Shown here: piece by piece, positions 1-40,459 of the stretch | Numbering within the stretch: the stretch's first letter is position 1 | Layout of the letters: every line of letters starts with the position of its first letter | Assembly: GCA_016939335.1 (NCBI GenBank) | Contig: JAFGHC010000015.1 | Span: 1-40,459 of the forward strand | Direction of reading: 5' to 3' | Length of the DNA stretch: 40,459 nt | Source of the DNA: Candidatus Saganbacteria bacterium | GTDB lineage: Bacteria > Margulisbacteria > WOR-1 > O2-12-FULL-45-9 > XYB2-FULL-48-7 | The notes under the pieces: generated by a model | The model's database searches: none | What the model was told of the DNA's origin: nothing | The model's input: the letters and a program-made list of their open reading frames with translations, nothing else | Program-made: the position numbers and the translations under genes

Positions 1-52
1 ATCGATGGCCAGGAAGTGGCAGCGGAGATTTTGTGTGATTTTGAATAGGGAA

Positions 53-113
53 CCCCATACTAAAGTATGGGGAATAATTATCGACGAAAAATTCCACACA
101 CTTTAGTGTGTGG
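53..113. repeat. Inverted pair of small palindromes (BIME-like)
   Basis: Two short hairpin palindromes lie in the region before pilM. The first (53-72) has arms CCCCATACT/AGTATGGGG around AA. The second (94-113) has arms CCACACACT/AGTGTGTGG around TT. Flanks are asymmetric (GGGGAATA on one side, AACC or GACC on the other), so orientation can be read, and the two copies face opposite ways. The same element recurs near 25031, 35563 and 39251. The layout resembles REP/BIME elements, which in other bacteria are mobilised by Y1 transposases (RAYTs); no such transposase is in this window. Confidence 0.85.
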
Positions 114-167
114 TTTCAAGCTTATTCGCTTTGGCCAAATTCTGGGGAAACTCCACATATTAATTCG

Positions 168-195
168 TTGACAAGCCGCCGCTATCGGATATAAT
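168..195 (+). promoter_or_regulatory. Promoter of the pil operon
   Basis: TTGACA at 168-173 and TATAAT at 190-195 are separated by 16 bp, a near-perfect vegetative promoter. The -10 box ends 8 nt before the ATG at 204, so the transcript would start at or just before that codon. It would be leaderless, or have a leader of about 20 nt if the second ATG at 222 is used. Confidence 0.85.
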
Positions 196-203
196 ACAGC
201 CAA

Positions 204-1802
204 ATGCTAACGACGCGAGCGATGCTGGGAATCGACCTGCGGATCACCGCCGTCAAAATCGTCGAGATCGAAAAAGCAGCATCGGGCTACGCCGTCAAGA
301 AGTGGGGCGCGGCCGAAGTTCCCGCCGACCTGCTTGACAAGCCCGCCCAGCTCGCCGTCGCCAAGGCCGACCTGCTCCGCCGCCTGGTCGGCAAGAACAA
401 GATCAAGACCAGGGAAGCGGTCGTCGTGGTCGCGGGCAACCTGACGGTCGTCAAGCTCTTTTCCCTGCCCGAGATGCCGCCGGCCGAAGCGGCCGACGCC
501 GTCAAATGGAAATTCGCCGAAGAGCTCCCCTTCCCGATCGAGGAAGCGCTGATCTCTTATTATCCCCTCCCCAAGGCGGCCGGCGCCGAAAAGACCGATT
601 ACCTGGCCGCCTGCATCAGCCGCAAGCTCTACCAGGAGACCGACCAGCTCGTCAAAAAAGCGGGGCTCCGCCTGGCCGGCATCACCGTGCTGCCCGACGC
701 GATCCACGAACTTTACCGCGCGCAGATCAGCCGGCCCGAAGAGAAGATCACTTCGATCGTCTACATGGGCAAGCGCTCGACCAACATCAGCATCTTCCGC
801 CGCGGCGCCTTTGAGTTCAACCGCGAGCTGGCGATCGGCGGCGAAACGATCACCCAGGCGATGAGCGGCCTGCTGGTCTCGCCGGAGGGCCGCGTGGAAG
901 TGTCGCCGGCCGACGCCGAGCGGATCAAGGTGGAGCACGGCGTGCCCGTCGACCTGGAAAATTTCCCCCACCTGGAAAAGATCCCGCTGGTCCAGCTGCA
1001 GGCGATGGTCCGCCCGGCGCTGGAAAAGATCCAGAGCGAGATCGCGCGCACCTTCGAATATTACAAGGGGCTGACCGGCGAAGGGGCGGTCAACAAGATC
1101 ATCCTGACCGGCGGCAGCGCCCTGACCCCCCACCTCAAGGAGTTCTTGAGCGCGGGCCTCGGCATCCCGATCGAGACGCCGGAGCCGCTCCCCGGCCTCA
1201 ATCCCCGCCTCTCGGCGGCGACCGGCGCGGCGCTGACGGGGGCGGAGCCGCTCAATCTGGTGCCCGAAGAGGTCAAGTTCCGCTGGAAAGCGCTCCAGCA
1301 GCAGCTGCTGGCCAAGCCGCTGGTGCCCGCCGGCGCGCTGGTCGGCCTGCTGGCGCTGGTCTATCTCCTCTTCTGGTACTACGATTCAAACCTGAACCGC
1401 GAACTCAACAAGATCAATAAGCGGCTTGAAGATTACAAGCCGCAGCTGACCCAGCTTCAGATCTACCAATCGATCGCGCAGGAAAAGCAGCGCAAGGCCC
1501 AGACGCTCAAGGTCTATGGCGAGGACCGCGGCTTGATCCCGATCGTCTTCCGCAAGATCAGCCGGATCATCCCGGCGAACATCACCATCAACAGCCTCAA
1601 CCTGACGCGGGAAGAAGTCCGTATTTTCGGCTCTTCTTTCCTGCAGAACGAAGCGCCCGAGGCCTCCCTGTCGCATTTCGTGCTGGAGCTTTCCGAATCC
1701 GGCCTTTTTGCCGACGTCAAACTGGTCGAAGCGGTCAAGAACGACGAATACAATGTCCAGACTTTCAACTTTGAGATCCTGGCCAAATTGAACAAAAAAT
1801 AA
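204..1802 (+). CDS. pilM: Type IV pilus inner-membrane assembly protein, PilM-PilN fusion
   Basis: This 532-residue protein joins two normally separate pilus proteins. Residues 7-345 are the cytoplasmic actin-like ATPase PilM: GIDLRITAVKIVEI phosphate-binding start, and a late LTGGSAL motif near 301-307. Residues about 350-365 (NLVPEEVKFRWK) resemble the short PilN cytoplasmic tail that binds PilM. A membrane span follows at about 374-393, then a coiled coil and a PilN periplasmic domain to the end. In known systems PilM-N-O-P link the cytoplasmic motor to the secretin. It heads an operon, with pilO starting 1 nt after its stop. The true start may be the ATG at 222, which leaves the usual PilM N-terminus. 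The PilM call is firm; the fusion call rests on domain order. Confidence 0.88.
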   Translation: MLTTRAMLGIDLRITAVKIVEIEKAASGYAVKKWGAAEVPADLLDKPAQLAVAKADLLRRLVGKNKIKTREAVVVVAGNLTVVKLFSLPEMPPAEAADAVKWKFAEELPFPIEEALISYYPLPKAAGAEKTDYLAACISRKLYQETDQLVKKAGLRLAGITVLPDAIHELYRAQISRPEEKITSIVYMGKRSTNISIFRRGAFEFNRELAIGGETITQAMSGLLVSPEGRVEVSPADAERIKVEHGVPVDLENFPHLEKIPLVQLQAMVRPALEKIQSEIARTFEYYKGLTGEGAVNKIILTGGSALTPHLKEFLSAGLGIPIETPEPLPGLNPRLSAATGAALTGAEPLNLVPEEVKFRWKALQQQLLAKPLVPAGALVGLLALVYLLFWYYDSNLNRELNKINKRLEDYKPQLTQLQIYQSIAQEKQRKAQTLKVYGEDRGLIPIVFRKISRIIPANITINSLNLTREEVRIFGSSFLQNEAPEASLSHFVLELSESGLFADVKLVEAVKNDEYNVQTFNFEILAKLNKK

Positions 1803-1803
1803 C

Positions 1804-2319
1804 ATGGCGGAAGCAAAAAAACAAAGCAGCGCTGAACGGGAAAAACTGCTGATGGTCGGGGCGGGCGGCGCGGTCATTATTTACGTCTTCTACACGTTCC
1901 TGCTCTCCCCGGTCCTGGAAGACGTCGGCCGGGCCGGGCAAGAGGTTAAAGCCAAACGCCAGGAACTGACGCTGGCCGAAGGCCAGGTCCGCATTTTGGG
2001 CGCTTTCACCGCCCCGCACGCGCCGGAAAAAGTCGAGGTCCCGCCGTCCGAAAAGTCGCTGGTCGCCCTCAAGCTGATCTCGCTGGCGACCAACCGCTCC
2101 GGCCTCAAAATCGACTACATCAAGCCGCTGGCCGAAGAGAGCGGCGAAAGCTTGAAATTCAATCTCTCCTGCTCCGGCTCTTACAAACAGCTTTACACTT
2201 TTCTTGAAATCATTAACGGTTTACAGGTGGTGATCGTGATCGACACGCTCGACATCTCCTCCGGCGGCGGGCGCCAGCCGGTCCTGGGCATCAAGGTGAA
2301 CCTGACGGCTCATTACTAA
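1804..2319 (+). CDS. pilO: Type IV pilus alignment protein, PilO-like
   Basis: The 171-residue product has a short cytoplasmic tail, one membrane span (about 15-37), a coiled coil (about 38-62) and a compact periplasmic domain ending in LGIKVNLTAHY. This is the PilO layout, and its place between pilM-N and a pilP-like gene fits the classic M-N-O-P-Q order. PilO forms heterodimers with PilN and recruits PilP in the pilus alignment complex. It lies 1 nt from both neighbours, so it is co-transcribed. Sequence identity alone is weak; context carries much of the call. Confidence 0.8.
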   Translation: MAEAKKQSSAEREKLLMVGAGGAVIIYVFYTFLLSPVLEDVGRAGQEVKAKRQELTLAEGQVRILGAFTAPHAPEKVEVPPSEKSLVALKLISLATNRSGLKIDYIKPLAEESGESLKFNLSCSGSYKQLYTFLEIINGLQVVIVIDTLDISSGGGRQPVLGIKVNLTAHY

Positions 2320-2320
2320 A

Positions 2321-3373
2321 ATGAAAGAACTCTGGCAAAAAGCGATTTTGTTCGTTCTCATTACGGCGGCGCTCGGCTTCGTCAGCGGGGTCTACTGGCC
2401 GGTCATTTTACCGCTGGTAAGTAAATCGGCGCCCGCCCCCGACGGGGCTAAAAGCTCGCTTATTCCCCCGCCAATCATGCCGGCGCCGTCCCTCAAGAAC
2501 AAGGCCGCGCTTTCCAAGCCGCTGGCGGCGCCTGGCGGCCAAGCCGGCCCGGCAAGCAAGACGGTAACCACAACCGCCTTAACTACGACCACGATCAAGT
2601 CGCGGCCCAAGCCGATTGTTGTGAAGACCGTGCTCACTCCCGCCGCGGCCAAGGCAACTGCCATTATCGCTGCTACTACTACCACTACTACTACCACTAC
2701 CACTACCACGACAACCACCAAGCCAAAACCTGTTGCCGTTGTTGCCGTTAAGGCAGTGGTAATGACCACCACGACTTCGACCACCACGACCACCAGGCCG
2801 AAGCCAACGACGACTACGGCCACGACTTCGACCACCACGACCACCAGGCCGAAGCCAACCACGACTACGGCCACGACTTCGACCACCACGACCACCAGGC
2901 CAAAGCCAACGACAACTACGGCCACGACTTCGACCACCACGACCACCAGGCCGAAGCCAACGACAACTACGGCCACGACTTCGACCACCACGACCACCAG
3001 GCCGAAGCCAACGACAACTACGACCACGACTTCGACCACCACCACGACCATTGACATTTTCCAGATCACCATGCCGTCGAAAGAGAGCAACCTGATCGAT
3101 CCGTTCTCGTTGCGGGTCGGGGCCAGAAAGAGAGAGGAGATCGCGGCCAGCGCCGCCGCCGCGGCCGCCCGGCCGGCCGCCACGAAGCCGGTCGAAAATC
3201 TGGAACTGCAGGGGATCTGGTATGACAGCGAAATGAAGGTCGCGTTCATTTCCGACCAGGCGGTGTCGGTCGGCGGCACGATCTCCGGCTGGAAGCTGGT
3301 TTCTCTCAGCCGCGAGCAGGCGGTCTTGACCAAGGGTTCCGCGACAAAAATCTTGAGATTGGGAGGTAAATAA
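2321..3373 (+). CDS. PilP-like periplasmic protein with long Thr-rich repeat linker
   Basis: The 350-residue product starts with one membrane span (about 7-31) and ends with a small beta domain (about 292-350: LELQGIWYD, VSVGGTISGWKLV) like that of PilP, preceded by a DPFSLR segment. Between them is an extraordinarily threonine-rich linker (about 84-250). It contains a run of Thr and then about 5.5 copies of a 17-residue unit built on TTSTTTTTRPKPTTTTA. Ordinary PilP is about 170-180 residues and is a lipoprotein; here it appears membrane-anchored and roughly doubled in length. The linker probably spans the periplasm to the secretin and could be O-glycosylated; both are inferences. The stop overlaps the next start by 1 base (TAATG). 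Confidence 0.72.
   Translation: MKELWQKAILFVLITAALGFVSGVYWPVILPLVSKSAPAPDGAKSSLIPPPIMPAPSLKNKAALSKPLAAPGGQAGPASKTVTTTALTTTTIKSRPKPIVVKTVLTPAAAKATAIIAATTTTTTTTTTTTTTTKPKPVAVVAVKAVVMTTTTSTTTTTRPKPTTTTATTSTTTTTRPKPTTTTATTSTTTTTRPKPTTTTATTSTTTTTRPKPTTTTATTSTTTTTRPKPTTTTTTTSTTTTTIDIFQITMPSKESNLIDPFSLRVGARKREEIAASAAAAAARPAATKPVENLELQGIWYDSEMKVAFISDQAVSVGGTISGWKLVSLSREQAVLTKGSATKILRLGGK
2771..3052 (+). repeat. 51-bp in-frame tandem repeat encoding a Thr/Pro/Lys linker
   Basis: Five full 51-bp units start at 2771, 2822, 2873, 2924 and 2975, with a half unit to about 3052. Copies differ by a few, mostly third-position, changes. Just upstream (about 2671-2722) is a looser run of ACN threonine codons. 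The number of units is expected to vary by slippage without breaking the frame. Confidence 0.95.
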
Positions 3374-4650
3374 TGAACGTTAAGACCAAAGGTTTGGCGC
3401 TCCTATTCTGTTTCTGCCTGCTGGCAACTGCCGCGCACGCCGCCAAGGATTCGAGCAATCTTACCATTGATAAAGGAAGGGTCTATCTTAACCTCAAGGA
3501 CGCCGAGATCAAAAGCGTCCTGCAGATCTTCGCCAAAGCCACGGGGGTCAACATCGTGGCGGCCGATGACGTGACCGGCAAGGTCACGGTCACTTTTTCC
3601 GGCATCGCGCCCAAGGAGGGGCTGGAAGCGGTGTTGCGCACCAAAGGGCTCGACTGGTTCGAAGACCACGGCACGATCTTCGTCTCCACCAAGAAGATCC
3701 TGCGCACCTATTATCTGGCCAACGCCAAGCCTTCCGACCTGCAGGCCACGATCTCTTCGGTCCTGCCGGGCGGCAGCGTCGTGACCGCCGACGACAGCTA
3801 CAATGTCCTGGTGATCCAGACCACTTCCGATTACCTCCCCCGGCTGGAAAAACTGATCACCGAGCTTGATATCCCGCCGCTCCAGGTGATGGTCGAGACC
3901 AGAATGATCGAGATCAGGAACGACCACGGCGGCACGGTCGGCACCGATCTAAATTATCAAAAGGGGAGCAGTGCGAACAACACGGTGCAAACCGTCGGCC
4001 AGGCCGGCCGGCCGACCGCCGACGGCGCGCAGGGGCTTTACGCCCACGCCCTCTCGATCTTCAGCAGCGGCAGTCTGGAAGGCTACCTTTCCGCCCTGGC
4101 GACCCAGACCAAATTGAACGTGGTCGCCACCCCCAAGCTGACGACGCTGAACAACAAAGAGGCGCACCTTTTGATCGGCGCCAAGCTCGGCTACAAGACG
4201 ACGACGGTCACCGCGACCTCGACCACCCAGACGGTCAACTTCCTCGAGGTCGGCACCACGCTGACGATCAAGCCCAACGTGACCAAGAACGGCTATATCA
4301 GGATGATCGTCCGGCCCAAGGTCAGCGACGGCACGGTGGTCAACGACGTCCCGGACGAGAACACCACCGAAACGATGAATGAGATCATGGTCAAGGACGG
4401 GCAAACGTTCGTGATCGGCGGCTTAACCAAGGAGAAGGAGCTCGAAACCAATTACGGAGTGCCGTTCCTGATGGACATCCCGCTGATCGGCAGTATTTTC
4501 CGGAAGACGGTGACAACCAAGGAAAAGACCGAACTGCTGGTCTTCGTCACGCCGCATATCATCACGCCGGAATATCTCGATATCTTGAACAAGCCGATCC
4601 GGGAGCTGTCAGAGCAAGCGGCTCGCCAGAAGGCCAACCTTATTCACTAG
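3373..4650 (+). CDS. pilQ: Type IV pilus outer-membrane secretin
   Basis: The 425-residue product begins with a signal peptide (cleavage expected near residue 23, AAHA). An STN/N0-type domain follows (about 30-105: LNLKDAEIKSVLQIFAKATGVNI), then an N1 domain (about 110-170) and a GspD/PilQ secretin core (about 172-400: VETRMIEI, VPFLMDIPLIGSIFR, ELLVFVTPHII). Secretins form the outer-membrane ring through which the pilus exits. It is short for PilQ, which is often 600-750 residues and carries AMIN domains, so peptidoglycan binding is not evident. A GGAGG ribosome site lies at 3362-3366. The 3' end overlaps gpsA on the other strand by 11 bp. Confidence 0.92.
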   Translation: MNVKTKGLALLFCFCLLATAAHAAKDSSNLTIDKGRVYLNLKDAEIKSVLQIFAKATGVNIVAADDVTGKVTVTFSGIAPKEGLEAVLRTKGLDWFEDHGTIFVSTKKILRTYYLANAKPSDLQATISSVLPGGSVVTADDSYNVLVIQTTSDYLPRLEKLITELDIPPLQVMVETRMIEIRNDHGGTVGTDLNYQKGSSANNTVQTVGQAGRPTADGAQGLYAHALSIFSSGSLEGYLSALATQTKLNVVATPKLTTLNNKEAHLLIGAKLGYKTTTVTATSTTQTVNFLEVGTTLTIKPNVTKNGYIRMIVRPKVSDGTVVNDVPDENTTETMNEIMVKDGQTFVIGGLTKEKELETNYGVPFLMDIPLIGSIFRKTVTTKEKTELLVFVTPHIITPEYLDILNKPIRELSEQAARQKANLIH

Positions 4651-5626
4651 TCGCGGAGCGGGTCATCAGGTCGGTAAGGGCGCGGTAGGGATCTTTGCCT
4701 TCGTAGAGAACGCGGTAGACCTCTTCGCTGATCGGCAGGCTGACCTTGAGCCGGCGCCCCAGCTGGCGCGCGGCGGCGGCGGTCGGCACCCCTTCGGCCA
4801 CTTCTTTCATTTCTTTTAGGATCTCGGCCAACTTGCGGCCGGCGGCGATCTTTTCGCCCACAAAATGGTTCCGCGACAGGCGGCTGGCGCAGGTGGTGAT
4901 CAGGTCGCCGATCCCCGACAGCCCGGCGAAGGTTTCGGGCCGCGCCCCCAGCGCCACCCCCAGCCTGGCCGTTTCCGCCAGGCCGCGGATCAGCAGGCCG
5001 GCTTTGGCATTGTCGCCGAGCTTCAGCCCGTCGGCCACGCCGGCGGCAATGGCGATCACGTTCTTGAGCGCCCCCCCGAGCTGGACGCCGATCACATCGG
5101 TATTGGTATAGACCCGGAAGCGTTCCAGCATCAGGGCCTGCTGGACCCGTTCGGCCAGGCCGGGGTCGGCCGCGGCGGCCACGGTAGCGGCCGGCAGCCC
5201 GCGCGCTATTTCCGACGAGAGATTGGGCCCCGACAGCGCGCACAGTTTTTCATTCTTCAGTTCTTCAGCCAATATTTCGAGCGGCAGTTTGAGCGTCTTC
5301 TCTTCGATCCCCTTGGCGGCTGAAACCACAACGGCGGCGGCGGGGATGATCCCGGCGAAGCGGCGCGCCGCGGCCCGCAGGAATTGGGTCGGCACCGCAA
5401 TAAAATAAAAACCGGCCCCGCCTGCCTCCTGCGCCTCACCGGTGATCTCGATCGTTTCCACCAGCGGGAAGCCGGGCAGGAAGCAAAAATTCTCACGCCG
5501 CTCCCTGATCCCCGCCACTATCTCATGTTCGTAAACCCAGAGAGTGACCCGATGGCCTTTTTCGGCCAGCAGGATCGCCAGCGTCGTCCCCCACGCCCCG
5601 GCGCCGATCACCGAGACCCGCGTCAT
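4640..5626 (-). CDS. gpsA: Glycerol-3-phosphate dehydrogenase [NAD(P)+]
   Basis: The 328-residue enzyme reduces dihydroxyacetone phosphate to sn-glycerol 3-phosphate, the backbone of phospholipids. The N-terminus has the GAGAWGTTLA nucleotide-binding loop. The C-terminal domain has the catalytic region LGGALKNVIAIAAG and the GIGDLITTC stretch. Length and motifs are normal for GpsA. It overlaps plsY by 4 bp (ATGA), so the two are translationally coupled and supply consecutive steps. Confidence 0.97.
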   Translation of the reverse strand: MTRVSVIGAGAWGTTLAILLAEKGHRVTLWVYEHEIVAGIRERRENFCFLPGFPLVETIEITGEAQEAGGAGFYFIAVPTQFLRAAARRFAGIIPAAAVVVSAAKGIEEKTLKLPLEILAEELKNEKLCALSGPNLSSEIARGLPAATVAAAADPGLAERVQQALMLERFRVYTNTDVIGVQLGGALKNVIAIAAGVADGLKLGDNAKAGLLIRGLAETARLGVALGARPETFAGLSGIGDLITTCASRLSRNHFVGEKIAAGRKLAEILKEMKEVAEGVPTAAAARQLGRRLKVSLPISEEVYRVLYEGKDPYRALTDLMTRSATSE

Positions 5627-6207
5627 TTCTCTCCTCCGATCCGCCGCTCCGTCCCCGCCGCCATTCTTTTAAGGTTCGGGATATGCTTGACCATGATCAG
5701 GACAACCGCCAAGCCCACTAAAACCGTATAAGGCAACGGCTTGTCCAGCATGATGAAAAGGAAGAAAACGGTCAGGGCCGCCAGGACCGAGCCGGCGGAA
5801 ACGTAGCGAGTCAAGCCGGCAATGACCAGGAATAGTACGATACCAAAGACAAACATTTCCGGCGCGATCCCGAGCAGCACGCCAGCCCCGGTCGCCACCC
5901 CCTTACCCCCTTTAAAGCCAAGGAACAAGGAAAAGGCGTGCCCAACAATGGCGGCCAGGCCGCAGAAGGCGACAATTAACGGGTCTCCGGAATGAACCAG
6001 CGCCAGCCAGACTGGCAGCGCTCCTTTCAACGTATCAAGGAGAAAGACCGCGAGCCCCGGCACGACACCCAGGGTGCGCATGACGTTAGTCGCTCCGATG
6101 TTGCCGGAACCGCCCCGCCGGACGTCCACCCCCTTGATTTTCCCGATGATCAGGCCGAAAGGGATGGAACCGAGGAGGTAGCCGGCGAGTATTAATATGT
6201 AGGACAT
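5623..6207 (-). CDS. plsY: Glycerol-3-phosphate acyltransferase (acyl-phosphate dependent)
   Basis: PlsY transfers the acyl group of acyl-phosphate to glycerol 3-phosphate, making lysophosphatidic acid at the membrane. The 194-residue product has the family motifs GSIPFGLIIGK, SGNIGATNVMR and GFKGGKGVATGAG and about five hydrophobic spans. It precedes gpsA, which makes its substrate. Its start has an unusual upstream: an extended -10 box lies 6 nt before the ATG, so the message is probably leaderless. Confidence 0.96.
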   Translation of the reverse strand: MSYILILAGYLLGSIPFGLIIGKIKGVDVRRGGSGNIGATNVMRTLGVVPGLAVFLLDTLKGALPVWLALVHSGDPLIVAFCGLAAIVGHAFSLFLGFKGGKGVATGAGVLLGIAPEMFVFGIVLFLVIAGLTRYVSAGSVLAALTVFFLFIMLDKPLPYTVLVGLAVVLIMVKHIPNLKRMAAGTERRIGGEK

Positions 6208-6213
6208 GGGGGT

Positions 6214-6222
6214 ATTCTAACA
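6214..6222 (-). promoter_or_regulatory. Extended -10 promoter of plsY-gpsA
   Basis: Read on the minus strand, TGTTAGAAT forms an extended -10 box (TAGAAT at 6214-6219) ending 6 nt before the plsY ATG at 6207. No good -35 box is visible. The site abuts the terminator of the upstream small gene. Confidence 0.55.
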
Positions 6223-6223
6223 C

Positions 6224-6252
6224 AAAAAGCCCCGGCTTTTAGGCCGGGGCTT
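6224..6252 (-). terminator. Rho-independent terminator
   Basis: A 10-bp GC-rich stem (6227-6236 with 6243-6252) has a 6-nt loop. Read on the minus strand it is followed by a run of five T (6224-6228 on plus). It sits directly downstream of the small gene at 6274-6453 and separates it from plsY. Confidence 0.85.
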
Positions 6253-6273
6253 AATTCTGCTGATCAGACACTG

Positions 6274-6453
6274 TTAGTCTAACCGGCAATAACGATCAAC
6301 TAAGCTTTGGGCCTCCTTCATTTCCTTGACGGCCGCATCGCATTTGTGAAGATCTAATTTACCGGGCGTCTTGGGATCACAGGCCTCACTTATTTTATCA
6401 GCAACTTTATACCAATTATTGATCGCGGAACCGCAACTATCAACAGTTGCCAT
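6274..6453 (-). CDS. Hypothetical small protein with four cysteines
   Basis: A 59-residue open frame starts at ATG 6453, with a strong ribosome site (AGGGGGGTG) about 6 nt upstream, and ends at TAA 6274, directly before a rho-independent terminator. Cysteines are at residues 7, 25, 38 and 56, with starts such as MATVDSCGSAINNWYK and an end DRYCRLD. It is acidic to neutral, helix-rich by composition and has no signal peptide or membrane span. I do not recognise it. It lies downstream of the leucine-rich-repeat gene, but a terminator (6609-6634) separates the two. Ribosome site plus terminator make it likely to be real. Confidence 0.7.
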   Translation of the reverse strand: MATVDSCGSAINNWYKVADKISEACDPKTPGKLDLHKCDAAVKEMKEAQSLVDRYCRLD

Positions 6454-6585
6454 TTTTTCACCCCCCTAACATAGGTATTATCGGGCTTAAAGAAAGGAAA
6501 CTTGCAGGGAAAGAGACAGAACAAATGGCCGGAGAAAAAAATTTGAGGGATAGCAAAAAACAGCTGGTGGATATTAGGTGGCCCC

Positions 6586-6606
6586 TACTTTCTACTTTCT
6601 ACTCTC
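6586..6606. repeat. Three-unit heptamer repeat (TACTTTC)
   Basis: Units TACTTTC, TACTTTC and TACTCTC follow one another exactly, immediately before the terminator at 6609. The rest of 6454-6633 holds no convincing gene. Confidence 0.8.
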
Positions 6607-6608
6607 CC

Positions 6609-6634
6609 AAAAGCCCCGGGGTTAGCCGGGGGCT
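6609..6634 (-). terminator. Rho-independent terminator of the LRR gene
   Basis: A GC-rich hairpin (about 6611-6634) is followed on the minus strand by TTTT. It touches the stop codon of the leucine-rich-repeat gene at 6634. Confidence 0.8.
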
Positions 6635-7998
6635 TAATTAATAAAAATTATCGTTACCCCTTTAGCCGCTAAAGCATCCAATTGAGCCTGGGAGAACGAG
6701 TCCGGTAAACTATTTGGCCCGGAGCACATAAATTCATCGCCGGCGCCAAAACCGCTATTATCGATCAGCGGCGTTAGATCGATTGTCGGGGAAAGGTCGT
6801 TGGCATAGACCGCCTGCAAACTGGTCAGATTCTTCAGCGGGGAGAGATCTCTGACCGAGGTGTTTCCAAAATATAGATAATTCAACCCTGCCAACCCGGC
6901 CAGGGGCGAAAGATCGGTGACCGGATTGCCGCTGATAATAAGCAGGTTCAGCCTGGTCATCGCTTGCAACACGGAGATATCCGAGATCAGATTGTGCTGT
7001 ATGTTCAGGGAGGTTAAGGCGGTCAGTCCGGATAAAGCAGAGAGGTCGGAGAGTTGATTCTCCGTCAAATCAAGGGTATTCAGCCTAATCAGCCCGGATA
7101 AGGGAGCCGGATCAACACCGGTCTGATTAGAACGCAGAGAAAGCACCAATAAATTTGCCAGATGGGACAACGGTGAAAAGTCCGCGATCCGATTATTGTC
7201 TAGCGAGAGACCCAACAGAGAAGGCAACTGGGAGAGCGGCTTGATATCGGCAATCTGATTTGAATTGAGATGAAGTTCTATCAGCCCCCGCAACCCGGAC
7301 AAGGGGATAAGATCTGAGATCCGATTGTCATTCAGATCGACATATACCAGCCTGGTCAGTTGGGAGAGCGGCAAGAGTGACTCTATCTTATTGCCGGGCA
7401 AAAAGAGGTACGTTAAATTAGCAAAACATTCCAGGCCGGCCAGAGAACTGATATTTTGCTGCCGCATTTCGAGATAGTAGCTTGCATTAAGAGCATCCTG
7501 GGTCGTGATCTCGTCCCCCGCTCCCTTCCCCAAAAATAGCCTTAGACCAGCTAAGAGATTGGGGTCGGTAAAGTTGCCGGTCAGTATCCCGTCTGCCGGG
7601 TGGCAATTGTCGGGGAGCGGTCCAACCTCCGGAACCCCGATAACCAGGTCCCTGAACAGAGCGTCCCGGCGCGTGTCCGCTGCCGGTGCGGCGTCCGGCG
7701 TGACCGGTTGGCCAACCCCGGCGTCCGGTCTGCTCTTCTGATTGCTACTGGTAACCGGATCAGACAGCTCTGTCCGGCCCCCACAACCCCAGGGTGCAAA
7801 CAATAAGCCTGCCAACCCTTCGGCAAAATAGTCCCAAAAACTCTCCGACGGCGATAAAGCCGGATACTGAGAATAGCTTTTTCCCTTGGCAGGGATCGGC
7901 TCAACCTCCTGATTTTCTTCAGAACAAGTCCAACGCTCTCTGCTTTGCTGGCCCGGCCAGGTTCTGCATTGTAAATAAGGGGCGCCAAAATCTATCAT
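6634..7998 (-). CDS. Leucine-rich-repeat protein (SDS22/internalin-type repeats)
   Basis: The 454-residue protein has a 170-residue N-terminal part without recognised domains, then about ten leucine-rich repeats of 21-22 residues (about 173-415), with units such as LTRLVYVDLNDNRISDLIPL. The repeats match the short SDS22-like or internalin type, which usually bind other proteins. A ribosome site (AAAGGAG) 9 nt before the ATG fixes this start, yet no signal peptide follows. A hydrophobic patch with WGCGG near 62-74 does not make a convincing lipobox. Cellular location is therefore unclear. Codon use is more AT-rich than in its neighbours, and it may be accessory. Function unknown. Confidence 0.85.
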   Translation of the reverse strand: MIDFGAPYLQCRTWPGQQSRERWTCSEENQEVEPIPAKGKSYSQYPALSPSESFWDYFAEGLAGLLFAPWGCGGRTELSDPVTSSNQKSRPDAGVGQPVTPDAAPAADTRRDALFRDLVIGVPEVGPLPDNCHPADGILTGNFTDPNLLAGLRLFLGKGAGDEITTQDALNASYYLEMRQQNISSLAGLECFANLTYLFLPGNKIESLLPLSQLTRLVYVDLNDNRISDLIPLSGLRGLIELHLNSNQIADIKPLSQLPSLLGLSLDNNRIADFSPLSHLANLLVLSLRSNQTGVDPAPLSGLIRLNTLDLTENQLSDLSALSGLTALTSLNIQHNLISDISVLQAMTRLNLLIISGNPVTDLSPLAGLAGLNYLYFGNTSVRDLSPLKNLTSLQAVYANDLSPTIDLTPLIDNSGFGAGDEFMCSGPNSLPDSFSQAQLDALAAKGVTIIFIN

Positions 7999-8104
7999 TG
8001 ATTTTCTCCTTTAAGGGCCCAAATGACTCGCTCAATTATTTATCTTTCAAACAATCCCGCGATTTCACTCATTTTCGGCAGTTTCGACTTAACGTTGCGC
8101 AACC

Positions 8105-8133
8105 TTGCGGCGAGACCATAAATTTAGTATAAT
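8105..8133 (+). promoter_or_regulatory. Promoter of efp-accB
   Basis: TTGCGG at 8105-8110 and TATAAT at 8128-8133 are 17 bp apart. The -10 box ends 11 nt before the efp ATG, so the leader would be only a few bases, with no room for a ribosome site. Confidence 0.8.
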
Positions 8134-8144
8134 TCAACTTCGCT

Positions 8145-8699
8145 ATGTCAATTTCAATCACCGAAGTCCGGGCCGGTACCACCGTCGAATTGGGCGGCAA
8201 GATCTTCAAGTGCCTGGAATACAACCATATTAAGTGGGCCCAGCAGGCCCGGGTCAGGGCCAAGTTCAAGGACCTGCGCACCGGGGCGATCTTCGAGCGC
8301 ACCTTTAATGTGGACGAAAAGGTTGAGCGGGCCCATATCGAATACAAGCCGATGCAGTTTCTTTATTCTGATGGCGAGGGTTTCCATTTTATGGACCCGG
8401 AATCGTTCGAACAGATCACCGTGCCCCTCAAAAAAATGGCTGAAATAGCCAAATTTCTCAAGGAAGGGTTTGTCGTCAACATTTCCTTTTACGGCGAAGA
8501 GGTCCTCGATCTTGACCTTCCTGCCTCCGTGGAGCTTAAAGTGACCGAAACCTCGCCCGGTTTTAAGGGTGACACCGTCTCCGGCGGCAAGCCGGCGACG
8601 CTCGAGACCGGCGCGGTCGTCCAGGTCCCGTTCTTTGTCAATGTCGGTGATTTGCTGAAGATCGATACAAGGGAAGGGAAGTATCTGGGGAGAGCTTAA
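8145..8699 (+). CDS. efp: Elongation factor P with atypical tip loop
   Basis: EF-P enters the ribosomal E site and relieves stalling at polyproline stretches. The 184-residue product has the three expected beta domains and a normal C-terminus (VPFFVNVGDLLKIDTREG). The loop that carries the modified Lys or Arg in other EF-Ps is abnormal. Where the family reads HVKPGKGGAFVR, this protein reads HIKWAQQARVR (about residues 28-38), one residue shorter and without the PGKG/PGRG tip. The nucleotide sequence across the loop is clean, with no sign of a frameshift. The gene lies 13 nt upstream of accB, a common pairing (efp-accB). Confidence 0.95.
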   Translation: MSISITEVRAGTTVELGGKIFKCLEYNHIKWAQQARVRAKFKDLRTGAIFERTFNVDEKVERAHIEYKPMQFLYSDGEGFHFMDPESFEQITVPLKKMAEIAKFLKEGFVVNISFYGEEVLDLDLPASVELKVTETSPGFKGDTVSGGKPATLETGAVVQVPFFVNVGDLLKIDTREGKYLGRA

Positions 8700-8712
8700 A
8701 CGGAGGTAAAAC

Positions 8713-9150
8713 ATGGACTTTGAAGTATTGAAAAAACTGATCAAACTGGCCAAGGACGAAGGGGTCAACGGTCTCTCGGTCGAGGAGAAAGGGGTCAAGT
8801 ACGAGGTCGATCTGGCCGGCGGCCCATCCGTTCCCTCCCCCGCCCCCATTCCTCACCCGATCCCTCATGCCACCCACCCCACCCCCGCTCCCGTTTCCGA
8901 GGAAGACGGCTTAGTCGCCATTTCCTCTCCGATGGTCGGGACGTTCTACCGCGCCCCTTCGCCGGAAGCGGCGCCGTTCGTCCAGCCGGGCGACGAGATC
9001 GAGCCGGGCAAGGTCGTCTGCATCGTCGAAGCGATGAAGCTGTTCAACGAGATCGAGGCCGAGGTCAGGGGAAAGATCGTGAAGGTCCTGGCCGAGAACG
9101 GCAAGCCGGTCGAATACGGGCAAAAGCTTTTCCTGGTCAAGAAGGCTTGA
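8713..9150 (+). CDS. accB: Acetyl-CoA carboxylase biotin carboxyl carrier protein
   Basis: AccB carries the biotin that shuttles CO2 between the two halves of acetyl-CoA carboxylase, the first step of fatty-acid synthesis. The 145-residue product has a short N-terminal helix region, a Pro/His/Ala-rich hinge (about 38-62) and a biotinyl domain (about 70-145) with [13 protein letters not shown]. The biotinylated lysine should be residue 109. GGAGG lies 6 nt before the start. It follows efp with 13 nt between and ends 6 nt before the convergent TSUP gene. accC is not in the window. Confidence 0.97.
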
Positions 9151-9156
9151 TTTCTA

Positions 9157-9519
9157 TTAACTGAAGAAGAGCATCTGCAGCGCGATAATGAGCAGGTAGA
9201 GCCCGAAGGCCTTTTTCAGCCACATTTCCGGCAGAGGCTGCGCTAAAGTCCCGCCGATCAGGCCGCCGATCAGAAAACCGAGCGCCAGCAGGAGGGCGAA
9301 TCTCCAGTTAACGTTGCCGGCCTGATAATATTTGACCAGCGCCAGCGCCCCGACGGGAAGGAGGAGCGCGGCGATCGACGTTCCCTGCGCCAGGTGCTGG
9401 CTGGTCTTGAAAATAAGGAGGAGCGCCGGGATCAGGATCGTGGCGCCGCCGATCCCGAGCAGGCCGCTCAACGTTCCGGCGGCCAGCCCCACCGCCAGCA
9501 ACCCAAGGGTCTCGATCAT
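9157..9519 (-). CDS. Half-size TSUP (TauE/SafE) family permease
   Basis: The 120-residue membrane protein has about four spans and the TSUP start motif (GLAAGTLSGLLGIGGATILIP), in which GxGGG-like glycines line the transport path. Full TSUP transporters have two such repeats in about 250 residues; this is one repeat, which probably functions as a dimer. Substrates in the family include sulfite, sulfoacetate and other small anions; nothing here picks one. Its start overlaps the end of yqeY by 4 bp. Confidence 0.82.
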   Translation of the reverse strand: MIETLGLLAVGLAAGTLSGLLGIGGATILIPALLLIFKTSQHLAQGTSIAALLLPVGALALVKYYQAGNVNWRFALLLALGFLIGGLIGGTLAQPLPEMWLKKAFGLYLLIIALQMLFFS

Positions 9520-9965
9520 TTCAGGATTTCCCGGACGAACTGACTGACCAATTTGCCGTCGATGCCTGGGTTGTTGCCGGTCACTTCTTTCATGACGCGC
9601 CCCATTTCTTTGATTGAAGCGGCGCCGAGGGCGGCGATCGTTTTTTCGACGATCGCTTTGATCTCGTCAGGGGTCAGCTCTTTGGGAAGGTATGATTGGA
9701 CGATCGCCAGTTCCTGGCCGGCCCGGGCCGCCGCGGCCTCGCGGCCGACTTTCTTGAATTCCTCGCTCGATTCCTTGAGGTCTTTGCCGTATTTGGTCAG
9801 GATCCTGATGATCTCGGCGTCGGGCAGGTCGCCGCGCGCGTTGACATAAAGGACTTTGCTCTTCATCATCCGCAGGACGGAAAGCTTGAGTTCGTCCTTG
9901 GCCTTCATCGCCGCCTGCAGGTCGGAATTTACCTTATTCAGTAATTCCCTTTTTTCTTCACTCAT
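9516..9965 (-). CDS. yqeY: GatB/YqeY domain protein
   Basis: The 149-residue product matches the stand-alone YqeY family: LLNKVNSDLQAAMKAKDELKLSVLRMM at the N-terminus and IKEMGRVMKEVTG near the C-terminus. The same domain forms the tail of the GatB/GatE amidotransferase subunits and is thought to contact tRNA; the role of the free protein is not settled. A GGAGGG ribosome site precedes the ATG. Confidence 0.93.
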   Translation of the reverse strand: MSEEKRELLNKVNSDLQAAMKAKDELKLSVLRMMKSKVLYVNARGDLPDAEIIRILTKYGKDLKESSEEFKKVGREAAAARAGQELAIVQSYLPKELTPDEIKAIVEKTIAALGAASIKEMGRVMKEVTGNNPGIDGKLVSQFVREILK

Positions 9966-9985
9966 TCTGTTCCCTCCGTAAGAAG

Positions 9986-10014
9986 ATTATAGGTTTCGCG
10001 GCAACTTACGTCAA
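9986..10014 (-). promoter_or_regulatory. Promoter of yqeY
   Basis: On the minus strand TTGACG (10009-10014) and TATAAT (9986-9991) are 17 bp apart. It lies 20 nt upstream of the start and is followed by a ribosome site, so this gene, unlike many here, has a normal leader. Confidence 0.8.
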
Positions 10015-10028
10015 GCCGAGCAAAACCC

Positions 10029-10116
10029 TTAGCGCCCTTTGCGTCTTTGCGCCTTAGTGGTTAAATCCCCGTCAGGAATTTACCACAAAGACGCAAAGGC
10101 ACGAAGGGCACGAAGA
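10029..10116. repeat. Inverted pair of 8-bp-unit word repeats (CACAAAGACGCAAAG type)
   Basis: The right arm (10082-10116) is built of 8-9-bp units (ACCACAAA, GACGCAAA, GGCACGAA). The left arm (10029-10063) is the reverse complement of similar units (ACCACTAA, GGCGCAAA, GACGCAAA). Together they could fold into a long imperfect hairpin. The same family recurs at 12602-12691. Apart from this array and the yqeY promoter, I see nothing in 9966-10187. Confidence 0.8.
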
Positions 10117-10187
10117 GGAATATGATTGGCGGCAAAAAGCTTGAAATTTCGGCGGCAAACTATCGATAAATATCCGGAGGAAGACTA

Positions 10188-10562
10188 ATGATCGACCCGT
10201 TAGAACTGAACTCGGTTTCCGGCCAGCAGGCCGGCGGGATCCAGCAAACGCCGGCGGCCGGACAGACCTCGTTTTCCGATCTGATGCCGCAACTGATCGC
10301 CCAGGCCGGCCCGGACACGGCCGAAGGGAATATTCTGAAGGACTGGACGGAAGAATTGATGACCGGCGACCAGCACCTGGGAGCGCCCCAACACGACCAT
10401 TTGCCGCGCAAAAAGGGAGAAGAGAACAAGCTGACCGCCTATCTGCAGAACCCGGTCAACACCGCCAACCCGATCATGACCGCCGCGCCCCCTGGCGTCG
10501 ATAACGCCGCCGGGGCAGACAACTCGAACACCGGCTCGATCAATTCGGGAACGATTATTTAA
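10188..10562 (+). CDS. Hypothetical soluble protein
   Basis: A 124-residue product starts after a strong ribosome site (GGAGGAAG, about 5 nt upstream). A possible promoter is TTGAAA at 10141 with GATAAA at 10165. The protein is rich in Gln, Ala, Asn, Pro and Gly, low in hydrophobic residues and probably largely disordered. Its ends read MIDPLELNSVSG and NTGSINSGTII. No signal peptide, membrane span or known motif is seen. I do not recognise it. The composition is reminiscent of short flagellar or secreted-substrate proteins, but nothing supports that further. Confidence 0.6.
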   Translation: MIDPLELNSVSGQQAGGIQQTPAAGQTSFSDLMPQLIAQAGPDTAEGNILKDWTEELMTGDQHLGAPQHDHLPRKKGEENKLTAYLQNPVNTANPIMTAAPPGVDNAAGADNSNTGSINSGTII

Positions 10563-10578
10563 GCACCCCTGCCCACTA

Positions 10579-10720
10579 AATAACAAATTACAAGCATCAA
10601 ATAACAAACAATACCTAAACAACAAATACTAATTGCCTAAACAGAAGGCCGTTTAAGTCGTTATGATTTGATGAATTGGAATTTGTTTGTTATTTGTAAT
10701 TTGTTATTTGTTGTTTGTTG
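10579..10720. repeat. Inverted pair of heptamer arrays (AATAACA / TTTGTTA)
   Basis: From 10579 to about 10627 the sequence runs in 7-bp units (AATAACA, AATTACA, AGCATCA, AATAACA, AACAATA and so on). From 10686 to 10720 it runs in the complementary units (TTTGTTA, TTTGTAA, TTTGTTA, TTTGTTG, TTTGTTG). The two arms can pair into a hairpin. This fills most of the space between a hypothetical gene and the convergent flavoprotein and might act as a weak bidirectional terminator. Confidence 0.85.
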
Positions 10721-10731
10721 GAACGCTATCT

Positions 10732-11304
10732 CTATTTCAGCTTCCCTAGCAGCCAGGCGAGGTTCTGGCCGAGCGCGGCCATCGTTTTCATCCCCTCTTC
10801 GTCCTTTTCCACTTCGCCGGGATTGCGGCCGAGGCCGTCGTTCCAGTAGACCGAGCCGGCGACGATCATTTCGTTGATCAGGAAGAAATGATTAATGGTA
10901 TCGAAAGCGTGGATGGCGCCGCCCCGCCTGACCGCCACGACCGCCGCCCCCGCCTTGCGCCGGAACAGCCCCGGGTTGGCCCGGCCGACGAACCCGGCGC
11001 GCTCGATCACCGCCTTGAGGCCGGCGCTGCAGTCGGCAAAATAAGTCGGCGACGCCAGGATGATGCCGTCGGCGCCGGCCAGTTTCTCAATGATCGGGTT
11101 CATGTCATCATCGCTCACCGCGCAGCGCCGGTCCTTATTGTCAAAACAGCGGTAGCAGGCGGCGCAGCCCGCGAGCTTTTTGCCGGCCAGCTGGACCAGT
11201 TCCGTTTCGAACCCCGCTTTTCCCAGTTCGGCGAATACTTCTCTTACCAGCAGGGCGGTGTTGCCGTCCTGTCTGGCGCTGCCGTTGATCGCGACGACTT
11301 TCAT
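10732..11304 (-). CDS. NAD(P)H-dependent FMN reductase, iron-sulfur flavoprotein type
   Basis: The product (190 residues from ATG 11304) has a flavodoxin-like fold: MKVVAINGSARQDGNTALLV binds the FMN phosphate and ILASPTYFADCS is the second flavin loop. A compact cysteine cluster C-x2-C-x2-C-x7-C (about residues 47-61) matches the 4Fe-4S site of archaeal and bacterial iron-sulfur flavoproteins (Isf). Family members move electrons between ferredoxin-like carriers and small acceptors, some detoxifying O2 or peroxide. I place the start 1 nt after the idh stop; an ATG at 11319 would overlap it. Co-transcribed with idh. Confidence 0.83.
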   Translation of the reverse strand: MKVVAINGSARQDGNTALLVREVFAELGKAGFETELVQLAGKKLAGCAACYRCFDNKDRRCAVSDDDMNPIIEKLAGADGIILASPTYFADCSAGLKAVIERAGFVGRANPGLFRRKAGAAVVAVRRGGAIHAFDTINHFFLINEMIVAGSVYWNDGLGRNPGEVEKDEEGMKTMAALGQNLAWLLGKLK

Positions 11305-11305
11305 A

Positions 11306-12385
11306 TTACAAAGCGGCAATGATCGCGTCGGCCATCTGCGAGGTGCCGGCGGCGGAAGGATCGTTGCGGTCGGCTTTCATGTCGTAGGTCACGTTCTTGC
11401 CCGCGGCGATAACTTTGGCGACCGCCGCTTCCAGGCGCTGTGCCGCTTTTTTCTCGCCGAGGTGATCGAGCATCAGGACGGCGGAGAGGACCATCGCCGC
11501 CGGATTGACCTTGTTCTGGCCGGTGTATTTCGGCGCCGAGCCGTGGATCGCCTCGAAAACGGCGATACCGTCGCCCAGGTTGGCGCCGGGGGCGACCCCC
11601 AGCCCGCCGATCAGTCCGGCGCAGAGGTCGGAAAGGATGTCGCCGTAAAGGTTCGGCAGGCAAATAACGTCGTAGAGCTCCGGTTTCTGGACGAGCTGCA
11701 TGCACATATTGTCGATCAGCCGCTCCTCGTACTCGATCTTCCCCTCATACTCTTTGGCGACCGCCTGCGCCGCTTTGAAGAAGAGGCCGTCGGTGAATTT
11801 CATGATGTTCGCCTTGGTGACGGCGGTGACTTTTTTGCGGTTATACTTGACGGCGTAATCAAAGGCGAATTTGACGATCCGTTTCGTGCCGGTAATCGAG
11901 ATCGGCTTGATGGAAATGCCCGAATCGGGGCGGATCTGCTTCTTTGACAGCTTTTCGATTTCGGCAATCAGGGAATTGGTCTCGGCTTTCCCTTCTTCAA
12001 ACTCGATGCCGGCGTAAAGGTCCTCGGTATTCTCCCTGACGATGACCAGATCGATGTTCTCGTATCTTGATCTGACGCCTTTATACGACCTGGTCGGGCG
12101 CAGACAGGCGTAGAGGTCGAGTTCCTTGCGGATGGCGACGTTGACCGAGCGGAAACCGGTGCCGATCGGCGTGGTCAGGGGCCCCTTGAGGGCGACCTTG
12201 TTCTTCCTGATGGAAGCTAAAGTCGAACCCGGCAGCGGCGTCCCGTATTTGGGAATGACGTCGGCGCCCGCTTCGGCGATCTCCCAGTCAATCTTGACGC
12301 CGGTGGCGTCGACGCAGCGCCGCGCCGCCGTGGAAACTTCCGGCCCGATCCCGTCGCCGGGGATGAGGGTGATCTTGTAAGCCAT
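11306..12385 (-). CDS. NAD-type isocitrate dehydrogenase (IDH/IPMDH family)
   Basis: The 359-residue product is a beta-decarboxylating dehydrogenase. It has the [10 protein letters not shown] start, the substrate segment [30 protein letters not shown], the metal-binding [13 protein letters not shown] and the NAD site [14 protein letters not shown]. The substrate segment with Ser and Asn and the 'LYACLRP' stretch fit the NAD-dependent isocitrate dehydrogenase branch (related to mitochondrial IDH3) better than 3-isopropylmalate dehydrogenase. It would convert isocitrate to 2-oxoglutarate. No leu genes are nearby, which also favours isocitrate; homoisocitrate cannot be excluded. Confidence 0.88.
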
Positions 12386-12391
12386 GTTTTC

Positions 12392-12400
12392 ATTATATCA
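12392..12400 (-). promoter_or_regulatory. Extended -10 promoter of the isocitrate dehydrogenase gene
   Basis: On the minus strand TGATATAAT forms an extended -10 box (TATAAT at 12392-12397) ending 6 nt before the ATG at 12385. A leaderless transcript is predicted. Confidence 0.65.
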
Positions 12401-12407
12401 TATGGGG

Positions 12408-12483
12408 AGCAGAGGGCGGGACAGAAGGCAAGGAAGGGCAAGGAAAGAGGGAAAAGGCGGGACAAAGGACGGAACAGAAGGCA
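12408..12483. repeat. Purine-rich word repeat (GGCGGGACAAAGG family)
   Basis: Loose repeats of 7-10-bp words such as GGCGGGACA, GAAGGCA and AGGAAGGGCA run through this stretch. The same words occur at 22165-22207 (reverse complement) and 27216-27390 (both strands). Confidence 0.7.
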
Positions 12484-12564
12484 GTCGCGCAACTAAAAGA
12501 ACTCGGGGTCGCCGAGATCAATGTCGCGCCCGACCTCATAACCGAACGCGCCCGCTGGGCATGA
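12478..12564 (+). pseudogene. Possible coding remnant
   Basis: Just after the word repeat, an open frame reads like real protein (AVAQLKELGVAEINVAPD and on to RARWA, stop at 12562-12564). It has no start codon and is cut on its left side by the repeat. It may be the tail of a lost gene. I cannot name the family. The rest of 12386-12688 holds repeats and no gene. Confidence 0.25.
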
Positions 12565-12601
12565 TCTACCTGCCCTATGAATTCATCTTTGCGCCGGCAG
12601 C

Positions 12602-12691
12602 TTAGCGTCCTTCGCGTCTTAGCGCTCTTTGTGGTAAAATTCGGAAAGGGAATTAACCACTAAGACACTAAGGCGCAAAGTACACAAAGTG
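12602..12691. repeat. Inverted pair of 8-bp-unit word repeats reaching into ddl
   Basis: A left arm (about 12602-12635) and a right arm (about 12655-12691) of CACTAAGGCGCAAAG-type units face each other, as at 10029-10116. The right arm ends in CACAAAGTG, whose GTG at 12689 is the best start codon of ddl. Confidence 0.8.
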
Positions 12692-13627
12692 AAAGATTTA
12701 AAGGACAAAAAAATCGCCGTGCTCTGCGGCGGGCGCTCCGGAGAAAGAGACGTTTCGCTCCGCTCCGGCCAGCGCGTGTTCGACTCCCTCAAAAAACAGG
12801 GTTTTGACGTCATCGAGCTCGACCCCGACGACAATCTGATCGCTATGCTGAAAAAACACCGGATCGATCTTGTCTATATCGCCCTCCACGGCCGCTGGGG
12901 CGAGGACGGCTGTGTTCAGGGAATACTGGAACTTGCCGGCATCCCTTATACCGGCTCGGGGGTCCTCGCTTCGGCGCTGGCGATGAACAAGCTGGCCGCC
13001 AAAAAAATGTTCAATGTTGCGGAGGTCCCGACGCCGCGCTACGCGGAGCTTGACGCGCGCGGCGACCTCGCCGCGCAGGCGGAAAAGATCAAGCGGGCGC
13101 TCCCCCTGCCGCTCGTCGTCAAACCGGTCTCGGAAGGGAGCAGCCTCGGCGTCAGCCTCATCAGGGAAGGTGACGATCTGGCGCGGACGCTGGAGCAGAC
13201 CGTCAGGGAATACCATGAGGTTTTCGTCGAAGAGTTCATCAAGGGGCGCGAAGTGACGGTCGGCCTCATCGGCCGCGACGCAGAGCTGCGGGCCCTGCCC
13301 GTCCTGGAACTGGTGCCGCGCAAGGCTTTCTACGATTTTGAGGCCAAGTACACGTCGGGGATGACGGAATTCATCCTGCCGGCGCGCCTCCCCCGACCGC
13401 TCTATGAAAAAACACAGGCGACCGCGCTGGCCGCCCACCGCGCCCTCGGCTGCCGGGGGGTTTCGCGCGTCGACATGATCGTCGCGGAACGCGGCCAGAC
13501 GGCGTACGTCACCGAGGTCAACTCGAGCCCCGGCCTGACCGAGCAGTCCGACCTCCCCGCCGAAGCGGCCCACGCGGGGATCAGCTTTGACCAATTGGTG
13601 GTAAAGATACTGGAAAGTGCCTGCTAA
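12689..13627 (+). CDS. ddl: D-alanine--D-alanine ligase
   Basis: Ddl makes the D-Ala-D-Ala dipeptide for peptidoglycan precursors. The 312-residue product has the N-terminal KKIAVLCGGRSGERDVSLRSG motif, the serine-rich lid (KPVSEGSSLGVSL) of the ATP-grasp fold, and the metal/substrate end TEVNSSPGLTEQSDLP. Length is normal. The only suitable start is a GTG at 12689, formed by the end of a word repeat, with no clear ribosome site. It is followed by ftsQ and ftsZ, the usual division-gene order, but murC, murB and ftsA are missing from the cluster. Confidence 0.96.
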   Translation: MKDLKDKKIAVLCGGRSGERDVSLRSGQRVFDSLKKQGFDVIELDPDDNLIAMLKKHRIDLVYIALHGRWGEDGCVQGILELAGIPYTGSGVLASALAMNKLAAKKMFNVAEVPTPRYAELDARGDLAAQAEKIKRALPLPLVVKPVSEGSSLGVSLIREGDDLARTLEQTVREYHEVFVEEFIKGREVTVGLIGRDAELRALPVLELVPRKAFYDFEAKYTSGMTEFILPARLPRPLYEKTQATALAAHRALGCRGVSRVDMIVAERGQTAYVTEVNSSPGLTEQSDLPAEAAHAGISFDQLVVKILESAC

Positions 13628-13655
13628 GGCAAAAGTAAAAAGGCAAAAGTAAAAA
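13628..13655. repeat. Two exact 14-bp (2 x 7) repeats before ftsQ
   Basis: GGCAAAAGTAAAAA occurs twice in tandem (13628-13641 and 13642-13655), filling the ddl-ftsQ gap. The next three bases are the GTG start of ftsQ. Confidence 0.9.
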
Positions 13656-14429
13656 GTGGCGGGCAGAAAAAGACGAAAAGAAAAAAGAAAGAGACAAAAA
13701 TTACCCTTTAGGTTCCGCCTGTTCGTCATTTTTGTCCTGCTGGTGCTGACCGGCGCTGGCGGCTATTACCTGCTCTCCCTGCCGATCTGGCGGATCACCG
13801 AGATCACGGTCAGCGGCGCGCAGATGCTCTCCGCCGACGAGCTCCGCGACCTCTCCGGCATCCCCTTGGCGGAGAACCTGTTCTTCACCGGTTTCCAGCG
13901 CCCGCGCGACAATCTGCGCAAGATCACTGCCATCAAGGAATTCCACCTTTACCGCATTCCGCCGGGGACCGTGCTGATCAAGCTGATCGAGCGGCGGCCG
14001 ATCGCCGTGCTCCTCTTCAACAACAAGTCGGCCATCGTTGACGCCGACGGCTATATCTTGAACCGCAACCCCAACCTGACGCTTAACGTCCCCCACATGA
14101 CGGAACTGCCGGTCGTCCTGGGGGTCGGCTCGGTCGAGTTCGCCGGCGAGGAGCGGATCGATCCCCGCGCCTCCCAGCTGATCGCCAGCGTCATCGGCGA
14201 GCTGGCCAGCCTGCTCGGCTCGCGCCATCTTCAGCTCGAGACCGGCGATTTTGAGCGGATCAAATTTTCGCTCGACGACCTTCTCGTGGTCAAAGTCGGC
14301 CGCAACGAGGCGGTCAGGCGCAAAATGGCGGTCTTCAAGGCGCTCCTGCCCGAGCTCGAAGGGCGCTGGGACAAGGTTGTGTATGTGGACGTCCGCTATC
14401 CCGACAACCCCGTAATCCGTTATAAATAA
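13656..14429 (+). CDS. ftsQ: Cell division protein FtsQ
   Basis: FtsQ links early and late divisome proteins at the septum. The 257-residue product has a very basic cytoplasmic tail (residues 2-20), one membrane span (about 23-43), a POTRA domain (about 46-115: WRITEITVSGAQMLSADELRDLSGI) and a beta domain ending VVYVDVRYPDNPVIRYK. Layout and position between ddl and ftsZ make the call firm. The start is a GTG directly after a heptamer-type repeat; no ribosome site is seen. Confidence 0.93.
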   Translation: MAGRKRRKEKRKRQKLPFRFRLFVIFVLLVLTGAGGYYLLSLPIWRITEITVSGAQMLSADELRDLSGIPLAENLFFTGFQRPRDNLRKITAIKEFHLYRIPPGTVLIKLIERRPIAVLLFNNKSAIVDADGYILNRNPNLTLNVPHMTELPVVLGVGSVEFAGEERIDPRASQLIASVIGELASLLGSRHLQLETGDFERIKFSLDDLLVVKVGRNEAVRRKMAVFKALLPELEGRWDKVVYVDVRYPDNPVIRYK

Positions 14430-14444
14430 CACCGATCCCCGGAC

Positions 14445-14472
14445 TTGCTTTATAGTTATCCTGTGCTAGAAT
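14445..14472 (+). promoter_or_regulatory. Promoter of ftsZ
   Basis: TTGCTT (14445-14450) and TAGAAT (14467-14472) are 16 bp apart, with a TGC extension before the -10. The message has a normal ~40-nt leader with a small CCACG/CGTGG hairpin and a ribosome site (AAAGGAG) before ATG 14521. Confidence 0.7.
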
Positions 14473-14520
14473 GTTTTTATCAAAATCCATTCCACGCGAC
14501 GTGGAAAGGAGCAGGATAAT

Positions 14521-15597
14521 ATGTTGGCAAGCAACGGTCAGGGCCAGGGGTTCGCGACGATCAAAGTTTTCGGCATCGGCGGCGGCGGGACCAACGCGGT
14601 CAACCGGATGATCTCGGGCGGGGTCAAAGGGGTCGAGTTCTGGGGCTGCAACACCGACCTGCAGGCGCTGAACGTTTCCCTGGCCGATCACAAGCTCCAG
14701 CTGGGCGCTAAATTGACCCGCGGTCTCGGCGCCGGCAGCAATCCCGAGGTCGGCCAGAAAGCGGCCGAAGAAAGCAAGGCCGATATCCAGATCGCCCTCG
14801 AGGGGGCCGACATGATCTTTTTGACCGCCGGCATGGGCGGCGGCACCGGCACCGGCGCTTCGCCCGTCATCGCCGAAGTCGCCAAAGAGATGGGCTGCCT
14901 GACCGTCGGCGTGGTAACGCGGCCGTTCCGCTTCGAGGGCCCGGTCCGCATTTCCCAGGCCGAGTCCGGCATCGCCCTGCTCAAGGAAAAAGTCGACGCC
15001 CTGATCGTCATTCCCAACGACAAACTCCTCCAGGTGGTGGAAAGAAAAACCTCGATCATCGAAGCCTTCAAGATCGCCGACGACGTCCTGCGGCAGGGCG
15101 TGAAAGGCATTTCCGACCTGATCACCGTTCCCGGCCTGATCAATCTCGATTTCGCCGACGTGCGCACGATCATGTTCGAGGCCGGTTCCGCCATGATGGG
15201 GATCGGCACCGGTTCGGGCGAGAACCGCGCCACCGAGGCGGCCGAGGCGGCCATTTCTTCGCCGCTGCTCGAAGAGACGATCACCGGCGCCAAGGGGATC
15301 ATTTTCAACGTGACCGGCGGCTCCGATCTGACCCTTTACGAGGTCAACGAAGCGGCCGAGGTCATCTACAACGCGGGCGATCCCGACGCCAACATCATCT
15401 TCGGCGCGACGATCGACGAGAAGCTGCAGGGCGACGTGGTCGTCACCGTCATCGCCACCGGCTTCAAGCCCTCGGCCAAAAAAGAAAAAGAGGCCCTCCC
15501 CTTTCTGCGTCCCAGAACGGCCGGCTCCCCGGCGGCCGGCGCGGGTTCATCTTCGGGCGGCAAAGACCACATCGAATTGCCGCCGTTCATGAGATAA
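14521..15597 (+). CDS. ftsZ: Cell division GTPase FtsZ
   Basis: FtsZ polymerises into the division ring. The 358-residue product has the tubulin signature [12 protein letters not shown], the [13 protein letters not shown] start, the T7 loop region [11 protein letters not shown] and a C-terminal conserved peptide ending IELPPFMR that would bind membrane tethers. Its usual tether FtsA is not adjacent. marC begins one base after the stop and is probably co-transcribed. Confidence 0.98.
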
Positions 15598-16191
15598 ATG
15601 GACGCCGCATTCTTCTGGCCGTTCTTCAAATCTTTTGTCGCCCTGTTCATCATCACCGATTCGCTCGGCAATCTCCCTTTTTTCCTCGGTCTGACCGAAG
15701 GTGAATCGCGGGCCGAACAAAGGAAGGTCTTTGCGACCGCCCTGCTGACCGGTTTTGTTATCTTGGTCGGTTTTATTTTCCTCGGCAACGCCCTGCTGGA
15801 GCTTTTCAGTGTGACGCTGGAGGATTTCCGCATCGCCGGCGGCATCCTGCTTTTCTGGATCGCCGTCGAGATCATGCTGCGGGGGCGGGTCACCATCGAA
15901 CACAAAGAAGATATGGGGGTCGTGCCGCTGGGGAGTCCGCTCCTGGTCGGCCCGGGCGCGATCACCACCGCGCTGGTCCTGCAGCAGTCTTACGGCTACT
16001 GGGTGGTCCTGGCGGCGATCGTCGCCTGCTTCGCGGCCATCTGGCTGGTCCTTTACTTCGCCGACGCGATCAACGCGATCCTCGGCAAGAACGGCTCGCT
16101 GGTCCTGACCAAGATCGCCGCGATCCTCATCGCCGCGATCGCCGTGCAGTTCGTGCGGCAGGGGGTCTGCGCGATCTTCCGCTTGGGCTGA
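15598..16191 (+). CDS. MarC family integral membrane protein
   Basis: The 197-residue product has about six membrane spans and the MarC signatures FKSFVALFIITDSLGNLPFFLGLT and GSPLLVGPGAITTALVL. MarC proteins are widespread; their substrate and role are unsettled, and the old link to multiple antibiotic resistance has not held up. It starts directly after the ftsZ stop with no gap, so it relies on ftsZ for expression. Confidence 0.9.
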   Translation: MDAAFFWPFFKSFVALFIITDSLGNLPFFLGLTEGESRAEQRKVFATALLTGFVILVGFIFLGNALLELFSVTLEDFRIAGGILLFWIAVEIMLRGRVTIEHKEDMGVVPLGSPLLVGPGAITTALVLQQSYGYWVVLAAIVACFAAIWLVLYFADAINAILGKNGSLVLTKIAAILIAAIAVQFVRQGVCAIFRLG

Positions 16192-16216
16192 AGAATTTGT
16201 CCCGGGAGGAAAAGGG

Positions 16217-17722
16217 ATGAGAGTGAAAGCGCTGGCGCTGAAGAGAACGGTCGTCTATTCCGTGGTGACCGCCTTGCTGACCGGCGTGGTGCTTTCCTTC
16301 CTCCTGATCAGCGACCTCTGGCTGCGTTCCCGCACCGGGCATGGTTCGCTCCGTTTCGGCATCCTGGCGGCGTTCGCCGTCGCCCTGGTCTTTCAGCCGT
16401 TGCGCGATGCCGTGCAGCAGGTGATCGACCGGATTTTTTATAAGACCAATTATGATTATCAACGGATCCTCAGGCGTTACAGCCAGCTGATCGCCCATCC
16501 GGTGCCCGACCTCGACCGTTTCGCCCGGCTCGCCCCTTACCTTCTCTGCAAATCGATGCGGCTTTCCGGCGCTTCGGTCCTGGTGCTTGACCGCTACAGC
16601 AGCCGGTACTCCGTGCGCGCCGGCATCGGGAGCGCCGCCCGCCTGGTCGGCCTGACCCTCAACGAGGACTCGGCGCTGATCAGGGAGCTCAACGCCAAGT
16701 TCGACGACATCGGGCTGACCGACCTTGACCGTTCGCTGAAGGGGGCGCGCCGCACCAACCAGGAAAGGGCCGGTCATCTGGCGCAGATCCGGGCCGAAAT
16801 GGAAAAGCTGAACACCGTGCTGGTCATCCCCGCCATTTCCAAGAGCGGCTACTTCCATCAGCCGACGCTGCTGGCGACGATCAACCTGGGGAAGAAGCTT
16901 TCCGACGAATCGTTTTCCGAGGCCGACCTTTCTTTCCTCGAGATGATCGCCACCCAGGCGGCCTTGAGCATCGAATACGTCTTTATTCTCGATGAGTTGA
17001 AAAAGAACCAGGCGCGGGTAGTCGACACTGAAAAGCTGGCCGCCCTGGGGACGACCGTGGCCGGCATCGCCCACGAGCTGAAGAACCCGCTGACCTACCT
17101 TGAGATCGTCGCCCAGTCGCTGGCCGAAAGCTGGGACAACCCGGCCTTCAAGGAGAGCGTGATCCGCATCTTGCCGTCGGAGGTCGAGCGGATGAAACTG
17201 ATCATCGACGGCCTCTCCGACTATTCCAAGAGCCACGAACTGCGGCTCGAGCCGGTCGAGGTCACCAAGGTGCTCGACCGGACGCTGGCGATCCTGGGCT
17301 ACGAGATCAAACGGCGCGAGATCACCGTGGTCAAACATTATGCCGAGCCCGGCGCGGAGCCGGCCTTTGCGCTGGCCGATAAGGACCGGCTGATCCAGGT
17401 CTTCATGAACCTGATCGTCAACGCCCTGCAGGCGATGACCGCGGTCCGGCCGCCCGAGGGCGGCCCGGCCGGGCAGTTGTCGCTTGAAGTCAGGCGGAAG
17501 GAACAGCGGGTGGAGATCGCCGTGACCGACACCGGCCCCGGCATCCCGCAGGAAAATTTGACCAGGATCTTTGACCCGTTCTTCACCACCAAAGCGAGCG
17601 GCGCGGGCCTGGGGCTGTCGATCACCAAGAAGATCGTCGACGAGCATAACGGCTCGATCCAGATCGACAGCCGCGACGGCACGGGGGCGACTTTCACGGT
17701 CTGCCTGCCCGCCGCGGCATAG
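16217..17722 (+). CDS. Membrane sensor histidine kinase with GAF domain
   Basis: The 501-residue product has two N-terminal membrane spans (about 9-33 and 48-62), a GAF-like sensor region (about 95-255), a phosphoacceptor helix with AGIAHELKNPLTYLE (His near 286) and an HATPase domain with QVFMNLIVNALQAM, DTGPGIP and GAGLGLSI. It should autophosphorylate and pass the phosphate to a response regulator, but none is adjacent. The ligand is unknown. A ribosome site (GGGAGGAAAAGGG) precedes the start. Confidence 0.9.
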   Translation: MRVKALALKRTVVYSVVTALLTGVVLSFLLISDLWLRSRTGHGSLRFGILAAFAVALVFQPLRDAVQQVIDRIFYKTNYDYQRILRRYSQLIAHPVPDLDRFARLAPYLLCKSMRLSGASVLVLDRYSSRYSVRAGIGSAARLVGLTLNEDSALIRELNAKFDDIGLTDLDRSLKGARRTNQERAGHLAQIRAEMEKLNTVLVIPAISKSGYFHQPTLLATINLGKKLSDESFSEADLSFLEMIATQAALSIEYVFILDELKKNQARVVDTEKLAALGTTVAGIAHELKNPLTYLEIVAQSLAESWDNPAFKESVIRILPSEVERMKLIIDGLSDYSKSHELRLEPVEVTKVLDRTLAILGYEIKRREITVVKHYAEPGAEPAFALADKDRLIQVFMNLIVNALQAMTAVRPPEGGPAGQLSLEVRRKEQRVEIAVTDTGPGIPQENLTRIFDPFFTTKASGAGLGLSITKKIVDEHNGSIQIDSRDGTGATFTVCLPAAA

Positions 17723-17740
17723 CGATGGCTTCCCGATCCA

Positions 17741-17749
17741 TGCTAAAAT
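17741..17749 (+). promoter_or_regulatory. Extended -10 promoter of ileS
   Basis: TGCTAAAAT forms an extended -10 box (TAAAAT at 17744-17749). It ends 10 nt before the ileS ATG at 17760; no strong -35 box is seen and no leader with a ribosome site is possible. Confidence 0.55.
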
Positions 17750-17759
17750 AGTACTCCTT

Positions 17760-20609
17760 ATGACGGAATACAAAAAGACGCTAAACCTGCCGCAGACCGA
17801 CTTCCCGATCCGCGCCAGCGCGGCAAAAGTGGAAGAGGCATGTTTGGGAAGGTGGGCGGCGGAAGATACCTATCATAAGATAGTAGAAAGCAGAAAGTCG
17901 AACGCAGAACGCAGGTACCTTTTACATGACGGCCCCCCCTACCCCAATGGCGACATACATCTGGGGCACGCGCTCAACAAGGTCCTCAAAGATATCATCG
18001 TCAAATACAAATCCATGGCGGGCTATTATTCGCCCTACGTTCCCGGCTGGGACTGCCACGGGCTGCCGATCGAGACGCAGCTGCTGAAGGAGTCGCGAGT
18101 CACGGGTCACGAGTCGCGGGTCGATATCTTAGAATTTAGAAATAAATGCAAGGAGTACGCGCTCAAGTATGTTGATCTGCAGCGCGCCGAATTCAAAAAA
18201 CTCGGTATCTTCGGGGAATGGGACAGGCCCTACCTGACGATCGACCACAGCTACGAAGCCAAGATCATCGAGCTGTTCGGGTCTCTGGCGGAGAAAGGGT
18301 ACGTTTACCGGGGGCTGAAGCCGATCCACTGGTGCCCGACCGACCGGACGGCGCTGGCGGAGGCCGAGCTTGAGTATGAAGACGACAGGTCGCCGTCGAT
18401 CTACGTGAAATTCGAAATTCGAAACCCGAAATCCGAAGTAAATTCGAAAATAAAAAATCCGAATTTATTAACGAACTTGCCTTGGTCTGTAATCGTTTGG
18501 ACTACAACCCCTTGGACATTACCTTCAAATGTTGCTGTCGCTGCAAATGCCGACCTTGAATACGTTTTTCTGATGGTTGAGAGCCTGACCATTCCTACTG
18601 TTGGAAAAAAAGAAGTATTTATCATTGCTGAAGGATTAGTAGAAGATTTTAAAAGTCGACTTTATCATGTTGGGGCTAAATGCCATCCGATCGATAAGAC
18701 TAAAGGAGCTCTGCTTGAAGGTATCTTGGTCAAACATCCATTCATCGACAAAGAAGTCCCCGTCGTCTTAGACAACCTGGTGACACTGGAACAGGGAACC
18801 GGCTTCGTTCACATCGCCCCCGGTCACGGGATCGAAGACTACCAGGTCGGACTGAAATACAAACTGCCGATCATCATGCCGGTAGACGCTAATGGCAATT
18901 TTGACAACACCGTCCCCGATTTTCTTAAAGGCAAGAATTATAACGACGCCAACAAGCTGATCACCGATAAGATGAAAGAGAATGGGGCACTCCTGAAGCA
19001 GGAACTCATCAAACACTCCTACCCCCACTGCTGGCGCTGCAAGAACCCGGTCATCTTCCGCGCCACCGAGCAGTGGTTCGTTTCGGTCAACAAGAATAAT
19101 TTGCGGCAGAACGCCTTAAAGGCCATCGCCGACACGAAGTGGTACCCGGCCTGGGGGGAGACGCGGATCCGCGGCATGGTCGAGACCCGGCCCGACTGGT
19201 GTATTTCCAGACAGAGGTCGTGGGGTGTGCCTATTCCCGCTTTTTATTGTAAGAAATGCGGGAAGCCGTCGCTGACCGGGGTTTTCAACCAAGCGATCCG
19301 GGAACTGGTCCTCAAGGAAGGGACCAACGGTTGGTTCGCCAGAGAAGCGAAAGATATCCTGCCGGCGGGGACCAAGTGCCCGTTCTGCGGCGGGGCGGAA
19401 TTCACGAAAGAGACCGATATCCTCGACGTCTGGTTCGAATCGGGCTCGTCCTTTGCGGCGGTGCTCGATCGGCCGGCGGACCTTTATCTGGAAGGAAGCG
19501 ATCAGCATCGCGGTTGGTTCCAGTCGTCGCTGCTCATCTCCACCGGCTACCAGGGGCGCGCCCCTTTCAACGCCGTCCTGACCCACGGCTTCACGATCGA
19601 CGACAAAGGGAAAAAGATGAGCAAGTCGCTCGGCAACGTCGTTGACCCGCAGGACGTGGTGCAGCGCTACGGCGCCGACGTTCTCCGCCTCTGGGTCGCC
19701 TCGACCGACTTCCGCAACGACATGGCGGCCTCCGAGAAAATTCTTAAGCAGGTGCAGGAAGCTTATACGAAGATCCGCAACACTTGCCGGTTCCTCATAA
19801 GCAATCTCTATGATTATAGTCACGAGTCGCGGGTCGCGGGTCGCGGGTCGCTGCTGGAAATTGATAAATGGATCTTGCTGAAACTCAACCGGCTGGTCGA
19901 GAGAGTCACAAAGGCCTACGATGAGTTCGAGTTCCACGTGGTTTATCACTCGCTCTACGACTTCTGCGTCAACGACCTCTCGGCCCTTTACCTCGACATG
20001 TCGAAGGACCGGCTCTACTGCGGCGGGAAAGATTCGCCCGAGCGCCGCTCGGCCCAATTCGCCATGAACGAGATCCTCTTGACTCTCGTTAAGCTTATGG
20101 CCCCGGTTTTGTCTTTCACTTCGGAAGACATCAATAAATACATTAAATTCGAAATTCGAAATTCGAAATTCGAAGGAAAAGGAGAAAATTCGAAATTCGA
20201 ATTTGTTTCGGATTTCGATATTCGAGATTCGATATTCCTACACGACTTCCCCAAAGCCGACCCGCAGTACCTCGACGCCAAGCTGGAAGAGAGATGGGAA
20301 AAGATCATTGCCTTAAAACTTAAGGTCTACAAGGAACTCGAGGCGGTGCGCGGGCGGAAAGAGCTCGGCTCGTCGATCGAGGCGCTGGTGGAGATCGGGA
20401 CTAAAGGGCGGGAATGGGCCAGGGAAGTCGAAGCGATCCTGCCGCTGGTCTTCATCGTGGCCAAGGTTAAATTAACCGACGGTGAGGCGATCGCCGTCAA
20501 GCGCGCTCCCGGCCAGAAATGCGAACGCTGCTGGATCGTCAAAGAGGATGTCGGCTCGGATAAGCAGCGCCCGACTTTATGCGGCCGGTGCAGTTCTGTA
20601 GTTAGGTAA
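17760..20609 (+). CDS. ileS: Isoleucyl-tRNA synthetase with five repeat insertions
   Basis: IleRS charges tRNA-Ile and edits mischarged valine. The 949-residue product has the HIGH motif (PYPNGDIHLGHA), WDCHGLPIE, the editing-domain entry VWTTTPWTLPSN, the KMSKS loop and a C-terminal zinc site (CERCW and CGRCSS). The ATG at 17760 matches the family N-terminus; an upstream frame reaching into the kinase gene is not real. Five surface loops are made of short-unit repeats in frame: residues about 42-52, 111-121, 217-235, 687-698 and 796-826. Each falls in a variable loop, so catalysis should survive. The last zinc cysteines and the stop border a hexamer array. Confidence 0.97.
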   Translation: MTEYKKTLNLPQTDFPIRASAAKVEEACLGRWAAEDTYHKIVESRKSNAERRYLLHDGPPYPNGDIHLGHALNKVLKDIIVKYKSMAGYYSPYVPGWDCHGLPIETQLLKESRVTGHESRVDILEFRNKCKEYALKYVDLQRAEFKKLGIFGEWDRPYLTIDHSYEAKIIELFGSLAEKGYVYRGLKPIHWCPTDRTALAEAELEYEDDRSPSIYVKFEIRNPKSEVNSKIKNPNLLTNLPWSVIVWTTTPWTLPSNVAVAANADLEYVFLMVESLTIPTVGKKEVFIIAEGLVEDFKSRLYHVGAKCHPIDKTKGALLEGILVKHPFIDKEVPVVLDNLVTLEQGTGFVHIAPGHGIEDYQVGLKYKLPIIMPVDANGNFDNTVPDFLKGKNYNDANKLITDKMKENGALLKQELIKHSYPHCWRCKNPVIFRATEQWFVSVNKNNLRQNALKAIADTKWYPAWGETRIRGMVETRPDWCISRQRSWGVPIPAFYCKKCGKPSLTGVFNQAIRELVLKEGTNGWFAREAKDILPAGTKCPFCGGAEFTKETDILDVWFESGSSFAAVLDRPADLYLEGSDQHRGWFQSSLLISTGYQGRAPFNAVLTHGFTIDDKGKKMSKSLGNVVDPQDVVQRYGADVLRLWVASTDFRNDMAASEKILKQVQEAYTKIRNTCRFLISNLYDYSHESRVAGRGSLLEIDKWILLKLNRLVERVTKAYDEFEFHVVYHSLYDFCVNDLSALYLDMSKDRLYCGGKDSPERRSAQFAMNEILLTLVKLMAPVLSFTSEDINKYIKFEIRNSKFEGKGENSKFEFVSDFDIRDSIFLHDFPKADPQYLDAKLEERWEKIIALKLKVYKELEAVRGRKELGSSIEALVEIGTKGREWAREVEAILPLVFIVAKVKLTDGEAIAVKRAPGQKCERCWIVKEDVGSDKQRPTLCGRCSSVVR
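17883..17915. repeat. Heptamer array inside ileS (1 of 5)
   Basis: Units GTAGAAA, GCAGAAA, GTCGAAC and GCAGAAC run in 7-bp register. They encode ESRKSNAERR just before the LHDGPPY motif, a variable loop in the family. Confidence 0.8.
18090..18123. repeat. Heptamer array inside ileS (2 of 5)
   Basis: Units of the type GAGTCGC, GAGTCAC and GGGTCAC encode ESRVTGHESRV, in the linker after WDCHGLPIE. The same family occurs at 19818-19851 and, reverse complemented, in trpA and leuS. Confidence 0.9.
18408..18465. repeat. Heptamer array inside ileS (3 of 5)
   Basis: AATTCGA-type units (with AACCCGA, AATCCGA variants) encode KFEIRNPKSEVNSKIKNPN in the loop entering the editing domain. The DNA is far more AT-rich than the surrounding gene. 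Confidence 0.9.
19818..19851. repeat. Heptamer array inside ileS (4 of 5)
   Basis: Units AGTCAC, GAGTCGC and three consecutive GGGTCGC encode [11 protein letters not shown] between the NLYDY and LEIDKWIL segments. Confidence 0.9.
20146..20238. repeat. Heptamer array inside ileS (5 of 5)
   Basis: TTCGAAA units (three exact, then TTCGGAT, TTCGATA and TTCGAGA forms) encode about 31 residues beginning KFEIRNSKFEGKG. They lie after the anticodon-binding helices and before the FLHDFPK strand. It is the longest intragenic array. Confidence 0.92.
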
Positions 20610-20721
20610 GGGTATCGATCAGAAGGGTACCGGTCGAGGTCGAGGTAAGGGTATCGGCCCCGGTAAAGGTGCCGGTCGAGGTAAGGGTATCGGTCCCGGT
20701 AAGGGCACCGGTCGAGGTAAG
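20605..20721. repeat. Hexamer (GGTNNN) tandem array at the end of ileS
   Basis: About 18 near-consecutive 6-bp units of the form GGTNNN run from the ileS stop: GGTAAG, GGTATC, GGTACC, GGTCGA, GGTCCC. A larger unit of about 36 bp (GGTCGA GGTAAG GGTATC...) is repeated roughly three times. The first unit supplies the ileS stop codon (GGTAAG contains TAA). No promoter or terminator is seen. Confidence 0.9.
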
Positions 20722-20733
20722 TTACTCCCATTA

Positions 20734-20904
20734 TTAATTAACCACGACGGTTGTCTTCGCCCGCAGGACAGAAGCGGAAACAATAAATTTGTTATTGTTA
20801 ATCGGGCACTGCTGCAACCCAAACCGATCCGTAAATTCCTCATGATCTGTTCCTACCCCCTTATTTTGAACCCGCTTGATTATCGCCCGCCGGCGGCGGG
20901 AATT
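20734..20904 (-). pseudogene. Possible coding remnant downstream of the 20914 gene
   Basis: Read on the minus strand, this stretch is open and looks like protein (GVGTDHEEFTDRFGLQQC, later FIVSASVLRAKTTVVVN, stop at 20734). It is in the same frame as the gene ending at 20914 but separated from it by two stops (TAG at 20914, TGA at 20905). It has no start codon of its own in that frame. It may be the decayed C-terminus of that gene or a fragment of another. A competing frame with ATG 20843 and a ribosome-like GGGGG is also open for 74 codons into the hexamer array and looks less natural. Confidence 0.25.
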
Positions 20905-20913
20905 TCAGCTAAA

Positions 20914-22089
20914 CTATCCGCGGCCGCTGTAGTATTGCCGCCGGACAGACAGCAGAAATTCCGGCAGCAAAGTTTCCTCCATATTTTTCTTCGCGGCCTC
21001 CCGATAAAGGATCGCCACGACCGCGAACTGCCGGTCGGAAAAGTCGCCCACCCGTTGAGATAACTTGACGGTGCCGGCCAAAGTGTCTTCAATCCCGTTT
21101 TTCGCCATCCTCGCGGCACTGATGGGGCACGGGGCGCCGAGCAGCAACTCTTTTTCCTCCGGGAGATACCAGCTGTCTTTTTCGATCAGGCTGACCCCCT
21201 CAAGCCAGAGATTGACCAGTTTGACGGTCTTAAAAGAAGCCATCAGGCGGCGGCTGAAATAATCGCGGGCGTAGAGATCGAGCAGTTTGAATGAACGCCG
21301 GAAACCTTCCACGTTATAGAGAAAGAGGTCGGCCAGGCGCTTTTCATCGCTTTCGAGCAGCTTCCTGTCGATCAGCGACTCATAATGCGGGCCATAATTC
21401 AGGACCGGCGCTTCCTTGGCCGGATAGATCCGCTGCCGTCCGGTCCCGGCATCGGTATCGGGCATTATGCCCAGACATTCCCCGTCTGAAGTGATGACCA
21501 GTTTATTATCACGGCGGCTGACCGCGAGCCGGTCCGCCTGGAAGCGCGATTCTTCCGCCAGCTGGAGGACATAGCTGGCGGCGATCCTTTTATCATCCAC
21601 AAAAACGTCCGGCCGCAGCGGCAGTTCCTCCGGCCACGCCCAGAGATCGGGGGGCGGCACGTGCTGCTTTTTGATGGCCTGAAGCGGCACCGGCCCCAGC
21701 CCGGTGAAGATCTTTTCAGCCGCCAGGCTGCGTTCGCCGCCGTGCACATTGACCACCCGGCCTTCAACGGAGAGGACCTGGCCATCGCGCAGAATTCCCC
21801 CCTCCGGGTTGATGTATACGGTATCGAGTACTTTATTCCCCTGCGGGGTCGTTTCAAAAACTCTCAAGCCGCTGTGCGTTCTTCCCGCGCTTATTTGCAC
21901 GAATATTTCCACAAACAGACGGCCATTATCAAGCGCCTCGCCATAACGCGGATTATGCCTGTTGAAAACGATCTTCAAACCATAGAATTTGGCGTGGCCC
22001 GCCGATCTCACTGCCTGCAGGCCGTAGCTCCGTTTATTCCCCATCGGCCTCATCCACGGCGGCCTGATCGTCGGCATATTTCCTCTCAT
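20914..22089 (-). CDS. Hypothetical protein, 391 residues
   Basis: I do not recognise this protein. It has no signal peptide or membrane span. The first third looks beta-rich (KFYGLKIVFNRHNPRYGE, LFVEIFVQISAGR, LSVEGRVVNVHGGERS). The rest is mixed helix and strand, with a long stretch of charged residues around SLIDRKLLESDEKRLADL. Two starts are possible: ATG 22089 (AAGGTG 8 nt upstream) and ATG 22077 (GAGAGGA 3 nt upstream). It stands alone, flanked by repeats on both sides, with its own strand orientation. Codon use is normal for the window. Confidence 0.7.
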   Translation of the reverse strand: MRGNMPTIRPPWMRPMGNKRSYGLQAVRSAGHAKFYGLKIVFNRHNPRYGEALDNGRLFVEIFVQISAGRTHSGLRVFETTPQGNKVLDTVYINPEGGILRDGQVLSVEGRVVNVHGGERSLAAEKIFTGLGPVPLQAIKKQHVPPPDLWAWPEELPLRPDVFVDDKRIAASYVLQLAEESRFQADRLAVSRRDNKLVITSDGECLGIMPDTDAGTGRQRIYPAKEAPVLNYGPHYESLIDRKLLESDEKRLADLFLYNVEGFRRSFKLLDLYARDYFSRRLMASFKTVKLVNLWLEGVSLIEKDSWYLPEEKELLLGAPCPISAARMAKNGIEDTLAGTVKLSQRVGDFSDRQFAVVAILYREAAKKNMEETLLPEFLLSVRRQYYSGRG

Positions 22090-22164
22090 TCTTATTTCAC
22101 CTTGCTTAATTATCAGACGGAACGGCCGGAAATTTCAGGGTTTCAGGAATAAGGGGGAAGAAAA

Positions 22165-22191
22165 GGCCTCTCGCGCCCTTTGTTCCGTCTT

Positions 22192-22207
<16 letters not shown>
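22165..22207. repeat. Word repeat (CCTTTGTTCCGTCTTTTGTCC family) overlapping the ahcY promoter
   Basis: This is the reverse complement of the purine-rich words at 12408-12483. Its TTTGTCCCGCC word contains the TTGTCC that serves as -35 box for ahcY. Confidence 0.65.
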
Positions 22208-23502
<1,295 letters not shown>

Positions 23503-23510
23503 GGGAAATG

Positions 23511-23538
23511 ACGAATTACGAATGCCGAATGACGAATG
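23511..23538. repeat. Four-unit heptamer array after ahcY
   Basis: Units ACGAATT, ACGAATG, CCGAATG and ACGAATG follow in exact 7-bp register between ahcY and the DUF5665 gene. Confidence 0.9.
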
Positions 23539-23554
23539 AAGGTAGAGCTATTTA

Positions 23555-23827
23555 ATGGGGGATGAAGAGAATAAATTGCTGGAAGCGCTCGAGCGGGTCA
23601 GGCGGGACAAACACCAGCCGTGGCGCTACATCGGTTTCACTCTTCTGAACGGGATCGCGCAGGGGGTCGGGATGGCGCTTGGCGCAACGATCTTTCTCGG
23701 GCTGGCCATCTGGCTGCTCAACCTCATTCTTTCGCATCTGGTCGGTTTCCCCGTTCTCGGCTCTTACGCCAGCGAGCTGACCAAGATCATCGACAGCTCC
23801 GTCCGGCACGGGCCGCGCCACCGCTGA
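23555..23827 (+). CDS. DUF5665 family small membrane protein
   Basis: The 90-residue product has an acidic N-terminal helix, HQPWRYIGFTLLNGIAQGVGMALGAT (the family signature around Gly-rich GxxxGxGxxxGAT) and one long hydrophobic span (about 38-68). The family is of unknown function. Its stop overlaps the lspA start (TGATG), so it is coupled to lipoprotein processing genes, which may only reflect operon packing. Confidence 0.75.
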   Translation: MGDEENKLLEALERVRRDKHQPWRYIGFTLLNGIAQGVGMALGATIFLGLAIWLLNLILSHLVGFPVLGSYASELTKIIDSSVRHGPRHR

Positions 23828-24282
23828 TGCTCTTTTACTCGGCCGCCGCCCTGATCGCCGCTCTCGACCAGCTCGTGAAATATCTGGTCGTGCAGCACCT
23901 GGCGCCCGGCCAGTCGCTGCCGCTCCTCGGCCGCGCCGTCCGGCTCACCTACGTGCGCAACACCGGGGCCGCCTTCTCGCTCTTCACCGGCTATTCTTCC
24001 TACCTGGCGCTGGCCGGCCTGATCGTGGCGGTCGCGGTGATCGTCTGGCACACGCGCACTTCGCCGCGCGACCGGCGGCTGCAGTTCGCCCTGGCCGCGG
24101 TCCTCGGCGGCAGCCTCGGCAACCTGCTCGACCGCCTGTTGCGCTCTTACGTTGTCGATTATCTCGACTTAACCGTCTGGCCGGTCTTCAACCTGGCCGA
24201 CGTCATGATCAATCTCGGCGTCCTGCTGCTGGCCTGGAGACTTTTTCACAAAGAGGTGAACAATGTTTCCGGTACTGTTTAA
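23827..24282 (+). CDS. lspA: Lipoprotein signal peptidase (signal peptidase II)
   Basis: LspA cleaves the signal peptide of prolipoproteins after Lgt has lipidated the cysteine. The 151-residue product has four membrane spans, TYVRNTGAAFSLF, GGSLGNLLDRLLRSYVVDYLD and FNLADVMI; the Asp in VVDYLD and in FNLAD are the catalytic pair. The start at 23827 (TGATG overlap) fits the family; a longer frame upstream is out of register with real sequence. It overlaps lgt by 20 bp, placing both lipoprotein enzymes together. Confidence 0.96.
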   Translation: MLFYSAAALIAALDQLVKYLVVQHLAPGQSLPLLGRAVRLTYVRNTGAAFSLFTGYSSYLALAGLIVAVAVIVWHTRTSPRDRRLQFALAAVLGGSLGNLLDRLLRSYVVDYLDLTVWPVFNLADVMINLGVLLLAWRLFHKEVNNVSGTV

Positions 24283-25024
24283 GTTCGGCGGGCTGGAGCT
24301 CCGCTCTTACGGCTTCTTCGTGGCGCTCGGCTTTGCGGCGGGCATTCTCGTTTCCTTCGTCTACGCCCGGCGTGAAAAGATCGCCCGCCAGCTCATTCTC
24401 GACCTGGCGCTCTGGGTAATTATCGCTTCGGTCGCCGGCGCGCGCCTGGTCTATGTCCTCGGCCAGTGGGATTATTACCGGCGGAACCTCCCGGAAATCA
24501 TCATGCTGCAGAACGGCGGGCTGGTTTTCCTCGGCGGACTGCTGCTTGCCCTGCTGACCGTTTACCTGTTCGCCCGGCGGCGCCGGCTGCCGCTCCTCAA
24601 ACTGCTTGACGCGCTGACGCCCGGCACGGCGCTCGGCTACGCCATCGGGCGGCTCGGCTGTTTCCTCAACGGCTGCTGCTTCGGCCTGCCGACGACAATG
24701 CCCTGGGCAATCGTTTTCCCCCGCGGCTCGCTGGCGGCGGCTTATTGCCCGGACACCGCGCTGCACCCGACCCAGCTTTACGCGTCGCTCTCGATGCTGT
24801 TCGCGTTCCTCGCGCTTGTCTGGCTTTACCGGGCCAAAAAGTTCGGCGGGCAGATTCTTTTTTCCGGGCTGGTCTTTTACTCTCTTTACCGCTTTGTGAT
24901 CGAGTTTTTCCGCTTCAGCCCGCTCCGCTGGCTGGCGCTGACGCCGTCGCAATGGCTGGTGATCCCGCTCTTTGTCCTGGGGATCTGGGGGCTGGTTCAC
25001 TTTGGCCGGTACAGAAGTTTGTAA
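24263..25024 (+). CDS. lgt: Prolipoprotein diacylglyceryl transferase
   Basis: Lgt transfers diacylglycerol from phosphatidylglycerol to the lipobox cysteine. The 253-residue product has about seven spans, the N-terminal ELRSYGFFVALGFAAG, the signature GRLGCFLNGCCFG with the essential Arg, and HPTQLYASL. An AAAGAGG ribosome site lies inside lspA. It ends before a cluster of three small palindromes. Confidence 0.96.
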   Translation: MFPVLFKFGGLELRSYGFFVALGFAAGILVSFVYARREKIARQLILDLALWVIIASVAGARLVYVLGQWDYYRRNLPEIIMLQNGGLVFLGGLLLALLTVYLFARRRRLPLLKLLDALTPGTALGYAIGRLGCFLNGCCFGLPTTMPWAIVFPRGSLAAAYCPDTALHPTQLYASLSMLFAFLALVWLYRAKKFGGQILFSGLVFYSLYRFVIEFFRFSPLRWLALTPSQWLVIPLFVLGIWGLVHFGRYRSL

Positions 25025-25030
25025 TCGAGA

Positions 25031-25149
25031 CCCCATACTCATACTTTAGTATGGGGAATATAATTACAATAATTCCCCACACTTCAGTGTGGGGATACTG
25101 TAATATACTGACAAAAGCGAAGGCCGAGACCCCATACTAAAGTATGGGG
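25031..25149. repeat. Cluster of three small palindromes (BIME-like)
   Basis: Three copies of the CCCCAYACT/AGTRTGGGG palindrome fill the lgt-rluD gap: 25031-25056 (with a partial internal duplication CATACT), 25075-25094 and 25130-25149. Flanks show alternating orientation. The arms of the second copy read CACACT/AGTGTG where the others read CATACT/AGTATG, so both sides changed together. Confidence 0.92.
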
Positions 25150-25151
25150 AA

Positions 25152-25157
25152 TATACT
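25152..25157 (+). promoter_or_regulatory. Possible -10 box of rluD
   Basis: TATACT ends 8 nt before ATG 25166, right after the last palindrome. No -35 box is clear, and no ribosome site precedes the ATG, so a leaderless message is possible. Confidence 0.4.
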
Positions 25158-25165
25158 ATAAAAGC

Positions 25166-26131
25166 ATGGAAAGTAACGAATACGTCATCTCCCCCGAGCA
25201 GAAAGGCCGGCGGTTGGATATCTTCCTTTCGCTGACCGCTAAGCTTGACCTCTCCCGCTCGCAGATCAAGAAGCTGATCGAAGAGAGCGATATCACGGTC
25301 AACGGCCGGCCGGCGGAGCCGAGTTATAAGGTAAAGACCGACGACAGGATCAGGGTCGCCGTCCCGCCGCCAAAGGAAGCGACCGTTAAGCCGCAGGAGA
25401 TCCGGCTCGACATCGTTTACGAGGATGACGACATCATCGTCGTCAACAAACCGCGCGGCATGGTCACCCACCCGGCCCCCGGCAATCACAGCGGCACCCT
25501 GGTCAACGCCCTGCTCTCTCACTGCGGCCACCTGGCCTCGCTCGGCGCGCCGCTGCGGCCGGGGATCGTCCACCGGCTCGACAAAGACACTTCGGGGCTG
25601 ATCGTCGCCGCCAAAACCGACGCCGCCTACCGCTCGCTGGTCAAACAGCTGAAGGAGCGGACGGCCGAGAAAACTTACGTCGCGCTGGTCCACGGAGTCA
25701 TCAAGCAAGATGAGGGGGCCATCGAAGCGCCGATCGGGCGGCACCCGGTCAACCGGCAGAAAATGGCCGTGCTGGGAAATCCGAATATCGAAATTAGAAA
25801 TTCGAAAGAATCGGGGCAAAATTCGAAAAAGGGGAAAGAAGCATTAACGACATACAAAGTATTAAAGAGATTTGAGAAATACACGCTAATGGAAGTGAAG
25901 ATCAAGACCGGCAGAACGCACCAGATCCGCGTACACTTTAATCATCTGGGCCATCCTCTAGTCGGCGACCCGACGTACGGGGGGCAAAAGGACGAGTTCG
26001 GGGTGAAGGGGCAGCTGCTGCACGCGGAGAAGCTGAAGTTCGTCCACCCGGTCACGGGCAAAGCGCTGGAATTCGAGGCCGGGTTGCCGGCCGAGTTCAA
26101 GAAAGTGCTTCAGGGTATAGGGGACTTTTAA
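25166..26131 (+). CDS. rluD: Ribosomal large-subunit pseudouridine synthase, RluD type
   Basis: The 321-residue enzyme makes pseudouridines in 23S rRNA. It has an N-terminal S4 domain (about 12-75: RRLDIFLSLTAKLDLSRSQIKKLIEE), the catalytic HRLDKDTSGLIVAAK motif with the essential Asp, and the C-terminal RTHQIRVHFNHLGHPLVGDPTYG. A heptamer-type insertion (about residues 204-225: NPNIEIRNSKESGQ) lies in a variable loop. The exact target position (1911/1915/1917 in E. coli RluD) is inferred from the family. It overlaps the convergent hypothetical gene by 4 bp. Confidence 0.94.
   Translation: MESNEYVISPEQKGRRLDIFLSLTAKLDLSRSQIKKLIEESDITVNGRPAEPSYKVKTDDRIRVAVPPPKEATVKPQEIRLDIVYEDDDIIVVNKPRGMVTHPAPGNHSGTLVNALLSHCGHLASLGAPLRPGIVHRLDKDTSGLIVAAKTDAAYRSLVKQLKERTAEKTYVALVHGVIKQDEGAIEAPIGRHPVNRQKMAVLGNPNIEIRNSKESGQNSKKGKEALTTYKVLKRFEKYTLMEVKIKTGRTHQIRVHFNHLGHPLVGDPTYGGQKDEFGVKGQLLHAEKLKFVHPVTGKALEFEAGLPAEFKKVLQGIGDF
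25776..25840. repeat. Heptamer array inside rluD
   Basis: AATCCGA, ATATCGA, AATTAGA, AATTCGA and related units form an AT-rich island in frame, of the same family as 18408-18465 and 20146-20238 in ileS. Confidence 0.85.
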
Positions 26132-26694
26132 TCAAGTATGCCGTTCCAAACAGTTATCTCGGTTTTCCAAATGTCCAACTTTAACTTTAAGAAGCATTTC
26201 TCATAGTTGGCCGCTGTTCCCGACACAAACAGCACCCTTTGCAGCGCATAAGCATATAGTTCGACCGCAGATTCGACCGGCTTACCCAACAGATACTCAC
26301 TGATAGAATGCCGTCTTTGGCTAACTTTGAAAGGATTGATACCTTCCCCTTCTAAAACTAGTTTCTGCAAAGGAGGGCCGCCGATCTCCACCGATTTTTC
26401 CGGCGGAAGAAATTTCTCTAAGGCAATTATATGTTCAGCAAAAGAGAACGCTCCCGGATGCAGCAGGAAGCCGGCCCTCATGGTATTGGGCGCCTGGGCG
26501 ACCAGATGGGCCAGCTTCCAGGAGAAGTCCGATGTCTTAGATAAGTCTATTCGACTCTCCCTCTCACGACTTTTGACATCGAGCATATAAAAGTTTTCCG
26601 GCTTGAGCACTTTGCCCTTGAAAGATGCCCCCTCATTTGCCCTTGATTTATATAATCGTATCTTCGCTCCAGCTAAAATCGCCGATAATCCCAT
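26128..26694 (-). CDS. Hypothetical protein, 188 residues
   Basis: I do not recognise this protein. AAGGAG 8 nt before ATG 26694 supports the start. It has no signal peptide or clear membrane span. Its first half is basic with short strands (FKGKVLKPENFYMLDVKSRE), the second half looks helical (VESAVELYAYALQRVLFVSG). Codon use is distinctly more AT-rich than in the housekeeping genes around it, which may mean recent acquisition. It overlaps the rluD end by 4 bp on the opposite strand. Confidence 0.7.
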   Translation of the reverse strand: MGLSAILAGAKIRLYKSRANEGASFKGKVLKPENFYMLDVKSRERESRIDLSKTSDFSWKLAHLVAQAPNTMRAGFLLHPGAFSFAEHIIALEKFLPPEKSVEIGGPPLQKLVLEGEGINPFKVSQRRHSISEYLLGKPVESAVELYAYALQRVLFVSGTAANYEKCFLKLKLDIWKTEITVWNGILD

Positions 26695-26785
26695 TTTGCT
26701 CTTCTCCTTTGCGCTCTTGCCTCTCGGGCCAGCGCGTTATCTTCAACATGTATATATCGTCAAATCCCAGCCGTAATTTCACTTT

Positions 26786-26889
26786 ATTACAACCCGAATT
26801 TCCGAATTATGGCCCGAATACTCTAATCGCACTCTAATTCGAGAAATATTCGGGGATTAGAGCCAACATTCGGGTATTCGGGTTGTAAT
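26786..26889. repeat. MITE-like inverted-repeat element, copy 1
   Basis: A 104-bp element has perfect 14-bp terminal inverted repeats (ATTACAACCCGAAT and its complement) and an inner CTCTAAT/ATTAGAG stem. The central 60 bp (about 26806-26865) are identical to the copy at 29271-29372. Its right end touches the stop codon of the small membrane protein gene at 26889. No open frame is inside. It could be a non-autonomous mobile element or a structured RNA/ssDNA element. The rest of 26695-26888 holds nothing else I recognise. Confidence 0.93.
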
Positions 26890-27158
26890 CAAAGTACCGC
26901 GTAGCCCGCCACGATCCCCAGCGTCACGGGGACCCCGACGAGCACCGCGATGTCGTTGAAGCTGACGCCGAGGTGGAAATAGCTGACGCCGATGAAAAGG
27001 GCCAGCAAGCAGATCGCCGAGAGCGTCAGTCCGTTAATGATCAAATGAAAGAGATTATTTTCCGGTTGAAGCGCGGGGCCGGTGTCGGTTTTGCGTTTGG
27101 GCGGCTGGGGCTGCTCCAGGGGCTGGATTATTCTGACTACGACGTCACGGCTGTTCAT
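26889..27158 (-). CDS. Hypothetical small membrane protein
   Basis: The 89-residue product has a polar, proline-rich N-terminus (IIQPLEQPQPPKRKTD) and two hydrophobic spans (about 41-62 and 67-88), ending in the membrane with AGYAVL. It would be a two-span inner-membrane protein with a cytoplasmic tail. A GAGGG site lies about 6 nt upstream of the ATG. No family is recognised. Its stop codon includes the last base of the inverted-repeat element. Confidence 0.6.
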   Translation of the reverse strand: MNSRDVVVRIIQPLEQPQPPKRKTDTGPALQPENNLFHLIINGLTLSAICLLALFIGVSYFHLGVSFNDIAVLVGVPVTLGIVAGYAVL

Positions 27159-27215
27159 ATTTAACCCTCAAATGTATATCGCCCGTTCCCGGCAGAAATT
27201 TCAATTTTTTTGGGA

Positions 27216-27390
27216 AAACAAAAGGCGGGGCAAAGGCAAGGAAAGGCTGAAAAGGCAGAAAAGAGAAAAAGGGCGGGAAAGAGAGAAAGGGCGGAAATGA
27301 CAGAGAGGGCGCCTTTTTACTGCCTTTTGCCTCGCCCTTTGTCTTGCCCTCTGTCCCCCCCTCACGTGCCTTTTGTTCCGCCCTTTGTCT
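27216..27390. repeat. Large inverted word repeat (GGGCAAAGG / CCTTTGCCC family)
   Basis: The left half (about 27216-27309) is almost pure purine with words like GGCAAAGG and GGGCGGGAAAG; the right half (about 27310-27390) is the pyrimidine-rich complement (GCCTTTTG, GCCCTTTGTC). It fills the gap between speB and the small membrane gene. It can form a long imperfect hairpin. Confidence 0.8.
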
Positions 27391-27394
27391 CCCC

Positions 27395-28174
27395 TTATTC
27401 CGTAATAAAACCCATCAGCTTGTAAATAAGCTTGGCGGCGGTGAAGTCGGAAACGGTCTCGCCTTTGCGCGGAGCAAGCTCAACCACATCGAAGCCGACG
27501 ATCTTTTTTGCCGCGCAGACGGCCTTTAAAATATCGAGCACCTCGTACCAGAACAGGCCGCCCGGCTCCGGCGTGCCGGTGGCCGGTATCACCGCCGGGT
27601 CGAAAACGTCGACGTCGATCGTGATGTAGACGTCCCGGGACAGCTGGCGGACGATCTTCTCGGTCTCCGCCAGCTTGGGCGCGAAATGCATCTTGCCGAG
27701 CTGCCCCGTTTTCTTCGCCCACTCCCATTCTTCGACCGACAAACTGCGGATCCCAACCTGAACGGCCGGACAAATTTCCAGCACGCGCCGCAGCGCGCAG
27801 GCGTGGCTGTTCTTTTTGTCCTGATAAGAATTTCGCAAGTCGGCGTGGGCGTCAAGCTGGAGGACCGATAAACGTTTGAACTTGCGAATGAAAGGGCCGA
27901 CGGCAACGGGCGTGAGCGAATGCTCGCCTCCGAGGATAACGGGGATTTTTCCTTCTTCGATCAAACCCGCGACCCGTGAAGCAAGTTTAGCGAGCGGGAC
28001 CGGCCGGCCGATCTCCAGCGAACCGGCCGGGACCATCACGCGCTCCCGTTCCTCGTCAAAATTCTCGACGTAAGGCAAGGCTTTGATGATCGCCGCCGGG
28101 CCTTTTTTTGTGCCGCGCCCGTAGCTGGCGGTGGCCTCGTGGGGGCAGGGAACGATAACAAAACTCGCGGGCAC
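27395..28174 (-). CDS. speB: Agmatinase (arginase/ureohydrolase family)
   Basis: The 259-residue product has all metal-binding motifs of the family: GGEHS, LDAHADLR and TIDVDVFDP, which bind two Mn ions. The family includes arginase, agmatinase and formiminoglutamase. The closeness to speD (5 nt) points to agmatinase, which would make putrescine from agmatine. It is somewhat short (usual 280-310), with a trimmed N-terminus. The spermidine synthase gene expected alongside is not in the window. Confidence 0.88.
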   Translation of the reverse strand: MPASFVIVPCPHEATASYGRGTKKGPAAIIKALPYVENFDEERERVMVPAGSLEIGRPVPLAKLASRVAGLIEEGKIPVILGGEHSLTPVAVGPFIRKFKRLSVLQLDAHADLRNSYQDKKNSHACALRRVLEICPAVQVGIRSLSVEEWEWAKKTGQLGKMHFAPKLAETEKIVRQLSRDVYITIDVDVFDPAVIPATGTPEPGGLFWYEVLDILKAVCAAKKIVGFDVVELAPRKGETVSDFTAAKLIYKLMGFITE

Positions 28175-28179
28175 GAAAA

Positions 28180-28644
28180 CTAGTGATAGATGCGGGGGCG
28201 CTCGGTGATCCCCCGGCGCTCACGGTTGACCAGCTCGGCCGCCCGGCGGATGTTCTTGGGAAATTCGACGCCGCGGCTGAGCAGGACCACTTCGTGGTGG
28301 GTGGCTCCAAAGACGTCAAGCAGCTGCTGGCGGGCGTAATCGGTGTCAAAGTCCTTGCAGGAAAAGATGTCGACGAAAGCGTGCTGCTTGTCGGGGAAAG
28401 TATGGATCGAGATGTGCGACTCGGCGATCAGCACGACACCGGAGACCCCCCAGTCCTCCGCGACCTTGCCGGTGTACTTGAAGACGTACGGCGGCATGAT
28501 CTTGGTCATGCCGATCCGCGCGGGAAAAGTGTCGAGGACGGAAAAGATCAGGTCCATGTCGGCCAGTTTTTCCTTGGGGCAGCCGTAACAATCGAGCATC
28601 AGGTGCGGGCCGAAACCGTATTTAACTTCCGTTGCCGTTTTCAC
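28180..28644 (-). CDS. speD: S-adenosylmethionine decarboxylase proenzyme (class 1B type)
   Basis: The proenzyme cuts itself to form a pyruvoyl group and then decarboxylates S-adenosylmethionine, giving the aminopropyl donor for spermidine. The 154-residue product has the cleavage motif LIAESHISIHTFPD, with Ser76 the future pyruvoyl, His81 and Cys96 at the spacing of the Thermotoga enzyme. It begins with GTG at 28644; the promoter leaves no room for another start. It is co-transcribed with speB. Confidence 0.95.
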   Translation of the reverse strand: MKTATEVKYGFGPHLMLDCYGCPKEKLADMDLIFSVLDTFPARIGMTKIMPPYVFKYTGKVAEDWGVSGVVLIAESHISIHTFPDKQHAFVDIFSCKDFDTDYARQQLLDVFGATHHEVVLLSRGVEFPKNIRRAAELVNRERRGITERPRIYH

Positions 28645-28651
28645 GCTTATG

Positions 28652-28701
28652 ATTCTAAATTATCCTGGCAAATTGTCAAGCCGCTGTTTTGCGACTATAA
28701 T
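28652..28701. promoter_or_regulatory. Divergent promoters of speD and thpR sharing a -35 region
   Basis: For thpR (plus strand), TTGTCA (28673-28678) and TATAAT (28696-28701) are 17 bp apart. For speD (minus strand), TTGACA (28674-28679 on plus) and TAGAAT (28652-28657) are 16 bp apart. The two -35 boxes overlap by five bases on opposite strands, so RNA polymerase can occupy only one at a time. The speD -10 box ends 7 nt before its GTG. Confidence 0.8.
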
Positions 28702-28721
28702 AGGGCCGTGCTTTTCGCTCT

Positions 28722-29252
28722 ATGAACAAGCTGCGCGTTTTTATCGCCCTGCCCGCTTCGCCGCCGCTGCAGCGGCTGATCGGCGCCTGGCAAGCCGGTT
28801 CGCGGCTGCCAATCCGCTGGCTGGCGCCGGCCGGCTGCCACGTCACGCTCGTCCCGCCGCGTTATGCCGGCGAGGCCGGGCTTGCCGCGCTGGCGGCGCT
28901 CGGCAATTCGCTGCGCGGTGAGATCAAACCTTTTACGCTTCACTTCGATATGATAACTTTTGGTCCCGACCGGAAGCGGCCTCGCCTTGTCTGGGCCGCC
29001 GGAGAGCGCGCGCCCGAACTGGAAAAACTTCAAGGGCTGCTGGCGGCCGGCCTGGGGGAACCCGGCACGCGCGACTTCCTCCCTCACCTGACGCTCGGCC
29101 GCTTCCGGCCCGAAGATTTCCGCCGCCTGCCGGTCAAGGAATTGGACCAGCCGATCGACTGGCTGGAACCGGTCACCGCTTTTTCGCTTTTCCGTTCGGA
29201 TCTCTCGGCCCAAGGAGCGCGCTACACGGTTTTGAAGAACTTTGAGTTGTAA
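28722..29252 (+). CDS. thpR: RNA 2',3'-cyclic phosphodiesterase (2H family)
   Basis: The 176-residue product has the two HxTx motifs of the 2H phosphoesterase fold: HVTL (about residue 41) and HLTLGRF (about 125). Family members, once called 2'-5' RNA ligase (LigT), open 2',3'-cyclic phosphates in RNA; the cell role is unclear. Length is normal. It is encoded alone, divergent from speD and upstream of the second inverted-repeat element. Confidence 0.9.
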   Translation: MNKLRVFIALPASPPLQRLIGAWQAGSRLPIRWLAPAGCHVTLVPPRYAGEAGLAALAALGNSLRGEIKPFTLHFDMITFGPDRKRPRLVWAAGERAPELEKLQGLLAAGLGEPGTRDFLPHLTLGRFRPEDFRRLPVKELDQPIDWLEPVTAFSLFRSDLSAQGARYTVLKNFEL

Positions 29253-29270
29253 GCCATAATTCAAGCAAAA

Positions 29271-29372
29271 TTACAACCCGAATGCCCTAATTATGGCCCG
29301 AATACTCTAATCGCACTCTAATTCGAGAAATATTCGGGGATTAGAGCCCTCATTCGGGCATTAGGGTTGTAA
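29271..29372. repeat. MITE-like inverted-repeat element, copy 2
   Basis: A 102-bp element with 9-bp outer inverted repeats (TTACAACCC and complement) shares a 60-bp identical core with 26786-26889, in the same orientation. The ends differ from copy 1 in units such as CCCGAAT versus CCCTAAT. The right terminus, GGGTTGTAA, contains the TTGTAA that fits the -35 box of rpsA. Confidence 0.93.
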
Positions 29373-29395
29373 GAGGGTAAATTTCATGTTATCAT
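29367..29395 (+). promoter_or_regulatory. Promoter of rpsA-pyrF-queF, -35 provided by a repeat
   Basis: TTGTAA (29367-29372) and TATCAT (29390-29395, with TGT extension) are 17 bp apart. The -35 box is the end of the inverted-repeat element. The -10 ends 7 nt before ATG 29403, so the message should be leaderless. Confidence 0.65.
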
Positions 29396-29402
29396 AGACG
29401 CT

Positions 29403-30857
29403 ATGGCAGAGGAACTTAAAGGGACTTTTATCGATAAAGGCAAGGGCGGGGCCGAGTTTTCCGAAGTCGAAGAACTGATCAGGCAAACCCTGGCCGAGAG
29501 CAAGGAGTTCACTGCCAAGCCGGCGGCCGAAAGCAAGAAGGAAGAATTCCGGGCCACGGCGCTCCCCGCCGCGCCCAAGGCACCTGAGAAAGCGGCGCCG
29601 GCCAAGAGCGCCGCCGCCGCACCGGCCGCGCCGGCCGCACCGGCGGCTTCCGGCTATGAAGCCACCTTCAAGGAATACAAGGCCGGCGATATCGTCAAGG
29701 GCAAGGTCATCAAGGTCGATCCTTCCGGCGTCCTGGTCGATATCAACTATAAGGCCGACGGGCTGATCCTGCCGGAAGAGCTCTCCGACCGCAGCTTCAG
29801 CTCGCCCGAAGAGCTCGTCAAGATCGGCGACGTGATCAGCGTCCAGATCGAGAACATCGAGAACAAAGAGGGTTACGTCGTCCTCTCCAAGAAGAACGCC
29901 GACTACGAGCGGAAATGGAAATTCGCCATGGAAGCCTATCACCATAAGACCTTGCTCGAAGGCAAGGTCCTCCAGGCGCTCAAGGGCGGCCTGGTCGTCG
30001 ATTGCGACGGCATCCGGGGCTTCGTCCCCGCTTCGCAGGTCAGCAAGAGCGCCGAGGAAGCGCTCGATGTTTTCGTCGGCCGGCTCATCCCCCTCAAGGT
30101 GATCGAGGTCAACCGGCGCCAGGGGAAGATCGTTCTCTCGAACCGGCTGGCCGCCGGCGAAAAAGAGCGGAACGAGAACGACAAACTGCTGAATGAGCTC
30201 GAGGTCGGCCAGATCCGCCGCGGTAAGGTCAAGAACCTCAAGCCGTTCGGCGCCTTCGTCGACCTGGGCGGGATCGAAGGGCTGATCCATCTCTCCGAAC
30301 TTTCCTGGAAGCGGGTCAAGCACCCCTCCGAACTGCTCAAGTCGGGCGACGAGATCGACGTCTTCGTCCTTGGCGTCGACCGGGTCAATAAGAAAGTTTC
30401 GCTCGGCCTGAAAGAGCTGCAGCCAGATCCCTGGGCCAACGCGGCCGATTTTTATCGGCCCAAGCAGGTGGTCAAGGCCAAGATCCTCCGCTTCGCCAAG
30501 TTTGGCGCCTTTGCCGAGCTGGAACACGGGCTGGAAGGGCTGATCCACATTTCCGAGCTCTCGCTCCACCCGGTCCAGCAGCCGGGCGACGCGGTCAAGA
30601 TCGGCGACGTCGTCGACGTCAAGGTTCTGCGCGTCCTGCCCGAGGAGCAACGGATCGGCCTCTCGATCCGCGAAGTGCTGCTCGACAAAGAGCGCAAGGC
30701 GGCCCCGCCGAAAGAAGCGAAGGAAACTGCCCCGCCGCCCGCCGAGGAAAAAAAAGTCACCATCGGCGACCTGCTCGCCGAAAAAGAGCGGGCCAAGGCC
30801 GAGAAAGAAGCGGAAGCGGCCGAGCTGGCCGCCGAGGAACCCGAAGAAGTTACATGA
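29403..30857 (+). CDS. rpsA: Ribosomal protein S1 (four S1 domains)
   Basis: The 484-residue product has an unusual N-terminal 90 residues rich in Ala, Lys and Glu, then four S1 RNA-binding domains at about 96-165, 180-245, 258-335 and 348-425, and a charged Lys/Glu/Ala tail. S1 unfolds mRNA leaders on the 30S subunit. Four domains instead of the six of E. coli are common outside Proteobacteria. If many messages here are leaderless, S1 may matter less for their start. Overlaps pyrF by 4 bp (ATGA). Confidence 0.92.
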   Translation: MAEELKGTFIDKGKGGAEFSEVEELIRQTLAESKEFTAKPAAESKKEEFRATALPAAPKAPEKAAPAKSAAAAPAAPAAPAASGYEATFKEYKAGDIVKGKVIKVDPSGVLVDINYKADGLILPEELSDRSFSSPEELVKIGDVISVQIENIENKEGYVVLSKKNADYERKWKFAMEAYHHKTLLEGKVLQALKGGLVVDCDGIRGFVPASQVSKSAEEALDVFVGRLIPLKVIEVNRRQGKIVLSNRLAAGEKERNENDKLLNELEVGQIRRGKVKNLKPFGAFVDLGGIEGLIHLSELSWKRVKHPSELLKSGDEIDVFVLGVDRVNKKVSLGLKELQPDPWANAADFYRPKQVVKAKILRFAKFGAFAELEHGLEGLIHISELSLHPVQQPGDAVKIGDVVDVKVLRVLPEEQRIGLSIREVLLDKERKAAPPKEAKETAPPPAEEKKVTIGDLLAEKERAKAEKEAEAAELAAEEPEEVT

Positions 30858-31633
30858 AATTCGCCGCGCAGCTCGGCCGGGCTGTCGAAAAGAATAACAG
30901 CCTGCTTTGCGTCGGGCTCGACGTCGACCTGAGCCGCCTCCCCCGGCGGTTCCTGGCCGAGAGCGACCCGATCTTCCTCTTCAACAAATACGTCATTGAC
31001 GCGACCAAAGATTTCGTCTGCGCTTATAAGCCGAACAGCGCTTTCTACGAAATGTACGGCATTTACGGCCTGGCCTCGCTGATCAAAACGATCGATTACC
31101 TCCGCGAAACGGCCGGCGTGCCGGTCATTCTCGACGCGAAACGGGGCGACGTCGGCCATTCATCGGAGGCGTACGCCAAGGCGGCATTCGAAACGCTCAA
31201 GGCCGACGCGGTCACGGTCAACCCCTACCTGGGGCACGATTCGGTCCAGCCGTTCCTTGATTACCAGGAAAAAGGGGTTTTTGTCCTTTGCCTGACCAGC
31301 AACGCGGGCAATAAAGATTTCCAGGCGCCCGGCTGCGGCGAACCGCTCTACCTCACCGTCGCCCGCCACGTCAAGGAATGGAACCACTGGGGCAACTGCG
31401 GGCTGGTGGTCGGCGCCACCCGGCCGGAAGAGCTGAAAGCGGTGGTCAAGATCGCCGGCGAGATGCCGCTGCTGATCCCGGGCATCGGCGCGCAGGGAGG
31501 CGACCTGAAAAAATCGGTGAAATACGGCGGGAGAAGGGCGATCATCAACGCTTCGCGCAGCGTCCTCTACGCCAAAGAGCCCGCCGCCGAAGCGAAAAAA
31601 CTGCGGGACGAGATCAATCAATGGCGAAGCTAA
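30854..31633 (+). CDS. pyrF: Orotidine 5'-phosphate decarboxylase (type 2)
   Basis: PyrF makes UMP, the last step of de novo pyrimidine synthesis. The 259-residue product has the catalytic DAKRGDVGHSS, an N-terminal SLLCVGLDVDLSRLP, NPYLGHDSVQPF and the phosphate loop PGIGAQGGDLKKSV. It belongs to the longer type 2 form, of about 260-270 residues. It is translationally coupled to rpsA and overlaps queF by 13 bp. Confidence 0.95.
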   Translation: MKFAAQLGRAVEKNNSLLCVGLDVDLSRLPRRFLAESDPIFLFNKYVIDATKDFVCAYKPNSAFYEMYGIYGLASLIKTIDYLRETAGVPVILDAKRGDVGHSSEAYAKAAFETLKADAVTVNPYLGHDSVQPFLDYQEKGVFVLCLTSNAGNKDFQAPGCGEPLYLTVARHVKEWNHWGNCGLVVGATRPEELKAVVKIAGEMPLLIPGIGAQGGDLKKSVKYGGRRAIINASRSVLYAKEPAAEAKKLRDEINQWRS

Positions 31634-31998
31634 CAAATTCAAAAGTCAAAAGTCAAAAGTCAAAAGTTGAGGTGGTTAAGAATATAAATTCCGACCGGGA
31701 TTATACGGTCAACATTGAGTTTCCGGAGTTTACCTGCGTTTGCCCTAGGACCGGGTTGCCCGACTTTGCAACCATAAAGATCGAATATATCCCCGATAAG
31801 TTGATAGTTGAATTGAAATCACTGAAGCTGTATTTCGTTTCCTTCCGCAACATCGGGACCTTCCATGAAGACGTGGTTAATAAAATCTTGGATGACCTGG
31901 CCGCCGCTTGTCAGCCGAGGCAAATGAAGATCGTCGGCGAGTTCAGCGTGCGCGGCGGGATCAAGACGACTGTGTCGGCTTCATACCCTAACCCCTGA
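31621..31998 (+). CDS. queF: NADPH-dependent 7-cyano-7-deazaguanine reductase
   Basis: QueF reduces preQ0 to preQ1 in queuosine synthesis. From ATG 31621 (inside pyrF) the product is 125 residues: FTCVCPRTGLPDFATI holds the catalytic Cys41 and Asp48, and VELKSLKLYFVSFRN with FHEDVVNKI is the substrate region (Glu64, His82). It is the short single-domain form. The first 16 residues include SKVKSQKSKV, encoded by a heptamer repeat; an alternative start after it is not obvious. The other queuosine genes are not here. Confidence 0.94.
   Translation: MAKLTNSKVKSQKSKVEVVKNINSDRDYTVNIEFPEFTCVCPRTGLPDFATIKIEYIPDKLIVELKSLKLYFVSFRNIGTFHEDVVNKILDDLAAACQPRQMKIVGEFSVRGGIKTTVSASYPNP
31641..31668. repeat. 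Four-unit heptamer array inside queF
   Basis: AAAAGTC occurs three times and AAAAGTT once in exact register, extending the N-terminus of QueF. Confidence 0.92.
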
Positions 31999-31999
31999 T

Positions 32000-32539
32000 C
32001 TAATATGTGGAATCAGCCTGCTGGAGTATTTTCAGCTCGATCGGGTCTTTTTCCATGACCGGTTCGACTCGCGGGTCATGCTTTTTAATGATAGAAAGGA
32101 ATTCCCCGGAAACGCCGAGCCGGGCCAGCATCTCCGCGCCGACCGCTCCGTGGTGCTTGTGGATATAGAACCGGCGCAGTAGTTGACGCGTCCTTCCCTG
32201 TTCAGCCAGCCAGTCATAAAGACCCGGCAGAAAATATCTTAAGATGACCAAAAAAGACTTCGACAGGACCGAGTTCCGCTCCGCGACCTTGCCGATATCG
32301 TGGAGCAGGCCGAGTTTCACGAGTTTCTGCGGGTCAAGCTCGGGATTATAGAGCGCCAGATCGAGCATCTTCCTGGCCACGACCGCCGCGTGTTTCTTCT
32401 CAAAGCCGGGCAATTGATTGAAGAGCGCCAGCTCCTCTCCCCGCAGATAACGGCGGGCGAACGCCTCATCGGCTTTCTCGTAACGGGCGAACATGCCGAA
32501 GTAGAATTGTTTCAGCCGGTAATTAAGATTATTAAGCAT
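32000..32539 (-). CDS. HD-domain phosphohydrolase-like protein
   Basis: The 179-residue product has a single HD domain: HAAVVARKMLDLAL, then LLHDIGKVAERNS with the metal-binding HD pair, HKHHGAVGAEML and a late HDPR. HD proteins of this size often hydrolyse nucleotides or nucleotide second messengers; the substrate is unknown. Its start overlaps the end of trpA by 8 bp, so it shares the trpBA transcript, a link I cannot explain. It ends 1 nt from the convergent queF stop. Confidence 0.82.
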   Translation of the reverse strand: MLNNLNYRLKQFYFGMFARYEKADEAFARRYLRGEELALFNQLPGFEKKHAAVVARKMLDLALYNPELDPQKLVKLGLLHDIGKVAERNSVLSKSFLVILRYFLPGLYDWLAEQGRTRQLLRRFYIHKHHGAVGAEMLARLGVSGEFLSIIKKHDPRVEPVMEKDPIELKILQQADSTY

Positions 32540-33290
32540 CGAGCGCTTGGCGAAGCGCGGCGGCCAGCCTGACGGCGGGACCGGTCTTTTTCTTCGCGAT
32601 CAGGTCAACCAGCGCCGAACCGACGATTACTCCGTCGGCGACCTTGGCCAGGGCGGCGGCCTGCGCCGGGGTCGAAATGCCGAACCCGACGGCGACCGGC
32701 AATTTAGTATGTTTCCTGATCCTGGCGACCAGGGAAGACAGGTCGCCGCCCAGCGTTTCCCGCTGGCCGGTGATCCCCGCCACCGAGATCAAATAAATGA
32801 ACCCCGAGGCCTGCCCGACCGACCGTTTGATCCGCTCCTCCGTGCTCGTCGGGGCGACAAAAGCGATCCTCTCGACCCGCGACCCGCGACCCGTGACCAG
32901 TGACTCTTCCGGCGGCAGGTCAGGTATCACCACCCCGTCCACCCCGAACTTTTCGCAGTCCTGATAAAACTTCTCCTCTCCGTATTTCACGATCAGGTTG
33001 TAGGCCGGCATGAAGCAGATCGGAACGGCGCTCGTCTTCCTGACCCTGGCCACCAGCTTGAAAACCGCGGCCAGCGAAACGTTCTTTTTCAGCGCGCGCT
33101 GGTGCGACGCCTGGATGACCGGCCCGTCGGCCAGCGGGTCGGAGAACGGGATGCCGAGCTCAATGATATCCGCCCCCGCCTGTTCCAGTTCATAGACAAG
33201 TTTTTCGGTGGCCGGGAGCGACGGGTCGCCGGCGGTGATATAGGTGATCAAGGTTTTTCTCCGCTTAAAGGTTTTTGATAGATTCGACAT
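32532..33290 (-). CDS. trpA: Tryptophan synthase alpha chain
   Basis: TrpA splits indole-3-glycerol phosphate and passes indole to TrpB. The 252-residue product has the catalytic Glu/Asp segments [17 protein letters not shown] and [14 protein letters not shown] and the phosphate site VGFGIST. It overlaps trpB by 26 bp, supporting balanced translation. A heptamer array adds [10 protein letters not shown] in the loop after the second catalytic Asp. Confidence 0.96.
32871..32906. repeat. Heptamer array inside trpA
   Basis: Read on the minus strand, GAGTCAC, TGGTCAC, GGGTCGC and GGGTCGC units encode VTGRGSRVE. Same family as two arrays in ileS and one in leuS. Confidence 0.88.
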
Positions 33291-34434
33291 CCTTGTCTCC
33301 CCTGCCCGACAGGCAGACGATCACGGTCTGCGTTTTATCCAGTTTGGGCGCCAGTTTCTTCAAATAAGCGATCGCGTGCGCCGACTCGAGCGCCGGGATA
33401 ATGCCTTCGGCGCGGGACAATAATTTAAAGCCCGCCAGCGCTTCTTGATCATTGGCCGTCACGTATTCGACGCGGCCGAGTTCCTTCAAATAACTGTGCT
33501 CCGGGCCGGCGCCGGAGTAGTCGAGCCCGGCCGAGATCGAATGGGTGTTCATGATCTGGCCGCTCTTCGTCTGCAGGACGTACTCTCTGGCCCCGTGCAG
33601 GACGCCGACGGAACCTTTGGCCAGCGAAGCCGCTCCCGCCGCCTCCACACCGGCCATCTTCACCCCGCTGTCTTCAAGAAAAGGATGGAACAGTCCGATC
33701 GAATTGCTGCCGCCGCCGACACAGGCGACAAGATAATCGGGCTCTTTCTTCTCCAGTTCGAAATGCTGGCCCTTGGCTTCCCGGCCGATCACCGACTGGA
33801 AATCGCGCACCATCATCGGGTAGGGATGCGGGCCGACGCAGGAACCGAGACAATAAAAAGTGTCGTTCGGGTGGGCCATCCAGTCGCGCAGCGTTTCGTT
33901 GACCGCGTCTTTCAGCGTCTTGCTCCCGCTTTTGACCGGCACGACCTTCGCCCCCAGGAGGTTCATCCGGTAAACGTTGAGCGCCTGCCGCCCGATGTCC
34001 GTCTCGCCCATGTAGACGACGCATTCGAGGCCGAAGAGCGCCGCCGCCGTGGCGGTCGCCACGCCGTGCTGCCCGGCGCCCGTTTCCGCGATGATCCGCC
34101 GCTTCCCCATCCGCCGCGCCAGCAGCAGCTGGCCCAGCGTGTTGTTGATCTTGTGGGCGCCGGTGTGGCAGAGATCTTCCCGCTTGAGGTAGATCTTCGC
34201 GCCGCCCAGCTCGCGCGTCAGCCGCGCGGCAAAATAAAGCGGCGTCGGCCGGCCGGCATAATGCTCGAGATAAGCGGCAAGCTCGTCGTGAAAAGCGGCG
34301 TCGGACCGGGCCGACCGGTAAGCGGCGATCAGGTTTTCCAGCGGCGCCATCAAAGTCTCGGGGACGAACTTGCCGCCGAAGCGGCCGAAATGGCCGGCGG
34401 CGTCAGGCAGTTCGGAAAAGCGCGGCAGCGGCAT
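33265..34434 (-). CDS. trpB: Tryptophan synthase beta chain
   Basis: TrpB joins indole and serine to tryptophan with pyridoxal phosphate. The 389-residue product has [17 protein letters not shown], the PLP lysine in [30 protein letters not shown] and the phosphate-binding [12 protein letters not shown]. It is the normal TrpB1 type that pairs with TrpA. No other trp genes or leader peptide are near, and the -10 box lies too close to the ATG for an attenuator. Confidence 0.97.
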
Positions 34435-34442
34435 AATGCTTC

Positions 34443-34470
34443 ATTATATAATAAACAGCGGAAAAAACAA
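34443..34470 (-). promoter_or_regulatory. Promoter of trpBA-HD
   Basis: On the minus strand TTGTTT and TATAAT (34443-34448 on plus) are 16 bp apart. The -10 ends 8 nt before ATG 34434, so the operon has no leader for attenuation. Confidence 0.65.
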
Positions 34471-34623
34471 AATAGGGCTTGATTTACAATTTAAAAGGTG
34501 CAAGAATACGGGCGATAAAGGACTTTCGGGCGAAACGTTCGAGCCTATATTTTAGGATAGAAGGGGGTGATGCCGAGAGCATATACCGGGTCGGAGGTCC
34601 TAGTTCTTAGAAGGGGGATGAAA

Positions 34624-35091
34624 ATGAAAAAGATTATTGGTGTTTTGTTGATCAGCGTTTTCGCTTTAGCGGCCGCCTCTTCCGCCCAATTGTCTATTGG
34701 CGTTGATCCGGTTGCCAACGCAGGTTCCTTGGCATTGAGGTATGATTTTGCCGGAGGAATCATCGGCAAGGTTGGGGTTAATTATAACAACGTTTCCGTA
34801 GGCGGGGCCTCGACTTCCACAACCGGTTATGGGGTTCAATTAGCCTATGCGCTGCCCATGATGATCGGCAAAGTGAAGCCGCTGATTGGCCTGAACTACA
34901 GCTCCGACGGCGCCTCCACAGCCACCACCAATACTTCTCTTAGACTGGGCGGGGAAGTTGAAGTGGCGTCGGGCGTGCTGTTGAGCGCGGGCATTACCGC
35001 GTACAATTCGGCGAGCACCGGCGGCGGAACGGCCACGAGCACGATCAGCACTGGTGGTGCTTGGATAGGCATTTATTGCAACCTGATGTAA
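34624..35091 (+). CDS. Small outer-membrane beta-barrel-like protein
   Basis: From ATG 34624 the 155-residue product has a signal peptide (about 1-21, cleavage after AASSA) and about eight alternating beta strands (LSIGVDPV, LALRYDF, KVGVNYNNV, YGVQLAYALP, PLIGLNYSS, SLRLGGEVEV, LLSAGITAYN, AWIGIYCNLM) with Ser/Thr/Gly-rich loops. This fits a small 8-strand barrel. The role is unknown. Upstream, the sequence AGAAGGGGG+ATG occurs twice (34560 and 34610 areas); the ATG at 34624, 6 nt after the second GGGGG, gives the proper signal peptide. A -10-like TATATT at 34544 may be its promoter. Confidence 0.75.
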   Translation: MKKIIGVLLISVFALAAASSAQLSIGVDPVANAGSLALRYDFAGGIIGKVGVNYNNVSVGGASTSTTGYGVQLAYALPMMIGKVKPLIGLNYSSDGASTATTNTSLRLGGEVEVASGVLLSAGITAYNSASTGGGTATSTISTGGAWIGIYCNLM

Positions 35092-35120
35092 TTGTTGGTC
35101 TCTGTTAAGGGTTTTGAACA

Positions 35121-35160
35121 CCCCCCATCTCTCCTTGCGGAGGATGGGGGGTTGTTTTTT
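35121..35160 (+). terminator. Rho-independent terminator
   Basis: A strong hairpin (CCCCCCATC paired with GATGGGGGG, inner CTCC/GGAG) is followed by TTGTTTTTT. It ends the beta-barrel gene transcript. Confidence 0.92.
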
Positions 35161-35170
35161 AACTTTATGC

Positions 35171-35217
35171 TTGACATAATTATTGTTAAGGTTTATAATA
35201 AGGTTTATGTTAAGGTT
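35171..35217 (+). promoter_or_regulatory. Promoter and direct-repeat operator of the HspR-like gene
   Basis: TTGACA (35171-35176) and TATAAT (35194-35199) are 17 bp apart, a consensus promoter. TAAGGTT occurs three times at exact 12-bp steps (35187, 35199, 35211), over and around the -10 box and the start. This is the place and spacing of an operator for a protein bound along one face of the helix, suggesting autorepression. Confidence 0.75.
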
Positions 35218-35503
35218 CTTGCACGACAGCCACAAGCCGGTCTATACCATTCATGTTGCGGCCGAGCTGATCGGCTGCCACCCGCGCACCCTGCGCCTCT
35301 ACGAGCAGGCGGGCCTGGTCCAGCCGCGGCGCACCGCCAAGAATTACCGGCTTTATTCCCAGTTCGACCTGACGCGGGTCAAAAAAGTCTGCGCCCTGAT
35401 GGACGAGTGGGACCTGACCCTGTCGGGGGTCAGGGCGATGTTCAAGCTGGCCGAGCGCTGCCATATCGAGATCGAAAAGATGTTCGCGGAGATGCTGTCT
35501 TAG
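35207..35503 (+). CDS. MerR-family regulator, HspR-like
   Basis: The 98-residue product has a MerR winged-helix domain: VYTIHVAAELIGCHPRTLRLYEQAGLVQPRRTAKNYRLYSQFDLTRVKKV. The 'HPRTLRLYE...GLV.P.RT' pattern matches HspR, the heat-shock repressor, better than metal sensors, and no cysteine pair for metal is present. The -10 box ends 7 nt before ATG 35207, so an upstream TTG in frame is not used and the message is leaderless. It sits directly before clpC, a typical HspR target in other bacteria, so it probably represses clpC and itself (inference). Confidence 0.83.
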   Translation: MLRFLHDSHKPVYTIHVAAELIGCHPRTLRLYEQAGLVQPRRTAKNYRLYSQFDLTRVKKVCALMDEWDLTLSGVRAMFKLAERCHIEIEKMFAEMLS

Positions 35504-35532
35504 TTGCGGTCGCCCCGTCAATTGTCTATAAT
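35504..35532 (+). promoter_or_regulatory. Promoter of clpC
   Basis: TTGCGG (35504-35509) and TATAAT (35527-35532) are 17 bp apart, directly after the stop of the HspR-like gene. Confidence 0.78.
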
Positions 35533-35544
35533 TACTGAAACAAA

Positions 35545-35560
35545 TTAGCTGATCAGCTAA
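35545..35560. promoter_or_regulatory. Perfect 16-bp palindrome in the clpC leader
   Basis: TTAGCTGATCAGCTAA lies 13 nt after the clpC -10 box, a natural place for a repressor site. It occurs once, unlike the repeats nearby. Confidence 0.5.
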
Positions 35561-35562
35561 CA

Positions 35563-35623
35563 CCCCGCACTGAAGTGCGGGGAATAAAAAAAAGAAGGTT
35601 ATTCCCCATACTTTAGTATGGGG
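35563..35623. repeat. Inverted pair of small palindromes in the clpC leader
   Basis: CCCCGCACT/AGTGCGGGG (35563-35582) and CCCCATACT/AGTATGGGG (35604-35623) face opposite ways, as before pilM. They form stable hairpins in the 5' leader of clpC. Confidence 0.9.
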
Positions 35624-35659
35624 TCTTCAGAAAACCGACAAGAAGGAAGAAATATAAAT

Positions 35660-38538
<2,879 letters not shown>

Positions 38539-38539
<1 letters not shown>

Positions 38540-40459
38540 TGGCGGGCTACAACCCTTCACAGCTCGAGCCCCGATGGCAGACGGAATGGGATAAGCAGCA
38601 GTTATTCAAGACCCCGGAAACCGCCGGTCCGCTTAAATATTACGATCTCGTCATGTTCCCCTATCCTTCCGGCAACCTGCACATGGGCCATGTCCGCAAC
38701 TACGCCATCGGCGACGTGATCGCCCGCTATAAAAGGATGCAGGGTTTCGCCGTCCTCCAGCCGATCGGCTGGGACGCCTTCGGCCTGCCGGCGGAGAACG
38801 CCGCCATCAAGAATAAAACTCACCCCGAACCGTGGACCGACAGCTGTATCGAGCGGATGAAAAAACAGCTTAAGCGCCTCGGTATTTCTTACGACTGGGA
38901 GCGCGAGGTCAATACCAGCAAGCCGGAATATTATAAATGGACGCAGTGGCTCTTTCTTTTAATGTACAAGAAGGGTTTGGCCTACCGCAATAAAGCGACG
39001 GTCAACTGGTGTTCAAAGTGCGACACCGTCCTCGCCAACGAGCAGGTCGTCAAAGAGGATAAGTGCTGGCGCTGCGAAACGGCCGTCGAGCAAAGGGAAC
39101 TGGAGCAGTGGTTCTTTAAGATAACTGACTACGCCGACCGTCTCTTAGCCGACCTGGAAAAGTTATCCGGTTGGCCGGAACCCGTCAAGATCATGCAGCG
39201 GAACTGGATCGGGAAATCGGAGGGAGTCGAGATACAGTTTGCTATCAATTCCCCACACTTAAGTGTGGGGAATAAAAAACTTACTATATATACTACGAGG
39301 CCGGACACCTTGTTCGGCGTCACCTACATGGTATTGGCGCCTGAACATCCGCTGGCGCTCGAGCTTTCCAAAGGAACGCCGCAGGAAAAGACGGTCAAAG
39401 AATATATCGAGAAGGTCAAGCATGAAAGCACCCACGAACGCGCGGTTTCGACGGGGAAAGAAGGCGTCTTCACCGGCGGTTACGCCGTCAACCCGGCCAA
39501 CGGCGAGGCGGTCCCCATCTGGCTAGCAGATTATGTCCTGATGGGCTACGGCACCGGCGCCGTCATGGCCGTCCCCGCGCACGACCAGCGCGACTTCGAT
39601 TTTGCCGAACAAAACAAGCTTCCAGTAAAACAAGTGATACGATCCGCGACCGGCGACTCGCGACCCGTGACAATGAACGAAGCTTTTGTGGATGAAGGCA
39701 TCATGGTGAACTCCGGTAAGTTTACCGGGCTCAAGAGCAGCGAAGCCCTCGAAAAGATCGGCGACGAGTATGGCGAGTGGCGGGTCAAGTTCAAACTGCG
39801 CGACTGGCTCGTTTCCCGCCAGCGCTACTGGGGCGCACCGATCCCGGTCATTTATTGCGACAAGTGCGGCACCGTCCCGGTCCCCGAAGCCGAACTCCCC
39901 GTCCGCCTGCCGACCGACGTCAAGTTCACCGGCGAGGGAGCTTCTCCCTTAACGACATCGAAGACATTCCTGGAAACGAAATGCCCGAAATGCGGTGGCC
40001 CGGCCCGGCGAGAGACCGACACGCTCGACACATTCAATTGCTCGTCCTGGTACTACTTCCGCTATGCCGATCCTCACAATGACAAGGAACCCTTCAGCAA
40101 AGAAAAAGCCAAGCGCTGGCTGCCGGTCGATCAATACATTGGCGGCATCGAGCATGCCATTCTGCATCTCCTCTACTCGCGGTTCTTCACCAAAGTTCTT
40201 TTTGACGCCGGCTGGTCGGCAACCGACGAACCGTTCACAAATTTATTAACGCAAGGGATGGTCGTCAAGGACGGGGCCAAAATGTCGAAGTCAAAAGGGA
40301 ATGTCGTCGACCCCGATTATATTATTGAAAAATACGGCGCCGACACCGCGCGGCTCTTTATCCTCTTCGCTTCACCGCCGGAGAAGGAGCTTGAGTGGTC
40401 GGACCAGGGAGTCGAGGGAAGCTTCCGTTTTTTGAGCAGAGTTTGGCGTCTTGTCGCGG
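38539..40459 (+). CDS. leuS: Leucyl-tRNA synthetase, 5' part (cut by window end)
   Basis: About 640 residues are visible; the rest lies beyond the window. It has the HIGH motif ([14 protein letters not shown]), [12 protein letters not shown], a zinc-like CSKCD...CWRC site, the editing domain ([21 protein letters not shown]), [11 protein letters not shown] and the KMSKS loop ([12 protein letters not shown]). The ATG overlaps the clpC stop (TAATG). Two repeat insertions are in frame: a palindrome at 39251-39270 ([11 protein letters not shown]) at the entry to the editing domain, and a heptamer array at 39644-39671 (ATGDSRPV). Both are in variable loops. Confidence 0.97.
39251..39270. repeat. 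Small palindrome inside leuS
   Basis: CCCCACACT/AGTGTGGGG, with flanking AATT and AATA, lies in frame in leuS and encodes part of NSPHLSVGN. It is the same element as the intergenic copies. Confidence 0.93.
39644..39671. repeat. Four-unit heptamer array inside leuS
   Basis: Units CCGCGAC, CGGCGAC, TCGCGAC and CCGTGAC are in exact 7-bp register and in frame. Confidence 0.9.

Follow-up and report, generated by a model that had tools for sequence, protein, structure and literature searches.

The window analysed here is a stretch of 40,459 nucleotides (contig 30) from a 1.53-Mb genome whose closest named relatives are metagenome-assembled genomes (MAGs) of Candidatus Saganbacteria, WOR-1 and Margulisiibacteriota. 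We refer to this genome as G000, and other G-numbers denote the genomes with which it was compared. The window contains ileS, the essential gene for isoleucyl-tRNA synthetase (IleRS), and several arrays of heptamer repeats lying inside and outside coding sequence (Table 1). The ileS product scores 915.8 bits against TIGR00392 (cut-off 621), its top sequence match in the PDB is the IleRS 8c9e (E = 1.9e-266), and its AlphaFold model (mean pLDDT 89, pTM 0.85) matches the solved IleRS structures 8c9e/8c9f with TM scores of 0.89-0.92. As originally predicted, the reading frame and motifs are undamaged: the gene is one open frame, and both the HIGH and the KMSKS regions are present and intact.

Table 1. 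Coordinates of ileS, its loops and the heptamer arrays of the window
Feature	Position	Strand	Evidence
ileS, isoleucyl-tRNA synthetase, 949 aa	17760..20609	+	TIGR00392, PDB sequence match, structural model
A1, AGAAAGC-type heptamer array, residues 42-52 (VESRKSNAERR)	17885..17914	+	Tandem Repeats Finder, period 7
A2, GTCRCGR array, residues 111-122 (ESRVTGHESRVD)	18090..18124	+	Tandem Repeats Finder, period 7
A3, AAATYCG array, residues 216-230	18407..18447	+	Tandem Repeats Finder, period 7
Sixth ileS loop, residues ~265-283, +9 residues, no array detectable in G000	18552..18610	+	
A4, GTCRCGR array, residues 687-698	19818..19851	+	Tandem Repeats Finder, period 7
A5, AAATTCG array then second, partly reverse-oriented array, residues 796-827	20145..20238	+	Tandem Repeats Finder
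Intergenic heptamer array, TTTGTTA type	10683..10720		Tandem Repeats Finder
Intergenic heptamer array, AATGACG type	23507..23539		Tandem Repeats Finder
AAAAGTC array, immediately 3' of the stop of ORF 30854-31633	31635..31667	+	Tandem Repeats Finder
CGACCCG (GTCGCGG) array, in frame inside ORF 32532-33290	32873..32904	-	Tandem Repeats Finder

Tandem Repeats Finder returned period-7 arrays at all five ileS places, drawn from three unit families (AGAAAGC at A1, GTCRCGR at A2 and A4, AAATYCG at A3 and A5). The intervals it gave are 17885-17914 for A1, 18090-18123 for A2, 18407-18437 for A3 and 19826-19851 for A4, with the two halves of A5 at 20145-20174 and 20186-20237. We also used a synonymous null in which the protein was held fixed and synonymous codons were redrawn according to the codon usage of the genome. 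Under this null P was 4e-4 for A1, 2.5e-4 for A2, 0.012 for A3 and at most 5e-5 for A4, while the left and right halves of A5 gave 1e-4 and at most 5e-5, respectively. At our loose threshold the whole gene holds six array segments against 0.24 expected. The two analyses agree with the original prediction of heptamer arrays from three families at these five places. We noted that A3 is weak by itself in G000 and strong in relatives. The core of A2 consists of GTC plus four nucleotides, repeated four times and followed by GTC, making 31 nt, and the A1 unit family was also observed in ileS of G003 and G005. Elsewhere in the window, the product of ORF 32532-33290, which carries an array in frame, reads as TrpA.

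The peptides ESRV and FEIRNSK, which are shared between array loops, require no protein-level explanation. Since three heptamers make seven codons, an array read in any frame of one strand yields an identical cyclic seven-residue peptide, and both shared peptides are therefore explained without peptide selection.

A1 is located just N-terminal of the HIGH motif of IleRS, and A2 comes after the HGLPIE region; A3 sits where the CP1 editing domain begins, A4 sits in a loop where the anticodon-binding domain begins, and A5 is deeper in that domain. The AlphaFold model shows coil of reduced confidence at A2 and A4 and over most of A3 and A5. Part of A1 is helical, and the start of A5 extends a helix; residues 804-820 have pLDDT below 50, and residues 801-820 are coil with pLDDT 43-46. 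Because these loops are coil, low in pLDDT and tolerant of length change, we infer that they lie at the protein surface. In a 44-row IleRS alignment V216, at the edge of A3, is the sole invariant residue inside any array. The alignment and the model together bear out the earlier suggestion that the arrays occupy loops that are variable in the family.

Loop length and the age of each array

The arrays had been described as five insertions, but three of them alter loop length by only 0-2 residues. We used as reference the median loop length of 28 IleRS from other phyla, against which the loops of G000 measure 17 vs 15 residues at A1, 21 vs 19 at A2 and 19 vs 19 at A4. The values for the remaining two are 27 vs 18.5 at A3 and 36 vs 16 at A5. 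A5 (net +20 residues) is the only clear private insertion, and A3 (~+8 residues) is old, being common to other genera and to families of the class.

Near-identical A3 array DNA is present in G017, G018 and G011 (another family), and variants of it in G003, G008, G005, G009, G014 and G025. The original prediction had named relatives with the same residues and no repeat-like DNA as a sign of chance coding. This refuting case does not hold overall: for A3, relatives sharing the residues mostly have the repeat DNA too. We infer that A3 has been inherited by descent for long enough to have become part of the normal loop. Horizontal import of A3 was considered and rejected, as sliding DNA identity has no unusual peak around the array. 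A tree of ileS with the loops removed broadly matches taxonomy, with one f2 row grouping with f1/f8. Both A5 and A3 could have gained a function, the evidence bearing on this being their codons and their length.

The same loops filled by different heptamers

The IleRS alignment of relatives comprised 30 sequences, G000 included. With a strict threshold we identified 28 period-7 segments in the ileS genes of 19 of these 30 genomes, and 0-2 segments at other non-harmonic periods. A looser threshold gave 36 segments in 22 of the 30 genomes, all 36 of them within six loops; these loops make up ~12% of IleRS and their limits were drawn from the same data, so that the clustering is a description and not a test, the independent check on it being the comparison with ValRS and ClpC. 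The sixth loop holds heptamer arrays in G010, G011, G014 and G016. Arrays at A4 were found in 10 genomes and comprise 9 different units, those at A5 in 7 genomes comprise 7 units, and G003 and G008, the sisters of G000 in the ileS tree, differ from it in content at A4 and A5. In the ileS genes of other phyla we detected three period-7 segments in 46 genes, all three at the A3 position.

The ileS gene is not a special case: valS behaves alike and arrays occur genome-wide. The valS gene of G000 has two arrays, and 30 valS genes together gave 31 segments, clustered in a few loops that include the CP1 loop (the counterpart of A3) and the zinc-knuckle loop, WYC-[array]-C. The zinc-knuckle cysteines of ValRS are one residue apart when the loop is empty and 11 or more apart when it is filled, and both empty and filled states are present at the CP1 and zinc-knuckle loops. 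For clpC, a gene of similar length, we obtained zero segments in 84 kb. With equal threshold the density of segments is 45 per 100 kb in ileS vs a background of 8 per 100 kb. Over time, one small set of loops in IleRS and ValRS has come to hold heptamers that differ between genera.

Period, placement and length across genomes

For G000 we sampled stretches amounting to 440 kb of the 1.53-Mb genome and counted 39 period-7 segments, with 0-3 at other non-harmonic periods and 0 in a resampled control. Class-wide, 1.24 Mb gave 72 period-7 segments vs 2-7 at other periods, where 2 of the counts at every period are runs of N in G003, which we dropped from later counts. The arrays follow a strict 7-nt ruler that is independent of their sequence.

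Our census of stretches from G000 and 16 more Saganbacteria genomes (2.04 Mb) yielded 142 arrays, of which 73 fall within a gene, 42 at the edge of one and 27 in intergenic DNA, according to gene calls made by a simple codon-usage script and not by an annotation pipeline. With 89% of the census DNA coding, array density is ~8-fold lower inside genes. Where an in-gene array has a consensus stop on one strand only, the stop-free orientation prevails by 29 to 8. This deficit and this strand preference agree with the original claim that selection has filtered the arrays, and those within genes are tolerated where the loop is length-tolerant, the strand is stop-free and the frame is kept.

The 142 arrays fall into 69 exact unit classes, where independent units would give ~131. 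The largest class holds 12 arrays, a size that random trials, with 5 at most, never reached. AAATTCG accounts for 8 census arrays, found only in G000, and AACCCAG for 4, found only in G012. A whole-genome pattern search for AAATTCG returned 46 matches in G000, far ahead of the others; arrays of this unit occur in 11 of the 31 genomes of the class and in none of the 26 outside it. Each genome has its own amplified units. Considering arrays that lie close together, 8 of 14 pairs are nearer to the inverted than to the direct orientation. A5 is itself a partly inverted array pair.

Array length is also uniform. In a census able to detect perfect arrays of at least 20 nt, 87 of the 142 measure 30-34 nt, with a sharp peak at 31 nt, that is, four units plus about three bases (~4.4 units). 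Arrays of 30-34 nt make up 47 of the 73 inside genes and 40 of the 69 outside, and longer ones (>34 nt) were observed 16 times among the 69 outside genes and 7 times among the 73 inside. A frequent layout has five three-base boxes and four four-base spacers, for example GTC(RCGR-GTC)x4 at A2 and A4. A doubling (ABAB) origin of the four units is not supported, as unit 1 is no closer to unit 3, or unit 2 to unit 4, than adjacent units are to each other. We rejected selection for G-quadruplexes as the cause of the four-unit length, since the G-quadruplex pattern is present in only 9 of the 142 arrays.

Origin of the arrays

We consider it probable that the ileS arrays are part of a genome-wide set of dispersed heptanucleotide repeats of the STRR type and are not a feature of IleRS. 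A single event linked to replication, either slippage or the copying of a template, would give rise to an array of about four and a half units, and the unit would often be one that the genome already has in numbers. The array would then decay through point mutation, while selection would remove arrays that break the protein, and the outcome in IleRS would be neutral surface-loop sequence without a function of its own. A simple slippage step at birth may be wrong, because memoryless slippage predicts more 3-unit than 4-unit arrays. We think it unlikely that arrays are made at full size, as X3-(Y4-X3)x4, by dedicated copying or terminal-addition machinery with a 7-nt ruler, and thereafter spread in the manner of a minimal mobile element for which protein loops serve as safe sites, in Saganbacteria and perhaps also in Xanthomonas and Nostoc. 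The data do not support a reverse transcriptase as the maker: none was found in the array-bearing genomes G003, G005, G006, G010 and G018, although G000 has one. Nor do they support loss of mismatch repair as the cause; MutS, the one component looked at, is encoded by an open gene in G000 and in most of its relatives.

An unlikely alternative is that a resident 7-mer simply slips at its own locus during replication, without spread between loci. Slippage has been proposed for heptamer repeats in general, with 7 nt as the length of polymerase contact (Mrazek et al. 2007, related in PMC4679880). We observed by eye that some A5 loops appear to have grown from host codons, such as GCGTTAC in G018, and a unit resembles its immediate neighbour slightly more than the unit two positions away. 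However, exact units recur within one genome far above chance, array length peaks at 4.4 units, 3-unit arrays being few even in DNA outside genes, and unit 4 differs from unit 1 no more than unit 3 does. The empty zinc-knuckle sites of ValRS have, by eye, no obvious seed for local slippage.

It is very unlikely, in our judgement, that the arrays serve a function, as RNA hairpins, protein-binding sites or regulatory sites, and are located in genes by coincidence. An imperfect hairpin is possible in A5 RNA, whose fold of -31.2 kcal/mol is better than shuffles (z -2.26), and the tendency of close pairs to inverted orientation and the enrichment of arrays outside genes could be read in the same way. 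However, the RNA of A1-A4 is not clearly better folded than shuffles (z 0 to -1.7), the units change from genus to genus at one loop, and G-quadruplex patterns are as scarce as noted above. The degenerate state of the arrays and their position in the middle of genes for housekeeping enzymes also speak against phase-variation contingency switching of these genes.

We give very little credence to adaptive new loops, that is, to peptides selected because they alter the enzyme. A peptide related to A3 does occur in many genera and several families, as selection of this kind might produce, but sister genera fill one loop with different peptides, A4 remains near standard length in most genera whichever peptide fills it, and empty ValRS loops coexist with filled ones.

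Chance coding, in which the DNA pattern simply follows from repetitive peptides that the loops happen to have, has a negligible probability: the modest P of A3 alone in G000 would suit it, but the whole-gene excess under synonymous resampling, the excess at period 7 alone and the like arrays between genes do not. An assembly or binning artefact can be dismissed with similar assurance, for although the genomes were assembled from metagenomes, MAGs of many independent projects have arrays in these same loops and the frames are kept.

Heptamer repeats are over-represented in scattered bacteria, for reasons that are not settled (PMC4692102, PMC4679880). Heptanucleotide STRR and long simple sequence repeats have been described in cyanobacteria and in bacteria of other groups (Mrazek et al. 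2007, related in PMC4679880), among them the heptanucleotides of Calothrix (as described in PMC4692102), and Saganbacteria are close phylogenetic neighbours of the Cyanobacteria (PMC6349859). In the open-access literature we found no relevant report of heptamers in Saganbacteria or of in-frame heptamers in MAGs. We regard the arrays as repeats of an already known kind that turn up in a new lineage, with the uniform length and the recurrent colonisation of loops being new as far as we found. A clade with many genomes makes a clean test bed, in which a single ruler and a fixed length apply to many sequences and the safe sites are marked, and the comparison of empty with filled loops opens the origin and spread of a little-understood bacterial repeat to study. 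The arrays also reveal how much sequence of no evident function an aminoacyl-tRNA synthetase will accept, and at which positions.

The Saganbacteria arrays share with the STRR an exact 7-nt unit far above other unit lengths and several dispersed unit families per genome with degenerate copies. They are unlike the STRR in that they return to the same aminoacyl-tRNA synthetase loops at a nearly fixed length of ~31 nt. About half (73 of 142) lie wholly in genes, which would also set them apart, and their density is ~8-fold higher outside. For the GGGAATC and GGGGA(C/T)T repeats of Xanthomonas and Nostoc, the four-unit preference in Xanthomonas has been tied to G-quadruplexes (PMC4692102). The same preference is seen in Saganbacteria, yet it persists there with few arrays having a G4 pattern, and this fixed length without G-tracts argues against the G-quadruplex as a general rule for four units. 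The TAACTGA repeats of Beggiatoaceae, Cyanobacteria and Bacteroidetes lie mostly just upstream of start codons, where translational regulation has been proposed (PMC4679880). They too have a 7-nt unit, strand-dependent stops that limit placement in genes, and a distribution over distant lineages, but they consist of one unit as opposed to the dozens in Saganbacteria; TAACTGA is not among the ileS units or the 15 commonest census units.

Heptanucleotide repeats also occupy the P6b loop of the Nostoc tRNA-Leu intron (PMC3488679). They are likewise degenerate, sit in a length-variable loop of a working molecule and fold as a hairpin (here, A5), and other inserted elements join in as well; they differ in occupying the RNA loop of one intron and not protein loops of several genes. 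Finally, the Rickettsia palindromic elements are palindromes of ~150 bp that encode a conserved peptide (PMC10969869). Like the Saganbacteria arrays they form several families and occupy unrelated genes in frame, in a manner that protein structure seems to accommodate. Unlike them, the arrays are 31-nt direct repeats of many unrelated units, with only A5 a partial palindrome, and they resemble the Rickettsia elements within genes but are not members of that group.

Unit number in period-8 and heptamer arrays

The period-8 arrays, of the CCTTGATN type, are 36 nt long and contain about four and a half units, as the heptamer arrays do. These arrays suggest that the fixed quantity is the number of units, rather than the overall length of the array.

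Heptamer arrays also fill the A3 loop of IleRS, at the start of the CP1 editing domain, in bacteria of other phyla (L085, L105 and L109). In ValRS, heptamer arrays of the valS loci L246-L275 lie between two cysteines of a zinc knuckle, giving WYC-[11 or more residues]-C, and an insertion into this loop might well be expected to disturb metal binding.

Palindromic elements in IleRS loops

We also noted that in relatives (loci L032, L034, L035, L038, L045 and L047) the IleRS loops A3 and A4, the latter at the start of the anticodon-binding domain, carry short in-frame elements other than heptamers. As judged by eye, these are mostly hairpins of ∼30 nt, so that in-frame insertions in these loops include a palindromic class in addition to the heptamer arrays.

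Other tandem repeats in the window

The array that follows ileS is GC-rich, has a period that is a multiple of 3 and differs from the heptamers. The 51-bp repeat encodes a Thr-rich stretch of an ORF whose surrounding gene cluster, from reading of the genes only, looks like a pilus assembly cluster. The 18-bp and 12-bp repeats adjoin each other, are opposite in strand composition and fall in none of the listed ORFs (those of at least 100 aa).

Repeat arrays and hairpin elements, with positions in the window or in the named loci of compared genomes
Feature	Location	Remarks
Period-8 arrays	L157:17312, L159:11992, L159:15915 (genome G002), L172:7806 (genome G023)	
Heptamer arrays GTTCAGC, GATCACC, GTTCACC	L085, L105, L109	ileS near nt 645-690
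∼30-nt hairpin GGAAACCTGCGACTAAACGTCGCGGTTTCC	L035, ileS loop A3/A4	in frame
∼30-nt hairpin GGAAACCGCCCCGGTTTAACGGGGCAGGTTTCC	L045, ileS loop A3/A4	in frame
18/36-bp unit array (GGTAAGGGTATCGGTCCC...)	window 20632-20721	immediately 3' of ileS stop codon
51-bp repeat, five and a half copies, coding RPKPTTTTATTSTTTTT	window 2769-3050	within ORF 2321-3373
18-bp and 12-bp tandem repeats	window 27249-27311 and 27321-27355
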